Assembly: GCA_020721585.1 (NCBI GenBank)
Contig: DYMK01000001.1
Location: forward strand, 372,001 to 436,000
DNA from: Sulfuricurvum sp.
GTDB lineage: Bacteria; Campylobacterota; Campylobacteria; Campylobacterales; Sulfurimonadaceae
Length of the DNA stretch: 64,000 nt
Direction: 5' to 3'
This document shows, piece after piece, positions 1-64,000 of this stretch. Each line of letters starts with the position of its first letter. Positions within the stretch are counted from its first letter, which is position 1. A program made the translations under genes and the position numbers. The notes under the pieces are model-generated. The model did no database searches and had not been told where the DNA came from. It was given only the letters and a program-made list of their open reading frames with translations.

Positions 1-675
1 TACTCAATATCCTCATTATTTTTCAAAAATTTATGGTTACCATCACTCATGTAGGCAAGCTTGGTCATCAAATCTTCGTTATACCCCATCCCCAATCCAA
101 GGGTCGTCACCGAAATACCCTCTTGCACCAAGCTTTTACCCAATTCCCCCAACGCTTCAGGAGAGCTAAGCCCCACATTGGCTTGTCCATCGGAGAGCAA
201 AATAATCCGATTAACCCTATCCCCGCTGATAAATTTTCGGATCTCTTGTGCCCCTTTTTGGACACCGCCGTACAACGCGGTACTGCCTCGCGCGTTGATG
301 GAGTCAATTTTATCCTTGATTTTTTGGCGATCGGTGAGCTTACTGGCGGGATATAACACCTCAAGTTTATCATCGTAGGTCACAATGGAGACAATATCAT
401 TGGAGTCCAAACGATCCACAAACGCTTTGGCGGCGACTTTGGTCTGTTCCATCTTTTCCCCCATCATGGAGCCGGAACGATCCAAAACCAACGCGACATT
501 TAAGGGGGTGCGTTGCGATTGGGAGGCTAATTTTTCCCCATGAAGATTCACTTTGAGGTACACCGTGCTTTTTTGCCCGCTGTTTATCACCGACTGAGAG
601 GGGGAGACCTCCACGGTCACACTGTGCGCGTAGATCCACAGTGGCATCAAAAGTGCCATCCAAAAGCGATTCATC
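1..675 (-). CDS. VWA-domain protein, exported (3' end outside window)
   Basis: The reading frame is open from ATG at 675 to the left edge, so the C-terminus is missing. An AAGGAG ribosome binding site lies just upstream. The first 17 or so residues form a signal peptide (MNRFWMALLMPLWIYA). A von Willebrand factor A domain starts near residue 60 with the metal-ion site motif DRSGSMMG, followed by the conserved ARGSTALYGG and LLSDGQANVG segments. The family is exported or surface-anchored and binds ligands through Mg2+ at this site. The partner here is unknown. The palindromic repeat at 770-825 separates it from the AAA+ ATPase gene on the same strand; whether they share a transcript is not clear. 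The domain assignment is secure and the specific role is not. Confidence 0.85.
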
Positions 676-769
676 TTCTACTCCTTGTTAACGACTAATG
701 TTACACAGTCTATTTTTTTGGTTTGAATTGCATGAAAATCTTAAAATTACAGTCAAACTCACAAATGTC

Positions 770-825
770 CGTCATTCCCGCGAAGGCGGGAATCCAGCTA
801 GACTCCCGCCTTCGCGGGAGTGACG
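770..825. repeat. REP-like dispersed palindromic repeat, copy 1
   Basis: This 56-bp element consists of GTCATTCCCGCGAAGGCGGG, a short ATCCAGCTAGA spacer, and the same arm inverted (CCCGCCTTCGCGGGAGTGAC). Each arm also contains its own small hairpin. The identical element recurs at 25211-25266, and degraded or partial copies lie at 46047-46075, 49902-49930 and 50385-50437. Intergenic here, between the VWA gene and the AAA+ ATPase gene. Confidence 0.85.
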
Positions 826-848
826 AAACACACATACGACCTAAGCAT

Positions 849-2582
849 TTAACGATTTAAAAATCCAACCGATTTTTCGGTATCAAAACTTCCTTGTTTC
901 TCTTTACGAATCTCGGATTCAAAATCCGCCAACGTAAACACCGCCTCTGAGCGTGCTGCCACATTATACGCCGTATTTTTGATAATCAGGTTGATTTGCC
1001 CCCCCGTTAGCGGATGATGCGCCAACGATGTTACCTCAAATCCCGCTTCAAAAGGGGCATTTTTGGGTAACATCCGTTTCCATAACTCTAAGCGTTGTTT
1101 TTGGTCGGGTTTTTTGAACTCAATTTTGTAGTTAAACCGACGGGAAAAGGCAGGATCAATGTTTTCAAGTAAATTGGTCGTTGCAATCAAAATCCCTTGG
1201 AATTTTTCGATCTGTTCCAAGAAGATATTTTGCATCTGATTGTGCATTTGATCCGCCGATGACCCAATCCCTGCGGAACGGGAGGAGAGGAATTGATCCG
1301 CTTCGTTGAGCAATAAAATGGGTTCGGTTTTGGTCTGATGGGTCAAATCGGTGTAGGTATCAAAGATTTTGCGGACATTTTTTTCCGATTCTCCCACGTA
1401 CATCGACAAAATTTTAGAACAATCAAAACTCAAAACCTGCCGTTTGAGAGAGCGGGATAATGAGTGAGCGGTGAGGGTTTTCCCCGTCCCCGGAGGGCCA
1501 TAAAAGATAATGCGTGCATCGATTCCCGCTTTTTTGTCTTTGACCCCCCATTGGTGCAATCGGGCAATCACCTCCCGATCCAACTGACGCATCAAATTTT
1601 GCAACGTCGTTTCGGTCGAATGGTTTAACACCACATTTTCCAACGTGGTCAGCGGTTCGACCAGCTCAAAAATCTCTTGCTCTTTGATGAGCATATCGAG
1701 TTTGAGTTTGCTTGCTTTTTTCTTCTTTTGGGGGTGCATGATGCTTTGTAGCACCTCATCGACGATGTAAAACGCACGGCTAATCCCCCCAAACGGGTTA
1801 AGCATCTCTTCATAGTCAATCACATCATCGTTGATAAGTCGCGCCCCATCTTCGAGCAACGCACGATTTTTGATCCGCTCATAATCATCAAAACTGATCA
1901 AATCGATGAGGGTATTCATCTCCCGTAAATTCCCCTCGGTGGCAGAGTATTCCTCTTTGAGCAACGCCAAAAAAATCACTTGCTCTTTGAGTTCGAGCTT
2001 TTTTTGTTTGAAAAAACGATCCAAGACCACATCTTGGGAAGTTTGGGCAATCCGTTCTTCGATCCGTTTTTCGAGTAAATCGAGTTTGTTTTGGATCCGA
2101 TTAACCCCCAAGGAGTGGTCATTACCGCTGTGACGGACAATGGACATCTTTTGGTAAAGTTCAATCCGAAAAAATTGGTCTTGGAGGTATTCCAAATGGT
2201 CGGCGTAGGGTTTAATGTCGGGGAGTGTCATCTCCAATGACCCCTCTTCAAGAAGTTTCATAAACAACGAAGTCAAGGCAATGGGGATATTAAACAGTTC
2301 CAGTTGGGAGAGTTCGCTAATCTTGATGGGGGCAAAGGAGCGGTGGGTAATCCACCCCAACTCTAAGAGGGTTTTTACCTCCCCAAAATGGTCAAGATAG
2401 TCGTAATTTTCGATGCCGTACAACTCTTGAAGCAATTCACTCACCGCCACATCTTCTTGCCCTTGCAAAAATTTACGGGTCAAAAGCTGCAATATCTTCG
2501 CCTCGTCCATCGTACATTTCAGATGAGAAAAAATTTGGCTCTCTTGAATGGTGGTCTCTAAAAAATCAATTAAATATTTCAA
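849..2582 (-). CDS. AAA+ ATPase with long N-terminal region
   Basis: A 577-residue protein. The C-terminal third is an AAA+ module with Walker A GPPGTGKT near residue 363, a Walker B segment ILLLNEADQF near 425, a sensor-1 stretch ILIATTNL and an arginine-finger region FSRRF. The expected Walker B aspartate is asparagine (NEAD instead of DEAD/DEAA); I recall this substitution from other bacterial AAA proteins of the Cdc48/FtsH-like group. The N-terminal 300 residues are mostly predicted helical and I do not recognise a domain. It probably remodels or unfolds a protein partner, but the substrate is unknown. It lies downstream of nfo on the same strand with a 30-bp gap. Confidence 0.8.
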   Translation of the reverse strand: MKYLIDFLETTIQESQIFSHLKCTMDEAKILQLLTRKFLQGQEDVAVSELLQELYGIENYDYLDHFGEVKTLLELGWITHRSFAPIKISELSQLELFNIPIALTSLFMKLLEEGSLEMTLPDIKPYADHLEYLQDQFFRIELYQKMSIVRHSGNDHSLGVNRIQNKLDLLEKRIEERIAQTSQDVVLDRFFKQKKLELKEQVIFLALLKEEYSATEGNLREMNTLIDLISFDDYERIKNRALLEDGARLINDDVIDYEEMLNPFGGISRAFYIVDEVLQSIMHPQKKKKASKLKLDMLIKEQEIFELVEPLTTLENVVLNHSTETTLQNLMRQLDREVIARLHQWGVKDKKAGIDARIIFYGPPGTGKTLTAHSLSRSLKRQVLSFDCSKILSMYVGESEKNVRKIFDTYTDLTHQTKTEPILLLNEADQFLSSRSAGIGSSADQMHNQMQNIFLEQIEKFQGILIATTNLLENIDPAFSRRFNYKIEFKKPDQKQRLELWKRMLPKNAPFEAGFEVTSLAHHPLTGGQINLIIKNTAYNVAARSEAVFTLADFESEIRKEKQGSFDTEKSVGFLNR

Positions 2583-2612
2583 TGGTGTCCTTAAATTGGG
2601 TAAATCATACCC

Positions 2613-3467
2613 TTATTGTATCTGCATTGCGTATAAAAGTTCGATCTCGTGCGCCCAAAGGGTCTCATCGATGGTCTCCAAAATGAGGGGAATATCATCC
2701 ATTCGAGGATCATTCATGATAAACCCAAACGGATCAAGCCCTAGTTTGCCTTTCCCAATCGAATCATGGCGATCCACATGGGATCCTAAATCGGGTTTGG
2801 AATCGTTGATGTGCATCCCTTTGAGATACTCAAATCCAACGATAGTATCAAACGCATTCCACGTCGCATCGTACGTTTCACGGGTACGAATGTCGTATCC
2901 TGCGGTAAACATATGGCACGTATCAATGCATACCCCCACCCGTGATTTATCCTCAATGCGCTCGATAATAGCGGCAAGATGCTCAAATTTCCACCCCAAA
3001 TTGCTCCCCTGACCGGCGGTATTTTCGATGGTGAGATTGACCCCCTCTACGTGTTTGATCGCTTCGTTCATACTCAAAGCAATACGGTCAAGACACGCCT
3101 CTTCGCTGATTTGCTTGAGATGACTTCCGGGGTGAAAATTGAGACGATCCAGCCCCAATTGCGAACAGCGATGCAACTCATCAATAAACGCTTCAAGGGA
3201 TTTGAGCCGTTTTTCCTCTTCGGGATGACCCAGATTAATAAGATACGAATCGTGCGGCAGAATGTGTCGGGGCAAAATACCACTTTGGGCAAGGTTATCT
3301 TTAAACAACCCAATCGTTGCCTCTTCCAATGGCTTGCTTGCCCATTGTTTTTGGTTTTTGGTAAACAGCGCAAACGCGCGTGCGCCGATTTTCATGGCAT
3401 TAAGGGGAGCATTAAAGACCCCACCTGAAGCAGAGACGTGTGCGCCGACGAATTTATGAGTGGACAT
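2613..3467 (-). CDS. nfo: Endonuclease IV (AP endonuclease)
   Basis: 284 residues, normal length for Nfo. It cleaves 5' to abasic sites in DNA base-excision repair, using a cluster of Zn ions. Family motifs are visible in order: GAHVSASGG at the N-terminus, [22 protein letters not shown] (metal-binding Glu), [33 protein letters not shown] and the final ILETID. All metal-binding His, Asp and Glu positions that I can place by motif are present. The ATG at 3467 follows a weakly spaced AAGGAA sequence. It is probably cotranscribed with the AAA+ ATPase gene 30 bp downstream. Confidence 0.96.
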
Positions 3468-3514
3468 GGGGAAGGTTTCCTTATAGAATGATTATATACT
3501 GTTTAGTCAAAAAA

Positions 3515-3745
3515 TTATGCTGCACTTTTGTATTCACGAATATCGACTTCGACACCATTTTTGACAATTTCTTGCCCTTTTTTCAGAAGTTCTGATGAAA
3601 TATGACTATCTACATATTGCTCACCACAATTATCACATACGTGTGCGGGAACGTGTTTAAAAACAATAGTCGAACCATTTTTTTCTAATGTGACTGTCGT
3701 AAAACCTTGTTGTGTTTCACCGTGTTTACAGATCAAACATTTCAT
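3515..3745 (-). CDS. MqsA/YgiT-type zinc-finger antitoxin-like protein, orphan
   Basis: A protein of 76 residues from ATG at 3745 (a TTG start at 3760 would add five). It has the two CxxC pairs of the YgiT-type zinc finger, CLICKHG at the start and VCDNCGEQYV near residue 40, joined by the usual beta-strand segment with VPAHVC. In most genomes such proteins are encoded directly behind a small DUF4258 RNase-like toxin gene. Here no toxin frame is seen upstream (3746-3828), so this antitoxin appears solitary. It lacks the C-terminal helix-turn-helix of full-length MqsA. Function: probably a remnant or free-standing antitoxin. Confidence 0.7.
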   Translation of the reverse strand: MKCLICKHGETQQGFTTVTLEKNGSTIVFKHVPAHVCDNCGEQYVDSHISSELLKKGQEIVKNGVEVDIREYKSAA

Positions 3746-3828
3746 TGTACTTTTTTCCAAACAAAATTCAATGATTTCACGCCTCTCTTCTTCTAATAAT
3801 TCCTCTAATTATAACCCACTTCCCCACC

Positions 3829-4329
3829 TCACTGCGTTCCATTGTCCTCAGCGACATCCAAAATTTTGATCATTATCCCATTGAGTCGATCTTTAAAATA
3901 GATTTCGGTGGGGGAACGGCGATAGACGATGTCGATCTCGTCGTTGCGGATGAGTTGCGTTTTGGCTCCACCGCACGATTCATTCATCCCCTCACCTCCG
4001 AAAATATCGTGGTTTTGCAATACCCGTCGCATCGTATCGGTCGGATAGGCGGGATTGAGGTACGTTTGGGTAAATCGCTCTTCACTCATGCACCCAGCAC
4101 TCACACAGACTTTGGAATCGAGTGAAATTTTCTCCACCGCGACCCCTGCGGTAAAAAGTTCCATCTCCACCGCATCCCCTTCGTAGCGGAGGTACCCCAT
4201 ATCGGAAAATTTTAGCTTGGGGGTTTTGATCACAATGAGTTTGGGGATACTAATGGTGTAGTGTTTGGGCGCGCACCCTCCCAAGAAGAGGGCAAGAACG
4301 CTAACCCATAGGATAGAGTATTTGCGCAT
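3829..4329 (-). CDS. Predicted outer- or inner-membrane lipoprotein, unknown function
   Basis: About 166 residues starting MRKYSILWVSVLALFLGGC, a type II signal peptide with lipobox LGGC. An ATG three codons upstream (4338) is an alternative start. The mature part has three further Cys (VCVSAGC and ESCGG), and no catalytic motif that I recognise. It resembles short Campylobacterota lipoproteins of unknown role. The gene overlaps the 3' end of the aldo/keto reductase gene by about 29 bp, so it is probably the last gene of an operon with it and aguB. Confidence 0.65.
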   Translation of the reverse strand: MRKYSILWVSVLALFLGGCAPKHYTISIPKLIVIKTPKLKFSDMGYLRYEGDAVEMELFTAGVAVEKISLDSKVCVSAGCMSEERFTQTYLNPAYPTDTMRRVLQNHDIFGGEGMNESCGGAKTQLIRNDEIDIVYRRSPTEIYFKDRLNGIMIKILDVAEDNGTQ

Positions 4330-5317
4330 GAACGTCATCGAGTTTGTGAAGCACTTCGCTGCTAAGCGTTAATTCCATCGCCTCTAAACTCTCATCCAAC
4401 TGCGAGGGTGTGGTTGCACCGATGATGGTGGAAGCGACAAAATCGAACTGTTTACTCCACGCAATCGCCATGGTCACAGGGTGAAGATTGGCTTCGTGGG
4501 CGATACGAAGATACGACTGCGTCGAAGCAAGGGTTTTATCGTTAAGAAACCGTGATGCCATGAGCCGTTGACGGGTATTGGGGGACTTGACATACTCGGT
4601 AAATCGCCCTTGAGCATCGATACTGTGGTTGTATTTGCCACTAAGTACCCCTCCCCCCAGCGGAGAATAGGGTAAAAGGGAGATTTTTTCTTCAGCACAC
4701 AACGCCCCAATTTCGGTCAAATCCCGTCGATTGAGCAACGAAAAATTGTTTTGGATCGATTCAAAACGGGTGAGTTTTTCGTATTTGGCGACCATCAACG
4801 CTTTCATTGTCCCCCGTGCGGTGTCGTTGGAGGTGCCGATATAGCGTACTTTACCGCTTTGCACCAACGCATCCATAGCACGTAGGGTCTCTTCGATGGG
4901 GACGATGGTATCGGGCCAGTGCATCTGATACAGATCAATGTACTCCGTTCCAAGGCGTTTGAGTGACCCCTCAACCGCACGTTCAATGTGGAACCGATCG
5001 CACGCGGTAAGACCATGACGGATAGGGGGGACAAACCATCCTGAAGCCGCCCCCGCTACTTTGGTGGCGAGGATAAGGGAATCACGGGGTTTGGTCTTAA
5101 GCCATTTTCCCACGATCGTCTCGGTTAATCCCGCTAGTTTTTGGGAGGGGGGGATGGGATAGAGTTCGGCAGTATCCAAAAAATTGACCCCCGCATCATA
5201 GGCTTTGTCCATAATCGCAAACGCGGTTTTTTCATCGCATTGCGACCCAAAAGTCATCGTCCCCAAGGCAATGGGAGAAACCCGCAATCCTGTCCGTCCA
5301 ATGTAACGATAGGTCAT
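4301..5317 (-). CDS. Aldo/keto reductase (Tas-like)
   Basis: 338 residues from ATG at 5317, chosen because it forms an ATGA overlap with the stop of the upstream aguB gene and has an AGAGGA site in front. Aldo/keto reductases reduce aldehydes and ketones with NADPH. Visible features: N-terminal YRYIGRTGLRVSPIALGTMTFG, catalytic Asp/Tyr region GVNFLDTAELYP, Lys in ILATKVAG and His in LYQMHWPD. C-terminal cofactor-binding segments are STIIGATTPSQLDES. The long loop and order match the Tas/YghZ-type subgroup. The natural substrate cannot be read from sequence. Confidence 0.88.
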   Translation of the reverse strand: MTYRYIGRTGLRVSPIALGTMTFGSQCDEKTAFAIMDKAYDAGVNFLDTAELYPIPPSQKLAGLTETIVGKWLKTKPRDSLILATKVAGAASGWFVPPIRHGLTACDRFHIERAVEGSLKRLGTEYIDLYQMHWPDTIVPIEETLRAMDALVQSGKVRYIGTSNDTARGTMKALMVAKYEKLTRFESIQNNFSLLNRRDLTEIGALCAEEKISLLPYSPLGGGVLSGKYNHSIDAQGRFTEYVKSPNTRQRLMASRFLNDKTLASTQSYLRIAHEANLHPVTMAIAWSKQFDFVASTIIGATTPSQLDESLEAMELTLSSEVLHKLDDVHAQILYPMG

Positions 5318-6168
5318 GATAAATCCTCTACCAATGCCCCATAACACTGGGGTCGTCGATCACGGATCAAGCCCCAATAGTGCCGATGGTGGCGATTTTC
5401 GGTAGGGTCAAAGGTGCTATAGAGTATCTCCTCTTTGTCCCGTGAAGCTTCAGCAACTTTTTCCCCCGTATGGTCGGTGATAAACGACGAACCATAAAAA
5501 GTCAACGTACAACTCTCCCCCACCTCTTCGCCAATACGATTGGCCGCCACCACAGGGATGATGTTGGCTGCACTATGCCCCATCTGTACCCGTTGCCAAT
5601 GGCGTGATGAATCGACCTCGATTTCAGGTTCGCTCCCAATAGCCGTAGGGTACAAGATTACATCTGCCCCCATAAGGGTCAAAGAACGCGCCGTTTCAGG
5701 GAACCACTGATCCCAACAAATCCCCACGCCCACGTTACCAAAAGCAGTTTTCCAGACTTTAAATCCCGTATCTCCGGGTTCAAAATAAAACTTCTCTTCG
5801 TACCCTGGCCCATCGGGGATGTGGGTCTTGCGGTAATTTTCCATCACGGTGCCATCCGCATCAATCATCACCAACGAATTAAAATAACGCTCCCCCTCCC
5901 GCTCGAAATAACTGATTGGTAAGACTACCCCAAGCTCCTGTGCAACGCGACTAAAATGGGCAATGAGTGGATTATTTTCCAACGGTTGCGCCCACGCAAA
6001 ATATTTTTTGTCCATGTCTTTGCAAAAATAGACCCCCTCAAACAGTTCAGGGATAAGGATAATATTGGCTCCATTGTCTGAGGCTTCACGGACAAGCCGT
6101 TCTGCGGTAATGACATTAGCAACCCTATCTTCCCCCATTTGCATCTGTAGTGCAGCGATTTTAACCAT
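5314..6168 (-). CDS. aguB: N-carbamoylputrescine amidase
   Basis: 284 residues of the nitrilase superfamily. The catalytic triad is in place: Glu in ILIPELFEG, Lys in NYRKTHIPDG and Cys in GVGICWDQWFPE. The motif HIPDGPGYEEKFYF and the QWFPE sequence are typical of AguB, which hydrolyses N-carbamoylputrescine to putrescine, CO2 and ammonia in the arginine/agmatine route to polyamines. No agmatine deiminase (aguA) lies within this window next to it, so the pathway partner must be elsewhere. It overlaps the aldo/keto reductase start by 4 bp. Confidence 0.9.
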   Translation of the reverse strand: MVKIAALQMQMGEDRVANVITAERLVREASDNGANIILIPELFEGVYFCKDMDKKYFAWAQPLENNPLIAHFSRVAQELGVVLPISYFEREGERYFNSLVMIDADGTVMENYRKTHIPDGPGYEEKFYFEPGDTGFKVWKTAFGNVGVGICWDQWFPETARSLTLMGADVILYPTAIGSEPEIEVDSSRHWQRVQMGHSAANIIPVVAANRIGEEVGESCTLTFYGSSFITDHTGEKVAEASRDKEEILYSTFDPTENRHHRHYWGLIRDRRPQCYGALVEDLS

Positions 6169-6365
6169 GAAAACAACCTCAAAAAATGATGTGGGAGATT
6201 ATAACGTGAAGAAGATTATAACGACCCTCCCCATCAACCCAGTCAATTTTATTTTTTAATTCCAAAACGCTAAAATAAACACCGTCTCCGGTCTCATGTC
6301 TAAATCAAACTCTAATGCTAAGAATAGTATTCTTCAGCAACTAAATCAACATCAGGAGGCTCATT

Positions 6366-6914
6366 GTGATCGTATGTGCCGGAAATAACGAAACCTTTGA
6401 TTTCGCAACCCCCATTGGAGTAGGACTGATCGATAGTGCGATCAATTTAACCCGCCATTGTTTGGTCACTAAACCCGAATTTCTCCTCTTTGTCGGAAGT
6501 GCGGGAAGTTATGGTGACCATAGCATCAACGATATTATTGAGTCCAAAACCGCGTCCAACATCGAGCTTGGGTTTCTCGATCAACGTGCCTACACCCCCA
6601 TCGATAACGTCATCTCCGCCCAAACAGACGACATCAAAGACATTATCGTCAACTGCTCCAACTACATCACTACCAGTGCAAGCGCAATGGAACAGTTCCG
6701 TGGATTGGGACTGGGTATCGAAAACATGGAATTTTTTAGCGTTATGCGGGTGGCACAGGTGTTTGGTATCCCCGCTGGAGGGGTGTTTTGTATCACCAAC
6801 TATTGTGACCAACACGCCCACCGTGACTTTATCGCCCATCATGGGTTTGCCAAAGTGCTATTGCGAGAACATTTAAAGGAAAAAGGGTTGATTCATTCCC
6901 CTAAAGCGCAATAA
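6366..6914 (+). CDS. Nucleoside phosphorylase/hydrolase family protein
   Basis: 182 residues. GTG at 6366 is preceded by AGGAGG at 8 bp. The segments LLFVGSAGSYGD, near residue 40, and GLGIENMEFFSVMRVAQ with the Glu-Asn-Met-Glu motif are those of the PNP/UDP/MTAN superfamily, where the glutamate binds the ribose and FF(S) stacks on the base. The protein is shorter than typical MTA/SAH nucleosidases (about 230 residues) and resembles the short Campylobacterota purine-nucleoside phosphorylase-like group. The C-terminal Asp usually found after the ITNYCD segment is present (YCDQHAHRDF). Substrate is uncertain. luxS is also in this window, but far away. Confidence 0.75.
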   Translation: MIVCAGNNETFDFATPIGVGLIDSAINLTRHCLVTKPEFLLFVGSAGSYGDHSINDIIESKTASNIELGFLDQRAYTPIDNVISAQTDDIKDIIVNCSNYITTSASAMEQFRGLGLGIENMEFFSVMRVAQVFGIPAGGVFCITNYCDQHAHRDFIAHHGFAKVLLREHLKEKGLIHSPKAQ

Positions 6915-6959
6915 AATTAGTATAATGACATCCTAATTGAGTACGACAAGGTGAAATTA

Positions 6960-8285
6960 ATGAAACTTTTACAATTACAGATGATAGGTTTGTATGAAAC
7001 CTTTAATCATGATATAAAGCTTAATCAAAATGAAAGAATCACCATCCTCACCGCCCCCAATGGATATGGGAAAACAATAGCTCTTAAAACTATTTATAGT
7101 TTATTTAATAACAAATTTGGATTTTTTACAAAATTGGTATTTGATAAAATTATTTTTACTTTTGATAATGATGACACGTTAGAGCTAATCAAAAAAGAGA
7201 AAAGAATAGAACTTATTTTAAAAGAAAATAATAAAAAATCAGTTCCATTTACTTATCCCTCTAAAGAGATGGATAGAGAAATGAAAGACTTTTTACCTTC
7301 TCGCATGATTGAAGATTTCACACCACCTTTTATACGAAGAGTAGGAGCTGATCGATGGCTTAATGAGTTATCAGGTGAACGCTTAGTAACAGAAGAAATA
7401 TTGGAACAATATAATGATACGTTTCCTGAGCATATTTTAGAGCGTATTAATGGAAAAATCCCTAAAGAACTTTCTCGATTTTTAAAGGTAATGACTGTTT
7501 ATTTTATCCAAGAACAGCGATTAATTTTACGACAACCTATCTCTGATCATCGTATGAGGGAAGAAATCGTTATTACCGATACCATCGAAAAATATTCCAA
7601 AGAATTAAGTAAACTTATTAAACAAAAAATTGGTGAATACGCACAAATTACCCAATCACTTGATAGTAGTTTCCCAAAAAGGCTTTTCGGACAAAGCAGT
7701 GATGCTTTTTCAAGTGATACATTAAAAGATAAACTAAATAATCTACAGGTAAAACGACAAAAAATTTCAGAATACGGTTTGTTAAAATTAGATGATGATA
7801 GTTCATTTTTTTCAAATGATACTATTAAAGAGAGTGAGACAAAAGTTTTATCCCTCTATATTGCGGATAATGAAACAAAACTTTCTGTTTTTGATGTGTT
7901 AATTCAAAAGATAGAGCTTTTTACTCAAATACTCAATGAACGACGGTTTACTTTTAAATCCATTGAAATAGACAAAGAACAGGGATTTATCTTTAAAACC
8001 AAAAAAGGGGATATTCTTAAGCTCACTGAACTCTCTTCGGGTGAACAGCATGAAGTCGTTTTGCTTTTTGAACTTCTTTTTAATGTTAAAGAGAATTCAT
8101 TAGTCCTTATTGATGAGCCTGAAATATCACTTCACGTTGTATGGCAAAAAGCATTTTTGAGAGATATAGAAGAGATTATTAAGCTCCAAAAAATAGATAT
8201 TGTCATCGCGACCCATTCACCTTTTATTATTGATGATCGATGGGATTTGACCGTTAATTTGGAGGAGTCTGAGATTGTCCAATAG
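6960..8285 (+). CDS. AAA ATPase of PARIS-like defence pair (AriA-like)
   Basis: 441 residues from ATG at 6960, preceded by AAGG at 8 bp (a GTG at 6951 would add MKL). It is an ABC/SMC-type ATPase split by a helical insert: Walker A TAPNGYGKT near residue 35, ABC signature LSSGEQ near 365, Walker B SLVLIDEPEISLH and a switch histidine in IATHSPFII. The middle 250 residues are charged and probably coiled coil. The TTG start of the next gene lies inside this one, 11 bp before its stop. An ATPase of this type followed by a DUF4435 protein is the architecture of PARIS, where AriA senses a phage anti-restriction protein and releases AriB. The AT-rich composition contrasts with the flanking genes and suggests transfer. 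Confidence 0.75.
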   Translation: MKLLQLQMIGLYETFNHDIKLNQNERITILTAPNGYGKTIALKTIYSLFNNKFGFFTKLVFDKIIFTFDNDDTLELIKKEKRIELILKENNKKSVPFTYPSKEMDREMKDFLPSRMIEDFTPPFIRRVGADRWLNELSGERLVTEEILEQYNDTFPEHILERINGKIPKELSRFLKVMTVYFIQEQRLILRQPISDHRMREEIVITDTIEKYSKELSKLIKQKIGEYAQITQSLDSSFPKRLFGQSSDAFSSDTLKDKLNNLQVKRQKISEYGLLKLDDDSSFFSNDTIKESETKVLSLYIADNETKLSVFDVLIQKIELFTQILNERRFTFKSIEIDKEQGFIFKTKKGDILKLTELSSGEQHEVVLLFELLFNVKENSLVLIDEPEISLHVVWQKAFLRDIEEIIKLQKIDIVIATHSPFIIDDRWDLTVNLEESEIVQ

Positions 8286-9141
8286 TCTAAGAGAGACGGC
8301 TAATGAATTATCGTCTAAGTTGGTAGCCATTCGATTAATACTCAAGTATCCGTCTAATGAAGAGAAAGCTTTTGTATTACTTGAGGGCGAAACAGATATT
8401 AGATTATTCAAAAAGCTCTTTGATCTGAATAAAGTAGAAGTTGAATCACTCAATGGAAAAGAGAAAGTAATTCAAGCTCTCCAAACACTATTAGGTGAAG
8501 GGTATTCACAAATAATTGCTATCAAAGATGCAGATTTTGACCATTTAGAAGATACCCAAACAATAGAAAATTTATTTAATACTGATTACCATGATATCGA
8601 AGTGTCGATGATAGAATCAGAAGCTTTACAATCACTTATTTATGAGTACGCTCATGCACAATCGAATAACTCAGGGTTTCTCTCAAATCTTAAAAAAGAT
8701 ATTTATGACAGTGCAATCAGCATTGGTTATCTGAGATGGTTGAATCAGAAGCAAGAATACAACCAACTATTTTTTAAGGTTTTGGATTTCAGAGTGTTTG
8801 TGCAACAAAGTGATTACCAATTGAATCTTGATAAAGAAAAATTATATGCACGAGTACTTGATGATTCCAAAAAGAAAAATCCTACTTTATCAATAACCTC
8901 TCAAGACTTGGATGATGAAATTGTTCGTTTAAAAACACTATCATCGGATAAATTACAGATATGTTGTGGGCATGATCTTACTAAACTCATTGCGATGGTA
9001 CTGTTAAAGACTCCACAGGGTGATGAAATAGAAAAAGCCTTAAGACTTGTGTATTCATTAGAGTATTTTAAACAAACTCAGTTATATGCTTCCTTGCTGG
9101 CTTGGTCATCCGCTTCAAATAAAACATTATTTGCATCTTAA
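8275..9141 (+). CDS. DUF4435/TOPRIM-like effector of PARIS-like pair (AriB-like)
   Basis: 288 residues. TTG at 8275 is preceded by GGAGGAG at 7 bp, inside the ATPase gene. The N-terminal part has the pattern expected for a DUF4435 TOPRIM fold: [17 protein letters not shown] gives the acidic Glu and Asp near residues 38-42, and [12 protein letters not shown] gives the DxD near 85. The rest is mostly helical, with a CGHD segment near 230. In characterised PARIS systems AriB is a TOPRIM-like nuclease that attacks tRNA when released from the AriA complex. Here that role is inferred from the domain pair only. Its stop is 19 bp before the rlmN start. Low GC like its partner. Confidence 0.72.
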
Positions 9142-9160
9142 ATTCAAAAAGGGCTACTTC

Positions 9161-10243
9161 GTGGATAAAAAATCAATTTTGGACTACACCAAAGGGGAGC
9201 TTGCCACCATGGTCAAGCCCTCGTTTCGTGCCAAGCAAATATGGGGATGGATCTATCATCAATACGCGACAACTTTTGAGGTGATGGCAAATTTACCCAA
9301 AGCGATGCGGGAATCATTGGCGCACGAATATGACATTATGCCGCTTACAATTGCCAAAAAAGAGTGTTCCACCGATGGGACGATCAAATACCTCTTTGAA
9401 CTGCAAGATGGCAAAACCATCGAGACCGTATGGCTGAAGATGAAAGACGAAAGCATCGATGAAGAGGGGAATATTGAGCATGAAGCCCGTTTCACCGTCT
9501 GTGTTTCGACCCAAGTGGGGTGCAAAGTGGGGTGTTCGTTTTGTCTCACTGCCAAGGGGGGATTTACCCGTGATTTGAGTGCGGGGGAGATTGTCGCGCA
9601 AGTGTTAGCGGTCAAAATGGACAATGGTTTAGCCGCCCATCGACGGCTCAATATCGTCTACATGGGGATGGGTGAACCACTGGACAATCTGGACAATCTC
9701 GCCCGTGCAATCACAATCCTCAAAGACGAAGAGGGGTTAAGTATCAGCGGCAAACGTCAAACGGTCTCGACCAGTGGATTAAGCACCAAAATTGACAAAT
9801 TGGGTCAGATGGATTTGGGCGTTCATATCGCGATCAGTCTCCATGCGGTGGATGATGAACTCCGTAGTGAATTAATACCAATGAACAAAGCTTATAATAT
9901 CGCCTCCATCATCGACGCGGTCAAACGGTTCCCCATCGATACCCGTAAACGGGTGATGTTTGAGTATCTCGTGATCAAAAACAAAAACGACGATTTGGTC
10001 TCCGCCAAAAAATTGGTCAAACTGTTGCATGGGATCAAAGCCAAGGTCAATCTCATCTATTTTAACCCCTACGAAGGGTCAGACTACGGTCGTCCCACCC
10101 GTGCGGATATGGTGGCGTTTCAGGAGTACTTGGTCAATCATGGGGTATTGTGTACCATCCGTGATTCCAAAGGATTGGACATCAGTGCTGCGTGCGGTCA
10201 GCTTAAAGAAAAAGAACTCTCCACAACGTCATTGCGGACGTGA
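9161..10243 (+). CDS. rlmN: 23S rRNA (A2503-C2)/tRNA (A37-C2) methyltransferase
   Basis: 360 residues from GTG at 9161. RlmN is a radical-SAM enzyme that methylates C2 of A2503 in 23S rRNA and A37 in some tRNAs. The 4Fe-4S motif CKVGCSFC is present near residue 120, followed by [21 protein letters not shown] and the C-terminal [18 protein letters not shown], which carries the second catalytic Cys. No ribosome site is obvious and the start follows the DUF4435 gene by 19 bp, so its original promoter may have been displaced. The last codons (TSLRT and stop) are written by a palindromic repeat that begins at 10227. Confidence 0.95.
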
Positions 10244-10282
10244 TCCGCACTCTTTAGATCCTGAATCACGTTCAGGATGACA
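10226..10282. repeat. REP-like repeat overlapping the end of rlmN
   Basis: Two short palindromes in tandem: GCGGACGTGATCCGC and CCTGAATCACGTTCAGG, each preceded by or ending in a GTCA/TGAC motif. The same family recurs at 25152-25202 and 25302-25335. Its first 17 bases encode the final TSLRT residues and TGA stop of rlmN. Confidence 0.75.
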
Positions 10283-10304
10283 AAAAAAATTACAAAGGAA
10301 TAGT

Positions 10305-10400
10305 ATGTCAGGAATGGATTGGGTACAAGTGGGGTTTATCGCCGTGGTGGTCTTGGTTGGGTTGGGTGGTTTTGTGTGGGCCATCATGAAAGAGGATTAA
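10305..10400 (+). CDS. 31-residue single-span membrane protein
   Basis: Translation is MSGMDWVQVGFIAVVVLVGL followed by GGFVWAIMKED. AAAGGA lies about 8 bp before the ATG. One transmembrane helix covers residues 8-26, with a short charged tail ending in KED. The composition resembles tiny accessory subunits of respiratory oxidases or the tail of CcoS-type maturation proteins, but there is no oxidase gene nearby and no specific match is claimed. It sits alone between the rlmN repeat and the convergent R-M gene. Confidence 0.55.
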   Translation: MSGMDWVQVGFIAVVVLVGLGGFVWAIMKED

Positions 10401-10453
10401 GGTCTCTCCTCTTCTTCAGTTGCCCCATTGGATCAGTCGTAACGCTTCGAGTT

Positions 10454-13400
10454 TTACAAATATTTTTTTAAAATCGCTTCTTTCTGTTTTGGAATCGCTC
10501 CAATTTGTGCCTCCAAAAGAGCGATTTGTGCCTCTATTTTTTCAATTTGAGAAACTATTTTTTGTTGTTCGTCAAGGGGTGGGAGGGGGATTTTTAGAGT
10601 TTCAATTCTTTTTAATGCCAATTTAGGAACTCCAACTGCTCTTGTATTATCTTCGATTTGCTTTTGTAGATTTTCAGAAATTAAGCAATAATACAAAAAC
10701 TCTTTAGAGACAGATTTTTTTTCAGTAATGACTATTTTTGCAGCATTTTCAGTTAAAGATTTGCCGTCTAAAGTTTCAGGAATTAACCCTACTAATCCAA
10801 TTGTTCCAGCTATGGAAATATAAATATCTTCTTTGGTAATAATATAATTTTTAATTTGATTAAAAACTTCTTCGTCAATATATTTTAAAGAATTTAAATC
10901 AACAGTTCCATTTTTAAAGTCTGTAACTCTAATATATGGATAGTCGGTCTTGGTTGGAGAAAAACTTAATCCCTTTGGAATTCTTTTTCCTCCTAAAACT
11001 CTGACAATATTTGAAATTTCAGTATATTTGTTTTTAGAAAATAAATTATCAATAATTATATTTTTTTCTTGATTCAACCCCTCAACTTCCTCTTTCGCAC
11101 TCTTCTCATTGGCTTCCAAAACCTCAATTTCATCAACAATTTTTTGTTGGATGTCGAGTGGTGGGAGGGGGATTTTTACAGATTTAAAAGTTTCGATTTC
11201 AAGATTCTTTTGAGCTACACCTTGTCCACAGATATAAACCATTTCTTGATGCAAGAATAAAAATTGATTCAAATAGCTTTGATTTAAAATGCTTGAATCT
11301 GCCGTATTTAATGTCAATCCTGAATCATTTAAGAAAAATTTGCCAGATACATATCTGACACATCTTGGTGACATTCCAAATCTTGAAATTATAAAAACAT
11401 TTTCTCTATTATAATTATCAGATTTAAAAGTTTCTCCACCGCCACCATAAACAGGATAAATCGTTCCTTGTTCTGTTTTTTTTACAATTCTTGTCCCATA
11501 ATCTATAAGAGAAATTTCACCAAGCTTTTTTAATACCCACTTACTCTCAATCTTTACTTTTTTTTTAACACTTAACGAAATATTTTTCTCAAACTCCACA
11601 CGGTCAAAGGTCATCATATCGATCAGATTATGACGAGAGATATTCTTTTGTAAGCACTCATCTATGGGGCTATCGAAATCACCTAAAAATGCTTTGTAGA
11701 TGTAGGTACTGGCTTTGGTGGGGTTATCAAAAACTTCTGCGTCAAAAAGTTGGGTACACTCTTCGATATTTTTGCCTCGTTGGATAGGGTGGATTCCTTC
11801 GCTTCCTCTACGGTTGCTAAACTCATACCCCAAAAAGCGTTTTTCGGCATCTTTTTCACCACTTTTGACCAATACTACTTTTTGAGGATAGGCGATGATG
11901 AAGTAGAGTAGTTTTTGGGCTTCTCGTTCTTGCAACGGATTCCAAAACTCTTTGTCGTTTTTGGCTTTGAGTTTCTTTTGGTACTCTTTGTAGAGTTCAT
12001 GCTCTGCTACGACTTTGCTTGGCTCCCTTTTCACAAGGGAGAGATAATCTTCGAGTGCCAACCCCTCCCAAACATGGTTGAGATATTTGCTCACGGGTTT
12101 TTCAATGCCGTTTAGGGTGACATCTTGATGGGTGGTAAAAAATTTCTCTACGGCAATTTTGAGATTGATATGCTCATAATTGTTTCTTCGTCTCAAAAAT
12201 AAGACCACCGTATTCGTCCCTGTCGCCATAAAGGTATTAGATCCTAGCTCTGTAATCCCCACAATATCAAAATATTGGAGAATGATTTCACGAGATTTGG
12301 AATAAATCCCCGTATTGCTGAGAATGGAACTGGGCAAAATAACACCCGCCACACCGCCATCTTTGAGCAGTTGCTTAGTGCGTTCGATAAACAAACACTC
12401 TATTTCAGAGCTATTGTCGGTGAGTTTGTCGTAGAGTTCAAAATCGCCATTTTTATAAAAAGCACGCGCTGTGTTTTTAAATGCAGAAACTGAATACGGG
12501 GGATTAGAGACGATAATATCAAATTGTTTATTGTCTTGTGGAAAATTTTTATCCCTAAGAAGTAGTTTTCCCTTATAGTCGGGATGATTAAAACGAGCTA
12601 AACCATCGCTGTGAATCACATTTGCCAAACCATCACCGTGAAGATAGCAACCCACTTTACCCACTTTGACCAAACGGTAATCTTTTTCGATTCCGTAAAC
12701 GTATTGAATCGCCCACGCAAAATGGTCATCTTGCCAATTTCGTATCTTTTTAGCGACACTTGGAGGGTACTTTTTGTCATCTTTTGTGTTGAGTAAACGT
12801 TGCATCTCGTGCATGGTTTCGGTCAAAAAGTGTCCACTACCTGCCGCATAATCCATGACATAAGGCAAAAGTGTATCATTGTCTATTTTAGCCGAAGAGA
12901 GTTTTTCTTCTAAAAGGGTATCAATGGGTAAGCTTTTTATCACAAATTGCGCCACAGGAACGGGGGTGAAAAATTGACCTGACTCTTGTTTTAATCCCGT
13001 CGTTAAAAGCAATTCAAAAAAGTCTGAAAGGTATTGTTGCTTTTTGGTGTAGCGAAGTTTGTACCCTTGAAGAAGTTCAACAATCTCTTTGACAACCACC
13101 GCATTTTCATTAAACGATTGTTCATCATACACATCTTTGATAGCAAATTCGTTATTTTTTTCTAATCTAATTCTTCTAAACTCTTCTAATATTGGATTTC
13201 GTTGTTCATCAGTAAGAAATGTAAATTTGTTATTGAATTCTGTTTCAGAGAAATCCGTTACCGCTTTTTCTAAGAACTCATGCATCCCATTTTTGTATAA
13301 ATCTGTCAATCGAATCTGAAAACTTCTATGGTCGTCAACCCCATCTAGCCATTGAAAACCCAATTCGTTGTCAGTACCTTCGTTGATCTTTTCATCATAA

Positions 13401-14167
13401 ATTTTACACAGAAAAAGAGTAAAAATTCTATTGAAAGCGTTTCCTTTGTCCGAGACGACATTGTGACGGAGGATTTCAAGAAAACGGTTGAAGATAAAAC
13501 TGCTATCTTCTTGTCTTATCTCTTCTAGCTCATTAATGGTTAATGCTTTGCTTTCAAAATCATAAGGGTGTACCCAACTATCAAAAACACCATTATCTTT
13601 GGTGAGTTTATTCCATTTTTCATAAAAATCTTTGACATCACCGCTTCGATAATCCTCTTCTATCTTGACTATTTCATTACGGTAAACAATCTCGGATGCT
13701 ATTTGGGAGGCGTAGAGCATAATGACATCGGGTTTATTACTAAACTTGAAGTAGGTAAAGAGTTGCCCACCCTCTTTTTTCATACGGGTAAATGCTTTAT
13801 CAAACTCTTTGCCGTAGGTTTTACATTCGATCAAAAGGTATTCCGAACCATCATCACGTGTCACGCAAATATCCAAACGAGCCGAAAAACCGTGACCCGC
13901 GGGATACACTTTTTCTAATTGAATATTCTCAGGCTTGTAGCCCTTCTCAAGCAAACGATTGACACACTCAAGCACCACCCAATCTTCAGGCTTGGTGATT
14001 TTGTGGGTAGTTTTATCGCCAATGCAAATTTTTCCACCAAAATAGAGGGTATTTTTGGCAAAATCTATCTCTATGGCATAGTTGTCTGCATATTTTTTTA
14101 TATACATATCCGAGGCATGTTCTTTGGGTTCAAATCCCAAGATTTTGACGTTGGTTTTATCGCTCAT
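10454..14167 (-). CDS. Fused restriction-modification-specificity protein (type IIG/type I-like)
   Basis: 1237 residues carrying three activities in one chain. An N-terminal HsdR_N-like PD-(D/E)xK nuclease has ARLDI (Asp about 99) and LLIECKTYG (Glu 114, Lys 116). An N6-adenine methyltransferase follows, with motif I MDYAAGSGHF at 438-447 and motif IV SNPPYSV near 555. Two HsdS-type target-recognition domains fill the last 370 residues, each ending in the repeat IPLPPLD(I/E)QQKIV plus a coiled coil (about 1045-1085 and 1200-1237). Such single-chain enzymes methylate and cut DNA without separate subunits, with a bipartite target set by the two recognition domains. The recognition-domain part (about 10.45-11.55 kb) is visibly more AT-rich than the methyltransferase core, consistent with exchange of specificity modules. 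Start ATG at 14167. Confidence 0.85.
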   Translation of the reverse strand: MSDKTNVKILGFEPKEHASDMYIKKYADNYAIEIDFAKNTLYFGGKICIGDKTTHKITKPEDWVVLECVNRLLEKGYKPENIQLEKVYPAGHGFSARLDICVTRDDGSEYLLIECKTYGKEFDKAFTRMKKEGGQLFTYFKFSNKPDVIMLYASQIASEIVYRNEIVKIEEDYRSGDVKDFYEKWNKLTKDNGVFDSWVHPYDFESKALTINELEEIRQEDSSFIFNRFLEILRHNVVSDKGNAFNRIFTLFLCKIYDEKINEGTDNELGFQWLDGVDDHRSFQIRLTDLYKNGMHEFLEKAVTDFSETEFNNKFTFLTDEQRNPILEEFRRIRLEKNNEFAIKDVYDEQSFNENAVVVKEIVELLQGYKLRYTKKQQYLSDFFELLLTTGLKQESGQFFTPVPVAQFVIKSLPIDTLLEEKLSSAKIDNDTLLPYVMDYAAGSGHFLTETMHEMQRLLNTKDDKKYPPSVAKKIRNWQDDHFAWAIQYVYGIEKDYRLVKVGKVGCYLHGDGLANVIHSDGLARFNHPDYKGKLLLRDKNFPQDNKQFDIIVSNPPYSVSAFKNTARAFYKNGDFELYDKLTDNSSEIECLFIERTKQLLKDGGVAGVILPSSILSNTGIYSKSREIILQYFDIVGITELGSNTFMATGTNTVVLFLRRRNNYEHINLKIAVEKFFTTHQDVTLNGIEKPVSKYLNHVWEGLALEDYLSLVKREPSKVVAEHELYKEYQKKLKAKNDKEFWNPLQEREAQKLLYFIIAYPQKVVLVKSGEKDAEKRFLGYEFSNRRGSEGIHPIQRGKNIEECTQLFDAEVFDNPTKASTYIYKAFLGDFDSPIDECLQKNISRHNLIDMMTFDRVEFEKNISLSVKKKVKIESKWVLKKLGEISLIDYGTRIVKKTEQGTIYPVYGGGGETFKSDNYNRENVFIISRFGMSPRCVRYVSGKFFLNDSGLTLNTADSSILNQSYLNQFLFLHQEMVYICGQGVAQKNLEIETFKSVKIPLPPLDIQQKIVDEIEVLEANEKSAKEEVEGLNQEKNIIIDNLFSKNKYTEISNIVRVLGGKRIPKGLSFSPTKTDYPYIRVTDFKNGTVDLNSLKYIDEEVFNQIKNYIITKEDIYISIAGTIGLVGLIPETLDGKSLTENAAKIVITEKKSVSKEFLYYCLISENLQKQIEDNTRAVGVPKLALKRIETLKIPLPPLDEQQKIVSQIEKIEAQIALLEAQIGAIPKQKEAILKKYL

Positions 14168-14248
14168 CTATGCCCCCTTTTTTCGTTAGTATTAGCACAC
14201 GGAGTATAGCAACTTATGGCACAGTGTCATATTAAAAATGACCAAAAC

Positions 14249-14944
14249 TTACCACCGATACTTCACCATCCCTTGAAGAACATTATTGAGTGTATGGTGA
14301 ATATTTTCTTCGTAGTGGTGCCACTCTGTCCCGATTTCAAGGTGATTTTTGGTCATTCCCACCGTAGGAGCAAGGTCAAATAAGAGTTGATTTTGACTGA
14401 GCAAATCCCGTCCCGTCCAATCAACAAACCCCTCAAAATGGCACCGCTCACTCAAGGGAAGGGAATAGTTCGCGGAGAGCTGATAGGTATCGTCATTGAT
14501 ATTTTGGATTTTACGGTAGACATTGAGGGAAAAGAGGCTAAATTTGGGGATAGCCAAATCTACCCCCGCCCCATACAGCCATGCGTGATACTGTGATGAA
14601 CCGTTGTACTGCGAGGCGATATACCACTCTTTGATAATCCCCTCTGAGGGGGCTAATCCTGCAAGTTTGGTGAGACTGACACGGGGGGAAAATTCGCCGT
14701 AAAACTCATTTTTATCCCCCGTAAATTGTAACCCTTGTGGCGCGTAGGTCGAATCGACAAAGGTATACACATCCCCATAGTCCCCTTTGCTGAAGTGTTC
14801 GAGCGTTAGGGTTTGTTTGTTCCCACTGCGACTGTCTAGGAACGTTGGTCCCGCAAAATGACCATAGAGGTATTGGACATTGGTGGTGGAAAATGCATTT
14901 AAGTATGCAGTGAACAAAAGCGTGGAAAAAAGAAGTCGTTTCAT
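14249..14944 (-). CDS. Tsx/OmpK-like nucleoside-specific outer-membrane channel family protein
   Basis: 231 residues with a signal peptide (MKRLLFSTLLFTAYLNAF) and alternating aromatic beta-strand pattern, ending in YRW, the C-terminal aromatic signature of outer-membrane beta-barrels. The segments YLYGHFAG, FGEF/FYGEFSPRVSLTKLAG and FEGFVDWTGRD resemble the Tsx/DUF5020 family. Tsx proteins pass nucleosides across the outer membrane; specificity here is inferred. The start codon overlaps the stop of the upstream M23 peptidase gene (ATGA), so both are translated from one message. Confidence 0.7.
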   Translation of the reverse strand: MKRLLFSTLLFTAYLNAFSTTNVQYLYGHFAGPTFLDSRSGNKQTLTLEHFSKGDYGDVYTFVDSTYAPQGLQFTGDKNEFYGEFSPRVSLTKLAGLAPSEGIIKEWYIASQYNGSSQYHAWLYGAGVDLAIPKFSLFSLNVYRKIQNINDDTYQLSANYSLPLSERCHFEGFVDWTGRDLLSQNQLLFDLAPTVGMTKNHLEIGTEWHHYEENIHHTLNNVLQGMVKYRW

Positions 14945-15762
14945 TGGGGTTCCTTGGTAAAGAGGGTATTGATTTGGGTAATGAGATCAAGGGGGTCACT
15001 TTTAATCCCTTGCACAGTCATCCCAAAATGGAGATGGGGGGCATTGACCCGTCCCGTTGCTCCCGATAATGCGATGGGTTGACCCCTCCTAACACGATCC
15101 CCTACATGGACATCAAAACGGCTAAGGTGTAAATACGACGTATACATCCCCTCTCCATGGTCGATGATAATCGTATTGCCACAATAATAACGCTCTTGGG
15201 TCAAAACAACAACCCCATCATTGACCGCAAGGATAGGGATAGGGGTTCTGGCACGCAGATCGACCCCGCTGTGATAATTTTTGAGGGTTCCATTGTAGAG
15301 TCGTGCCGCGCCATACACACTGGTAATTGCCGAATCAAGGGGACGGATAAAAGGTTTATCCCAATAGCGAGTGGGGGTAACATGGGCAAAAATCGCTTCG
15401 GCTTGGGCTTTTTCGCTAGCGATACGTGCCAAGGCTTCGGGGGGTGGGGTGACTTTGGAGGGTTCAACGGTGAGTGTTTCGGTGGGGTAAACGCCTTGTT
15501 TGACCATTACGTTCATCTCTACAGTTCCCGCAGGATTGACCCACGTGAGCTTACGTTCTCCCAAGGGAGCTTCATAGTCGATGGGGATAATGGCAAGCCC
15601 TTTCGTCGGATGGGTGGGGTGAGGCACGACGCTGATGTTACGATCCGCTAAAACCATCGTCCCTGAGGGGGAGGGGAGGATTAAGAGGGTACTTTTCCCA
15701 TTAAACCCCTCCACACCCCACAAACTCAACGCGATCAACCCTAGCCATAATGCTTTTTTCAT
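14941..15762 (-). CDS. M23-family peptidoglycan endopeptidase
   Basis: 273 residues from ATG at 15762 (AGAGGA 6 bp upstream). An N-terminal signal peptide (MKKALWLGLIALSLWGVEG) leads to a beta-rich domain, and the C-terminal LytM domain has Zn-binding His and Asp in YHSGVDLRA, and PHLHFGM. The gly-rich turn YCGNTIIIDHGEGMYTSYLH is typical. These metallopeptidases cut peptide crosslinks in the periplasm and shape the cell in helical Campylobacterota. It may be related to the Csd/Pgp shape factors, but I cannot assign it to one. It is the first gene of a two-gene operon with the Tsx-like channel. Confidence 0.87.
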   Translation of the reverse strand: MKKALWLGLIALSLWGVEGFNGKSTLLILPSPSGTMVLADRNISVVPHPTHPTKGLAIIPIDYEAPLGERKLTWVNPAGTVEMNVMVKQGVYPTETLTVEPSKVTPPPEALARIASEKAQAEAIFAHVTPTRYWDKPFIRPLDSAITSVYGAARLYNGTLKNYHSGVDLRARTPIPILAVNDGVVVLTQERYYCGNTIIIDHGEGMYTSYLHLSRFDVHVGDRVRRGQPIALSGATGRVNAPHLHFGMTVQGIKSDPLDLITQINTLFTKEPQ

Positions 15763-15885
15763 AACCATTCCTCTTACGCTAAAAATAGCTACCATTGTAA
15801 CATCAACACCTTTTAGAATTTGATTTTCGTCAATCTTTTTCAGTCAAAGTGTCACTATACTTGCATCAAAAAAGGAATGATTCCC

Positions 15886-16320
15886 ATGATTTTAACCTTT
15901 ATGCGTGACGATCACCGTGCGTGTGACCACCTCTATACCGATGCTGAAAATGCCCTTGCCGCGAAAAAAGTGGACGAAGCCCACACCCTTTTTGACCAAT
16001 TTTACCGCGCGACGAATCACCATTTTGACAGGGAGGAAAAAGAGCTTTTTATCACCTTTGAAAAACGGACGGGGATGATGGGAGGGCCTACGCAGATGAT
16101 GCGGTATGAGCATCAACAATTACGCTCCCAACTTGAATCAATGAAAACCGCCTTATCCGAGGGGCGACACACCGATTTTTTCGGGATTGGGGAGTCGTTT
16201 ATGATTATGTTGCAACAACACAACATGAAAGAAGAGCAAATGCTCTATCCTATGATCGACCGTGTCCTTGGGGGAGATGCTGCCTTGATGGTACAAACCC
16301 TCCAAGCGATGCACCCATGA
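15886..16320 (+). CDS. Hemerythrin-like (HHE) protein
   Basis: 144 residues. ATG at 15886 follows AAAGGA at 9 bp; an upstream ATG at 15877 is too close to that site. It is a four-helix bundle with the di-iron ligands in order: DDHRACDHLY, NHHFDREEKELF, YEHQQLR and QQHNMKEEQMLYPMID. Hemerythrin-like proteins bind O2 or NO, and some repair iron-sulfur clusters (YtfE/RIC group). The ATGA overlap with the DUF2249 gene, and that gene's overlap with the membrane protein, make one operon with a likely role in oxygen or nitrosative stress. Confidence 0.9.
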   Translation: MILTFMRDDHRACDHLYTDAENALAAKKVDEAHTLFDQFYRATNHHFDREEKELFITFEKRTGMMGGPTQMMRYEHQQLRSQLESMKTALSEGRHTDFFGIGESFMIMLQQHNMKEEQMLYPMIDRVLGGDAALMVQTLQAMHP

Positions 16321-16559
16321 TCGTTTTGGATACCCGAGAATTTGACCATCCTGTTCCGTTGGAAAAAGCCGTAAAGGCGTTTAGAACCCTTCCCCCCTCA
16401 GAGGTTATCCACATGATTCATCGACGAGAGCCTATACCATTGTTTGAAATTTTGACCCGAAATGGGGGTTTTTACCGTTCTACGCAGGATGATGCGGGGG
16501 TGTGGCACATCTTTATCACCCGTGACCCTACCCTCTCCTTGGAGGATTACCATGTATGA
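16317..16559 (+). CDS. DUF2249 small protein
   Basis: 80 residues with the DUF2249 pattern: VLDTREFDHPVPLEKAVKAF, a central H-R-R-EPIPLFEIL and a C-terminal VWHIFITRDP. This TusA/SirA-like alpha-beta fold is often encoded beside hemerythrins, NnrS and Dnr-type regulators in denitrifying or NO-stressed bacteria. Its start overlaps the hemerythrin stop and its stop lies inside the next gene. Its biochemical role is unknown. Confidence 0.8.
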   Translation: MIVLDTREFDHPVPLEKAVKAFRTLPPSEVIHMIHRREPIPLFEILTRNGGFYRSTQDDAGVWHIFITRDPTLSLEDYHV

Positions 16560-17835
16560 GGGACTCTCACTCGAACAAGCTCCCCCCATTGGGGTCGTTT
16601 TCCGTTTTTTTCTCACCCTTCCCCTCTTTGGGATAGCATTGAGTGCATTGATGATTTTTTTCCCGACGCAGGTGCTAAGTGTCGGTGATCCTATCTCTCT
16701 GGCTGCCCTTCATCTGCTGTTTTTGGGGGTTTTGTCGATGGGGATGATGGGGGCATTGTTTCAGATGCACAGCGTCTTGGGGGGTAAACCCCTCCCCCAT
16801 CCTGTCGGCAATGCGCGTATCATTCATACGTTGTTTACCGTAGGGATCGTGGCATTGGTCAGTGCGTTTATCACCCAGTTTGCTTTAGTGTTTGTGATCG
16901 CGTCGGTGTTCTTGGGCAGTAGTTTGGTCTACTTTTTTCAACGCCTGTTTCCGTTATTGTTGGGTAAAAACCATAACACCCTTGGGGGGATGCGACTCTC
17001 GCTTATCGCCCTACTGGTCACGGTCATAGTGGGTATTGTGATGGCATCGGCGTACGCTTTTGGGGATTTTAGCGCGTATCATGCGACGTTACGAACCATC
17101 CACTATTCGTTTGGAGTGATGGGGTGGATGGCACTGCTGATTATTTACGTCGCGTTTCAAGTGGTGGAGATGTTTTACGTCACGGCTTCGTACAGTGCGT
17201 GGTGCCAACACAATGTAGGTCGTATTGTCGCCACGGCATTGGTTCTAAAAGCCCTGTGGCTCTTTTGTGCCTTCCCTTTTCCGTGGATTTTTGATCTGAT
17301 GATAGGGCTGTTGTTGGTGGGTTTTATCGCCACGACCCTTAAGCGATTGACCAATCGTAAACGTCGTGTGAGAGAGGTGAGCATTTGGTTTTGGCTCTTG
17401 GGAATAGGGTTGCTTGGGGGTGCTTTGGGTGCGTATGGTCTGTCGATTGCGTTGGCATCGCCGGTGATAGAGACGATGAGCCTCATCGCGTTTGGGCTTT
17501 TTGTCCTCTCCATTATGATGGGGATGATGGGGAAAATCATCCCTTTTTTGGTGTGGTTTCATCTCAATGCCCAAGGGTTTAAAGATACCCCCATGATGTC
17601 TTCTATCCTCCCTCCTAAAACCCTCATGATCCTCTTTGCCCTTTTGGGGATCACCGCGTTTTTTGGGTTCTTCTCTCCGTTGCTTCCTTGGCTACTAAGC
17701 GTAGCGGGCAGTAGCAGTATGGTGATGTTTATCGCCCTTGAAAAGGCTATTTTAGGGGCAAAACGAGCGTATGACCATACCCTAAACTGTGGGGAAAAAT
17801 GGACGTTTGAGATCCCTACAACCGTACCAAATTAA
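16552..17835 (+). CDS. Polytopic membrane protein, NnrS/heme-copper-oxidase-like
   Basis: 427 residues from ATG at 16552, with GGAGGA in front and inside the end of the DUF2249 gene. About twelve hydrophobic helices are visible. Conserved histidines sit in LAALHLLFLGVLSMG, FQMHSVLGG, IIHTLF and TIHYSFGVMGW, the kind of pattern seen in NnrS and in subunit-I-like proteins, where they may bind haem. Together with the hemerythrin and DUF2249 genes it suggests NO or oxygen handling at the inner membrane. The last 26 codons (17752-17828) are repeated exactly at 20038-20114. In that second copy the frame runs on to end in PESH, antisense to the end of hisF, so the current C-terminus (VPN) may be secondary. 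Confidence 0.75.
   Translation: MYEGLSLEQAPPIGVVFRFFLTLPLFGIALSALMIFFPTQVLSVGDPISLAALHLLFLGVLSMGMMGALFQMHSVLGGKPLPHPVGNARIIHTLFTVGIVALVSAFITQFALVFVIASVFLGSSLVYFFQRLFPLLLGKNHNTLGGMRLSLIALLVTVIVGIVMASAYAFGDFSAYHATLRTIHYSFGVMGWMALLIIYVAFQVVEMFYVTASYSAWCQHNVGRIVATALVLKALWLFCAFPFPWIFDLMIGLLLVGFIATTLKRLTNRKRRVREVSIWFWLLGIGLLGGALGAYGLSIALASPVIETMSLIAFGLFVLSIMMGMMGKIIPFLVWFHLNAQGFKDTPMMSSILPPKTLMILFALLGITAFFGFFSPLLPWLLSVAGSSSMVMFIALEKAILGAKRAYDHTLNCGEKWTFEIPTTVPN
17752..17828 (+). repeat. 77-bp direct repeat, left copy (end of membrane-protein gene)
   Basis: The stretch from TTAGGGGCAAAACGAGCGTA to CAACCGTACC is identical to 20038-20114. If one mismatch is allowed, the match extends left to GGCTAT (17745/20031). 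The two copies flank the CrtI-like oxidoreductase and Crp-type regulator genes. Confidence 0.95.
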
Positions 17836-17841
17836 GCTATA

Positions 17842-19287
17842 TTACACACAGTGTTCCATGCCCATCTTCCCCGAAGCAATCGCGGGGGAAAATCCCCCTC
17901 CCACAACCCATTGTCCCACAAAATAAAGATCATTGATAAGGGGGGATTGGATTTGGGGTCGTCTGAAAAATTGGTGTGTCGTGGGGGCAAAACCGTATAC
18001 GGTTCCGTTGGGCGTTTTGAGATAGCGTTGCATGGTCTTAGCTGTCCCCACTTCGGCAAATTCAATGTACTCTCTAATATGGGGATAATGGCGTTCAAGC
18101 TCATCCAAAAAAGATTCCAAAAGCTGGGCTTTTTGTGCTTCGTACTGCTGTGGGGACAATGCTTCCCAATCGGATACATAATCGGTTGCGCATAATGCCC
18201 CAAACGATTTTTCAGGGGGACACAATTGGGCATCAATTTGGGAATAATCAACGAATACAAACCCCCGTTTGGAACGCTTTTGATGGAGACTTTCATGAAG
18301 TTCATCCAAATTTTTGACCGTTTTTAACATGAAATTGGAGTAGGGGCGTTTCCCATAAACCGATTTGAGATTGGTATGAAACCCGATATAAATACTCAGC
18401 AAAGATTCGGAAGTTTCAAATTTTTCGTGATACGCAACCCCTGCCATGGCGTAGGTTTGTTGCGGAGAAATATTAGCAATGAGACGATCATAACGGATAT
18501 GCTTACATTCTTTGTGATGAAGATACGTTACCTCTTTTTGGTGGGGGTCAATCTGCGTCGCGTTGGCTTTGGTGATAATGGTACCCCCATGGTCGCGTAT
18601 CACGGAGGCTAAATAGTCTGAGAGCTTTTGACTCCCCCCTTGGATAAACCATCCCCCTCCTGTATAATAGGAGTATTGCGCCACCGCGTGCAATAAAAAG
18701 CTAAGGCGATGAACGTTGTCACTGTAATACCCCATGTTGGCATTGAGGATAATTTTGAGCGCGTCATTGGAAAAAATCTCATCCAATACAACTTTGACCG
18801 ATTTACTTTGGTATTTCCAAAGTTGGTACAATTTTAGCGGGGAAGCAAGCAAAGAGAACCATTGTGAAAGGGAGAGTTTTTCCAATGTTTGAGCCAACGA
18901 CCGCAGTAACGCAAAATAGGTATGAATTGCGTGCGCATCGTTGGGGTAATGGTCTATAAGCTTTTTTTGTGCTTGGTCAACATCATCGGGCATGGTAAAA
19001 TCCAGCGCCTCCGTAGTGACCCTAAAAAACTCTTCGGGACGGACAAATTCAATATGGTCGTATACCCCCAACGTTTCAAAAATCATCCGCGTGGTTGGAT
19101 TGGTATAGACCGCATTCATCTCATGCAATCCTACCTCACAGGTAAACCCTTTGCGTTTAAACGTAGTCGCACACCCACCAACAATCGTGTGTTGTTCTAA
19201 TACGGTCACCTTATGACCCTGTTTTGCCAATAATGCCCCTGCGGTCAATCCGCCCAACCCTGCGCCGATAATGGTGATATTTTTCAT
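17842..19287 (-). CDS. CrtI/retinol-saturase-like FAD-dependent oxidoreductase
   Basis: 481 residues. The N-terminal dinucleotide-binding motif is IIGAGLGGLTAGALLAKQG with the downstream Glu of VLEQH, then GGCATTFKRKGFTCEVGLHE. A C-terminal FAD segment LYFVGQWVVGGGFSPAIASG closes the fold. This is the phytoene desaturase/carotenoid isomerase/retinol saturase superfamily, which acts on polyenes or other hydrophobic substrates. No carotenoid genes are nearby, so the substrate is open. It is preceded by a Crp-type regulator on the same strand (55-bp gap), and the pair is bracketed by the 77-bp duplication. It looks like an acquired cassette. Confidence 0.8.
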   Translation of the reverse strand: MKNITIIGAGLGGLTAGALLAKQGHKVTVLEQHTIVGGCATTFKRKGFTCEVGLHEMNAVYTNPTTRMIFETLGVYDHIEFVRPEEFFRVTTEALDFTMPDDVDQAQKKLIDHYPNDAHAIHTYFALLRSLAQTLEKLSLSQWFSLLASPLKLYQLWKYQSKSVKVVLDEIFSNDALKIILNANMGYYSDNVHRLSFLLHAVAQYSYYTGGGWFIQGGSQKLSDYLASVIRDHGGTIITKANATQIDPHQKEVTYLHHKECKHIRYDRLIANISPQQTYAMAGVAYHEKFETSESLLSIYIGFHTNLKSVYGKRPYSNFMLKTVKNLDELHESLHQKRSKRGFVFVDYSQIDAQLCPPEKSFGALCATDYVSDWEALSPQQYEAQKAQLLESFLDELERHYPHIREYIEFAEVGTAKTMQRYLKTPNGTVYGFAPTTHQFFRRPQIQSPLINDLYFVGQWVVGGGFSPAIASGKMGMEHCV

Positions 19288-19342
19288 GGGAGACTCTTTT
19301 ACCTATAAGATACCGTATCGTACAAAAGAGAGGAACCGTTTG

Positions 19343-19951
19343 TCATTCACCTTTGTTAAGCTGATACCCTTTTTTGAGTCGGCTGAGGTGTTGAGGGGTG
19401 ATCCCTAAATAGGTGGCGATATGGTATTGAGGAATTTTATCCAGCAAATGGGGATTGGCATGGACAAACGCGTCAAACCGTTGGGATGCCGATTTGGTTT
19501 GTCGTTCAATCACATACTGATGCACTTGGGAATACGCCAATTCTGCCATGAGTCTTCCAAACCGTTCCCCTTTTTTGAGGGTGTGATACAGCAGTTGAAG
19601 ATCAGCATAGGCAATGGAAAACAGCTCACACGCTTCGAGTGCCTCAATTTCGATGTGAGAGGGGGTTTGGTGGAGAAAACTCTCATAATCAGTGACAAAA
19701 AGGTTGTGCATCTGGGCATAGTCATCGTTAAAATGGAGGCTCCATGTGTAATCTTTTCCCCGTTCATCGATCAAATAGCCTCGTGCTAATCCCGTGTTTA
19801 TAAAAAGCAAGTGGGTACACACACTCCCCAAAGGGAGGATAACATCCCCTTTGTCGTAGTGAAGCACCCCCATTTTGGATTGCAACAAACGCCATTCTAA
19901 AAAATTTAACACTACGTAGCGTTCAAAAAAGGTTTTATAGGATTCAAACAT
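19343..19951 (-). CDS. Crp/Fnr-family transcription regulator
   Basis: 202 residues. An N-terminal cyclic-nucleotide-binding-like beta-barrel includes GDVILPLGSVCTHLLFINTG. A C-terminal helix-turn-helix is IPQYHIATYLGITPQHLSRL. There is no N-terminal Cys cluster, so it is not an oxygen-sensing Fnr, and the phosphate-binding cassette Arg-Ser of Crp is not evident. The recognition helix (TPQHLSRLKK) is typical of the many Bacteroidetes/Campylobacterota Crp-like regulators. It is encoded just upstream of the CrtI-like gene and probably controls it, perhaps with itself. Confidence 0.82.
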   Translation of the reverse strand: MFESYKTFFERYVVLNFLEWRLLQSKMGVLHYDKGDVILPLGSVCTHLLFINTGLARGYLIDERGKDYTWSLHFNDDYAQMHNLFVTDYESFLHQTPSHIEIEALEACELFSIAYADLQLLYHTLKKGERFGRLMAELAYSQVHQYVIERQTKSASQRFDAFVHANPHLLDKIPQYHIATYLGITPQHLSRLKKGYQLNKGE

Positions 19952-20037
19952 GGTGATCTTCTTTTAGGATCGAGATTCTCTATTTGATCGCTAACGTTGC
20001 GATATTTTTGTTAGATTTTTCTATCACACGGGCTATG

Positions 20038-20114
20038 TTAGGGGCAAAACGAGCGTATGACCATACCCTAAACTGTGGGGAAAAATGGACGTTTGAGATC
20101 CCTACAACCGTACC
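20038..20114 (+). repeat. 77-bp direct repeat, right copy (fossil 3' end of membrane-protein gene)
   Basis: Identical to 17752-17828. The frame of the membrane protein stays open here and continues through CCGGAATCCCATTAG, antisense across the last codons of hisF (stop at 20102). It therefore looks like the original 3' end of the membrane-protein gene, left behind when the 2.2-kb cassette entered. Confidence 0.85.
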
Positions 20115-20860
20115 GGAATCCCATTAGCCGATAAATACCGTTTGAGATCCATAATATCAATCTCTTTATAGTGGAAAATACTTGCGGCTAATGCCGCATC
20201 AGCCCCTGATTCAAACGCTTCACGGATATGTTCCATGGTTCCTGCCCCCCCACTGGCAATTATGGGGACATTGGTCGCACGGCTGATTTGCTGAGTGATG
20301 GAAAGATCAAACCCCGCTTTGGTGCCATCGGCATCCATGGAGGTGAGTAAAATCTCCCCCGCTCCCCGATCGACCACCTCTTTTGCCCACTCTAGGGCAT
20401 TGATTCCCGTATCGATACGCCCTCCATTGAGATAGACATTCCAGTGATCCCCCGTACGTTTAACATCGATGGCAACGACGATACACTGAGAGCCAAACCG
20501 CTTTGCCCCCTCATTGATAAACTCAGGGCGTTTGATGGCGGCGGAGTTGATGCTCACTTTGTCGCATCCCACATTCAGCAGTTTATAGATGTCGTTAAGT
20601 TCCCGAATCCCCCCTCCGACAGTCAAGGGAATAAAGACCTCACGAGCGACTTGTTCGACGATATGGACGATGGTATCGCGCTCTTCGTGGGAAGCGGTAA
20701 TGTCCAAAAAGGTGAGTTCATCGGCCCCCTCATCGTTGTACCGTTTGGCGACTTCAACGGGGTCTCCTGCATCTTTGAGACCGACAAAATTAACCCCTTT
20801 AACGACACGACCGTCTTTGACATCCAAACACGGGATGATCCGTTTGGCAAAATATTCCAT
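20102..20860 (-). CDS. hisF: Imidazole glycerol phosphate synthase cyclase subunit
   Basis: 252 residues, full family length. HisF is a TIM barrel that takes ammonia from HisH and converts PRFAR to imidazole glycerol phosphate plus AICAR, in histidine synthesis. Catalytic Asp residues are in [14 protein letters not shown] (Asp 11-12) and VVAIDVKR (Asp about 130). Phosphate-binding loops TVGGGIR and [12 protein letters not shown] are intact. It stands alone here without other his genes. Its 3' end overlaps the 77-bp repeat copy on the opposite strand. Confidence 0.97.
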
Positions 20861-21009
20861 AAGTATCCATTAAAAAATAAGGTGATTTTTTGGGTGTTTT
20901 TTTTCAAGGGCGAAATACGCTACGTCTTGAAGAAGGGGCATTATAGCGCTATTGCGTTGAAAGAAAACACCCTCAACGTGGTAAATTCTTTGCACTAAAA
21001 CACCCAGTA

Positions 21010-21036
21010 GTAACCTTGTTGTAATGATTATGAACT
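21010..21036 (+). promoter_or_regulatory. Predicted Pho box upstream of pstC
   Basis: GTAAC (21010), GTAAT (21021) and GAACT (21032) start exactly 11 bp apart. This is the spacing with which PhoB-type response regulators bind tandem half-sites. The same GTAAY-11 pattern precedes pit, the porin and phoU. Confidence 0.7.
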
Positions 21037-21069
21037 AAAATCCCTTACTATTTTTCACTAAGGGATCGC

Positions 21070-21918
21070 ATGATTGATAAACTCTTTTTCAACTTCACCC
21101 GCTTCAGCGCCTTTTTGATTCTTGTCATTGTGGCATGGATTTTTGTGGTGTTGTTTAACCATTCCCTCGAAGCGATGCACGCCTTTGGATTGGATTTTAT
21201 TACCCAAGATCAGTGGGCTCCCAATCTCAACAAGTTTGGGGCGTATGCCGCGATTTTGGGTTCGGTTCTCTCCACTACCTTGGCGATGATTTTGGCCGTA
21301 CCGGTTGCCATTGGGGTCGCTATTTTCTTAAGTGAAATTGCCCATGACAAGATCAAAAGTTTCTTTGGGATCAGTGTGGAACTGCTAGCAGCGATCCCTT
21401 CGGTCATCTATGGGATGTGGGGATTGTTCTATTTTGTCCCCATTATTCGGGATGTTTTTGGGGGGATGGGGATCGGTCTTTTGGCAGCGGGGATTGTCTT
21501 AGCCATTATGATTCTTCCGTTTATGGCAGCGGTCACCCGTGATGCGATGAACACCACCCCCGATATTCTCAAAGAATCGGCGTATGCCTTAGGGGGGACG
21601 CAATGGGACGTGATCAAAGATGTCATCATCCCCTACGCCAAAGCAGGAATCATTGGTTCGTTGATCTTGGCGTTGGGTCGGGCGATTGGGGAGACCATGG
21701 CGGTCACCTTCGTCATGGGGAATGTTCACAAAGTCCCCACCTCGATCCTTAGCCCCATGACCTCTATCCCTGTCACGTTAGCCAACGAATTCACCGAAGC
21801 GGACAGTTCCTTGTACTTCTCCAGTCTCTTTGGGTTGGCGTTGACGTTGTTGGTGATGAGCTTTATCGTCATTGCGATTGCGAAATTTTACTTTTTACGA
21901 AAAACAAGGAGAGCCTAA
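21070..21918 (+). CDS. pstC: Phosphate ABC transporter permease PstC
   Basis: 282 residues with about six membrane spans. The permease coupling region (EAA loop) is ESAYALGGTQWDVIKDVIIPYAKAGI, followed by GRAIGETMAVTFVMGN, which is diagnostic for PstC. The N-terminal QDQWAPN and AAIPSVIYGMWGLF stretches are also typical. With PstA it forms the inner-membrane channel of the high-affinity phosphate importer. First gene of pstCAB. It overlaps pstA by one base (TAATG). A Pho box lies about 35-60 bp upstream. Confidence 0.95.
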   Translation: MIDKLFFNFTRFSAFLILVIVAWIFVVLFNHSLEAMHAFGLDFITQDQWAPNLNKFGAYAAILGSVLSTTLAMILAVPVAIGVAIFLSEIAHDKIKSFFGISVELLAAIPSVIYGMWGLFYFVPIIRDVFGGMGIGLLAAGIVLAIMILPFMAAVTRDAMNTTPDILKESAYALGGTQWDVIKDVIIPYAKAGIIGSLILALGRAIGETMAVTFVMGNVHKVPTSILSPMTSIPVTLANEFTEADSSLYFSSLFGLALTLLVMSFIVIAIAKFYFLRKTRRA

Positions 21919-22760
21919 TGACCGCTGTTCAAAAACGGATTATAATGAACCGTATCGCACTGGGCTTCTCGACCCTAAGTGCCATTATCGCCCTTGCCTT
22001 TTTATTTTGGATCTTAGCCGTGTTGGTGATGAAAGGGGTTAATGCCCTCAATTGGAATATTTTTATCTTCGAGGGTGCGCCTCCAGGGTACGCCGAAAGT
22101 GGGCTTAAACACGCCCTTGTGGGGCAACTCATCTTGGTGGGATTGGCCACAGGGATTGGGGTTCCTTTGGGGATTTTAGCGGGAACCTATCTTAGTGAAT
22201 ATGGGAAAAATTCTAAGCTTGCCCATACTATCCGTGACATCTCCGATATTATGATGTCTTCACCCAGTATCGTTATTGGGGCGTTTGTGTATGCGATTAT
22301 CGTTATGCCCATGGGTCACTTTAGTGCGTGGGCGGGAGCCATTGCGTTGGCGATTATCATGATCCCCATCATCTTACGCACCACCGATGATATGCTCCAG
22401 CTCGTCCCCCAAACCCTTCGTGAAGCGGCGTTTGCGCTAGGCGCGCCCAAATACAAAGTGATCTTAAGTGTCGTCTACCGTGGTGCGAAAGCGGGTATCT
22501 TAACCGGTGTCCTTTTGGGTATTGCTCGGGTTGCGGGAGAGACCGCACCGTTGTTGTTTACCTCCTTTAACGATAACTTCTTTACCACCGATCTTAATGA
22601 GGCAATGCCCTCATTGACCGTGACGATGTTTAACTACGCGATCAGTCCCTACGAAGATTGGCAACAATTGGGATGGGCGGCAGCGTTTATCCTCTCACTC
22701 TTTATTTTAGGTCTCAATATTGTGGGACGACTTATTTTATTCGCGGGAAAAAGGAAATAA
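21918..22760 (+). CDS. pstA: Phosphate ABC transporter permease PstA
   Basis: 280 residues, about six spans. GGAGAG precedes the ATG. The motifs [16 protein letters not shown]-like (here [16 protein letters not shown]), [12 protein letters not shown] and the coupling loop [26 protein letters not shown] identify Pst[17 protein letters not shown] is the conserved segment that follows. It pairs with PstC, and pstB follows after 2 bp. Confidence 0.95.
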
Positions 22761-22762
22761 TT

Positions 22763-23548
22763 ATGGCAAGTATCATCGATATTAAGACAGAGTGCGCACT
22801 GCACGTTCGTGATTTTGAGTTTACCTACAAAGGAGCTACCGCTCCGAGTTTAAAAAAAGTGACCATGCCCATCGCCAAGCACTCCATCACGGCACTGATT
22901 GGTCCCTCTGGGTGTGGTAAAACGACGTTGTTACGCTCGTTTAATCGGATGCACGACCTCTATCCCGGAAACACCTACGCGGGGGAAATTTCCTTCGAGG
23001 GGCGCAATATCCTTGACCCCAAAGAGGATTTGATCCACCTTCGGACGAAAATTGGGATGATTTTCCAAAAACCCACCGCGTTTCCCATGTCGATTTTCGA
23101 TAATGTCGCCTACGGATTACGTCTTCAAGGGATCAAAAACAAAACCGAACTGGAAGGGCGTGTCGAAAAAGCACTCGAAGATGCCGCCATTTGGAAAGAG
23201 GTAAAAGATCGCCTCAAACACGACGCGAACGGTCTCTCAGGGGGGCAACAACAACGCCTCTGTATCGCCCGCGCCATCGCCGTGGAGCCTGAAGTATTGC
23301 TCTTTGATGAACCCACTTCGGCATTGGACCCTATCTCCACCCAAGGGATTGAACGCCTCGTCATCGAACTCAAAGAAAAAGTGAGCATCATCATCGTCAC
23401 CCACAATATGCAACAAGCCGCACGGGTGAGTGACTACACCGGATTTATGTATCTTGGGGAACTCATCGAATTGGGCGAAACCGAAAACCTCTTCGTCACC
23501 CCCAAAGAAAAACTCACCCAAGAGTACATCACGGGGAAATTTGGGTGA
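22763..23548 (+). CDS. pstB: Phosphate ABC transporter ATPase PstB
   Basis: 261 residues from ATG at 22763, just behind the pstA stop with AAGGAAA in front. ATPase motifs are complete: Walker [11 protein letters not shown]-loop [13 protein letters not shown], signature [16 protein letters not shown], Walker [14 protein letters not shown] and switch His [17 protein letters not shown] and the PTAFPMSI sequence are hallmarks of PstB. It drives phosphate import through PstCA. The next gene, pit, has its own Pho box, so pstCAB may end here. Confidence 0.96.
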
Positions 23549-23584
23549 TTTTTGACTCCTATACGAAGATCATTGGATAAGTGT

Positions 23585-23622
23585 GTAATACTTTCGTAAC
23601 CATTTCGTAATGGTTACGTAAT
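23585..23622 (+). promoter_or_regulatory. Predicted Pho box upstream of pit (four phased repeats)
   Basis: GTAAT (23585), GTAAC (23596), GTAAT (23607) and GTAAT (23618) begin at exact 11-bp steps, giving four half-sites on one face of the helix. This is the clearest copy in the window and the model used for the others. It ends 38 bp before the pit ATG. Confidence 0.8.
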
Positions 23623-23660
23623 ATTCTTCCGCCTCCAATTTTTTTGTATAGGATCGCACC

Positions 23661-25145
23661 ATGTCTGTTATTTGGGAAGCACTCAATAATGTTAACACCC
23701 TCACCCTAGGGTTACTCCTCCTCTCACTGGGTATCGCCTTGTTTTATGAGATGATCAACGGTTTTCACGATACTGCCAATGCCGTTGCCATGATCATTTA
23801 CACCAACTCCATGGAACCCAAATATTCGGTTGTCATGTCGGGTATTATGAACTTTTTAGGGGTTATTTTAGGGGGTATTGGGGTAGCGTACGTCATCGTC
23901 CACCTCTTGCCTCTGGATCTTATGGTCGCCTCCAATCAAAACGCCACGTTGGTAATGATCTACTCGCTTTTAATCTCTGCGGTGGTGTGGAATTTTGGGA
24001 CGTGGTATTTTGGTTTACCGGTCTCTAGCTCCCACTCCCTTATTGGTTCCCTTATCGGTGTGAGTACCGTTTTTGGGATTATGCATGGATTTGAGTTTTC
24101 CCAAAGTGTCAACTGGAAAGCGTTGTACGGGGTCTTAACAGCACTCGCGGTCTCCCCGATCGTCGGGTTTGGGTTTGCGTATCTTCTGATGAAAGTGACC
24201 CGTAAATTTGTCCATAACCCCAAGTTTTACAAATCCCCCGACGTTGAAGTCAAACGCAAACGTCCCAATTTTTGGATGCGTATGGGACTTATTGCCACGG
24301 GAGCTGGGGTAAGTTTTGCCCATGGTGCCAATGACGGGCAAAAAGGGATCGGTATCATCATGATCATTTTGATCGGAATCCTCCCTACCTATTATGCGTT
24401 GGATATGAATTCCCAACAATACAAAATTCAACAAACCCGTGACAGTGCCGCCAATTTGGCAAAATTTTACGCCGATAACAATGCCTCGCTCACCCAATTG
24501 GTCAACGACAAACAGCTCATCAGCGCCCTTAAAACTACGAATACTATTGCGGAGTGTAATCTCAATAACGTTTATGGTACCACCGCTTCCATCGCAACCA
24601 AACTCGATGGGGTGAAATCGTATACGCAACTCTCTCCTGAGGATCGTTGGAGTGTCCATACCGCTATTTTGTGTTCGGATAACTTTTTTGGGCAAGTGGA
24701 AAAAAACTATTTGTTGACCGATAAAGACAAATCCGACTATGTCGCTACGCAACGAAAAGTACTCATCTCAGCCACCGAATATGTCCCCAGTTGGGTGATT
24801 ATTGCGGTTGCCTTGGCGTTGAGTATCGGAACGATGATTGGGTACAAACGGATTGTCCATACCATCGGAGAAAAAATTGGGTCACAACCCATCAATTATA
24901 TGCAAGGAACCGTTGCCCAAGCCATGGCGATGTGTACCATTTTGGCCGCCAACTTTTTCCATGCACCGGTGAGTACCACCCACATCGTCTCCAGTGCGGT
25001 TGCGGGATCGATGGTGGCAGAACCCAATGGCAGTGTTCAAAAAAGCACCGTCCGCACGATTGTTCTCTCGTGGATTTTCACCCTCCCGATCACGGCCGTT
25101 TTGAGTGCTGGGATCTACTACTGCTTAAGTTTTATCGCGAAATAA
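23661..25145 (+). CDS. pitA: Inorganic phosphate transporter, Pit family
   Basis: 494 residues, close to E. coli PitA. Two inverted family signatures are present: EMINGFHDTANAVAMIIYTN near residue 30 and GVSFAHGANDGQKGIGIIM near residue 215, plus LPVSSSHSLIGSL and PVSTTHIVSSAVAGSM. A hydrophilic loop of about 120 residues (240-365) separates the halves. Pit carriers move metal-phosphate with protons and are usually the low-affinity constitutive route. Here the strong phased Pho box implies phosphate-controlled expression. The gene ends directly before a run of palindromic repeats. Confidence 0.92.
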   Translation: MSVIWEALNNVNTLTLGLLLLSLGIALFYEMINGFHDTANAVAMIIYTNSMEPKYSVVMSGIMNFLGVILGGIGVAYVIVHLLPLDLMVASNQNATLVMIYSLLISAVVWNFGTWYFGLPVSSSHSLIGSLIGVSTVFGIMHGFEFSQSVNWKALYGVLTALAVSPIVGFGFAYLLMKVTRKFVHNPKFYKSPDVEVKRKRPNFWMRMGLIATGAGVSFAHGANDGQKGIGIIMIILIGILPTYYALDMNSQQYKIQQTRDSAANLAKFYADNNASLTQLVNDKQLISALKTTNTIAECNLNNVYGTTASIATKLDGVKSYTQLSPEDRWSVHTAILCSDNFFGQVEKNYLLTDKDKSDYVATQRKVLISATEYVPSWVIIAVALALSIGTMIGYKRIVHTIGEKIGSQPINYMQGTVAQAMAMCTILAANFFHAPVSTTHIVSSAVAGSMVAEPNGSVQKSTVRTIVLSWIFTLPITAVLSAGIYYCLSFIAK

Positions 25146-25149
25146 CCTC

Positions 25150-25335
25150 TCGTCATTGCGGGCTTGATCCGCAATCTCAGACCCTGAATCGCGTTCAGGG
25201 TGAGCATCTTCGTCATTCCCGCGAAGGCGGGAATCCAGCTAGACTCCCGCCTTCGCGGGAGTGACGGGGTGTATGACACAACCCCTCATTGCCGATACCT
25301 CTCGTCATTGCGGACGTGATCCGCAATCTAAGACT
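25150..25335. repeat. Cluster of REP-like palindromic repeats
   Basis: Most of the 287-bp gap between pit and comM is repeat. 25152-25202 holds GCGGGCTTGATCCGC plus CCTGAATCGCGTTCAGG. 25211-25266 is identical to the 770-825 element. 25302-25335 is another GCGGACGTGATCCGC unit. The last 95 bases before comM (25336-25432) are AT-rich and probably hold its promoter. Confidence 0.85.
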
Positions 25336-25432
25336 CTAATGCTAAAAAATATGTCATTTTGCCCTATTTTTTCCCTTACTATCCCATTTGTTTTACAATG
25401 ATGGTCACAAACCTCTTTTTTGGGATAATGAG

Positions 25433-26938
25433 ATGAAACAGCTTCTGTGCGCCACGTTTGAAGGGATTGATGCCAAAACGGTCGAAGTGCAATTCACCGC
25501 GACCAAAGGGCTTCCCGCTTTTACCATCGTCGGGATGGCAAACACCGCCATTGCCGAATCCAAAGAGCGGGTTAAATCGGCACTGCTAAGTAACCATTTC
25601 ACCTTCCCCCCCAAGCGGCTTACCATCAATCTTGCCCCCAGTGATATTCGCAAAGAGGGATCCCATTTTGATTTAGCCTTAGCCACCCTTATCGCGTTGG
25701 GGGAACACACGTGTGAACTGGAGGGGTGGTATGTGTTTGGGGAGTTGGGATTGGATGGTTCGGTGAGTGAAAACAGCTTGTTGTACCCGATTTTGCTCTC
25801 CCTTGCCAATCAAGGGGTGATTACCAAAGCCATCGTCCCCGCCTGTGCAGTGGATAAACTCTCCCGCATCCCCAGCATCGCATTTTACGGCACCTACACC
25901 CTCACCCAAACCCTTGAGATCTTATCCGATCCCTCCAAGCAAATCCCCATGAGCCGTTCGACGTTTGATTTTCCCCATCTAGTGGAGAATCATATCCCCT
26001 ATTTTTACGATCAACACTATCCCCTTGATTTCAAAGAGATCAAAGGGCAAGAACACGCCAAGCGCGCTGCGTTGATTTGTGCAGCGGGGATGCACAACCT
26101 ATTGCTAGAAGGCTCCCCCGGATCGGGAAAATCAATGATTGCCAAACGGCTTGCCCATATCCTCCCACCCTTACACAACGATGAGATGTTGGAGTGTGCG
26201 AAACTGGAGATTTTAGAGGGAAAAGAACCCTCCTTTCGTCCACAACGCCCCTTTCGCGCCCCCCATCACACCTCGACCCCCTCAAGTATTTTTGGGGGAG
26301 GATCGCACAAAGCCCAAATTGGGGAGGTGGGACTGGCGCACAGTGGGATGTTGTTTTTTGATGAATTGCCCCATTTTTCCAAGACGGTCTTAGAGGCGTT
26401 GCGCGAACCGCTGGAAGATCGCCATATCCGCATTTCTCGGGTCAATAGCAAGATCACCTACGCCGCTGATTTTTTGTTTGTGGGGGCGATGAACCCATGT
26501 CCTTGTGGTAATTTACTCAGTAAAGTGACCCCCTGCCGTTGCAGTGATCTTGAGATTAGTCGCTACCGTTCACGCCTTTCGGATCCTTTTTTGGATCGGA
26601 TTGACCTGTTTGTTCAGATGCACCAAAGCGCGGCAGAGGATCAACCCTCCTACACGTCCAAAGCGTTTCACGACAAAGTATTGACTGCTTTTATGTCCCA
26701 AAAAAAACGGGGGCAAACACGACTCAATGGGTCGCTTGGTGATGATGAGATTGACCGTTTTTGCCCTTTGGGTACCGAAGAAAAAGGGGTTTTGGATCAC
26801 GCCATCGGACGGTTTGGTCTTTCGTTTCGTGCGGTAGGGAGGATTTTAAAAGTGGCGCGTACCATTGCGGATTTGGAAAATTCAGAAGCAATTACGAAAG
26901 GGCATTTGATGGAGGCATTGAGTTATCGGAGACGCTAG
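25433..26938 (+). CDS. comM: YifB/ComM family Mg-chelatase-like AAA+ helicase
   Basis: 501 residues from ATG at 25433 (a TTG at 25388 would add 15). The N-terminal domain has VEVQFTATKGLPAFTIVGMANTA split by family-typical IKESKERVKSAL-like helix and PKRLTINLAPSDIRKEGSHF. The AAA+ core has Walker A EGSPGSGKSMIAKRL, FRAPHHTSTPSSIFGGG, Walker B GMLFFDELPHFSK, and a zinc-like CPCGN...CRC loop. ComM-type proteins promote branch migration during natural transformation. It sits within the pho genes with no functional link visible. Confidence 0.92.
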   Translation: MKQLLCATFEGIDAKTVEVQFTATKGLPAFTIVGMANTAIAESKERVKSALLSNHFTFPPKRLTINLAPSDIRKEGSHFDLALATLIALGEHTCELEGWYVFGELGLDGSVSENSLLYPILLSLANQGVITKAIVPACAVDKLSRIPSIAFYGTYTLTQTLEILSDPSKQIPMSRSTFDFPHLVENHIPYFYDQHYPLDFKEIKGQEHAKRAALICAAGMHNLLLEGSPGSGKSMIAKRLAHILPPLHNDEMLECAKLEILEGKEPSFRPQRPFRAPHHTSTPSSIFGGGSHKAQIGEVGLAHSGMLFFDELPHFSKTVLEALREPLEDRHIRISRVNSKITYAADFLFVGAMNPCPCGNLLSKVTPCRCSDLEISRYRSRLSDPFLDRIDLFVQMHQSAAEDQPSYTSKAFHDKVLTAFMSQKKRGQTRLNGSLGDDEIDRFCPLGTEEKGVLDHAIGRFGLSFRAVGRILKVARTIADLENSEAITKGHLMEALSYRRR

Positions 26939-26970
26939 GAAAAACGCTTTAGGTCGTACACGCTATTTTT

Positions 26971-26986
26971 CCCGCTTTCGCGGGAA
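26971..26986. terminator. Hairpin between convergent comM and porin genes
   Basis: TCCCGCTTTCGCGGGA forms a six-bp stem with a four-base loop, 33 bp after comM and 19 bp after the porin stop. There is a TTTTT run just upstream on the plus strand (AAAAA when read from the porin side) and TTTTTT 15 bp downstream. It may be a weak bidirectional terminator, or a repeat half that serves as one. Confidence 0.4.
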
Positions 26987-27004
26987 TACGATAGCTTCGA
27001 TTTT

Positions 27005-28390
27005 TTAGAAAAAGAATTGAGACGTAACTTTGATACGGGTATCATCATAATTGCCAATAGAAGCACCGTATGAATCTTTTTGTAACGATAAACCGATTTT
27101 CGTGGTATTTCCACGAAGGTACCAGTTGATCCCCCCGATGCGTGATTTTAAATCATACCCTGAAGCATCTTTAAATTTATTCCATGACTCATAGCGGAAG
27201 AACGGTGCTATATAACCTAATTCAGGTAAAACGTACTCCCCTTGCGCATACCAACCGGTTGATTTCCCGATATTGCCTACAGCAGTCCCTTTTGTCCAAT
27301 CTTTAACGACACCATCAAAAGCAAAATACTCCGCAGAAACAGATGCCCCTTTGTAGTGCGCGGATGCTTCCAAGTTGATCAACTCATGGTCAAGCGGTGC
27401 AGTTGGCATATTTTTAGTGACAATATTAGCTGTTTTCCAGTACGCAGCACCCAACGTAAAGTGTTGCCCTTGCCCCATGTACGTTTCCGTTACTTTTGTC
27501 TCTTCCCATCCACTAAAAGGAGAAAGTTTAACTTTTCCCCCGTAAAAGAAATTTTGGGAAGTAACGCCTGTACTAGCTACCCCTTTAGCATCTTTCAGTG
27601 TTGTTCCAGCAACACCATCCCCTGATGCAATTTGGTAATGGATTTTTTTATCCCAGTCACCATACATCTGTGCATTCGTACCACGACGGTTGTGGGTGAT
27701 AAATTGCGCTGCTTCATCGGCTACGTGTGGGCGATCATAATGGATCGTGTAAGCAGACTTAGAGGTTTCCGTACGCGATACGTCGATTTTTCCGCGATAC
27801 AATTTGAAGTTAACCAATGAACTATCAAATGGTTTGGCAATTTGGAGATACGCATCACCGATATTAAAGGTTTGCTCTCCTTTATCTTCAGCATTGGCAT
27901 TATCATTTCGGATGTCCATGGTAAATGAGGTATGTTTACCAAAACCTGCTTCTACTTCCAAACGAACACGGCGCATGTACGCATCATTGATGGTGACATC
28001 TTTGGTATTGTCAACATAGTTTTTGTTGCGGCTTTCAAAGGTACTTTGTAGACGGGTACCAAGTTTAAGGTACATATTGGAATTATCTTTTGCTTTAATT
28101 TTCATGTTGGGACCTGTTTCTTGACCCAAGATAAAATGAGGCGATTTTTTGTTGAGAACGGTGATGCTCCCTTTTTCTTTCTCTCCCAATTCTGCAACGT
28201 AGGAATTATTCTCACGATTGGTCATATCAATCGTTTTGGCATCGACAAAATCACCCATCGCGACACGACCCTCAGCAGGGGTAGTAAACACTTGACCCGT
28301 TTTAGGGTCACTATAAAGGGTCATGGGATCAGCATAGACCATACCCGACATCATCACCGCAGCAAGGGCAGATAAAGTTACTTTTTTCAT
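27005..28390 (-). CDS. Phosphate-type porin (OprO/OprP-like)
   Basis: 461 residues from ATG at 28390 (AGGAG 10 bp upstream; TTG at 28396 is less well spaced). Signal peptide MKKVTLSALAAVMMSGMVYA is followed by a short linker and a beta-barrel of alternating polar and aromatic residues that ends in SQFFF. The segments YLKLGTRLQSTFESR, AYMRRVRLEVEAGFGKHTSF and LVNFKLYRGKIDVSR are those of the OprO/OprP (porin_O_P) family, trimeric anion channels. A Pho-box-like array on its promoter side and its position between pit and pstS support phosphate uptake across the outer membrane. Confidence 0.82.
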   Translation of the reverse strand: MKKVTLSALAAVMMSGMVYADPMTLYSDPKTGQVFTTPAEGRVAMGDFVDAKTIDMTNRENNSYVAELGEKEKGSITVLNKKSPHFILGQETGPNMKIKAKDNSNMYLKLGTRLQSTFESRNKNYVDNTKDVTINDAYMRRVRLEVEAGFGKHTSFTMDIRNDNANAEDKGEQTFNIGDAYLQIAKPFDSSLVNFKLYRGKIDVSRTETSKSAYTIHYDRPHVADEAAQFITHNRRGTNAQMYGDWDKKIHYQIASGDGVAGTTLKDAKGVASTGVTSQNFFYGGKVKLSPFSGWEETKVTETYMGQGQHFTLGAAYWKTANIVTKNMPTAPLDHELINLEASAHYKGASVSAEYFAFDGVVKDWTKGTAVGNIGKSTGWYAQGEYVLPELGYIAPFFRYESWNKFKDASGYDLKSRIGGINWYLRGNTTKIGLSLQKDSYGASIGNYDDTRIKVTSQFFF

Positions 28391-28437
28391 GTTCAATTCA
28401 CTCCTGATTTGTAATGGTGTGATTGTAGAAAAAAAAC

Positions 28438-28470
28438 ATTACCTCAAGGTTACGGTTACACGGACGTTAC
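28438..28470 (-). promoter_or_regulatory. Predicted Pho box upstream of the porin gene
   Basis: Read on the minus strand there are four GTAAY/GTAAC-like half-sites. 28438-28442 and 28449-28453 form one pair 11 bp apart, and 28455-28459 and 28466-28470 form a second interleaved pair 11 bp apart. The remaining gap to the pstS terminator (28471-28587) shows no recognisable gene. Confidence 0.6.
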
Positions 28471-28587
28471 AACAGAGTAAATGGGAGAAAAATAGCCAAA
28501 AGAATTAGCCCAAACGCGTACGCAAGGATGGGCTGGCAAGTTTTGTTTAGGGAGAAAAAAAAGGGAGAAATGAAATTGGGTCCTCGA

Positions 28588-28629
28588 TGAAAAAGACACC
28601 GTTCAACGCACAAAAGTGCGCTTAACGGT
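28588..28629 (-). terminator. Rho-independent terminator downstream of pstS
   Basis: On the minus strand, ACCGTTAAGCGCAC, loop TTTT, GTGCGTTGAACGGT gives a 14-bp stem with three mismatches, followed by GTCTTTTTC. It lies 75 bp beyond the pstS stop, just after the palindromic repeat pair, and insulates the porin promoter region. Confidence 0.7.
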
Positions 28630-28642
28630 ATGTTAATTCGTC

Positions 28643-28694
28643 ACCCTGAGTCAAGCTCAGGGTATTTTCTGTCACCCTGAGCTTGACTCAGGGT
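28643..28694. repeat. Inverted pair of palindromic repeats
   Basis: ACCCTGAGTCAAGCTCAGGGT (28643-28663) and ACCCTGAGCTTGACTCAGGGT (28674-28694) each form an 8-bp stem. They are reverse complements of one another, so they could also pair together. They lie 9 bp from the pstS stop codon and may serve in 3'-end protection of its mRNA. Confidence 0.75.
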
Positions 28695-28703
28695 CTAAAA
28701 AAC

Positions 28704-29699
28704 TTATTTCCCTGCCCAGTACTCACGTACCAAGTTGGTTGTTTCTACCGGAAGAGGGATATAGCCCAATTTAACCGCAGCAGCATCGCCATTACGGAAA
28801 GAATAATCGAAGAATTTGATTACCTCTTTATTCACATCCCCTTTTTCTCTAGGCATCAAGATAAATGTTGCTGCCACGATAGGGTACGCATCGCCGTTTT
28901 GGAGAACCAATGAGCTGTAAAAGCTGTCTTTTTTCGACCATTTGGCTTGTTTAACGGCATTTTGGAAGTTAGCCGTACGGGCAGTGATCCATTTTCCACC
29001 CGCGGTTTGCAACGTAGCCGCAGAGAGATTATTTTTCTCTTTGTAGGCGTTTTCGACATACCCAATAGAATACGGAGTTTGTTTAATAAGGTTGGTAACT
29101 CCCTCATTCCCTTTTCCACCCACACCGGTTGCCCAACCGATCGCTTTACCTACACCAAATTTACTTTTCCATGTTTTGGACGATTCGCTCAAATAATCGG
29201 TAAAGACGTAGGTTGTCCCCGATCCATCGGAACGGTGCGCCACAATAATTTTTTGGGCAGGAAGATTTACCCCTGCATTGTCTGCGGCGATAGCGGGATC
29301 ATTCCACATGGTGATTTTACCCGCGAAGATGTCAGCTACAACGCTGTTTTTAAGTTTAAGTTTCTCATCGGCAATACCGGGAATGTTATGAACGACATCA
29401 ATGGAACCAATCACCGCTGGGAATTGGAACAATTTAGCCGCATCCAACTCTTTTGGGGTCAAAGGGGCATCCGTTGCACCAAAATCAACGATACGCTCAG
29501 AAACTTGCTTAATACCGCCCCCTGAACCAATGGATTGGTAATTCACTCGGGTATGGGTCGCTTTTTGATACGTATACGCCCAATCATAATAACACGGTGC
29601 GGGGAAAGTAGCACCTGCTCCGTTGATTTTGTCCGCTGCGATCATTGACGTAGCAGCGATTGCTGCGATGACTAAACCTTTTGTGAGGGTAGTTAGCAT
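28704..29699 (-). CDS. pstS: Phosphate ABC transporter substrate-binding protein PstS
   Basis: 331 residues with a signal peptide (MLTTLTKGLVIAAIAATSMI). The phosphate-binding pattern is visible: INGAGATFPAP at the mature N-terminus, YQSIGSGGGIKQ, VDFGATDAPL and VAHRSDGSGTTYVFTDYL. These provide the Ser, Arg and Asp ligands of phosphate. It feeds PstCAB in the inner membrane. It is unusual that pstS is separated from pstCAB by pit, comM and the porin gene and lies on the other strand. It is divergent from phoU with Pho-box-like half-sites between. Confidence 0.95.
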   Translation of the reverse strand: MLTTLTKGLVIAAIAATSMIAADKINGAGATFPAPCYYDWAYTYQKATHTRVNYQSIGSGGGIKQVSERIVDFGATDAPLTPKELDAAKLFQFPAVIGSIDVVHNIPGIADEKLKLKNSVVADIFAGKITMWNDPAIAADNAGVNLPAQKIIVAHRSDGSGTTYVFTDYLSESSKTWKSKFGVGKAIGWATGVGGKGNEGVTNLIKQTPYSIGYVENAYKEKNNLSAATLQTAGGKWITARTANFQNAVKQAKWSKKDSFYSSLVLQNGDAYPIVAATFILMPREKGDVNKEVIKFFDYSFRNGDAAAVKLGYIPLPVETTNLVREYWAGK

Positions 29700-29750
29700 G
29701 AGTTGTCCTTGTGAATATTTTTTTTGATTGCGGCATTCTAAGGGGCTTAG

Positions 29751-29766
29751 GTAACAAAGGGGTTAC
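29751..29766 (-). promoter_or_regulatory. Possible Pho half-sites upstream of pstS
   Basis: Read on the minus strand, GTAAC (29766-29762) and GTTAC (29755-29751) begin 11 bp apart, 50-65 bp before the pstS start. This is weaker than the array before pit because only one half-site matches GTAAY exactly. Confidence 0.45.
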
Positions 29767-29784
29767 AAACTATGCTAGAGTGTT

Positions 29785-29800
29785 GTAATCAAATGGAAAC
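29785..29800 (+). promoter_or_regulatory. Possible Pho half-sites upstream of phoU
   Basis: GTAAT (29785) and GAAAC (29796) begin 11 bp apart, 50-65 bp before the phoU ATG. The expected third half-site at 29807 does not match. It resembles the pstC array (GTAAC, GTAAT, GAACT), but is weaker. Confidence 0.45.
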
Positions 29801-29849
29801 AATCCTCCATTACAATCCTATATTTACGATAACACCCTAAAGGTTTACC

Positions 29850-30521
29850 ATGCTACCACGCTACGAAAACAAACTCAATGACATTCGCACCCAACTCTCT
29901 GCCTTGGTGGCATCCATCATCCACGCCAACAAAGCCACATTGGATGCGTTTGAAACCACCACGGATGCTCGCTATGACGAGGCAAAAAAGCATCTCAAAA
30001 GCATCCAAACCGATGCCAACATGATTGATAACGAAGTGATTAAAACCTTCGCATTGTACGGGCCTGAAGCCGATGAGCTACGCCTTTTGGTCGCTTTTTT
30101 AAAGATGACCAACGAGTTAGACCGTGTCGGTGAGAACATGAAAAAATATACGATACGCCTCCAAGAGCTGTGTTATGGGGAGTGTGATGTCCAAGTGATG
30201 GCACCCGCCATTATCCAATTGCAAAAAACCACCCTCAATGCGCTAGAATACATTCACACCTACTTAGAGACCGTGACCACCTCCGATGCCCATGAGCTGT
30301 TTCGCAAAGTTTCGGTCGAAGAGTCCAAAAATGACGATCTGTTTTCGGTCATCGAAAAAGATCTCCTTAATCTTATCTCGGATTCTCACGAACTTTCTGC
30401 TGATTACGTGAGAGTATTGGGAACGTTGCGCAAGCTTGAACGTATCGGTGACCGTACGGTCAATATCGCTGCTTTATTGTTATACGCCCAAGAGGGTGGA
30501 GAGCTTAATTTTCACGACTAA
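29850..30521 (+). CDS. phoU: Phosphate transport regulator PhoU
   Basis: 223 residues, all helical, with two PhoU-type three-helix repeats: DNEVIKTFALYGPEADELRL with LVAFLKMTNELDRVGEN in the first, and LGTLRKLERIGDRTVNIAAL in the second. The E/D-x-x-x-D/R-(I/V)GD motifs bind metal clusters. PhoU links the state of PstSCAB to the PhoR kinase and limits phosphate uptake. First gene of phoU-phoB-phoR, with 12 bp between phoU and phoB. Confidence 0.93.
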   Translation: MLPRYENKLNDIRTQLSALVASIIHANKATLDAFETTTDARYDEAKKHLKSIQTDANMIDNEVIKTFALYGPEADELRLLVAFLKMTNELDRVGENMKKYTIRLQELCYGECDVQVMAPAIIQLQKTTLNALEYIHTYLETVTTSDAHELFRKVSVEESKNDDLFSVIEKDLLNLISDSHELSADYVRVLGTLRKLERIGDRTVNIAALLLYAQEGGELNFHD

Positions 30522-30533
30522 AGGGAGAGAAAT

Positions 30534-31208
30534 TTGCGCGCACTCATACTGATCGTCGAAGACGAAGAGGATATTTTAGAACTTATCGAATTTCACCTCT
30601 CCAAAGAGGGGTTTGAGACCATGGGATTTTTGAATACCAAACAAGTGAGCAAAGCCCTTGAGGAGGAATCGGTCGATCTTATCCTTATGGATCGCAATCT
30701 CCCCGGAGCAGAGGGGTCAGAATATGTCGCGTCGTTGCGCCAAAAAGGGATGACCACACCGGTCATTTTTATCAGTGCCAAAGCCAAAGATGAGGAGATA
30801 GAAGAGGGGTTTGAACGGGGAGGGGATGATTATCTCACCAAACCGTTTCGGATGCGCGAACTCATTTTACGGGTCAAAGCGATATTGCGCCGTACCCAAA
30901 AAAATTCGTACGAGGGGATGCTCACCCATCGGGACATCACCCTCAATCTCGCTTCCCGTACCGTTTTGATCGATACGACTCCCGTGGAACTCACCAAATT
31001 GGAATTTGATCTTTTATGTGCTTTAATTACGAATCATAATGTCGTTTTGGATCGAGAGTACCTCCTTGAACACGTGTGGGGAGGCGATGAGATCTACCAA
31101 GACCGTACCGTCAACGTCGCCATCAACCGTCTCAAAGAGAAAATTGATCCCGATAAAACCAAAGAGTACATTAAAACCGTTCGAGGAGTGGGCTATACCC
31201 TGTGCTAA
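30534..31208 (+). CDS. phoB: Phosphate regulon response regulator PhoB-like
   Basis: 224 residues starting with TTG at 30534 behind AGGGAGAG. The receiver domain has the acidic pair VEDEED, the phospho-acceptor Asp in LILMDRNLPG (about residue 52), the Thr/Ser position FISAKAK and Lys in YLTKPF. The OmpR/PhoB winged helix follows with LTKLEFDLLCALITN, VWGGDEIYQDRTVNVAINRL and VRGVGYTLC. It is the natural candidate for binding the 11-bp arrays in this window. The phoR start lies inside its end. Confidence 0.92.
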   Translation: MRALILIVEDEEDILELIEFHLSKEGFETMGFLNTKQVSKALEEESVDLILMDRNLPGAEGSEYVASLRQKGMTTPVIFISAKAKDEEIEEGFERGGDDYLTKPFRMRELILRVKAILRRTQKNSYEGMLTHRDITLNLASRTVLIDTTPVELTKLEFDLLCALITNHNVVLDREYLLEHVWGGDEIYQDRTVNVAINRLKEKIDPDKTKEYIKTVRGVGYTLC

Positions 31209-32599
31209 AGATTCATCAACTCTTTTTTCTCAATACGTTGGCATTGTTTATCGGTACCTTAGCCATAGCCTCTGTGGTGGGGTACTATTCCCTTAAGAGC
31301 ATGATTGTCGAAGATCGTATCGATTACCTTAAAAAAACCCTCGAATTGGTCACCCTCAAAGCCAATCAATCCAGCAGTTTAGACCATTATGCCAATGCCA
31401 TCCACAACCAAACCGACTACCGCGCCACGGTGTTTGATACCGATGGAACCGTGTTAGCCGAAAGTGACATTGATAAACGTTCGGTTGATTCTACCCTCAA
31501 TCGCGAAGAGATTATGAACGCGACAACGCAACCTTATGGGGTCGAAGTACGCTATTCCCAAACCTTTGAAGATGACTATATTTTTGTCGCCAAACAAATC
31601 GTCTTTCAAAATGAGATTGTGATCCTACGACTGGGGATTCCCCTCCAAAAAGTGATGGGGTATTTTTATGCGTTGTGGTTTAAATTGGCCGCATCGTTTG
31701 CCCTCTTTATCCTTATCGCCCTCATCATCGCCTCCAAAATCGCCAAAAAAGCGCACTACGATATGGCGCAAATCACCCACTACCTCCAAGAGATTTCCGC
31801 CAAAAATTACGGTGCGGTACTCAAACCAGAATATTTTCGGGAGTTTCTGCAAATCACCCTCTTGCTGAAAAATTTGGTCAAAAAATTACGCAATCGGGAC
31901 AAACAAAAACGCAAATACACCGCCAAACTGCGTCTCATCAACAAACAACAAATGGACATCCTCTCCGCCATCAGCCACGAATTTAAAAATCCCATCGCCG
32001 CCATCGTAGGGTACACCGAAACCCTCGAAGAAGATCCTCACCTCAATTTAGCGATACGGGAGAAATTTTTGGGGAAAATTCACACCAATGCCCTCAAAAT
32101 CAGCACGATGCTTGACCGCCTTGCCCTCTCGGTCAAACTCGAAAACAACGACCTCTCCCTTAAACCCACCACCTTTGATGTGGATGCTTTGTGCAAAGAG
32201 GTCACCTCCACGTTGCAAGGCAAATACCCCTCCCGCCGTATCGTGTATGAGGGGGTTTCTGTGACCATCACCGCCGATAAGACGCTGTTGGATTTGGTCA
32301 TCACCAACCTTATTGACAATGCCATCAAATACTCCGAAACCACCGTCACCCTCCGCCTCACAGGGACGATGTTACACGTGATCGATCAGGGGATTGGGAT
32401 CGAACCCAAAGAACACGAAAATATCGCAGCAAAATTTTACCGTGTCCAAAAAAACAGCTGGGACAACTCCATGGGATTGGGATTGGCCATTGTCAGCTAT
32501 ATCCTCAAACTCCATGGCACCACCCTCACCATCCAAAGCACCCTTGGGGTGGGATCAACCTTTGGCTTTAGTCTTGAGAATTTTTTGGCGAAGCGATAA
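31202..32599 (+). CDS. phoR: Phosphate regulon sensor histidine kinase PhoR-like
   Basis: 465 residues starting with GTG at 31202, overlapping phoB by 7 bp. The first helix (LFFLNTLALFIGTLAIASVV) and a second near residue 150 (LAASFALFILIALIIASKIA) enclose a periplasmic sensor region with a PhoR-like FDTDGTVLAES. The kinase core has the H-box ILSAISHEFKNPIAAIVG, N-box NLIDNAIKYS, G1 VIDQGIGIEP and G2 MGLGLAIVSYIL. It should phosphorylate PhoB when phosphate is short. Unlike E. coli PhoR, it has a real periplasmic domain, as in Campylobacter PhosS. Confidence 0.92.
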   Translation: MLKIHQLFFLNTLALFIGTLAIASVVGYYSLKSMIVEDRIDYLKKTLELVTLKANQSSSLDHYANAIHNQTDYRATVFDTDGTVLAESDIDKRSVDSTLNREEIMNATTQPYGVEVRYSQTFEDDYIFVAKQIVFQNEIVILRLGIPLQKVMGYFYALWFKLAASFALFILIALIIASKIAKKAHYDMAQITHYLQEISAKNYGAVLKPEYFREFLQITLLLKNLVKKLRNRDKQKRKYTAKLRLINKQQMDILSAISHEFKNPIAAIVGYTETLEEDPHLNLAIREKFLGKIHTNALKISTMLDRLALSVKLENNDLSLKPTTFDVDALCKEVTSTLQGKYPSRRIVYEGVSVTITADKTLLDLVITNLIDNAIKYSETTVTLRLTGTMLHVIDQGIGIEPKEHENIAAKFYRVQKNSWDNSMGLGLAIVSYILKLHGTTLTIQSTLGVGSTFGFSLENFLAKR

Positions 32600-32694
32600 G
32601 AGCATAAGGTAAATCACCTGCTTCAATCTCTCTATTAGAGATTCTATTCTATAATCCTGCCATTCAAAAAGTGTCCCAAAAAATAGTGCATATT

Positions 32695-32721
32695 GTCATA
32701 TTATGACCATCAATCATGATG
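32695..32721. promoter_or_regulatory. Two abutting palindromes before the decayed R-M genes
   Basis: GTCATATTATGAC (32695-32707) is a perfect 13-bp palindrome. It is followed without a gap by CATCAATCATGATG (32708-32721), with arms CATCA/TGATG. They lie about 40-65 bp before the truncated methyltransferase start. Such sites fit an operator for a methyltransferase or controller protein that autoregulates the R-M unit. No controller gene is seen. A separate AATCTCT/AGAGATT hairpin at 32625-32643 may end phoR transcription. Confidence 0.4.
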
Positions 32722-32761
32722 TTTTAGTATGATTTTTACACTATTTTCCAAAGAGGACACA

Positions 32762-32863
32762 ATGATACATACGATGGGAAGAAACTTATTTACGATGAAT
32801 ATGGATAAAAAAAACACCCTTAAAGCCATTGATCTGTTCGCGGGAATTGGGGGGATACGATAA
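32762..32863 (+). pseudogene. Truncated C5-cytosine DNA methyltransferase (first 33 codons)
   Basis: The frame MIHTMGRNLFTMNMDKKNTL then KAIDLFAGIGGIR ends in TAA at 32861. AIDLFAGIGGIR is motif I (SAM-binding FxGxG) of Dcm-type C5-methyltransferases, which are normally over 300 residues. All catalytic motifs after it are missing. AAAGAGGA precedes the ATG, so the start region is intact. The deletion joins the motif I codons to the start of the neighbouring nuclease gene, 3 bp downstream. Confidence 0.82.
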
Positions 32864-32865
32864 AT

Positions 32866-33639
32866 ATGAAACAATCTGGAACCAAACATCAAAACTATGA
32901 AATTCTTAATCTCATCGGTTATGGACTTTCAAAGTTTAACGATGATTTTATCAAAGAGTTTGGGTTTACCACCAAAACAGCTTTTTATGATTATTGCGTT
33001 TTGAATACTATCGCGCAAACGGTGGGAACAGTAAAAAATAGAATGGATTTATTTGATCATTTTTTTCCAGACAATGGAAGAAAAGGGTGGTGGCAAAAAG
33101 GTGACACCTATATTCATAGAAAAATTTTAATTGATAATTTATTTGGGCTTGAAAATGTAAAAGGGTATGCCAATATTGTAAAGCTCTATATGAAAGAAAA
33201 TTATGCGGTTAAAGATATTTCCATCAGCGTAAAACCAATCGTTAAATCACGATTTAAAAAACTTCAAGAAACGGGTTTAGAAGCAGAAATCTACTTTATG
33301 AATAATTTTCATACTATTAATCAATTTAGTGAAGGAAAACTCGAAGATGCCCGATTGTTTGGCGACGGGTACGATTTTCAAGTCACGGTTGATCACTCTA
33401 TCTATCTAGCCGAGATAAAAGGGATTCGAGAAAAAAAAGGGAAATTTAGACTGACCGAAAATGAATACAAAAAAGCATCAGAATATCAAAATGACTATAT
33501 TGTGACGCTCGTGTTAAATATGAATGACGTTCCTAATTTCCTCACCATTGAAAATCCCATCAAAAATTTAAGGTTTGAAGAACGGATAATTCAGTCTAAA
33601 ACAACTAAAGAATATCACTTACTAGGAGAAATATGTTGA
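32866..33639 (+). CDS. DUF3883-type nuclease, probable type II restriction enzyme
   Basis: 257 residues. The C-terminal half matches the DUF3883 nuclease-like fold: EAEIYFMNNF, DARLFGDGYDFQV, then IYLAEIKGIREKKGKFRLTE with a D...ExK pattern (Asp about 168, EIK near 184). The N-terminal half is helical (FLLN-type, no match). It immediately follows the methyltransferase stub, so it is likely the cognate restriction enzyme of that pair. With the methyltransferase gone, either it is inactive or another methyltransferase protects the chromosome. Low GC. It overlaps the next gene by 7 bp. Confidence 0.6.
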   Translation: MKQSGTKHQNYEILNLIGYGLSKFNDDFIKEFGFTTKTAFYDYCVLNTIAQTVGTVKNRMDLFDHFFPDNGRKGWWQKGDTYIHRKILIDNLFGLENVKGYANIVKLYMKENYAVKDISISVKPIVKSRFKKLQETGLEAEIYFMNNFHTINQFSEGKLEDARLFGDGYDFQVTVDHSIYLAEIKGIREKKGKFRLTENEYKKASEYQNDYIVTLVLNMNDVPNFLTIENPIKNLRFEERIIQSKTTKEYHLLGEIC

Positions 33640-33869
33640 CGCTTAATGAGAAAATTGAATACTTTGAACAATATTTACGGAATCATGATAGCTTTATGGA
33701 AGAAGAACTTCATTTATATTTTTTCGAGCTTGAAAATGGTAGCTTTGATTTTCTAAATCAGTTAAATTCTAAGCTTGCAATAGAGAATAAAATTGAATAT
33801 CTTGTTGAAAAGATGCTGAGGCACTATCATGAAGATGGATTGCATAATATCATAGAGAATTATTTATGA
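33633..33869 (+). CDS. Small acidic protein, unknown
   Basis: 78 residues, starting MLTLNEKIEYFEQYLRNHDS. It is predicted helical, rich in Glu and aromatic residues, with no motif that I recognise. AGGAG lies 6 bp upstream inside the DUF3883 gene, and the start overlaps that gene, so it is part of the same operon. It may be a small accessory or immunity-like partner of the nuclease. This is speculation from position only. Confidence 0.5.
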   Translation: MLTLNEKIEYFEQYLRNHDSFMEEELHLYFFELENGSFDFLNQLNSKLAIENKIEYLVEKMLRHYHEDGLHNIIENYL

Positions 33870-33997
33870 AATTTTTCACTAAAAAATTCATAAATATAAC
33901 TAGAAATCAAATTGACAAAATAAATGATTCAACGTATGAAATCAATTTTGCTTCAAGTGGTAGTTATGCTAAATTTATCGGATTAGATACTAACTGA
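33866..33997 (+). CDS. 43-residue protein, probably a truncated gene
   Basis: It starts with an ATGA overlap on the previous gene and reads MKFFTKKFINITRNQIDKIN before ending in AKFIGLDTN. The coupled start shows that translation was meant to continue the operon. The abrupt end, 21 bp before the cca start, suggests the right edge of the acquired R-M locus, where a longer gene was cut. No function can be assigned. Confidence 0.4.
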   Translation: MKFFTKKFINITRNQIDKINDSTYEINFASSGSYAKFIGLDTN

Positions 33998-34018
33998 TAC
34001 TTGGCTAAATTACCCCTC

Positions 34019-35092
34019 ATGATCCCCCTCCCTCCCCTTTTATCCCCTATTTTAGAACACCTTTATGCGCATCACATCACCCCCATTATCGTTGGGGGGT
34101 ATGTTCGTGATGCGTTGATGGGGAAACGAGATTCCAAAGATATGGACATTGAGCTGTATACGCACCACCCTTTGGAATCCATCGAATCACTTCTCAACCC
34201 TTTTGGAAAAGTGAACATGGTCGGGAAAAGTTTTGGGGTATTGAAGTTACGTTTGGCGGAGTGGGAGATTGATTTTTCCCTTCCCCGTACCGAATCCAAA
34301 GAGGGGTATGGTCACAAAGGGTTTAGGGTTCATCCGGATTCGACCCTCGATTTTGCCAGCGCAGCACGAAGACGCGATTTTACGATCAATGCCATCGGCT
34401 TTGATCCCCAAACGGATACCCTCTTAGATCCCTATCATGGGGTGAATGATGCGCATCATCGCCATTTAGCGTACGTGGATGCGACCACGTTTGGGGAAGA
34501 TCCTTTGCGTGTGTTGCGGGCGATTGGGTTTGCGGGGCGGTTTGACTTAGCGTGTGACCCCTCCTTGGTGGAACGGTGTCATCAGATGGTTGCCAATGGA
34601 GCCTTAGAAGAGTTGCCCCACGAGCGCATTTTTGAAGAGTTTAAAAAATTGCTGCTCTTAAGTCCCCGCCCCTCGGTGGGGTTGGCATTGTTCGCACGCA
34701 TGGGGGGGAGAGCCTTTTTATCCTTAGAACACGACGATGCAGCGTGGGAGAGAACCTTAGTACGCTTAGATGCGACCCCGTGTGATCTTGCGTTGCGATT
34801 GGCGGCAATGTTGCTGGATGTCCCCTCACCCAAAACCCTCTTAGAACGCCTCACCGCCCAACGATCGCTTCGTACGCAGATCCTTGCTATCCTTGAGTAT
34901 GCCCATAGATATGGGGTTGTGACCATCCCGCCCAAACCGCTTCTTCAAGGGCGTGATCTCATCAATTTAGGGCTTTTGCCCTCGGTGGAGTTCAAAACAC
35001 TCTTAGACAGAGTGTATGATGCCCAGTGTCGCAATTGCTTCACGACCTACGAAGCGGGGATTGAGTGGCTTAGAACGTGGTGTAATCGTTAA
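34019..35092 (+). CDS. cca: CCA tRNA nucleotidyltransferase / poly(A) polymerase family
   Basis: 357 residues from ATG at 34019 (a TTG at 34001 would add six). The class II nucleotidyltransferase head is clear: IIVGGYVRDALMGKRDSKDM then DIELYTH holds the G-G-x-V-R-D and DxD motifs (metal ligands). RRRDFTINAIG is motif B and EDPLRVLRAIGFAGRF and ELPHERIFEEF follow. The C-terminal half is the helical body. It adds or repairs the 3' CCA of tRNA. No ribosome site is obvious, and the AT-rich island ends just before it. The stop overlaps that of the convergent CZB gene. Confidence 0.88.
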   Translation: MIPLPPLLSPILEHLYAHHITPIIVGGYVRDALMGKRDSKDMDIELYTHHPLESIESLLNPFGKVNMVGKSFGVLKLRLAEWEIDFSLPRTESKEGYGHKGFRVHPDSTLDFASAARRRDFTINAIGFDPQTDTLLDPYHGVNDAHHRHLAYVDATTFGEDPLRVLRAIGFAGRFDLACDPSLVERCHQMVANGALEELPHERIFEEFKKLLLLSPRPSVGLALFARMGGRAFLSLEHDDAAWERTLVRLDATPCDLALRLAAMLLDVPSPKTLLERLTAQRSLRTQILAILEYAHRYGVVTIPPKPLLQGRDLINLGLLPSVEFKTLLDRVYDAQCRNCFTTYEAGIEWLRTWCNR

Positions 35093-35586
35093 ATAACTTG
35101 CGCAATGGTCTCATTTTTTTGTTTGGCCAATAACGATTCGAGTTGATCGAGTGATTTGATCAACCAAATCGACATTTTTTCCATCTCTTGGTAATACTTC
35201 ACCGCTTCAGCGTGTTTTTCAGGGGTGATTTTTTTACGTGAACTGGTAAAGAGATTCATCGCCCACGAACGTTGCGTCTCCAAAAAGTAAATTTTATAGA
35301 TACGCAAATAGATGTTGTGCAAATCCCGATGGTCTTGCTCGATTTTAAAAATAATCCGTGTCAATGCAGGGATTGCTTTGTACTTCATCCCTGTCGTATA
35401 CAACCATTTGCCAAAATCGCATTCAGTGGAGCTTAAAGGGATCATCGCTTTATGCACGGGTAAATTTTCCACCAAATGTTTGACATGACGCACCCATTGT
35501 TCATGCGCGATGTGAGCGTTGCGAATCTCTTTGGAAATCGCTTTTTTGTGGTCTACGTCGGTGAGGGTTTGTAGTGAAGATAACAT
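35089..35586 (-). CDS. Free-standing CZB (chemoreceptor zinc-binding) domain protein
   Basis: 165 residues from ATG at 35586 with AAGGAG in front (an ATG 22 codons upstream lacks one). The CZB pattern is present: AHIAHEQWVRHVKHLVE, then CDFGKWLYTTG, then KIEQDHRDLH, giving the His/Cys/His/His Zn ligands. CZB domains normally sit on chemoreceptors or diguanylate cyclases and sense zinc or reactive chlorine. Here the domain has a C-terminal helical extension but no output domain, so it probably acts on a separate protein, such as a receptor or cyclase. Confidence 0.78.
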   Translation of the reverse strand: MLSSLQTLTDVDHKKAISKEIRNAHIAHEQWVRHVKHLVENLPVHKAMIPLSSTECDFGKWLYTTGMKYKAIPALTRIIFKIEQDHRDLHNIYLRIYKIYFLETQRSWAMNLFTSSRKKITPEKHAEAVKYYQEMEKMSIWLIKSLDQLESLLAKQKNETIAQVI

Positions 35587-35703
35587 CTTTTTCTCCTTAG
35601 TATCTCGTCTTTCGAGGTTCATGGTGAAAGTATAGGAAGATAATGTGATCAAAAATGGTTGAAATGTGGTTGAAATATGATGAAAGGGAGAGAGGGAAGT
35701 TTG

Positions 35704-37071
35704 TTAGGCTTCCTCGTGCGTCGCTAATTTCCCCCGCATTGCAAAATAGATCATAATCCCAATACCACTCCACAAAGCAAAGCGGATCCATGTGTGGGTT
35801 TCAAGTCCTGCCATAATAAAGATCAAAAGGGCGAAATTCAGCGGAATAAGCACCCAAAACATCGGAAGACGAAAGCTCCCCACTAACCCTTTTTTACGCA
35901 ACAGTACAATGGCGATGGCAACGACAAAGTAGGCAAACAATGTCCCGATATTGACCAACTCCGCCAAAATTTTCAACGGTAAAAAGCCCGCCAAAAACGC
36001 CAAGAAAAATCCGCCATACAGGGTGAGTTTGACAGGCGTATTGGTTTTGGGGTGAATTTCACACAGTTTTTTGGGCAAAAATCCATCGCGGGAAAGGGCA
36101 AACGCGACACGGGTAAAGCCCAATCCCATGACCAACATCACCGTGGTGATGGTCACTACCGCTCCAAGGGCGATAATACTGGCGATAAAGGGTTCATCCA
36201 CTTTGACCATCGCAAACGCTAGTGCATCGGGGACATTGAGCTGGGTATAGCTGACCATCGAGGTGAGGGTAAAACTGACCAAAATAAAAAACATCGTCGA
36301 AAAGGCTAAGGAGAGCATCAACGCTTTGGGGATCGTTTTGGTGGGGTCTTTGGTCTCTTCAGCGACCGTAGAGATGGCATCAAAACCCAAATAGGCGAAG
36401 ATAATCAAACTCGTGGCGTGCCACACCCCCTCATACCCAAAAGGGAAAAAGTTTTGGATATTGTGAATGTCAAAATGCTGCAATCCAAAAATGACAAAAA
36501 TCGATAAAACAGCGATTTTGATGTAGACGATGACGTTATTGACCCGCGCACTCTCTTTGATCCCCAACGCTAAAAGGACAAAAATCGCCATAATGACCAC
36601 AAAAGCACTCACATCGACAAACGTCCCCTTATCAGGATCATACGCACCACTCAAGGCAACGGGGAGGGCAACGTGAAAATTGGTGTCGATAAAGGTACGA
36701 AAATAGCCCGACCACCCTGTAGCGATCGCGCTGGTCGCAACCCCGTATTCAAGGAGGAGATTCCACCCCACCAACCACGCAAAAAATTCCCCCAACGTCG
36801 CGTAGGTGTAGTTATACGCACTCCCCGAAACCGGATAGATTGAACTCATCTCGGCGTAAATAAGGGCGGTAATTCCCACCGCAATGGCAGCAATCAAAAA
36901 GGATAAAACAATGGCAGGTCCTGCGGTGGTGGCAGCGGCTTGACCCGTGATAACAAAAATCCCCGCCCCAATGATGGCACCCACGCCGATAAACGAAACA
37001 TCCAAAAGCGTGAGATGGCGGGCAAGCCCTGATCCCCCGATTTTGGGAATTTTAGTGGTAAACAATCCCAT
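35704..37071 (-). CDS. APC-family amino acid permease (YfnA/CAT-like)
   Basis: 455 residues from ATG at 37071 (GGGGAG upstream). About twelve spans. The unwound TM1 motif VGAIIGAGIFVITGQAAA and the TM3 region SGSAYNYTYATLGEFFAWLVGW are typical, as is FAYLGFDAISTVAEETKDP for the CAT subgroup. It should import (or exchange) amino acids, perhaps cationic ones. Substrate cannot be fixed from sequence. It stands alone, reading away from the LprI-like gene. Confidence 0.87.
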   Translation of the reverse strand: MGLFTTKIPKIGGSGLARHLTLLDVSFIGVGAIIGAGIFVITGQAAATTAGPAIVLSFLIAAIAVGITALIYAEMSSIYPVSGSAYNYTYATLGEFFAWLVGWNLLLEYGVATSAIATGWSGYFRTFIDTNFHVALPVALSGAYDPDKGTFVDVSAFVVIMAIFVLLALGIKESARVNNVIVYIKIAVLSIFVIFGLQHFDIHNIQNFFPFGYEGVWHATSLIIFAYLGFDAISTVAEETKDPTKTIPKALMLSLAFSTMFFILVSFTLTSMVSYTQLNVPDALAFAMVKVDEPFIASIIALGAVVTITTVMLVMGLGFTRVAFALSRDGFLPKKLCEIHPKTNTPVKLTLYGGFFLAFLAGFLPLKILAELVNIGTLFAYFVVAIAIVLLRKKGLVGSFRLPMFWVLIPLNFALLIFIMAGLETHTWIRFALWSGIGIMIYFAMRGKLATHEEA

Positions 37072-37231
37072 AACACTCCCCTTTTTTAGGGTAATTGTAC
37101 TGAAGATAGGGTTAAACGTAAGCGTCTTCAATTCGTGTTACAATATAACCACACATTCACAAGCCGTAAGAGAGTAGAGGGCGATGGTTCCTGATTTTGT
37201 ACGGCTATGGGGTAGATATTAGGAACGTTTC

Positions 37232-37903
37232 ATGAAAAAAATTAGTATGCTTGCTTCATTTACCGCATTGGCTTTGGGATATGATCCCAGTGGTCTGTAT
37301 CAGTATCAAGAAAAAGGGTATTTAGGGAAAATGGAGATTGCCCAAGTGCAACCAAAATCGACCCTGTATCGCGCGGTTATTACCACCACCAACACCCAAA
37401 CAACCCATACGTGCGCGTTAACGATTAATGGACACATTAAAAGCGAAAGTCCCAACGCCGCTTCAGGGCAATTTGCCCTCACTCAAGGGGATAATGCCAA
37501 ATTTTTGGTCTCTTTTATCGTCAATACGGCGTACATCAAAATTTTTGAGGCAAGTGACCATTGTGGCTCAACAGGGTATTTTGGGGGAGAGTGGAAAAAG
37601 GTAAGCTCTGCCGATTTTGATACGACCCGTGACAACCTCTCCGACGCTGAGTACACAACCCTCAAACAGATGAGTCCCCTCTACGCTGCTGCGGATGGAC
37701 AACTCAACAAAGCGTTTGCCGCCCTACGCAGTACCCTCACCCCTGAGGGGAGGGAACAACTCAAAAACGACCAAAAAAACTGGATTCAGATGCGGGATCA
37801 AAAGCTCATCGCATCGAGTAAAAAAGGTTCTCAGCCCTATATTGCCAAATTAATCCAACTCACCCAAGAACGAACCGCCTATCTCACGAGTTTAAAACAC
37901 TAA
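37232..37903 (+). CDS. LprI/DUF1311 domain exported protein
   Basis: 223 residues. A short signal sequence (MKKISMLASFTALALG) leads to a beta-rich N-terminal domain with two Cys (THTCAL and DHCGS) that may pair. The C-terminal LprI-like domain reads LYAAADGQLNKAFAALRSTL, then EGREQLKNDQKNWIQMRDQ. Family members are periplasmic, and LprI of Mycobacterium inhibits lysozyme. That role is only suggested here. Confidence 0.72.
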   Translation: MKKISMLASFTALALGYDPSGLYQYQEKGYLGKMEIAQVQPKSTLYRAVITTTNTQTTHTCALTINGHIKSESPNAASGQFALTQGDNAKFLVSFIVNTAYIKIFEASDHCGSTGYFGGEWKKVSSADFDTTRDNLSDAEYTTLKQMSPLYAAADGQLNKAFAALRSTLTPEGREQLKNDQKNWIQMRDQKLIASSKKGSQPYIAKLIQLTQERTAYLTSLKH

Positions 37904-37908
37904 GCAAC

Positions 37909-38958
37909 CTACTCATCAGGATTCATCTCCCGCCATTTTGCCTCATCCTCACGCAATTGTTGAAGATGATCCGAGAGTGTTTGTGGGGTTATGTGATCAC
38001 GATGATGGGCGATACGCTCCAACATCACGTGATTAATGTCATCCGAATAGTGGGAGATGTCTTTGTAATTATTTAACTCATAGATCATAGGATCGTGTTG
38101 AAAGTCATAGACCTCCACATTGGGTAAGGCGACCAGTTTGGATAAGGTATAGGCTTTAAATGCCATCATGATGTCCAATGTCCCCCGCTCTTGCGCCAAT
38201 TTCCACGTTAAAAATGAGTATGGGGGGTAAAAAATCGTAAATTTAACGTTGGGATGGGAAACCAAAATAGGGTAAAGGTAACGGTCAAAATTGCCTTTGA
38301 GATCCTCATAGCCATATTCTTTAGGGGAAAATGCCGACTGTAATTTGCTTCTATCGCGTAAATCCCAATCGCGTCTCACGGTATCTTCATCAAAAGTCAC
38401 CTCCGAAGCCCACATAAACGCATGGGGATACGAATTTTTTTCCGTAGGGTTGAGGGTATCTCGTAACAGTGTGAGACTTTTTTGGGTCGTGCTGGTATTG
38501 GTGAGGTATTTAAACCAAGCGATGGGGTCACCCCCAAACATATAGTCATAATTGGCAATTTGCTCGTTTTTGGGATCAATTTTTCGGTACGAAAAAGTGT
38601 CCAATGCGTAGAGGATGTGGGTCGCATGGTGTTGATCAAGGATAAACGTGAGTAATAAAGCAAACTCTTTGGCGGTTCCTCCGCTAAAGGGAATCTTGAC
38701 CGAATGGGTGTGCAACGTGGTGTCGATGTCCTCCACTTGGAAATTTTCGATCATAGAGGTTCCTACCATTGCGGTGGTGTAGGGGATATAACGTGCCATC
38801 CCCCCTGCCAAAAACCGTTCGGTCGCATCGTTATAATCGTACGCAAACGAGGCAGTGTGTCTACATTTCATCGACGGATCGACCATAAAATTCAGTAGTA
38901 CCACCGCACTATAAAAGCTTGCCGTTAGTTTAACGACTAAAAAAACCCAGTGTTTCAT
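37909..38958 (-). CDS. SGNH/DltD-AlgX-like partner of the MBOAT acyltransferase
   Basis: 349 residues with one N-terminal membrane anchor (MKHWVFLVVKLTASFYSAVV). The segment AMVGTSMIENF looks like the nucleophile block of SGNH hydrolases and ISHYSDDINHVMLERI resembles the C-terminal D-x-x-H block. The gene follows the MBOAT gene with 7 bp between them, the usual order in which the membrane enzyme passes an acyl group to a periplasmic partner that modifies a polysaccharide. Target not known. Confidence 0.65.
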   Translation of the reverse strand: MKHWVFLVVKLTASFYSAVVLLNFMVDPSMKCRHTASFAYDYNDATERFLAGGMARYIPYTTAMVGTSMIENFQVEDIDTTLHTHSVKIPFSGGTAKEFALLLTFILDQHHATHILYALDTFSYRKIDPKNEQIANYDYMFGGDPIAWFKYLTNTSTTQKSLTLLRDTLNPTEKNSYPHAFMWASEVTFDEDTVRRDWDLRDRSKLQSAFSPKEYGYEDLKGNFDRYLYPILVSHPNVKFTIFYPPYSFLTWKLAQERGTLDIMMAFKAYTLSKLVALPNVEVYDFQHDPMIYELNNYKDISHYSDDINHVMLERIAHHRDHITPQTLSDHLQQLREDEAKWREMNPDE

Positions 38959-38965
38959 GATACTC

Positions 38966-40426
38966 TCAAAAATTAAAATATAAAAATGCGCTGACTTTGG
39001 TCAAACTTTGGATCCCGATAACCAACATTACGCTAACGAGTACGGCAAATTTCCAATTCATGGGGAATTTTTCGCTCCATTGGTGGGAATTGTCCATCCA
39101 AATGACCAAAAATAGGGTCACCCCAATGGTCATTACATCCCCAAGTCCTGACATCCCCGCATTCATTACCCAATACCCAAATTCGATCCCATGCTCCCCT
39201 AAAAATTCGAGCTTTTCGTAGAGTTCATCGGGAAGCATAATCCCCCCCTGACCGATCATCCCCCCAAGAACTTTGGTGACCACATCAAAATTTTTGGCTC
39301 TAAAAAAGATCCACGCAACATTGACGAAGTTAAAGGTGATGAACCACCCCAACCAACCCCACATCCGTAATCCCAGATCTTTCCAGATACGGTGAATAAC
39401 AATGGCACCACCGTGCAATGCCCCCCAAATCACAAACATCCATGAAGCACCATGCCACAATCCTCCGATCAAAAAGACCGCAAAGAGGTTGCCATAGTTG
39501 TGGAATCGCCCCACTTTATTCCCGCCCAAGGGGATATAGATATAGTCGCGCAAAAAACGCGAGAGGGTAATGTGCCATCGTCGCCAAAAGTCTTGAATGT
39601 CACGGGCTTTGTAGGGGGAATTAAAATTGATAGGGAGGCGGATATTAAACATCAAGCTTATACCGATTGCCATATCCGTATACCCACTAAAATCGAAATA
39701 GAGTTGTAAGGTGTAGCTTAACGACGTTGCCCATGCTTCAAAAAGATTCAGCGTCAACGCAACATCAAATCCCGTATTCGCCCATGCTGCAAAGGTATCG
39801 GCGATAATCACCTTTTTAAACAACCCTAAGGAAAAAAGGAACACTCCCACAGCGACGTTACGCCATCGTACCGCCCAGTTCCAACGATTGACAAATTGGG
39901 GCATCATCTCTGCATGGTGCAAAATAGGCCCTGCCAAAAGATGGGGAAAATAGCTCACAAAGAGCATATAGTTGAGAAAGTCCACCTCTTTGACCTTCGC
40001 TTTATACGCATCCACCAAAAAAGCGATTTGGGTAAAGGTAAAAAAGCTAATCCCCAAAGGGAGAATAATATCCGGTAAGGGAAGATCGGTACCCCAAAAA
40101 TCGTTCACATTTTCCAGTAAAAAATCGGTGTATTTAAAATAGCCCAATAAGGCGATATTAAAAACAATCCCCAACCCTAACACCACTTTACGGGAAAGGT
40201 GAAACAGCTTTTCACGTGATAATGTCGATCCCACCCAAAAATTGACCAAAATACTCCCCAGTAACAGGGGGATATAGACCACATTCCAGTAGCCATAAAA
40301 GAATAGACTTCCCCCCACCAGCCACACTTTAGACCCTAAGATACGTTTATGGCGTAAAAACCAAAAATACCCCAACAGCATAATGGGCAAAAAGAGAAAG
40401 ATAAATATATAGGAGTTAAAAAGCAT
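38966..40426 (-). CDS. MBOAT O-acyltransferase (AlgI/DltB family)
   Basis: 486 residues, about ten spans. Family features: ILPLGISFFTFTQIAFLVDAY, FVSYFPHLLAGPILHH, FWRRWHITLSRFLRDYIYIP with its N-terminal WHITLS motif, and the catalytic His in LIGGLWHGASWMFVIWGALHG. Such proteins move acetyl groups across the inner membrane to extracytoplasmic glycans. The following gene encodes an SGNH-like partner. No alginate or cellulose genes are nearby, so the acceptor is open. Confidence 0.9.
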   Translation of the reverse strand: MLFNSYIFIFLFLPIMLLGYFWFLRHKRILGSKVWLVGGSLFFYGYWNVVYIPLLLGSILVNFWVGSTLSREKLFHLSRKVVLGLGIVFNIALLGYFKYTDFLLENVNDFWGTDLPLPDIILPLGISFFTFTQIAFLVDAYKAKVKEVDFLNYMLFVSYFPHLLAGPILHHAEMMPQFVNRWNWAVRWRNVAVGVFLFSLGLFKKVIIADTFAAWANTGFDVALTLNLFEAWATSLSYTLQLYFDFSGYTDMAIGISLMFNIRLPINFNSPYKARDIQDFWRRWHITLSRFLRDYIYIPLGGNKVGRFHNYGNLFAVFLIGGLWHGASWMFVIWGALHGGAIVIHRIWKDLGLRMWGWLGWFITFNFVNVAWIFFRAKNFDVVTKVLGGMIGQGGIMLPDELYEKLEFLGEHGIEFGYWVMNAGMSGLGDVMTIGVTLFLVIWMDNSHQWSEKFPMNWKFAVLVSVMLVIGIQSLTKVSAFLYFNF

Positions 40427-40623
40427 CTATTTTTCCCATATAGTAGTTTTTATTAATCGAATTATAAGGGATAGTTGCTTGAAAAAACAACGGATAGCGT
40501 TAAGGTTAGAATGTTTATGCGAAAAAAATGGGTGAGCGTTAATCCAAAAAATACGAATGGATGAGTACAATTAAGATAAGAGATGTCCCATTGCATCACG
40601 ATTTTAGTGGAGGAGATAGAACG

Positions 40624-43107
40624 ATGTTACCTTTTGTCACCCTATGGCAAAAATGGTGTAAAGCTTTTAGTCAAAAAGTTGTCTCACTACCACGATCCAA
40701 TCACGTACGCGAAATAGATTTAATCACCAATACGATGCTTGAAGCCCTTTATGTGACCGATGTTGATGGAAATATTACCCGTGCTAATGCCTATACCAGT
40801 AAACTCTTAGGGTATACCCAAGAAGCGCTATTGGGTCACAATGCCCATGCACTTTTTCATGCTGATTCGATCACCCAAACGCCCATTCGGGACTGTAAAA
40901 TTTATCAAGCGATTCAAGAGCGGGGAGAATATTTTGGGGAAGAGGTGTTTTTTAACCAAAAGCGAGAGAAAATTTTTGTGGAAGTGGCGGCCAAAGCCTT
41001 AATTCATCAGGGAAATGTCATTGGGGAGGTGGTCACGTTTAGGGACATATCGGAACAAAAAACCTATCGAGAAACCCTTTTGGAATTGCTTGAATTTAGC
41101 CCCATTGCGGTTCGTATTGCCCAAAAAAATGGGAAAAAAGTAGTTTTTGCCAATACCGCTTATTCCTCACTTATCCAACTCAATCGACACGATGTTATTG
41201 GGCAAAATCCCCAAAACTATTATGTCCATCACGAAGATTATGATGCGATTGTTCACGCGATTGATAACGATGAATCGATTTACAATAGACTCATAGAACT
41301 CTCGATTCAAGGGGACATAAAATGGGTATTGGCCTCTTATATGCCCATGAATTTTGAAGGGGAAAAGAGTGTTTTGGGGTGGTTTTACGACATCACCGAC
41401 AAAGAGTTTCATAAGCAGGAGTTGCAACGTCAAAAAGAGGAGTTTGAGACCATCTTTAATATTTCCAAAGATGGGATTGCCGTGTTGGACGCGGCATCAA
41501 ATTTTTTGGATTTTAATAACGCCTATTTGGAGATGACGGGATTTACGCGCGAGGAGCTTTTGACCAAATCGTGTGTGGGACTAAGCAGTGTCGAGGATCA
41601 AGAGCGGGCAAAAAATGTGATGTACTCGGTGGCAAAATATGGGTTTGTCAAAGGGTTTGAAAAGACGTGTGTGGTCAATGAGGGGAAACGGATTGTGGTG
41701 AATATGACCTTGACCCATATGCCCGATAAACAACGGATTTTGGTGAGTGCCAAAGACATTACCCAGTCCAAAGCGTACGAACAGCAACTCGAACACATTG
41801 CCCATTACGATCCCCTCACGGGATTACCCAACCGATTGCTCAATTCCGATCGCTTACGCCAAGCGATGGTACATGCCCAACGCCAAGGGGAATACATCGC
41901 CATTGCGTATTTGGATTTGGACGGATTTAAGGAGGTCAATGATCGTTACGGTCACGCCATGGGGGATAAACTGCTCACAACACTCTCCCTCATCATGCAA
42001 CAAACGCTGCAACCTGAAGATACCCTTGCACGCTTGGGGGGTGATGAATTTGTTGTCATTATTGTGGGGTTGGCTGATCGTTCCATGGCATACCCGATTA
42101 TCCAAAAACTCTTAGAAGTGGTCTCTCAAGAGGTGCTATTGGATGCGTCTCAGGTACGCGTTTCAGCCAGTTTAGGGGTCACCTTTTATCCCCAATACGA
42201 GAGTGTGGATGCGGATCAACTTATCCGTCAAGCCGATCAAGCGATGTATGAGGCAAAACAATCGGGCAAAAACCGTTATCATGTTTTTGATCCCGACTAC
42301 GACCGTACCGTACGTACCAAACACGAAAATTTAGAGCGGATCCAACACGCACTGACAAATCGCGAGTTTGTACTTTATTACCAACCCAAAATCAATATGC
42401 GCACCCATACGGTCATTGGGGCAGAGGCACTGATTCGTTGGCAACACCCCCAACGGGGATTGGTTCCTCCGGCGGATTTTCTCCCCATCATTGAGATTCA
42501 TCCTTTGGCAATTGATGTGGGTGAGTGGGTCATTCAAGAGGCGATAGATCAAATACAACGATGGAAAGCAATGGGGTTGCGAATTCCTGTTAGTGTTAAT
42601 GTGGGGGCAAAACAGCTTTTACAAGGGAATTTTGTGGAAAAAATTCGATCTATCCTTTTCCAAAATCCCGATTTTGATCCAACTTTATTGGAAATCGAAA
42701 TCCTTGAGACCAGTGCCTTGGAAGATATTCATCGTGCTTCGCATATTATCCAATCGTGTAAAACCCTTGGTATCCATTTTGCTTTGGATGATTTTGGGAC
42801 GGGTTATTCGTCGTTGACGTATCTTAAACGTCTCCCCATTGCCACGTTGAAAATCGACCAAAGTTTTGTCCGTGATATGCTCGATAACCAAGATGATTTG
42901 GCGATATTAGCAGGGATTATTGGGTTGGCCAAAGCGTTTAATCGTCGCGTGATCGCAGAGGGGGTTGAAACCTATGCGCACGGGCAAAAATTATTGGAAT
43001 TGGGATGCGATTTGGCGCAAGGATATGGTATCGCACGCCCTATGTGTGGTGATGCGATGGTAGAGTGGTATGGGCAGTGGGACGAAAAACCGTGTTGGCG
43101 GGGGTAA
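40624..43107 (+). CDS. PAS-PAS-PAS-GGDEF-EAL cyclic-di-GMP protein
   Basis: 827 residues from ATG at 40624, preceded by GGAGGAG at 8 bp (ATG at 40561 is less likely). Three PAS domains lie at about 35-145, 150-260 and 275-390 (DISEQK, DITDKE and DITQSK endings). The GGDEF domain has an intact active site LARLGGDEFVV near 470. The EAL domain has IGAEALIRWQHP near 600 and ALDDFGTGYSSLTYL, so it may have both cyclase and phosphodiesterase activity. No transmembrane span is seen, so it is cytoplasmic. Confidence 0.93.
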   Translation: MLPFVTLWQKWCKAFSQKVVSLPRSNHVREIDLITNTMLEALYVTDVDGNITRANAYTSKLLGYTQEALLGHNAHALFHADSITQTPIRDCKIYQAIQERGEYFGEEVFFNQKREKIFVEVAAKALIHQGNVIGEVVTFRDISEQKTYRETLLELLEFSPIAVRIAQKNGKKVVFANTAYSSLIQLNRHDVIGQNPQNYYVHHEDYDAIVHAIDNDESIYNRLIELSIQGDIKWVLASYMPMNFEGEKSVLGWFYDITDKEFHKQELQRQKEEFETIFNISKDGIAVLDAASNFLDFNNAYLEMTGFTREELLTKSCVGLSSVEDQERAKNVMYSVAKYGFVKGFEKTCVVNEGKRIVVNMTLTHMPDKQRILVSAKDITQSKAYEQQLEHIAHYDPLTGLPNRLLNSDRLRQAMVHAQRQGEYIAIAYLDLDGFKEVNDRYGHAMGDKLLTTLSLIMQQTLQPEDTLARLGGDEFVVIIVGLADRSMAYPIIQKLLEVVSQEVLLDASQVRVSASLGVTFYPQYESVDADQLIRQADQAMYEAKQSGKNRYHVFDPDYDRTVRTKHENLERIQHALTNREFVLYYQPKINMRTHTVIGAEALIRWQHPQRGLVPPADFLPIIEIHPLAIDVGEWVIQEAIDQIQRWKAMGLRIPVSVNVGAKQLLQGNFVEKIRSILFQNPDFDPTLLEIEILETSALEDIHRASHIIQSCKTLGIHFALDDFGTGYSSLTYLKRLPIATLKIDQSFVRDMLDNQDDLAILAGIIGLAKAFNRRVIAEGVETYAHGQKLLELGCDLAQGYGIARPMCGDAMVEWYGQWDEKPCWRG

Positions 43108-43110
43108 ATT

Positions 43111-43194
43111 TCACCCATACATCACCACCCGATTTCGTCCGATGTACACCCCTGTGAGTGAATCTCCACTTTTAACTACGGCAAATCCCAACCA
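43111..43194 (-). pseudogene. Relic of the C-terminus of a diguanylate cyclase
   Basis: On the minus strand the frame reads [15 protein letters not shown] then VYIGRNRVVMYG and a stop at 43111. The pattern GFAV...GDSL...GRNRVV is the end of a GGDEF domain (usually ADxALYxAKxxGRNRV), but the stretch between is shortened and a stop precedes it at 43195. It is likely the remains of a degraded gene beside the intact PAS-GGDEF-EAL gene. Confidence 0.5.
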
Positions 43195-43259
43195 CTAGCG
43201 ACGTAAGGGCGAAATATGGTACCATTGCCCCACCTAAAATCAAATTTTCAAGGATATTC

Positions 43260-43766
43260 ATGCCACTACTGGATAGCTTTACTGTCGATCACACCATTAT
43301 GCCTGCTCCCGCTGTTCGTCGTGCCAAAGGGATGAAAACTCCCAAAGGGGATGATATTACCGTATATGATCTCCGTTTTTGTCGCCCCAATGAGGCGATT
43401 TTGTCCCAAGAGGGGATTCACACGTTGGAGCATCTCTTTGCGGGATTTATGCGGGATCATCTTAACTCGACTGCCACCGAAATCATCGACATCTCTCCGA
43501 TGGGGTGCCGTACGGGATTTTATATGTCGGTGATTGGAACACCACCTGAAACCCAAGTCGCCCAAGCATGGAGCGATTCGATGCGGGATATTTTGGCAGT
43601 GGAAACCCAAAATGATATTCCAGAACTCAATCTCTACCAATGCGGCACGTGCGCGATGCACTCCTTAGCGGATGCCAAAGCCATTGCGAAGGATATTCTA
43701 AGCCATACCATCGGGGTGATGGACAATGAGGCATTAAAACTCGATCTTTCCAAATTGGGGCAATAA
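43260..43766 (+). CDS. luxS: S-ribosylhomocysteine lyase (AI-2 synthesis)
   Basis: 168 residues. LuxS splits S-ribosylhomocysteine to homocysteine and DPD, the precursor of autoinducer-2, in the activated methyl cycle. The metal-binding [12 protein letters not shown] is near residue 57, and the catalytic Cys is in GCRTGFYM. A second metal-binding Cys is in [11 protein letters not shown]. All are intact. AAGGAT precedes the ATG at 8 bp. The two small genes after it overlap or nearly abut, so they may form an operon. Confidence 0.96.
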
Positions 43767-43767
43767 T

Positions 43768-44070
43768 ATGGTGTTGTTATTACCCATGAACGGTGAGGAT
43801 TGTGAGGAGAGTCACTTGGTGGGTATCCTCTCCGCCACCCATTGGGCGACCATCGAAATCGATGAGGGGAGGTTGATCGACACCCATTTTTATTCTGACC
43901 GTACACGCATTGAGGGATGCTTGGATGCGGTGGTCGTGACCCATAATTATGAGCCTGTCATGGAGTTTATCGATAACCAAATGATGGTCTTAATCGCCCC
44001 CACGCAACGCACCATTGAGGATATTGTCGAAGCCTATTTGTTTCGAGAATTGCACGATCTATCGTTATGA
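43768..44070 (+). CDS. Conserved small protein, NifX-like fold possible
   Basis: 100 residues, starting MVLLLPMNGEDCEESHLVGI. It has an acidic, alternating alpha-beta pattern (TIEIDEGRLIDTHFY, AVVVTHNYEPVMEF) that recalls the NifX/NafY (dinitrogenase cofactor-binding) fold, but without its Cys/His ligands. It follows luxS by one base and overlaps the next gene by 4 bp. I do not assign a function. Confidence 0.5.
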   Translation: MVLLLPMNGEDCEESHLVGILSATHWATIEIDEGRLIDTHFYSDRTRIEGCLDAVVVTHNYEPVMEFIDNQMMVLIAPTQRTIEDIVEAYLFRELHDLSL

Positions 44071-44546
44071 TTACCGCACTGCTCCATCCCACACCGCATA
44101 CGAAAATCATGCTTATCACCTCGCATCGTGATGCGATGGTGGAGGAGTTGGGTCAGTGCCTTGCTCCCTATGAGGGGTTGATGGATCTTTCCCTTTTTAG
44201 GGGGGAACATCAGGAAATTTCGCATCCTACTCTCCATAAGATTGTTACCCTAAACGATTATCACGCTTTGGCTGGGGGGATTCCTCGTGACTATGCGTGT
44301 GTCATTGTCCACGATGTGTTGGATCAGCACGCATCTCCCCTAAAATTTTTGAAACATATTTATCGCACCTTACTTAACGCTTGTGAGATTATCATCGTCC
44401 AAAAAAACGGTTCGATGCCCATTGCTGAGGTAGAATCACTCCTTGATCAGGTCGATTTTCGGGCGATCAATACCATGGATGATCTCCTCGAAGGGTATGA
44501 GGTGACCGTTGCCAAAAAAATGCACATGTGGGGTAATGGTCTCTAA
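44067..44546 (+). CDS. Conserved protein, possible methyltransferase-like fragment
   Basis: 159 residues, ATGA-coupled to the previous gene. The segment VIVHDVLDQHASPLKFLKHIYRTLL, read as its two halves around ASPL, resembles the part of SAM-dependent methyltransferases that follows motif III (L.L.H..P..FL..IYR.L). No glycine-rich SAM motif is visible in front. It may be a reduced family member. Its role is unknown, and its place in a luxS operon is the only clue. Confidence 0.45.
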   Translation: MITALLHPTPHTKIMLITSHRDAMVEELGQCLAPYEGLMDLSLFRGEHQEISHPTLHKIVTLNDYHALAGGIPRDYACVIVHDVLDQHASPLKFLKHIYRTLLNACEIIIVQKNGSMPIAEVESLLDQVDFRAINTMDDLLEGYEVTVAKKMHMWGNGL

Positions 44547-44560
44547 GATGGAAGGGATAC

Positions 44561-44690
44561 AAAAGCCTCTGTTAGTACTCCTTGGTTATAATTTCTCCCA
44601 CGACAACCTACCCCAAAAAGGGACACTCTAATGGTAACAATCGAATTTTTAGGGCCACTATCAAAGGCTCCCTTAACGCTAGAAGCGACC
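44561..44690 (+). repeat. 130-bp duplicated segment, left copy (moaD promoter and 5' end)
   Basis: It aligns without gaps to 51181-51310, by my count with 17 mismatches (about 87% identity). It covers the TATAAT promoter at 44587-44592, the moaD ribosome site and the first 20 codons of moaD. The right copy lies just before moeA, on the other side of the R-M island. Confidence 0.9.
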
Positions 44691-44852
44691 TCATTGCACG
44701 AAGTAGCGGAGGTATTGCAACGTGATCCTCAGATGAAAGCGTGGCTGGAAAACTGTGCCGTCGCGGTCAATGATACGCTGGTATCCTCATTGGATACGGT
44801 ACTCAAAGATGGGGACAAAATCGTTTTACTCCCTCCGGTGTGTGGGGGATGA
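44631..44852 (+). CDS. moaD: Molybdopterin synthase small subunit
   Basis: 73 residues of the ubiquitin-like MoaD/ThiS fold, ending in the conserved VCGG. The C-terminal Gly-Gly is adenylated and thiocarboxylated and carries the sulfur for molybdopterin. VAVNDTLVSSLDTVLKDGD and IVLLPPV are typical. AAAAAGGGAC precedes the ATG. Its stop overlaps the moaE start (ATGA). Confidence 0.93.
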   Translation: MVTIEFLGPLSKAPLTLEATSLHEVAEVLQRDPQMKAWLENCAVAVNDTLVSSLDTVLKDGDKIVLLPPVCGG

Positions 44853-45304
44853 GTATGGTAGAACTCTATGAGGGTGCGCTGGATGTCCCTGAAATCATCA
44901 CCCGATGGTATGCCCAAGAAACTGCGTATAACTACGGTGCGTATATCCCTTTTATCGGAACGGTACGGGATGAAGAGGGGATTGAGGGGTTGAGTTTTGA
45001 TATTTACGCCCCTATTTTGACCACGTGGTTTGAGACATGGCAAACCAAAGCGGCCGCTTTGGGGGCAAAACTAAAAATGGCACACTCCCGTGGGGATGTA
45101 TTGCTCCATGAAAGCTCCTACATTGCAGCGGTTTTCTCCCCCAAACGTCGGGTTGCACTGGAGCTAATCGAAGCGTTTGTGGAGGATTTTAAAGCCTCTG
45201 CCCCCATTTGGAAATACGATCTGAAAAACGGTCAACGCCGCTATGCCGCTGAACGCTCCACGAGGATCACGGGTGCGGGAATTTTAGGGGGAAATGTAAA
45301 ATAG
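44849..45304 (+). CDS. moaE: Molybdopterin synthase large subunit
   Basis: 151 residues from ATG at 44849, overlapping moaD. MoaE joins with MoaD to convert cPMP to molybdopterin. GAYIPFIGTVRDEEGIEGL, HSRGDVLLHESSYIAAVFS and the active-site Lys in PIWKYDLKNGQRRY are intact. Its last codons are GGA-AAT-GTA-AAA-TAG. The 12 bases GGGGGAAATGTA (45287-45298) recur at the moeA start (51335-51346), which suggests the original gene ended in GNV with a stop overlapping moeA. Confidence 0.94.
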   Translation: MSMVELYEGALDVPEIITRWYAQETAYNYGAYIPFIGTVRDEEGIEGLSFDIYAPILTTWFETWQTKAAALGAKLKMAHSRGDVLLHESSYIAAVFSPKRRVALELIEAFVEDFKASAPIWKYDLKNGQRRYAAERSTRITGAGILGGNVK

Positions 45305-45368
45305 ATTTAATTAGCTTAACTATGTGCTATAATTCTTTCATAAATCGCTTTATGCGCTCCCCTTGTTT

Positions 45369-45767
45369 TCAAGGGGTAACTTCTAATAATATTTTTAACT
45401 TCCCTTTTACCAGTTCAAAATCCTCTTTATTTATCATCCCCACACGATAGTGTAATCTTTTCGCATCGAACAATCTAATTTGGCTTAATAACGCGGTGCT
45501 GTTGATACCTTCTTTAAACTCAAAACAGTGATAGAAAATACCCTCTCGCACCGTCTTGGTCAAGGGAATACCTAAAAAAAGCCGTGAGCTAAATTTTTTA
45601 TAGACGAGAACGGGACGCAGAAACTGCTCACCTTTACCATTTTGCTCAAACCCAACATTCTCACCGATATTCGTCACAAAAATCTCTTTTTGCCGAAAGT
45701 TAGCGATTTTTTCGTTGCTTTCTGCTGTCTTTTTTATTTCGTTCCATTCATCAAATCGTTTGCTCAT
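45369..45767 (-). CDS. PemK/MazF-like toxin
   Basis: 132 residues. After a helical N-terminus, the PemK/MazF barrel begins with the RQKEIFVTNIGENVGFEQNG segment and LRPVLVYKKFSSRLFLGIPL, the pattern expected for this family of ribosome-independent mRNA endoribonucleases. The C-terminus STALLSQIRLFDAKRL matches the usual LDQIRTVDxxRL. No antitoxin is visible upstream (45768-45881 is repeat), so it appears solitary, as in other members of the 130-residue group. First gene inside the right side of the moaE boundary. Confidence 0.75.
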   Translation of the reverse strand: MSKRFDEWNEIKKTAESNEKIANFRQKEIFVTNIGENVGFEQNGKGEQFLRPVLVYKKFSSRLFLGIPLTKTVREGIFYHCFEFKEGINSTALLSQIRLFDAKRLHYRVGMINKEDFELVKGKLKILLEVTP

Positions 45768-45801
45768 AGTTCCCTCTCATTTTAATTCAGCCTTTCGTGT
45801 C

Positions 45802-45853
45802 GTGCTGAACTTGATTCAGTATCTTAGATTCCGTATCAAGTACGGAATGACGG
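45802..45853. repeat. Palindromic repeat pair
   Basis: CTGAACTTGATTCAG (45805-45819) and TTCCGTATCAAGTACGGAA (45829-45847) form separate hairpins, and the unit ends in TGACGGG. It belongs to the same loose family as the other repeats in this window. It lies upstream of the MazF-like gene. Confidence 0.6.
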
Positions 45854-45881
45854 GAAATATTCAGCCTGTCCCCGTTTTCCG

Positions 45882-46120
45882 TTTGGTGAGTTTTTTGAGA
45901 TTGTGCGGGACTAACGTCTCATTTCCGATGGCAAGTTCGTCTCTTTTATCCGCACAAAGTTTGCCCAAAGTATTTTCGACGATGTAGCGGGTGATGTATT
46001 CGGGGGTGTAAAAGATACCGTCTTTTTTCCGTTTGGAAACACTTTTGTCATTCCCGCGAAGGCGGGAATCCAGCTCTTTTTTTGTAGACCCTGAATCGAG
46101 TTCAGGGTGACGAGAGGGTT
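45882..46120 (-). pseudogene. 239-bp exact copy of an internal part of the type IIG gene
   Basis: Every base matches 49737-49975, including the palindromic repeat inside it. It encodes about 79 codons around the linker and start of the methyltransferase domain (YTPEYITRYIVENTLGKLCA), with no start and no continuation. It is a duplicated fragment, not a gene. Being identical, it is a recent copy or is kept so by gene conversion. Confidence 0.92.
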
Positions 46121-46144
46121 CAGGGCTGACTATTTATTCCCATT

Positions 46145-46172
46145 TTAGACAGTTTATTTTTTGTGCTATAAT
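46145..46172 (+). promoter_or_regulatory. Predicted sigma-70-type promoter of a small RNA
   Basis: A -35-like TTAGAC (46145-46150), 16 bp spacing, then TATAAT (46167-46172) with an upstream TGTG. It reads into a stretch with no coding frame of note that ends at a terminator 78 bp further on. A very similar TGTGCTATAAT box sits at 45323-45333 behind moaE. Confidence 0.55.
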
Positions 46173-46178
46173 TTTTTC

Positions 46179-46250
46179 GCGTATAGAGCTTTGTGATGTA
46201 GTCAATGGAGCGGCACGAGTCGAGGGAGTAATTGCCCCTCAACTTTTTTT
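46179..46250 (+). ncRNA. Candidate small RNA convergent to the DUF5131-TcmP operon
   Basis: About 72 nt between the promoter and a Rho-independent terminator. No start codon with a ribosome site lies within it. It ends 14 bp from the stop codon of the DUF5131 gene on the opposite strand. Its centre (GGAGCGGCACGAGTCGAGGG) is GC-rich relative to the flanks. I recognise no known RNA family; it is not tRNA, 4.5S, 6S or tmRNA-like. It may be an element of the DUF5131-TcmP system, or a leftover of another one. Confidence 0.4.
46219..46250 (+). terminator. Rho-independent terminator of the candidate small RNA
   Basis: GTCGAGGG, loop AGTAATTG, then CCCCTCAAC gives an eight-bp stem with one mismatch, followed by seven T. 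The T tract is on the plus strand only, so the terminator serves the small RNA and not the DUF5131 gene. Confidence 0.65.
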
Positions 46251-46263
46251 GCTTATACTATTT

Positions 46264-46998
46264 TTACTCAAAGCGTGTTTCTTCTACTATTGTCAATGGT
46301 AATTCATCGTAGATATTACCATCAAGCTCCCTCCCAGCTACTTTTTTGTTCACCCCTCCCCATTGCTTGAAGAAAAATGGGATGTTTGAGTTTTGGCATT
46401 TATCTCTGACATCTACAACCCACTCTTTGAGTATTGGTCTCGCTCCAAATCCACTTTCGCCACCGACGATAACCCAATCTAACCCAGTATAATCAAGATT
46501 ATCCACCGACCCTATCAGTGGTTCGATGGAGATAAATTTGATTTTCGCACCACATTTTCTAAGGTAGTTAGCTCTATTGATATACTCGTTTGATTCGATA
46601 CTCACCCCCATCCAAATATTATCCCCCCATTGAAGCTTGTCGCTCAGCTTTTCTAGTCTCTTTGGGCGTTTGGTCAATACTTGAAATGTGTGTTGTGAAG
46701 CCTTGTTCATCACTTCAAAAATATCAAAGATAAACTCATCGGGTACTTTGTCGTGAAAAATATCGCTCATTGAGTTTACAAAAATCATTTGAGGCTTTTT
46801 CATCTTCATTGGTTTTTGGAGTGCCTCGGGGTGTAGTGTGAGTTCAAAGCCCCTCTCATAGCCTTTCGTACCCATCGCTTGAAGCCTCTTTGCCATTTTT
46901 TCAGCATAGCAGTTATCACACCCCTTGCTAATCTTGTCACATCCACTTATTGGATTCCATGTAGACTCAGTCCACTCTATTTTAGTTTTTTGGCTCAT
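46264..46998 (-). CDS. DUF5131 (phage Gp37/Gp68) three-Cys-motif protein
   Basis: 244 residues. The N-terminal motif TEWTESTWNPISGCDKISKG continuing CDNCYAEKMAKRL gives the three-Cys pattern C-x(7)-C-x2-C expected of the family, which resembles a radical-SAM-type Fe-S site. Further conserved parts are IFVNSMSDIFHDKVPDEF, FQVLTKRP, WMGVSIES, FISIEPL, WVIVGGESG and FFFKQWGG. The reaction is unknown. It overlaps the upstream tcmP gene by 17 bp; the two families are regularly found as neighbours. Confidence 0.85.
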   Translation of the reverse strand: MSQKTKIEWTESTWNPISGCDKISKGCDNCYAEKMAKRLQAMGTKGYERGFELTLHPEALQKPMKMKKPQMIFVNSMSDIFHDKVPDEFIFDIFEVMNKASQHTFQVLTKRPKRLEKLSDKLQWGDNIWMGVSIESNEYINRANYLRKCGAKIKFISIEPLIGSVDNLDYTGLDWVIVGGESGFGARPILKEWVVDVRDKCQNSNIPFFFKQWGGVNKKVAGRELDGNIYDELPLTIVEETRFE

Positions 46999-47899
46999 TT
47001 ATTTTTCCAATAATATCTCGTGCAATTTTTATTGCCGTGTCTGCACCTTTGGGATTACCAGCGGCGAAACAAAGCAAAAACAATGGATTATTTGTTGAAT
47101 TATACAAATACAATGGTTCATCCAAAACACCAACAAAAATCGTTTTTAATCTCTTAATATAAAAGTTGGCTATTCTATCGAAAGTTGCTGTCTTAGAAGT
47201 AACTTCTTCCTCGCTAAACAATGAAATATTAATTTTTGTCTCATAAAATTCATTATACCAATCATGTGTACCGAATAACTTATCAAGTGCTTTTGACCAG
47301 TTTTCTGGTATCTCATTTCTATTTTTCATAAGTAGTCTATTGACAGATACTCCAAGAGGAAAAAGTATCCACAAGTCGATAGCTTTAGTTTTTGCGATAG
47401 CTTGAATAGTGTCCCACTCTGCTTCCATTGCATAAGGGTCTAGAAAAACCAATGCTCTATGTTTTTGCCAATCCTTGTTGCACAAATCCCTCAATACAAT
47501 ATTGGAATCTTTGTTTTCAATTTTAATCTTATCCTTTAAGTGATTAAATTCATTTTCGATAATGTCTTGCAAACTTTTCGCTTTATTTGGTTCAAGTTCA
47601 ATAAAAATATATTTATCAAATTGTGGTTGCACTGTTAATGAAATTTTTGCCGAACCATTAATATATTCCTGTGCATCTGTATCATTATAAATCTCATCCG
47701 CAAATAAACTACTATTAGCCATATCTACATTTCTATTTTTTATAGTTCCTGTTCCTGCGAAAGCATCAATATATGCAATTTTATATATTGGATATTTTTT
47801 TAAAATAGTTGTATATGCCGATAGATATTTACTCAAGACATCTAATTTCTTTTGAGTCCAATCTCCACCAAAATTATGTTTTTTGTTAATTTTTCCCAT
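46982..47899 (-). CDS. tcmP: Three-Cys-motif partner protein TcmP
   Basis: 305 residues from ATG at 47899 with AAGGG upstream. KIAYIDAFAGTGTIKN near residue 45 looks like motif I of a SAM-dependent methyltransferase, and ALVFLDPYAMEAEWDTIQAI with LWILFPLGVSVNRL are hallmarks of TcmP. The family is named from its steady pairing with DUF5131. The function of the pair is not established; being in an R-M island here, with low GC, points to a mobile or defensive role. Upstream, 47900-47957 has no gene. Confidence 0.85.
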   Translation of the reverse strand: MGKINKKHNFGGDWTQKKLDVLSKYLSAYTTILKKYPIYKIAYIDAFAGTGTIKNRNVDMANSSLFADEIYNDTDAQEYINGSAKISLTVQPQFDKYIFIELEPNKAKSLQDIIENEFNHLKDKIKIENKDSNIVLRDLCNKDWQKHRALVFLDPYAMEAEWDTIQAIAKTKAIDLWILFPLGVSVNRLLMKNRNEIPENWSKALDKLFGTHDWYNEFYETKINISLFSEEEVTSKTATFDRIANFYIKRLKTIFVGVLDEPLYLYNSTNNPLFLLCFAAGNPKGADTAIKIARDIIGKINEPKN

Positions 47900-47957
47900 C
47901 AAATACCCTTTTTAAAGACTATGATACTCCAAATATTTAAATGTATCAAAATATATG

Positions 47958-50900
47958 TCATTTTGAAGCATAATCAACAATCCCAATCTCCTCATCGCTC
48001 AACCCATAAAGTTCATACACCATACTATCTATCTCCTTATCCGTTTGATTGATTTTATTTTGAATCTCTAAAACTTCTTTTTTGTCATTTTCAAAAAGTG
48101 CCGACCAGTCTTTTTTGAAATTTCTCTCTTCTAGTTTGTCGGCAAATTTGATTTTTTTGGCTTTTGTGTATTCTTTGACAAACTCATCAAGCCCCAACTC
48201 TTCAAATTTTTGTAGCTTATTGGATAGTTTTTCCAAGCCAAATTCATTGTAAAAGTTTTGTTTTGTAATATTTAATTTTGAAATAAAATCAATAATTTTA
48301 TTAACTTTTTCATCTATAGCCTTGTTTTGTATAATATTCAGTGGAATAGGCAAACTAGCTAATTCATAAATTCTAATTTCAGGAAATGTTTTTTCTTGAC
48401 GATTGTATTTTTTTCTAAAATAGAAAATCATTAGCTTTGAATTTAATATTGCTGTTATTGTATCTGTTAAATTTTCATCATCTAATTTTACGATTTGTAA
48501 AAGTTGACTTGTAATTAAATCTTCTTTTATTCTTGTTGAGATTAATCTTTCTCCAACAATTCTCCTAACAACAATTCTATTATTTATAAATAAATTTTTA
48601 TCTCTAGGTGCTGCTAAATTATTACCGTATTTAACCCATGTGTTTTCCCAATTTACAAAATATCTTTCAATATCTTTTCCTGTAATATATTTTTTGTAAG
48701 TTTCATCTATTTGATAATTACTTTCGTATATTTTGTCTTGTGCAAAATGTGCTAATTGTTTTGGATTTCCTTTGCCCGTTTCATATAATTTTACACCAAA
48801 TTTTATTTGTGCAATTTTTTCCAAAGGTTGTGAACTTTTTTCTATCTTTTTTAACATTTCATTGTCATCATTTGATGTATCAATATTTATTACAAAATAA
48901 TCATTGTCCAACCAAGATTTCTGAGATATTGTATTTGATAATATCAGAAATTCATTATTTGGTTTAAATATTAAGGTATCTTCAAAAATTTCATTGTTTT
49001 TTTGTAAAGTTGCAATAATTGTTAAAACTGTAGCATCTTCAAAAACTTTTAATTGAGTATAATCAATAATATTTTTTATTAATGTATTTGATAAAATAAA
49101 CTCTCTTAATTTTGTATTCTTTTGATTATTTAACCAAGTATTTGGAGTAATTAAAGATATTAATCCATTTATTTTTGCCATATTTATGGCTAATTCATAA
49201 AATAATATATACATATCAAATTGATATTCCGCAACCTTGTAATTTTCTATAAAATATTTTTCGGTATTTTTATTTTTCCAATCACGACCGCCTAAATACG
49301 GCGGATTTCCAATCACCACATCAAACCCACCATGTTCAAAAACTTCTTTAAATTCCTCTTCCCACATAAAGGCATTTTCTGCAATGGATTTATCATCTAT
49401 AAGGCTATTCCCACATTTGATTTTGTCGGAGAGGTCGGTGAGGGTTCTCCCTTTTTGGGCGGTGCGTAGCCAGAGGGAGAGTTTGGCTATCTCTACTGCG
49501 TCTTCGTTGATGTCTACGCCATAAAGATTGTGTTCGAGGATACTTTTTTCGATCTCATACCCGATCATCAAATCTTGAAACGGCAAGAGCAAATCCCGTA
49601 TGAGGGTATGTTCACGGATCAGAAACTCCAACGCTTGGTTGAGAAACGCCCCACTTCCGCACGCAGGGTCGAGGATTTTAAGATGCGTAAGCCATTCACG
49701 ATAGGCAAGAAGATTCTCTTTTGCTTTGATTTCCTCTTTGGTGAGTTTTTTGAGATTGTGCGGGACTAACGTCTCATTTCCGATGGCAAGTTCGTCTCTT
49801 TTATCCGCACAAAGTTTGCCCAAAGTATTTTCGACGATGTAGCGGGTGATGTATTCGGGGGTGTAAAAGATACCGTCTTTTTTCCGTTTGGAAACACTTT
49901 TGTCATTCCCGCGAAGGCGGGAATCCAGCTCTTTTTTTGTAGACCCTGAATCGAGTTCAGGGTGACGAGAGGGTTGCGTGAAAGTTTTTTCCATTTCTTC
50001 GAGGTCGGTAAGCGACTGCTCAAAGATATGCCCCAAAATATTGACGCTAATGTCACTTTCAAAATCGTAATCGGAGAGCTTTTGCGCCTCCATGTCGAGA
50101 TACGCATCTTCGATGATGAGACTATCCAAGAGCGCATCGGGGGCGAAGAGTCCCCCATTGTATTTGGGAATGCCCAGTTTTTCATGTCCTGTGTTGATCG
50201 CATTAAAATAAATTTTGTAATACGCATAGATGGGATGACCAAAAACGTCTTGTGCGTGGCGGGTGCGTATCTCTTTGATCGTGTTGGGGTGCAGCAGTCC
50301 CCGATCTTCGGCAAAAAGGATAAAGATAATACGGTCACAGAGCTTTTGGGTGAGGCGCAGGAGGGTTTGTTTATCTAAGTCTTTGTCATTCCCGTGAAGG
50401 GAATCTAGCTGGATACCCGCCTTCGCGGGTATGACGGGAGAGTTCGCGGGTATGAGGGGGGAGTAATTATTTTTAACGATATTATCAAAAAGATGGGTAC
50501 GAAACGCACTAAAATCTTTGTACAATTGTTTGGAGATGGTCGCTTCAAACGTTGCCGATTTTTCTTTGAGTGTGAGCGGAATCCCCTCTTTGATACTCTC
50601 AAAACTTAGAAGCAAATGGAGCGTTTTGAACTCCGCATACGTGAGGGTAAAAAGGTTAAATTTTTCATACACCGTTTTTTTGTCGATGTAAAAACGGAGT
50701 TCATCGAAATTGGAAATAATGATGTATTGGGAGCGGGAATGAGAGGCGTGATAGTTAAAGGCTTGGGTTTCGACCGCATCAAGATTTTTGGTTTTTTGGT
50801 CTTTGAGTTCGACCACTCCGATAATTTCACCATTAATCACGATCACCCCATCGGCTTTTTTACCGTCGGTTTCGTTTTTCTTTTCCCGTTCAAGCGTATA

Positions 50901-51104
50901 CCCATGGGGATTGGTCGTATTGAGGGTATAGCCCAAGCACGACTCGAAGATGTCTTTAAAAAAGCCGTCTTGATAGATCTCTTCTTTGAAATCACGTATC
51001 GCATCGACTTTGGCGATATAGTTTTGAAATGCTGCCCAACGCAAAGCAATAAGCGATTCATCGTGTTTAACGGAATTTAGGATAGATTTTTGAAAAAGTG
51101 CCAC
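47958..51104 (-). CDS. Type IIG restriction-modification enzyme (Eco57I-like)
   Basis: 1048 residues from GTG at 51104, with AGGTGG upstream (a TTG at 51134 would add ten). The N-terminal PD-(D/E)xK nuclease is KADGVIVIN and GVVELKDQK (Asp about 85, Glu 99, Lys 101). The N6-adenine methyltransferase has motif I LDPACGSGAFL near 480 and motif IV IGNPPYLGG near 600. The C-terminal third is AT-rich and holds the target-recognition region (YITGKDIERYFV, LPIPLNIIQ). Two REP-like repeats are read in frame as PVIPAKAGIQLDSLHGND (about 222-240) and SRHPELDSGS...ELDSRLRGND (379-401), both in linkers. The fused enzyme cuts and methylates one strand of its site. Translation is unbroken. Confidence 0.88.
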   Translation of the reverse strand: MALFQKSILNSVKHDESLIALRWAAFQNYIAKVDAIRDFKEEIYQDGFFKDIFESCLGYTLNTTNPHGYTLEREKKNETDGKKADGVIVINGEIIGVVELKDQKTKNLDAVETQAFNYHASHSRSQYIIISNFDELRFYIDKKTVYEKFNLFTLTYAEFKTLHLLLSFESIKEGIPLTLKEKSATFEATISKQLYKDFSAFRTHLFDNIVKNNYSPLIPANSPVIPAKAGIQLDSLHGNDKDLDKQTLLRLTQKLCDRIIFILFAEDRGLLHPNTIKEIRTRHAQDVFGHPIYAYYKIYFNAINTGHEKLGIPKYNGGLFAPDALLDSLIIEDAYLDMEAQKLSDYDFESDISVNILGHIFEQSLTDLEEMEKTFTQPSRHPELDSGSTKKELDSRLRGNDKSVSKRKKDGIFYTPEYITRYIVENTLGKLCADKRDELAIGNETLVPHNLKKLTKEEIKAKENLLAYREWLTHLKILDPACGSGAFLNQALEFLIREHTLIRDLLLPFQDLMIGYEIEKSILEHNLYGVDINEDAVEIAKLSLWLRTAQKGRTLTDLSDKIKCGNSLIDDKSIAENAFMWEEEFKEVFEHGGFDVVIGNPPYLGGRDWKNKNTEKYFIENYKVAEYQFDMYILFYELAINMAKINGLISLITPNTWLNNQKNTKLREFILSNTLIKNIIDYTQLKVFEDATVLTIIATLQKNNEIFEDTLIFKPNNEFLILSNTISQKSWLDNDYFVINIDTSNDDNEMLKKIEKSSQPLEKIAQIKFGVKLYETGKGNPKQLAHFAQDKIYESNYQIDETYKKYITGKDIERYFVNWENTWVKYGNNLAAPRDKNLFINNRIVVRRIVGERLISTRIKEDLITSQLLQIVKLDDENLTDTITAILNSKLMIFYFRKKYNRQEKTFPEIRIYELASLPIPLNIIQNKAIDEKVNKIIDFISKLNITKQNFYNEFGLEKLSNKLQKFEELGLDEFVKEYTKAKKIKFADKLEERNFKKDWSALFENDKKEVLEIQNKINQTDKEIDSMVYELYGLSDEEIGIVDYASK
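49902..49967. repeat. REP-like repeats inside the type IIG coding sequence, copy A
   Basis: GTCATTCCCGCGAAGGCGGG is followed by a short spacer and then AGACCCTGAATCGAGTTCAGGGTGA with a CCTGAA...TTCAGG palindrome. On the coding strand it is translated in frame as part of the linker just before the methyltransferase domain. The same stretch is found in the 45882-46120 copy. Confidence 0.8.
50385..50437. repeat. REP-like repeat inside the type IIG coding sequence, copy B
   Basis: GTCATTCCCGTGAAGGGAAT leads through a short spacer to ATACCCGCCTTCGCGGGTATGACGG. It is a degraded version of the 770-825 element, and is translated in frame as VIPAKAGIQLDSLHGND. A further TTCGCGGGTATGA half follows at 50443-50455. 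Confidence 0.8.
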
Positions 51105-51180
51105 ACAAACCACCTGAAGCGTAAAATGGGACAATTATACCACAACGTATTTACGACCATTTGCCCCGCTCTTATCGGTA

Positions 51181-51310
51181 AAAAGCCTCTGTTAGTTCTC
51201 CTTGGTTATAATTTCTGCCTCAACAACCTACCCCAAAAAGGGACAATCTCATGCTAACCAACGAATTTTTAGAACCCACTGCAAAGGCTCCCTTAACGCG
51301 AGAAGCGACC
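51181..51310 (+). repeat. 130-bp duplicated segment, right copy (upstream of moeA)
   Basis: A gap-free match to 44561-44690 with about 87% identity. The TATAAT and ribosome-site regions are kept, so this copy may now supply the moeA promoter on the far side of the island. The coding part carries most of the mismatches. Confidence 0.9.
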
Positions 51311-51349
51311 GATTTGGGAGCGAAATCATCCCATGGGGGAAATGTATGA
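51251..51349 (+). pseudogene. 32-codon moaD'-'moaE relic coupled to moeA
   Basis: ATG at 51251 aligns with the moaD start. The frame reads MLTNEFLEPTAKAPLTREAT, then DLGAKSSHGGNV and TGA at 51347. The first 20 residues align with MoaD. The LGAK and GGNV pieces match MoaE (ALGAK and the end ILGGNVK), so it looks like an in-frame collapse of a second moaD-moaE pair. Its stop overlaps the moeA ATG (GTATGA), which would give translational coupling. Confidence 0.7.
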
Positions 51350-52545
51350 TTTCGTATGAAACTTCTCAGCAGATCATGGAGACGCTTAGCGTCGGTCATC
51401 TCAAACGTGAACGGGTTTTTTTAACCCAAAGTTTGGGTCGTATTCTCGCCCAAGCGTGTGTCGCATCCAGTGACTTCCCCACCCATCCCACCTCAGCGAT
51501 GGATGGGTATGCGATTATGCACAGCGATTTGGCTTCGTATACCTCTTTGGCAATTTTGGGGGATAATCCCGCAGGAGCCAAGGAGGTTGGGAGCGTTGTG
51601 AGCGCAATGGCTATCAAAACCTTTACAGGGTCGTTGATGCCACAGGGCGCAGATACCCTTATCCCGATCGAAAATGTCCGCGTGGAGGGTTCGACGATCC
51701 ACATCGAAAAACCTGTTCCCCAAGGGTTTGCGGTGCGTCCGGTGGGGGAGAGTTATCACGCAGGTGACGTACTTATCCCTACGGGAACCAAAATAGGTTT
51801 TGCCCACATAGGGGTGTTAGCAGGGATCAATCAGGTGATGGTTTGGGTGGCGCAACGTCCCAAAGTAGCGATTATCGCGACGGGTTGCGAACTGCTAGAC
51901 CTTGGTGAAACCGCCCACCATGCAGGGCAAATTCGCAGTTCCAACAGTTACACCCTCCAAGCCTTGGTCGAGTTCTATGGGGGGGAGAGTGTCCAACTGG
52001 GGATCGTGGGGGATGATAAAGAATCGATTACCCAACGATTTGAAACCGCACTCCAATCGTGTGACATCGTCATTAGCACCGGTGGGGTGAGTGTAGGAGA
52101 TTACGATTTTGTCAAAGAGATTGTCCCCGCATTGGGAGCCAAGGTGGTGTTTCAAGGAGTGAATATCAAACCCGGACAACACGTGATGGTCGCCCAAAAA
52201 GGGGATAAATTTATCGTCTCTCTCCCCGGATTTGCCTACTCTTCGAGTGTCACCTTTATCCTCTACGCCCTTCCCTTGATGGCGCGAATGATGGGGGTTG
52301 AGACCCTGTATGAGGTGGTTGAAGCGACCCTTAGTGTCCCCTTTACCAAACGCTCCTCCAAAAGCGAATTTACCGCCTGCAATCTTACGTTTAGAGAAGG
52401 TCGTTACTGGGTCGATTTTGAGGGGAAAAAAACAGGAAGTTCGGCGATTCTGACCAATCTGCTGGGGAATACAGGACTCATGATCTGCCATGAAACGGAT
52501 GGTCATTTAGAAGCGGGGAGTGTGGTAAAAGTGATAAAGCTTTAG
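51346..52545 (+). CDS. moeA: Molybdopterin molybdenumtransferase MoeA
   Basis: 399 residues from ATG at 51346. MoeA inserts molybdate into adenylylated molybdopterin. Domain order is normal: N-terminal linker with DFPTHPTSAMDGYAI, then PQGADTLIPIENV, the MoCF-BD domain VAIIATGCELLDLGE, VISTGGVSVGDYDFVKE, GVNIKPGQHVMVA and the LPGFAYSS stretch. The usual LPGNPVS reads LPGFAYS here, a visible change in the loop next to the active site. It continues the moaD-moaE order, interrupted by the R-M island. Confidence 0.93.
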   Translation: MISYETSQQIMETLSVGHLKRERVFLTQSLGRILAQACVASSDFPTHPTSAMDGYAIMHSDLASYTSLAILGDNPAGAKEVGSVVSAMAIKTFTGSLMPQGADTLIPIENVRVEGSTIHIEKPVPQGFAVRPVGESYHAGDVLIPTGTKIGFAHIGVLAGINQVMVWVAQRPKVAIIATGCELLDLGETAHHAGQIRSSNSYTLQALVEFYGGESVQLGIVGDDKESITQRFETALQSCDIVISTGGVSVGDYDFVKEIVPALGAKVVFQGVNIKPGQHVMVAQKGDKFIVSLPGFAYSSSVTFILYALPLMARMMGVETLYEVVEATLSVPFTKRSSKSEFTACNLTFREGRYWVDFEGKKTGSSAILTNLLGNTGLMICHETDGHLEAGSVVKVIKL

Positions 52546-52582
52546 TCACCCCGCTCGCCAGAGGGGTGCAAAAGCACCCTTC

Positions 52583-53104
52583 TTATAATTTCACTTCCAC
52601 TTTAGAAGCGGCGCGTAAACTTTCGGTAGTTTTTCCCATATACGCTTTGAATTTTTCAATCTTAATCAACTGCATGATCTCCATTTTGGCTTTATCAAAA
52701 GGGATTGCTTTACCGTTTTGTTTGATTTTCTCTTTGTTGGCGGTGTAGAATTCTTTGGCTTCGGCTTCACTGACCGTAATCTTCGCCATTTGTTGTTTCA
52801 TCCACATATCCACCGCCAAATCATTTTTGAGTGCTGCGTAGGTCATTTGAAACTGAGGGGTACTTTGGATACCGCTTTTGAGGACAACACCACGGATAAG
52901 GGCTTGATTGACCAATTGATCGACCACTTGGCGTTTCATCTTGGGATCAAGTTTGTCAAACGTCGCTCCGGGGATCGCTTTAACGATAAGCGCGTTGGCA
53001 TCCGTACTGGTGATGGCTTGACCATTGACCACCGCAAGGGTAGTAGGGGCAGCCAACGCAAAGGTCACAGCAGTGGCGAGCATGAGGGGGATACGGTAGG
53101 TCAT
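52583..53104 (-). CDS. SurA-N-like periplasmic chaperone without a PPIase domain
   Basis: 173 residues from ATG at 53104. A signal peptide (MTYRIPLMLATAVTFALA) is followed by VVNGQAITSTDAN, the typical first strand of SurA/PrsA N-domains, then FDKLDPKMKRQVVDQLVNQAL. It lacks the parvulin isomerase domain and ends in helices like the C-terminal helix of SurA. It may act as a holdase for outer-membrane proteins. Convergent with moeA. Confidence 0.72.
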   Translation of the reverse strand: MTYRIPLMLATAVTFALAAPTTLAVVNGQAITSTDANALIVKAIPGATFDKLDPKMKRQVVDQLVNQALIRGVVLKSGIQSTPQFQMTYAALKNDLAVDMWMKQQMAKITVSEAEAKEFYTANKEKIKQNGKAIPFDKAKMEIMQLIKIEKFKAYMGKTTESLRAASKVEVKL

Positions 53105-53188
53105 ACGATTCCTTAGATAGGGGTTTTTAGGTGTGCCATTGTACCAAAAAAAAGCGATTGCACGGCAACGCGTGGTACAATGCGCCTT

Positions 53189-54424
53189 ATGAATACCATA
53201 GCCATTATTGGGGGTGGTGCCAGTGGAATGATGGCGGCGTTGATCGCTGTACGCGCTGGTGCTAACGTGACCCTGTATGAACACAATACCACCGTTGGGA
53301 AAAAAATATTAGCTTCGGGCAATGGACGATGCAACATTACCAATACTCGCATCACCCAAGAACATTATTATGGACTAGACCCCTCATTTGTCGAGTATCC
53401 CCTCTCCTGCCTCCCTTATGCGCGTTTTGAAACCTTTTGTGCTTCGCTGGGATTGCTTTTGGAGTGCAAAGAAGATGGGCGTTGCTACCCCTTTTCCCAA
53501 GAGGCCAAAACAGTCTTATGGGCATTTCAACGGGCATTGGAAGCCTCTAGCGTTAAGGTAGTGACCGATACCAACGTCACGGCTATCACCCACAAAAAAG
53601 GGTTCTTTACGGTGCATACCGACCACGAAAAACAAGGCGGTTTTAGTCACGTATTGATCGCTACGGGTTCACAAGCCGCCCCTCAGATGGGGGCAACGGG
53701 GGATGGATATGCGTTTGCCAAAGGGTTGGGGCATACGATTCATCCTACCTACCCGGCTTTGGTGCAACTCCATCTTAAAGAATCTACCCCCGCTAAAATG
53801 GCAGGGGTGCGGATGATGGCAAACGTGACCTTACGGGTGAAAGAGCAAGCCCTCACCACGGTCATGGGGGATATTCTTTTTACGGCGTATGGCATTTCGG
53901 GATTGGCGATTTTGGACATCAGTACCACCGCTTCGTTGGCATTGTCTCGCCAGCAACACGTCAGTATCACCCTTGAACTTTTGCCCCAATGGGATACGAC
54001 GAAACTTTCGCATGTACTAAAAACCCTGTGTGTGAATGCCCCCCAATTGACCCTTGAAGAAGCACTTTCTACCCTTCTACCGCTCAAAATCATTCCGCAT
54101 CTGCTCAAAACCATCACCATTCTCCCCGCCACTCCTGTGCGGAAGTTAGACCCAAAAATGGTCAAAAGGGTGGTCGAAGGGATCAAAAACTGGCGTTTTG
54201 AGGTGAGTGATACCCATGGATTTAAACACGCCGAAGCCAGTGGTGGAGGGGTAAGTACGGCAGAAGTAAACCCCAAAACCATGGAATCGCTTCGTCTCAA
54301 AGGTCTTTATTTTGCCGGAGAAGTGTTAGACATCGTGGGTCAACGCGGGGGGTATAATTTCCATTTTGCGTGGGCAAGCGGGATGATTGCGGGGGAAGCG
54401 ATGGCACGATCAAACGAAACTTAG
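53189..54424 (+). CDS. HI0933/YhiN-family flavoprotein
   Basis: 411 residues from ATG at 53189. The FAD-binding motif is IAIIGGGASGMMAALIAVRAG, in two parts around the GASG turn. Family signatures KKILASGNGRCNITN and the C-terminal GLYFAGEVLDIVGQRGGYNF and AWASG are intact. These flavoproteins are widespread and uncharacterised, probably NAD(P)/FAD oxidoreductases. Its upstream region (53105-53188) is divergent with the SurA-like gene. Confidence 0.9.
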   Translation: MNTIAIIGGGASGMMAALIAVRAGANVTLYEHNTTVGKKILASGNGRCNITNTRITQEHYYGLDPSFVEYPLSCLPYARFETFCASLGLLLECKEDGRCYPFSQEAKTVLWAFQRALEASSVKVVTDTNVTAITHKKGFFTVHTDHEKQGGFSHVLIATGSQAAPQMGATGDGYAFAKGLGHTIHPTYPALVQLHLKESTPAKMAGVRMMANVTLRVKEQALTTVMGDILFTAYGISGLAILDISTTASLALSRQQHVSITLELLPQWDTTKLSHVLKTLCVNAPQLTLEEALSTLLPLKIIPHLLKTITILPATPVRKLDPKMVKRVVEGIKNWRFEVSDTHGFKHAEASGGGVSTAEVNPKTMESLRLKGLYFAGEVLDIVGQRGGYNFHFAWASGMIAGEAMARSNET

Positions 54425-54496
54425 CTCAAAATTTCTTTCTCCTTTTAGCTGAGGGTTTGTATAATGAGCGAATATTTTATCGATTGAGGTGAATGG

Positions 54497-55912
54497 ATGG
54501 ACGCACATATTTGGATGGGATCACGTCAGATTGTGGCGCAAAAGTACAGTGAACGGGTCAGCCCTTATGATGGAAGAGTGGTCTCACGATTCGCACACTG
54601 TGACGTTCACGATGCCCATGATGCGTTGGTAATAGCCCAAAAAGCGGCTAAAAACAGTAAAAAAGTCCCATTGCATCAGCGGTGTGCGTGGTTGTTGGAC
54701 GTTGCAGCTCAACTTCGTGAACAACGAGAGGAATTCGCACACGTGTTGTGTGATGAAGTAGGCAAACCCATCACCTACGCGCGCATTGAAGTGGATCGCT
54801 GTATTGAGACCATTACCCTCTCTGCTGAGACGATGCGTACCGTGCATGGCGAGACGATCAATACCGACGCGATGGCAAGCGGACGCAAAGCGCATGCGTA
54901 TTGGCGCAGAGAAAGCGTTGGGGTGGTGGTGGCGATTACACCGTTTAACTTTCCCTTAAATTTGGTAGCGCATAAACTGGCTCCCGCGTTGGTAGCAGGC
55001 AATAGTGTTGTCCTCAAACCAACTCCCGAAGCCCCCTTGTGTGCCTACAAATTGGCGCAATTGTTTATCCAAAGCCCTTACGCCACCCCCGATGCGTTGA
55101 GCGTCGTCTATGGTGATGCGGAGGTGGGCAGTGCGTTGGTCAGTAGTGATATTCCCCGTGTGGTGAGTTTTACAGGTTCGGTCACAGTAGGCAACATCAT
55201 CACCAAAAATGCGGGGATCAAAAAAGTCTCCCTCGAATTGGGAGGCAATGCCGCGACGTTTATCGATGAGAGTGCCGATTTGGCGTATGCTGCTGCGCGA
55301 TGCGCTATGGGGGCGTTTGTCAATGCGGGGCAAGTGTGCATTTCGCTCCAACGAATCTATGTGGATAGTACCATTTATGACGCATTTGCCCACAAAATGG
55401 GAGAAGAAACCGCCAAACTGGTCGTAGGGTCACCCTACCATGCGGAGACGTTTTTAGGGCCACTCATTAACGATGAAGCTGCACTTCGGGCGATGAGTTG
55501 GGTTGAGAGTGCGATTGCACAGGGGGCGAAGGCCTTGACACCTCCCCGTGTGGAGGGGCGAATTTTTTATCCGTGTGTTATGACTGAGGTGACCGATTCG
55601 ATGAAAATTGTGTGTGAAGAGGTGTTTGCCCCCATTGTGAGTTTGGTACGGGTCAATGGTCTGAAAGAGGCGATTGAAAAGATGAATAATTCCCCATTCG
55701 GACTCCAATTTTCGGTTTTTACTAACAATCTTGCCCATGCGACGTACGCCATCGATGAGCTAGAAGCGGGGGGAGTGGTCATTAATGATATACCCACCTT
55801 GCGTTTCGATATTCAGCCCTACGGTGGGGTGAAACTCAGCGGTGTCGGGCGTGAGGGACCACGCTTTGCCATCGAAGAGTTTACCGAAATCAAATCGGTA
55901 GTCATTCTCTAA
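54497..55912 (+). CDS. NAD(P)-dependent aldehyde dehydrogenase
   Basis: 471 residues. Catalytic Cys is in NAGQVCISLQR (about residue 280) and the general base Glu in VSLELGGNAA. TPFNFPLNLVAHKLAPAL, FTGSVTVG and FGLQFSVFT are conserved. The family converts aldehydes to acids; motif FNFPLNLV and the short N-terminus resemble the lactaldehyde/phosphonate-type or GapN-like subgroups, but the substrate is unclear. GAGG lies 8 bp before the ATG. Single gene. Confidence 0.87.
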   Translation: MDAHIWMGSRQIVAQKYSERVSPYDGRVVSRFAHCDVHDAHDALVIAQKAAKNSKKVPLHQRCAWLLDVAAQLREQREEFAHVLCDEVGKPITYARIEVDRCIETITLSAETMRTVHGETINTDAMASGRKAHAYWRRESVGVVVAITPFNFPLNLVAHKLAPALVAGNSVVLKPTPEAPLCAYKLAQLFIQSPYATPDALSVVYGDAEVGSALVSSDIPRVVSFTGSVTVGNIITKNAGIKKVSLELGGNAATFIDESADLAYAAARCAMGAFVNAGQVCISLQRIYVDSTIYDAFAHKMGEETAKLVVGSPYHAETFLGPLINDEAALRAMSWVESAIAQGAKALTPPRVEGRIFYPCVMTEVTDSMKIVCEEVFAPIVSLVRVNGLKEAIEKMNNSPFGLQFSVFTNNLAHATYAIDELEAGGVVINDIPTLRFDIQPYGGVKLSGVGREGPRFAIEEFTEIKSVVIL

Positions 55913-55998
55913 AATTTCCGTTAAACACTTTCAATCATTTTAGTTAAGGCTATGTTAAAAGCGGGTAAAATAGAGGACTTTACCTTTAGGAGCAACCA

Positions 55999-56832
55999 TT
56001 GCGTTCATTGCTACTTTCATCCCTACTTCTCGCCTCTTTATGGGGTAGTCCTATCGGTGGTATTGCCATCATGGTTAAAAATGTCCCCATCACAATGTAC
56101 GACGTACACAAAGAGATGGAGCAAAGCAAGACCACGGCGCAACAAAGTGCCGATACCTTGATCCGAAAAAAACTTGAAGACCTCGAAGCCACCGAGAAAA
56201 AGATCACGGTCAGCCCCGCAGAAGTACAAGAGGAGATGGAGCGGATGGCAAAACAAAACAATCTCTCTATGGAAGCATTTTTAAGTACCATGCAAACGGC
56301 TCGTGGCTTGAGTGAAGCGACCCTCAAAGAAAAAATTTCCGACAACATCAAAGGGCAAAAGCTCTACAGTTCCATCGCGTTTGCCAAAATGGGACAACCC
56401 ACACCCGCAGAAGAGGCAGAGTATTATAAGCTTCATTTAGACGAATTTTCCCTTCCTGACCATTACCAAGTGGTCACGTACGTAGCCAATGCGCCCGAAG
56501 CGTTGCAAGCTAAGATGAATGATCCTCTCAGTACCAATCCCGAGGTCATTTCCAAAGAGGAGACCATCCCCTCCAAAGGGATTAATCCCCAACTCATCGG
56601 GCTTCTTAATAAAATCAAAGTGGGTAAATTTGGCCCCATTATCCCCAATGGGGAGAATAAATTCATGACATTTTACATGAAAGACAAACCCAACATGGTG
56701 ACCGAACCTTTGGATTCGGTGCGCGCGCAAGTGGATAATATGATCGTAGGGGAAAAACGGAACCAAGTTCTCAACGACCATTTCACCCGATTGCGTTTGA
56801 GTGCGGACATCAAAGTAATACGATTGCCCTAA
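55999..56832 (+). CDS. SurA/PpiD-type periplasmic folding factor
   Basis: 277 residues from TTG at 55999 (AGGAG upstream). The first 17 residues are a signal sequence (RSLLLSSLLLASLWGSP). The SurA-like N-domain (VKNVPITMYDVHKEME) has an inverted helix hairpin, and the C-terminal region SLPDHYQVVTYV with LLNKIKVGKFGPIIP resembles a parvulin-like fold, though the catalytic pattern of active isomerases is weak. It probably assists outer-membrane protein assembly, together with the 52.6-kb paralogue. Followed after 2 bp by the HD-domain gene. Confidence 0.78.
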   Translation: MRSLLLSSLLLASLWGSPIGGIAIMVKNVPITMYDVHKEMEQSKTTAQQSADTLIRKKLEDLEATEKKITVSPAEVQEEMERMAKQNNLSMEAFLSTMQTARGLSEATLKEKISDNIKGQKLYSSIAFAKMGQPTPAEEAEYYKLHLDEFSLPDHYQVVTYVANAPEALQAKMNDPLSTNPEVISKEETIPSKGINPQLIGLLNKIKVGKFGPIIPNGENKFMTFYMKDKPNMVTEPLDSVRAQVDNMIVGEKRNQVLNDHFTRLRLSADIKVIRLP

Positions 56833-56834
56833 AA

Positions 56835-57446
56835 ATGGATGATTTACAACAACGATTTGATCGCTTGTTGAAGAACGTATCTACCAAAAATAGCTCCCTT
56901 GTTTGGGAGGCTTTACACACAGCTTATCAAGAATCCCATCGACACTATCATACGTTGCACCATCTTGCAGAGTGTTTTACCCTCTTTGACCGTTATGGCT
57001 ATTTGGCACACAACCCTTTGGCGGTGGAGTGTGCGTTGTGGTTTCATGATGCTATTTATGACCCTAAAAAAAGCGATAATGAACACCAAAGTGCTTTGTT
57101 GGCAAAAAAGTGTTTGGAGAGACTCGGTGTCTTTGGAGATTTTCAACAAGAGGTTTGGGAGTTAATTCACGCAACCGCCCATCAGTATCCCCCTAAAAAC
57201 AACGATGAAGCCCTCATTATTGATATTGATTTGGGTATTTTGGGTGCATCTTCTGACCGCTTTTCCCAGTATGAACACCAAATTCGCGCCGAATATGGGT
57301 GGGTAGCGGAGTTGTTGTATCACGAAAAACGCCAAGAAGTGTTAGAACATCTGTACAATAAGGGGAATATCTATCATCATATTCCCATTAAAATGGATTT
57401 AGAGCCGTTGGCACACGCAAATATGCAACAGGCGTTAACATCGTAA
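56835..57446 (+). CDS. HD-domain metal-dependent phosphohydrolase (COG4339-like)
   Basis: 203 residues. HD-superfamily metal ligands are in HRHYHTLHHLAE, ALWFHDAIYDP, LIHATAHQYPP and IIDIDLGILGA. The short form and the RHYHTLHH start match the predicted metal-dependent HD hydrolase family. The substrate is unknown. It starts 2 bp behind the SurA-like gene and so is probably cotranscribed with it. Confidence 0.85.
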   Translation: MDDLQQRFDRLLKNVSTKNSSLVWEALHTAYQESHRHYHTLHHLAECFTLFDRYGYLAHNPLAVECALWFHDAIYDPKKSDNEHQSALLAKKCLERLGVFGDFQQEVWELIHATAHQYPPKNNDEALIIDIDLGILGASSDRFSQYEHQIRAEYGWVAELLYHEKRQEVLEHLYNKGNIYHHIPIKMDLEPLAHANMQQALTS

Positions 57447-57533
57447 CGCTGTATCAAAAAGCCGACGCGGTTTGGACATTCCTCAATACCCTACATAGCA
57501 CCCTACTTCCTAAACAAAAATAGCCAAAAACGT

Positions 57534-60377
57534 TTACCGCCCCCGTCGTGGGCGTTTGGAAGGAGGGGTTTTGGTAAACGTAGCACGCGTATCGCCGTCT
57601 TTGTTGTCGGTTCGCTTGGCATGGTTCAGGGCGTAAAAACAGCTTTGACAAATGCTAAATTCCGACCCTACCGCAAGGGGTTTTCCACACGTTTTACACC
57701 GTGGGACGAAGTGACTGTGTTTGAGCGAATTTTCGATAAAACGGTTTAACTCCCCTCGATACGCGCGCGCTTTTTCGCTATCGACGAAAAATTCCCCCAA
57801 CCGATACGACAACCACAGATACAAACTGATCTCTTTGATCTGATCTTCGGCATCTTGAAGCTCTTCGCTGGTTTGGGCGAACATTCCCCCATGACGCGGA
57901 GGGACGTAGGCGATGGGTTTGGCTTGGGAGAGGGCTTTAACGTACCGTTCAAACGACCCCATCACAATCGGCGAACGGGTGGAAAGGGGGGCAGTGGAGA
58001 GGATATATTTGGTCGCCATATCCAGTTCATAGCGGTCAACGATGGCGGCAGCTTCCCCCATCGATTCGAGGTTAATGGCACGAAAAGGTCCCTCAAAGGT
58101 CATATTATCGACAAAAAATTGGATAATAGCCCCCAACGATTGCTCTTGAAGGATGGTCGAGACCAGTTTGACGTGATCGAAATTTGCCATGACATTAAAA
58201 GGAATCTTAATGACATCGGCGGTTTTGGCAAACAACGGAGTAATTTTTTTGAGTACCTCAGGGGTTAATGCCCCGACAAACCCTCTCTCTTGAAATCCAT
58301 ACCGCCCTGCACGCCCTGCGATTTGGTGTACTTCGCTGGCGGTAAGGTCGCGTTGGTCTTGCCCATCGAACTTATCCGCTTTGGAAAAGAGCAGTGTTTT
58401 GATGGGGAGATTTAACCCCATGGCGATGGCATCGGTCGCAACCAAAATTTCGGTCTCCCCCTCACGGAAACGGCGTGCCTCTTCTCTGCGCACTTCAGGC
58501 CCTAGATTACCGTAGATGACACTGGTTTTATACTGTGCGGAGAGTTGTTGTTTGAGACGCAATACATTGGCACGGCTAAAGGCGATGATGGCGGTTTGGG
58601 GTTCGATGGCGGTAATGGGGGTGGCGTGTGTGAGGAGTTGGAGGGGATTTTTACGCTCAAACTGAACAATCTCCAGTGGCTCATTGAGGTAGTTTGCCAA
58701 GGCGACAATTGCCTCACGGGCATTGGGGGAACCGGTCATAATGACCACTTTGGCGGGCGCACCGATGATGGCATTTGCCCACGCCCACCCTCGATCACGA
58801 TCGCCGATCATCTGCACTTCATCGATGACGCACGTATCCACTTCGGTCTCAAAACTCACCATCTCGATGGTGGAGCTAATGTGGGTCGCATCCTCATCCA
58901 TGATCTGCTCTTCACCGGTAATCAACGACGCATTGATCCCATGCGCGCGTAAATCTTCGTACCCCTCCAATGCCAAAAGACGCAAGGGTGCCAGATAATA
59001 CCCCGTCTCGTTTTGGCGCAATTTTTCCATGGCGGTGTAGGTTTTTCCGCTGTTGGTGGGGCCTATGTGCAAGATGAGTTTACGACGCAGTGACCGTGCC
59101 AGAGGGAAGAGATTTTTAAAATCCCGTACGGTGCGTGCCAATAACGCTTGACGCTGTTTTTTGAGCAACTCCCCCGCAATACGACGTTCAAAGGCAAACA
59201 TTACCCGACGGGTGGTTTTGGTACCGATGTGCAGCGTCACTTCCAGTTGGGGTAAAAGGGACTCATAAACGATGGGATAGAGGGTCGCATCGTCCCATTG
59301 GAGCAATGTGGCACGGTCACGACACCCATTGACGAGGGTTTCAAGTTCACCCAAAAAGGTGCGTTCAATCTCCCCCCCTTGCGCATGAAACTGCTCATCG
59401 AAGACCAAATCCGCTTGATTCCAAATGAGTTGGGTGATCTCAGGATGGGAGAGCTGAAGATGGGCGGTATGGAGTAAAGGTTCACGCCGATGGGGGAGGG
59501 TGATGGCGTGCGGATACTCAATGAGTAGCTCATCTCTCACAAATTCAACCCCAATCGCCTGAGAGGGGAGGATCCGTTTGAGGGTCTCCATCGTGAGGGG
59601 ATAAAAGGTATGCGCAGAAGAAGGCGGTGCGCTTTTGAGGGCAAGGAGAATCTCCTCACGGGTGAGATAGCGGTGATGATCCAACGATAACGTCGCCAAA
59701 AAGGTGGTAATTTGACTCTGTTTTTGGGCAATAGCTTCCTCTTTGAGGGGGAGGATCTTAGGGGTCAGTTCCTCAACACTCCCCTCTTTGAGCCATTTTT
59801 CGTCGATTGAAACGGTTTTGAGGACATGAATTTTGGTAAACGACTCCTCCCCAATCGCGTACGTGATGGGGGCATAAAATTCCAACTGATCCCGATAGTC
59901 AAATTTCCCCTCTAACACGTTTTCAAGCTGTTCGCGTTTACGAACATAGCGGAGATACTCCAGTTTGGAGGCAATTTTATCAGGAGTGATTTTGCGGGTA
60001 CGAATATCCGCAAACGCCCCATGCAATGCCACGCGCTCTTCTCGGGTTAGGTTGAAAGATTCCAGTAATTCGTCGATCTTCTCTTCCCGTTCATGGGGTT
60101 TTTCACGCGGTTTGGGGTTGGGATAGAGTTTCCCATTGTGAGTGAAAAAATCGACAATCAGATGCCGATTATCCCCCTCCCCCTCCGACCATAACCGCCG
60201 AAACGCTTTAACCAATAGCTCTTTAGCGGTGGTGCCATCAAACACCCCCAACGTATGTGCCAACGCAATGAGCGTCTCTCGCTCGACCCGTTCAATCCCC
60301 TCATCAAACCCTTCATCGCCGAAAAAATGGCGGATGGTTTGGTTGAGTTTTATCATTTTTTTCTTTTTCTTTGCCAT
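57534..60377 (-). CDS. Suv3-like superfamily 2 RNA helicase with C-terminal zinc finger
   Basis: 947 residues from ATG at 60377 (MAKKKKKMIKLNQ). A long N-terminal region of about 450 residues is of unknown fold. The helicase core has Walker A LHIGPTNSGKTYTAMEKL, DExH-type box VIDEVQMIGD, SAT-like VIMTGSP, motif V LVATDAIAMGLNLP and motif VI VHQIAGRAGRYG. These are distinctive of SUV3, the helicase of the mitochondrial RNA degradosome. A C-terminal CKTCGKPLAVGSEFSICQSC zinc ribbon and a basic tail (PSKRPRRGR) follow. It may unwind RNA for decay. A Campylobacterota group of such proteins is known to me only as a family pattern. Confidence 0.85.
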   Translation of the reverse strand: MAKKKKKMIKLNQTIRHFFGDEGFDEGIERVERETLIALAHTLGVFDGTTAKELLVKAFRRLWSEGEGDNRHLIVDFFTHNGKLYPNPKPREKPHEREEKIDELLESFNLTREERVALHGAFADIRTRKITPDKIASKLEYLRYVRKREQLENVLEGKFDYRDQLEFYAPITYAIGEESFTKIHVLKTVSIDEKWLKEGSVEELTPKILPLKEEAIAQKQSQITTFLATLSLDHHRYLTREEILLALKSAPPSSAHTFYPLTMETLKRILPSQAIGVEFVRDELLIEYPHAITLPHRREPLLHTAHLQLSHPEITQLIWNQADLVFDEQFHAQGGEIERTFLGELETLVNGCRDRATLLQWDDATLYPIVYESLLPQLEVTLHIGTKTTRRVMFAFERRIAGELLKKQRQALLARTVRDFKNLFPLARSLRRKLILHIGPTNSGKTYTAMEKLRQNETGYYLAPLRLLALEGYEDLRAHGINASLITGEEQIMDEDATHISSTIEMVSFETEVDTCVIDEVQMIGDRDRGWAWANAIIGAPAKVVIMTGSPNAREAIVALANYLNEPLEIVQFERKNPLQLLTHATPITAIEPQTAIIAFSRANVLRLKQQLSAQYKTSVIYGNLGPEVRREEARRFREGETEILVATDAIAMGLNLPIKTLLFSKADKFDGQDQRDLTASEVHQIAGRAGRYGFQERGFVGALTPEVLKKITPLFAKTADVIKIPFNVMANFDHVKLVSTILQEQSLGAIIQFFVDNMTFEGPFRAINLESMGEAAAIVDRYELDMATKYILSTAPLSTRSPIVMGSFERYVKALSQAKPIAYVPPRHGGMFAQTSEELQDAEDQIKEISLYLWLSYRLGEFFVDSEKARAYRGELNRFIENSLKHSHFVPRCKTCGKPLAVGSEFSICQSCFYALNHAKRTDNKDGDTRATFTKTPPSKRPRRGR

Positions 60378-60483
60378 AGCGTAAGTGTAGCTAAAAATGC
60401 TAAATTGCCCCCGCTTTACGTTGGGTTTATCCAAATCTTACTACAATAAGGGGCTAAAAAAGATGCACTAGGAGAGTGAAAAA

Positions 60484-61056
60484 ATGAAACGTATGGGTAT
60501 GAAAAGCGCAGCAGCGTTGGTATTAGGTATGGTGATCACAGGATGTTTTCAACCTCAAGTAGACACAAAAGTGGATGTAAGTAAACAACCTGCAGCACAA
60601 CAAACGTTGACGCAAGTGAGTAAAGGGTCAGAATATACCGGTCTTGCACTACGATACAGAGATGGGCTAGGGGTGGAAAAAAACATCACCAAAGCGATGG
60701 AGTTGTTCAAAAAAGGGTGTGCGGATAAAGATCCCAATGCGTGTATCCATTTGGCCGCTATGGAAAAAGCAGCGGCAGCTGTCGTGGTCGCGCCTGTCGT
60801 GGTCGCCCCGGTTGTTACCCCAACAACACCTGTTGTGGTACCTTCTAATGTGAATCTCAATGATGTAAAATCCCTTCAATTGTATACCAAGTCGTGTGAC
60901 AAAGGGGTTGCCCGCGCATGCAGTAGCTTGGCACGTATGTATGAGATAGGGATTGGAACCACTGTGGATAAAGCCAAAGCCAAAGATTTGTACAAAAAAG
61001 GGTGTGATCTTAAATTATCTGCCGCGTGTAAAAACTACAATCGTCTAAGCAAATAA
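60484..61056 (+). CDS. Sel1-repeat lipoprotein
   Basis: 190 residues. Signal peptide and lipobox VITGC sit near residue 21. Two Sel1-like repeats have Cys pairs (MELFKKGCADKDPNACIHLA and LYTKSCDKGVARACSSLARM), as in Helicobacter Hcp proteins, where each pair forms a disulfide. Between them is a low-complexity Ala/Val/Pro stretch (VVVAPVVVAPVV), probably a flexible linker. AGGAGAG precedes the ATG. Ends at a strong terminator. Confidence 0.85.
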   Translation: MKRMGMKSAAALVLGMVITGCFQPQVDTKVDVSKQPAAQQTLTQVSKGSEYTGLALRYRDGLGVEKNITKAMELFKKGCADKDPNACIHLAAMEKAAAAVVVAPVVVAPVVTPTTPVVVPSNVNLNDVKSLQLYTKSCDKGVARACSSLARMYEIGIGTTVDKAKAKDLYKKGCDLKLSAACKNYNRLSK

Positions 61057-61068
61057 CACTTCCTCTCA

Positions 61069-61094
61069 AAGTCCCCTTTAGGGGGCTTTTTTTC
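61069..61094 (+). terminator. Rho-independent terminator after the Sel1 lipoprotein gene
   Basis: AAGTCCCC, loop TTTA, GGGGGCTT forms an eight-bp stem (one G-T pair) followed by a T tract of seven. It lies 12 bp after the stop codon. Confidence 0.85.
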
Positions 61095-61128
61095 CTCAAA
61101 TCTACGCGTCCTTCACCCTTAAAGCATT

Positions 61129-61791
61129 TCATGGTACGACTAAACGGTTCCATTGTTCCAAAAGTTCAGGGGTAAAATGGGAAGTTGAGACCGTTTTAAG
61201 CACGGCAATGGGAATCGCAAAATTGCCACTGGAAGATTCAATCATCACTTTATCGGTTGAGTCGCGAAACGGGGAAATTTTGGTAATGTTATACGCTTCC
61301 AATTGCGAAGAGACGATCTGAGGGGCATCTTTATACCGTTGTGCCAAAGGGAGTGAGACTGCGCGGTTCTCTTTGGGGATAGCGGTGGAATCGACCATCG
61401 GTTCAGGGGCTTTTGTTTCAGGCAGTACAGCAGGCGAAACTCTGGGTGGGAAGATGTCTGCACGGTAAGACGAAGTGGTTTTGGGATAGGTCGTTTTACG
61501 GTAATACGATCGTGGGGTGTAGCCACGTCGGCGCGAGGTACGATACGAGGTTGTTCCGCTGTTGAGTGTGGTTGTGGTAGCTTCTGGTATTGGGGCATTG
61601 TAATTGACCCTTACGGCATTCATGGAGTTATAATAGACCCTATCAATGGCAGAGGGGGTAATTGCTGCTGCTTGCATCCGATGTTCTGAATTGTAAAAAC
61701 GGGGAGGTTTAACAACGTGGTGAGACGTTCCCCCAAAAAGCAATTGACCTAGGATACTGCAACCTATAACCGTACGGGGTAAAAAATTCAC
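61129..61791 (-). CDS. Exported protein of unknown function
   Basis: 220 residues from GTG at 61791, which has GGGAG 4 bp in front. The first 20 residues are hydrophobic with an IGCS turn (VNFLPRTVIGCSILGQLL), perhaps a lipobox-like signal. The middle is Ser/Thr/Tyr/Arg-rich and of low complexity (TTTLNSGTTSYRTSRRRGY), and the C-terminus is a compact alpha-beta part. No family is recognised. It is divergent from the M15 peptidase gene (64-bp gap). Confidence 0.5.
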   Translation of the reverse strand: MNFLPRTVIGCSILGQLLFGGTSHHVVKPPRFYNSEHRMQAAAITPSAIDRVYYNSMNAVRVNYNAPIPEATTTTLNSGTTSYRTSRRRGYTPRSYYRKTTYPKTTSSYRADIFPPRVSPAVLPETKAPEPMVDSTAIPKENRAVSLPLAQRYKDAPQIVSSQLEAYNITKISPFRDSTDKVMIESSSGNFAIPIAVLKTVSTSHFTPELLEQWNRLVVP

Positions 61792-61855
61792 AAGCGACTC
61801 CCTTGAAAAATCAGCGTTAACGCAATGTGCTATACTATCAAAAAAAAGGAAAAAG

Positions 61856-62620
61856 ATGCTTTTTCGATCGCTATTTTTGGGTGTATTAACCCTCTCTCTC
61901 AACGCTTCACCGCTGTGTTATACCCAAGGATACGGTGACCTTATCACCCATGCCGATGATAAAAGTATCGTCTTAAAAAAGGGTCTAACCCTTCCCTACA
62001 CCACCCCAACGCAACCCATAACATGGGAGGATAAAATGAATGAGGCTGATTTGGCGATGCAAGTATCCCAATCCTATGACCAAGGGGGCGTTCAAACCCC
62101 TCCTGCGTACCTTTTTGATCCGGGGCGATTACGCTACCAACCTTTTTTCCAAGCTCTGTATGGCAATGATAAAAAAGCGATTGAAAAAAATCTTGTCACC
62201 ATCAGCTGGCCCACCCTCAAAGGCACCATCAAACTCCCCGTAAACCGTATCGGCGGTGTGGATCAAAAACTCTATGCCATTGGTCAAGAAATTGCCCAAC
62301 TTCCCAAAAGTGACCGCATCTGGGCGGAGGGGGCGACGACCTATTGCTATCGTGTTATCAAAGATACCCATCGCCTCTCAATGCACAGTTTTGGGATTGC
62401 CATCGATTTAGCCCCCACCAAAACCCAGTATTGGAAAAGTGAATCTCCCAGTGAAACCGCTCACATCGGCTATCACAACACCATGCCCATGTCCATCGTC
62501 CGTATTTTTGAAAAGCATGGGTTTATTTGGGGAGGGCGATGGTATCACTACGATACGATGCACTTTGAGTATCGTCCTGAACTCTTAGCCCCTGCGTGTA
62601 CGACCCAAAATCACCTCTAA
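61856..62620 (+). CDS. M15-family (VanY/D-Ala-D-Ala carboxypeptidase-like) exported peptidase
   Basis: 254 residues with an N-terminal signal (MLFRSLFLGVLTLSLNAS). The Zn motif is split as in M15_4: HRLSMHSFGIAIDLAPT gives SxHxxGxAxD, and WYHYDTMHFEYRPE gives the C-terminal H-x-D/H pair. It should cut D-Ala bonds or peptide stems of peptidoglycan in the periplasm. AAAAGGAAAAAG precedes the ATG. The gene is followed by a GCCCGAC/GTCGGG hairpin at 62632-62655, a weak terminator. Confidence 0.83.
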   Translation: MLFRSLFLGVLTLSLNASPLCYTQGYGDLITHADDKSIVLKKGLTLPYTTPTQPITWEDKMNEADLAMQVSQSYDQGGVQTPPAYLFDPGRLRYQPFFQALYGNDKKAIEKNLVTISWPTLKGTIKLPVNRIGGVDQKLYAIGQEIAQLPKSDRIWAEGATTYCYRVIKDTHRLSMHSFGIAIDLAPTKTQYWKSESPSETAHIGYHNTMPMSIVRIFEKHGFIWGGRWYHYDTMHFEYRPELLAPACTTQNHL

Positions 62621-62912
62621 GGAGATTGCTTTGCCCGACTTTTATAACCGTCGGGTTCTTCTCTTAACACAAAATTAACACTACTAACCAATAATGCTAT
62701 TTTAAAAACGTACATCAATAAGGGAACAAGGAGGAGAAACGACCAAAACGAAGAGACAAGAGCTACCCAAACGATCCGCCTGCTCTGTGAATTGGACCTC
62801 TCAAGCAGACGGAAAAACGTATTGCATTGCAACGTCATAATTATAGCGTTTTTTCTCGCTTTTCTCCGACATTGCCGTGCATACACACTTTATTTTTAAC
62901 TAAAGGAAATGT
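62621..62912 (+). other. Intergenic leader with a hairpin, upstream of the cytochrome bd-like gene
   Basis: 292 bases without a convincing gene. 62632-62655 is a terminator-like CCCGAC/GTCGGG hairpin. From 62735 an A- and G-rich stretch (GGAGGAGAAACGACCAAAAC) leads to a hairpin at 62776-62812, CCGCCTGCT with AGCAGACGG and a 19-base loop, followed by five A. A TAATTATAG promoter-like box lies near 62836-62844. The stretch may be a 5' leader or small RNA. No known riboswitch is recognised. Confidence 0.4.
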
Positions 62913-64000
62913 ATGTTCGATTTTCCCATATTTGAAATGCCCACGATTGGGCTAAGAATGCTCATGGCAATCAATGCGATCATCCACACTTTTGTCTCTC
63001 ACGGCGGTGCCGTTGGAGGATCTGTGGTGTTGGCACTTGCTGCATGGTGGACCAATAAACGAGGTGATATGGCGGGGTATGAAACCGTCTATCGTCTTTT
63101 AATGGTCTTTTTTATCATCACCACTTCAGTCGGTGCGCTTACGGGTATCGGGATGTGGATTCACGCCAACATCATCAGCCCCAACGCTATTGGCGGACTC
63201 ATTCGCGTTTTCTTCTGGAAATGGTTTATCGAGTGGATTGTCTTTAATTTTGAAGTCATAATCTTGCTCTTTTGGTTTATGACATGGAAACCAAAAGCAC
63301 TTACTCCCCAAGGTCGTTCATCATCCGTTAAATTGGGTGTATTTTATGCTGCCTCATCGTGGGTAACCATGCTTATCATTACCGCAATTCTAGGATTTAT
63401 GCTCACGCCGAATTTCGATGGTCAACCGTGGATTGATCCCGAAGTGTATCCGGGTAACGTCAACTACAACAATGCCCTTTTCAATCCTACATGGATACCG
63501 GGACTTATGATGAGAACCTTTAGTTCGATTGCATTTGCCGGTGCTCTTGCTATTTTATGGACATGGATTCTTACGACCTTTAGTAAAAATGAAGAGATTC
63601 AAGAAACCAAAGAGCGGATGATTAAATTTTTCGCGACCATTATGATGGTAACCGTTCCGGTAGCAGCAGCCTTTGGATATTACTATCTCCTTCAAATCCC
63701 AGAAGCGGCGCGCGCTATGATCCCTACGGCGATGATGACCAGAGCGTTTGCGGATAAAATGGATTTGATGCATACGATTATCAGCGGTATCGGCGGCACC
63801 GTCGTTCTAACAACCATTATCGCGTACTTCTCGCCCAAACGGATGCCTTATATCGCAGCTACATTGATGGTTTCGGCATTTTTACTCTTTTGGGGATACG
63901 AAGAGCGTACCCGTGAATTTATCCGTAAACCATTCTTGATCTATAACTATATGTACTCTAACGGTATTCGTGTTACCGATGTGCCGTATCTTAATAAAGT
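62913..64000 (+). CDS. Cytochrome bd-like quinol oxidase subunit I (3' end outside window)
   Basis: 362 codons are visible from ATG at 62913 (AAAGGA 7 bp upstream); the frame is open at the right edge. About eight hydrophobic spans. The N-terminal LMAINAIIHTFVSHGGAVGG places a His where bd-type subunit I carries a haem ligand, and SVGALTGIGMWIHANIISP and FFWKWFIEWIVFNFE follow. The pattern resembles the CydA-like proteins that lack the long Q-loop and are found with c-type cytochromes in Campylobacterota and Aquificota. It is a candidate quinol-interacting membrane subunit, not a classical CydA. Confidence 0.75.
   Translation, partial: MFDFPIFEMPTIGLRMLMAINAIIHTFVSHGGAVGGSVVLALAAWWTNKRGDMAGYETVYRLLMVFFIITTSVGALTGIGMWIHANIISPNAIGGLIRVFFWKWFIEWIVFNFEVIILLFWFMTWKPKALTPQGRSSSVKLGVFYAASSWVTMLIITAILGFMLTPNFDGQPWIDPEVYPGNVNYNNALFNPTWIPGLMMRTFSSIAFAGALAILWTWILTTFSKNEEIQETKERMIKFFATIMMVTVPVAAAFGYYYLLQIPEAARAMIPTAMMTRAFADKMDLMHTIISGIGGTVVLTTIIAYFSPKRMPYIAATLMVSAFLLFWGYEERTREFIRKPFLIYNYMYSNGIRVTDVPYLNK

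Follow-up and report, generated by a model that had tools for sequence, protein, structure and literature searches.

A NOV_C nuclease and a small partner ORF recurrently found between the ends of broken type II restriction-modification operons

We looked at a locus of Sulfuricurvum sp. lying in a window of 64,000 nucleotides (the whole stretch of DNA that was analysed), where a nuclease gene and a small partner ORF stand between the first codons of a C5-methyltransferase (MTase) gene and the last codons of a restriction endonuclease (REase) gene. The same arrangement appears again and again across many unrelated bacteria and, as far as sequences can tell, this recurrent pattern is the finding. 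We hold it to be rather probable, if well short of certain, that an independent cassette of nuclease and partner repeatedly enters type II restriction-modification (R-M) operons, leaves their promoter end in place and outlasts the R-M genes. This reading draws on the anatomy of the loci, their recurrence, one pair of an empty and an occupied site, one pair of loci differing in the MTase, and purifying selection on the nuclease.

Anatomy of the window locus

From the start of the MTase, the nuclease, the partner ORF and the end of the REase follow in this order:

32762 to 32863, + strand: 5' remnant of a C5-MTase, 33 codons, stopping directly past motif I (ORF, BLAST, PADLOC)
32866 to 33639, + strand: NOV_C/DUF3883 nuclease, 257 amino acids (PF13020 profile, alignment, predicted model)
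33633 to 33869, + strand: partner ORF, 78 amino acids, predicted all-helical, its start overlapping the nuclease stop (family c2, model)
33911 to 33997, + strand: 3' remnant of an NgoFVII-type REase, 28 codons and a stop (BLAST, tblastn)

The MTase remnant begins with an ATG at 32762 and ends with a TAA at 32861-32863, its last codons reading AIDLFAGIGGIR, and a ribosome-site-like AGAGG is seen by eye 5' of it, at 32752-32756. An intact MTase found in a related genome (L109) shares 76% of its first 33 residues with the remnant (E 1e-9), and the best match of the remnant among the PADLOC type II MTase models has an E-value of 4e-5; these two matches make its identity more than chance, while a Pfam search with the 33 codons, a short piece, gave no match. 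The first-pass annotation was thus right in describing an MTase cut right past motif I, and the gap to the nuclease start, which it had put at 3 bp, is 2 bp long (32864-32865). On the other side, the REase remnant is 86% identical to L016 over 87 nt (E 1.8e-24), and tblastn of its region gave an E-value of 6e-12 over 46 residues; the REase piece of L016 matches PF20731, the NgoFVII C-terminal B3-like domain (E 1.6e-13). A type II R-M system would have an intact MTase beside its REase and an intact cognate REase. In the window 33 codons of the first and 28 NgoFVII-type codons of the second remain, and the operon has lost both genes, with its outer ends alone left.

R-M systems are hard to lose, since loss of the MTase before that of the REase kills the cell. 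The nuclease had been taken for the leftover REase of this MTase, lethal without it; the true REase is a different, NgoFVII-type enzyme, and there is no paradox of lethality because the MTase and the REase of the operon are both destroyed. A match elsewhere in this genome, suspected to be a second nuclease copy (G000:C15, E 3e-4), was rejected as due to chance, the surrounding ORF being on the opposite strand and unrelated.

The nuclease and the partner ORF

The nuclease gene, as first annotated, is intact. Its 257-amino-acid product matched PF13020 (NOV_C, which we take to be one family with DUF3883) with 59.1 bits for a cut-off of 22.1 and an E-value of 4.8e-16. The predicted model (pLDDT 88.3) has an N-terminal helical part (residues 1-134) and a C-terminal PD-(D/E)XK fold (about 135-241). 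In a comparison of the model with known folds, Hjc and a SPARDA subunit (both Z 9.2) were matched, as were the homing endonuclease I-Ssp6803I (Z 8.0) and other PD-(D/E)XK nucleases, and the matches covered residues 135-241 only. D170 and E183-x-K185 are invariant across 51 aligned sequences (alignment A1), and the modelled protein joins a PD-(D/E)XK fold to conserved acidic and lysine residues. The N-terminal part alone was covered by none of the fold matches listed, which is no sign of a new fold, and a sequence search of solved structures with the nuclease returned one hit at chance level. Among the PADLOC defence families, nothing matched except the NOV_C end of the TmtA models (best E 5e-8). 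The phage search gave no match to the nuclease and the plasmid search two distant ones only (24-25% identity); in viral contigs, 11 stretches matched a pattern and none was confirmed. In 10 pairs from five campylobacterotal genes the pN/pS of the nuclease was 0.10-0.19, which points to strong purifying selection.

The partner family of the window, c2, is present in 27 loci (24 sequences in alignment A2). Its model has a pLDDT of 93.9, the fold search with it gave no match (best E 4.5), and its pN/pS was 0.27-0.36 in six pairs. An ORF of 30-135 amino acids starting -40 to +60 nt from the nuclease end was counted at 41 of the 70 loci analysed, 26 of the window type and 15 of other types, with several unrelated families among them; the automatic count missed the partner ORF of L016, detected separately. 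A small gene directly 3' of a candidate toxin gene, as in toxin-antitoxin pairs, is therefore found at 41 of 70 loci.

Survey of the nuclease loci

A contig scan yielded 67 loci, and within the family of the window genome the nuclease was present in 6 of 228 genomes. After dropping duplicates (L007, L008, L011), 70 loci, related and hence not independent, remained for analysis, and a C5-MTase profile made from 15 sequences and 336 columns long was applied to them. At 24 of them a C5-MTase lacking its C-terminal part stood directly upstream of the nuclease by the profile count; five more had a shorter N-terminal remnant, found via BLAST or by eye, 12 had REase homology downstream only, and two (L010 and L068) had an intact MTase upstream. 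By the automatic count, 27 loci lacked both REase homology and any MTase piece next to the nuclease, so residence in an R-M operon is not obligatory. These counts are conservative: MTase starts are seen by eye upstream of L037 (MKFIDLFAGIG) and L061 (GELFCGPGG), which the automatic count had placed under 'neither' and 'only REase'.

The first-pass annotation had proposed a search of relatives for an intact MTase-nuclease pair, which does exist at L010 and L068, and had tied the nuclease to C5-MTases, which the 27 loci contradict in part. Three of the 27 have C5-MTase sequence of another kind nearby: a complete MTase-REase pair upstream of L015, a 3' piece of an MTase downstream of L035 and a reversed MTase piece at L072. 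Also among the 27, the gene before L064 clusters with the gene upstream of L010. At 21 of the 27, the neighbours (60 proteins) were mostly single housekeeping families, and PF00145 matched two members among the 25 commonest families listed.

The 24 MTase fragments end at 24 different positions, from column 26 to column 322 of the 336, and four of them (L060, L062, L070 and L073) lack only about 14-27 columns. Two more distant copies repeat the arrangement. In G375 (33% identical) a 118-amino-acid MTase piece is followed by the nuclease and by ORFs of 74 and 54 amino acids, and in G228 a second copy (53% identical) stands between a 383-amino-acid MTase frame without the profile end and an 84-amino-acid ORF. 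In G529 (30% identical) there is an MTase frame of 526 amino acids, then other genes; this locus (L103, 5483-8221, minus strand) has the NOV_C gene directly after a full-length MTase and a vsr-like gene, and upstream of a GHKL-like ATPase gene and then large genes, the names vsr-like and GHKL-like being those that we presume from the sequences. We also saw, as a single example, a decayed C5-MTase with both ends kept in an 85-amino-acid frame and no NOV_C gene adjoining (L146 of G236, 4782-5039).

An assembly artefact was rejected as the general cause of the pattern, which is also seen in named isolate records (L023, L024, L032 and L038) and, at the occupied site of G091 described below, within a single contig.

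Junctions and state of the remnants

The MTase frame stops close to the nuclease start. In a set of 25 loci, which includes the two intact MTases and leaves out L070, where no start codon was found, the stop lay -8 to +12 nt from the nuclease start at 18 loci, compared with a proportion of 0.385 in random joins, and -30 to +25 nt from it at 23 loci, compared with 0.61; the loci being related, no exact probability is claimed. We infer that this proximity of stop and start fits translational coupling. In the window, the remnant stop lies 2 bp before the nuclease start, and the nuclease is therefore probably translated from the old MTase leader. Nine of the 25 upstream frames end in -VA, with varying codons and in two MTase families, often near the same bases; such an ending could mark a left border common to the cassettes, or serve as a tail signal resembling a C-terminal degradation tag. 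Random internal deletions would account neither for an MTase loss that nearly always reaches the nuclease border nor for the -VA ends. The sole exception to this border-reaching loss seen by eye is L039, where a vsr-like nuclease frame (upstream ORF, 5506-5997) enters a tiny MTase remnant in two pieces.

Downstream, 26 loci gave REase homology (L040 and L062 against themselves as references, and the REase of L010 is complete). The REase that follows these MTases is of the NgoFVII type, or gives a weak EcoRII-C match in relatives. Of the 21 loci with a partner ORF as well as REase homology, 15 have the REase resume at most 30 nt past the stop of the partner. The junctions cluster, at residues 17-31 in five loci and 231-253 in seven, in three reference numberings. 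The second group, L017, L019, L020, L021, L044, L051 and L078, belongs to several nuclease clades and resumes at the start of the B3-like domain. In L044 and L020 the REase piece has an ATG overlapping the partner end, and a separate DNA-binding protein may thus be made from it. An imperfect palindrome of about 76 nt lies between the partner ORF and the REase in L023, L038 and L060. It was rejected as a mark of the cassette, because matches at E 0.01 occur in five of eight genomes, with 18 in G230, as expected of a repeat common in flavobacterial genomes.

We then considered the age of the remnants. The pN/pS of the MTase 5' pieces was 0.17-0.60 in nine pairs, compared with 0.13 for two intact MTases, the window piece being 33 codons long; over residues 98-205 of the flavobacterial MTase it was 0.14-0.16 in six remnants and 0.19 between intact genes. 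Stops inside the remnants were found in none of nine N-terminal MTase remnants and in two of 18 B3 pieces. Since remnants look no more relaxed than intact genes, either the losses are recent, or recombination renews the flanks, or the remnants remain in use. Slow decay is disfavoured, since it would leave more damage, and a one-step replacement would be compatible with these data. The first-pass annotation had read the clean junction as a deletion near the gene border; the border relic stands, and either a deletion or a replacement could have produced it.

Comparison of empty and occupied sites

In G239 (L109), an MTase of 327 amino acids and an REase of 344 are contiguous after a gene that we presume to be mfd-like. 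In G091 (L106, one contig), the same operon carries an insert of 893 bp exactly between MTase and REase, made of the nuclease and of a partner shortened in frame. This is one case of an empty and an occupied allele, as expected of a homing element. The first codons of the G091 nuclease (MKIEK) are similar to those of the REase (MSIEK), which is a small though suggestive sign. Two cyanobacterial loci, L073 and L071, whose DNA is 92% identical, both have the nuclease; a nearly complete MTase precedes it in L073, and L071 lacks the MTase, with 95 bp where L073 has 1217 bp, for which a deletion would be the simpler reading.

Nuclease and flanks have separate histories. Between L023 and L032 the nucleases are 76% identical, the MTases 89% and the REases 90%, and the two nucleases are not neighbours in a tree of 66 rows, yet the REase resumes at residue 17 in both. 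Between L040 and L057 the nucleases are 90% identical and the MTases 51%, and between L016 and L010 the synonymous difference is 0.33 for the nuclease and 0.093 for the MTase piece. Finally, the nucleases of the window and of L012 are sisters (99/95), and their MTase ends and REase types differ.

These observations bear on a homing-like selfish endonuclease of R-M operons, by which the nuclease, or recombination in the flanks, would convert intact operons, the loss of the flanks being a side effect of break repair. The empty and occupied alleles, the separate histories, the residue shared by L023 and L032, the clustered REase junctions and the young look of the flanks agree with it, as does the presence of I-Ssp6803I in the fold list, although Z scores of about 8 are frequent over such cores of the PD-(D/E)XK type and say nothing of function. 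However, the MTase end points all differ in the 24 fragments, no common target sequence was seen and 27 of 70 loci are away from R-M operons, and we consider this reading doubtful. Equally tentative is a parasite of R-M systems, which would be copied via R-M flanks into intact operons, destroy both genes at once and take over the promoter; the cell would survive because no unpaired REase is left when both genes go together.

C5-methyltransferases of the host genomes

The nuclease could also be modification-dependent (type IV-like), cutting DNA methylated by such MTases and persisting where the resident MTase is broken. In the profile count, 26 loci have an MTase match immediately before the nuclease, and in 24 of them this C5-MTase is indeed incomplete. 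However, G091 has complete MTase, nuclease and REase frames adjoining, and in G239 the nuclease coexists with an intact MTase at another locus, the N-terminus of which is 97% identical to the MTase fragment of that genome. Moreover, the window genome has four intact C5-MTases and other hosts up to seven PF00145 matches; any of these MTases could be of another specificity or silent. We find this explanation quite improbable.

Nor, in general, is a protective MTase elsewhere in the genome needed, which the first-pass annotation had offered as one option. Among 16 nuclease-bearing genomes, PF00145 had no match in two (G065, which is 100% complete, and G230; completeness is not given for most of the others) and a short fragment only in three (G229, G238 and G241), and in G237 the truncated gene is the only match. 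It is very unlikely that the removed MTase had this nuclease as its cognate REase: the nuclease adjoins the MTase directly, a related nuclease follows a full-length MTase in the distant L103, and DUF3883 has been termed a novel REase domain (PMC3710099) and presumably tallied among the type II REases of a survey (PMC10609329), but these MTases adjoin their own REase without the nuclease in L109 and L116-L119, the nuclease is found beside unlike MTases and REases, and it occurs in genomes without an intact C5-MTase.

Discussion

Under the cassette reading that we prefer, a NOV_C nuclease with its small helical partner would have entered a type II R-M operon at the MTase/REase border. The 3' part of the MTase and nearly all of the REase would have been lost either upon entry or in subsequent deletions, and the promoter, the ribosome site and the first 33 MTase codons retained. 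The nuclease would most likely be a stand-alone, restriction-like defence enzyme and not the REase of the R-M system, its conserved N-terminal part recognising DNA or a trigger and its PD-(D/E)XK part cutting. The host would be spared by the small partner, as a putative regulator, or by a recognition rule, and not by C5-methylation. Against this reading stand the intact MTases of L010 and L068, the four nearly complete fragments, the 27 of 70 loci without adjacent R-M parts by the automatic count, remnants that are not clearly relaxed, and the border-reaching MTase losses and -VA ends for which random deletions do not account.

The locus resembles several known systems in part. PrrC, an anticodon nuclease, is encoded within an R-M operon of type Ic, and the likeness is that of a second nuclease gene among R-M genes; in contrast to PrrC, the window nuclease has a predicted DNA-nuclease fold and persists past the loss of the R-M system, and so would not simply be its guard. 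With PD-(D/E)XK homing endonucleases such as I-Ssp6803I it shares the fold class and a pair of empty and occupied sites, whereas the gene parts flanking the cassette are lost, with 24 different MTase ends and clustered REase junctions. The flanks are the outer ends of a type II R-M operon with an NgoFVII-type REase (PF09565/PF20731), intact relatives of which are L116-L119, but neither R-M gene is whole in the window. R-M operons with MORC/GHKL genes have been described (PMC2292703), and L103, with its 30%-identical NOV_C nuclease between the vsr-like/MTase genes and the GHKL-like ATPase gene, is alike; the window cassette, unlike these, has no ATPase, helicase or intact MTase. With the PF13020 nucleases treated in PMC3710099, the window protein shares the profile match, the predicted PD-(D/E)XK fold, D170 and E183-x-K185, and it differs in standing alone, with 257 amino acids, its own N-terminal part and a partner ORF, and without a helicase fusion. 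In the literature searched, which lay outside subscription journals and REBASE, we found no paper on nuclease cassettes central to broken R-M operons.

For annotation, a NOV_C nuclease by a cut-off C5-MTase would usually not be the partner of that MTase. Because the relics form a graded series, insertion, promoter takeover and R-M loss can be tested directly. If the cassette repeatedly replaces the middle of the operon, it would offer a safe exit from R-M, one defence gene succeeding another at one address; and if the parasite reading were true, this gene family would remove R-M systems from genomes and substitute itself for them.
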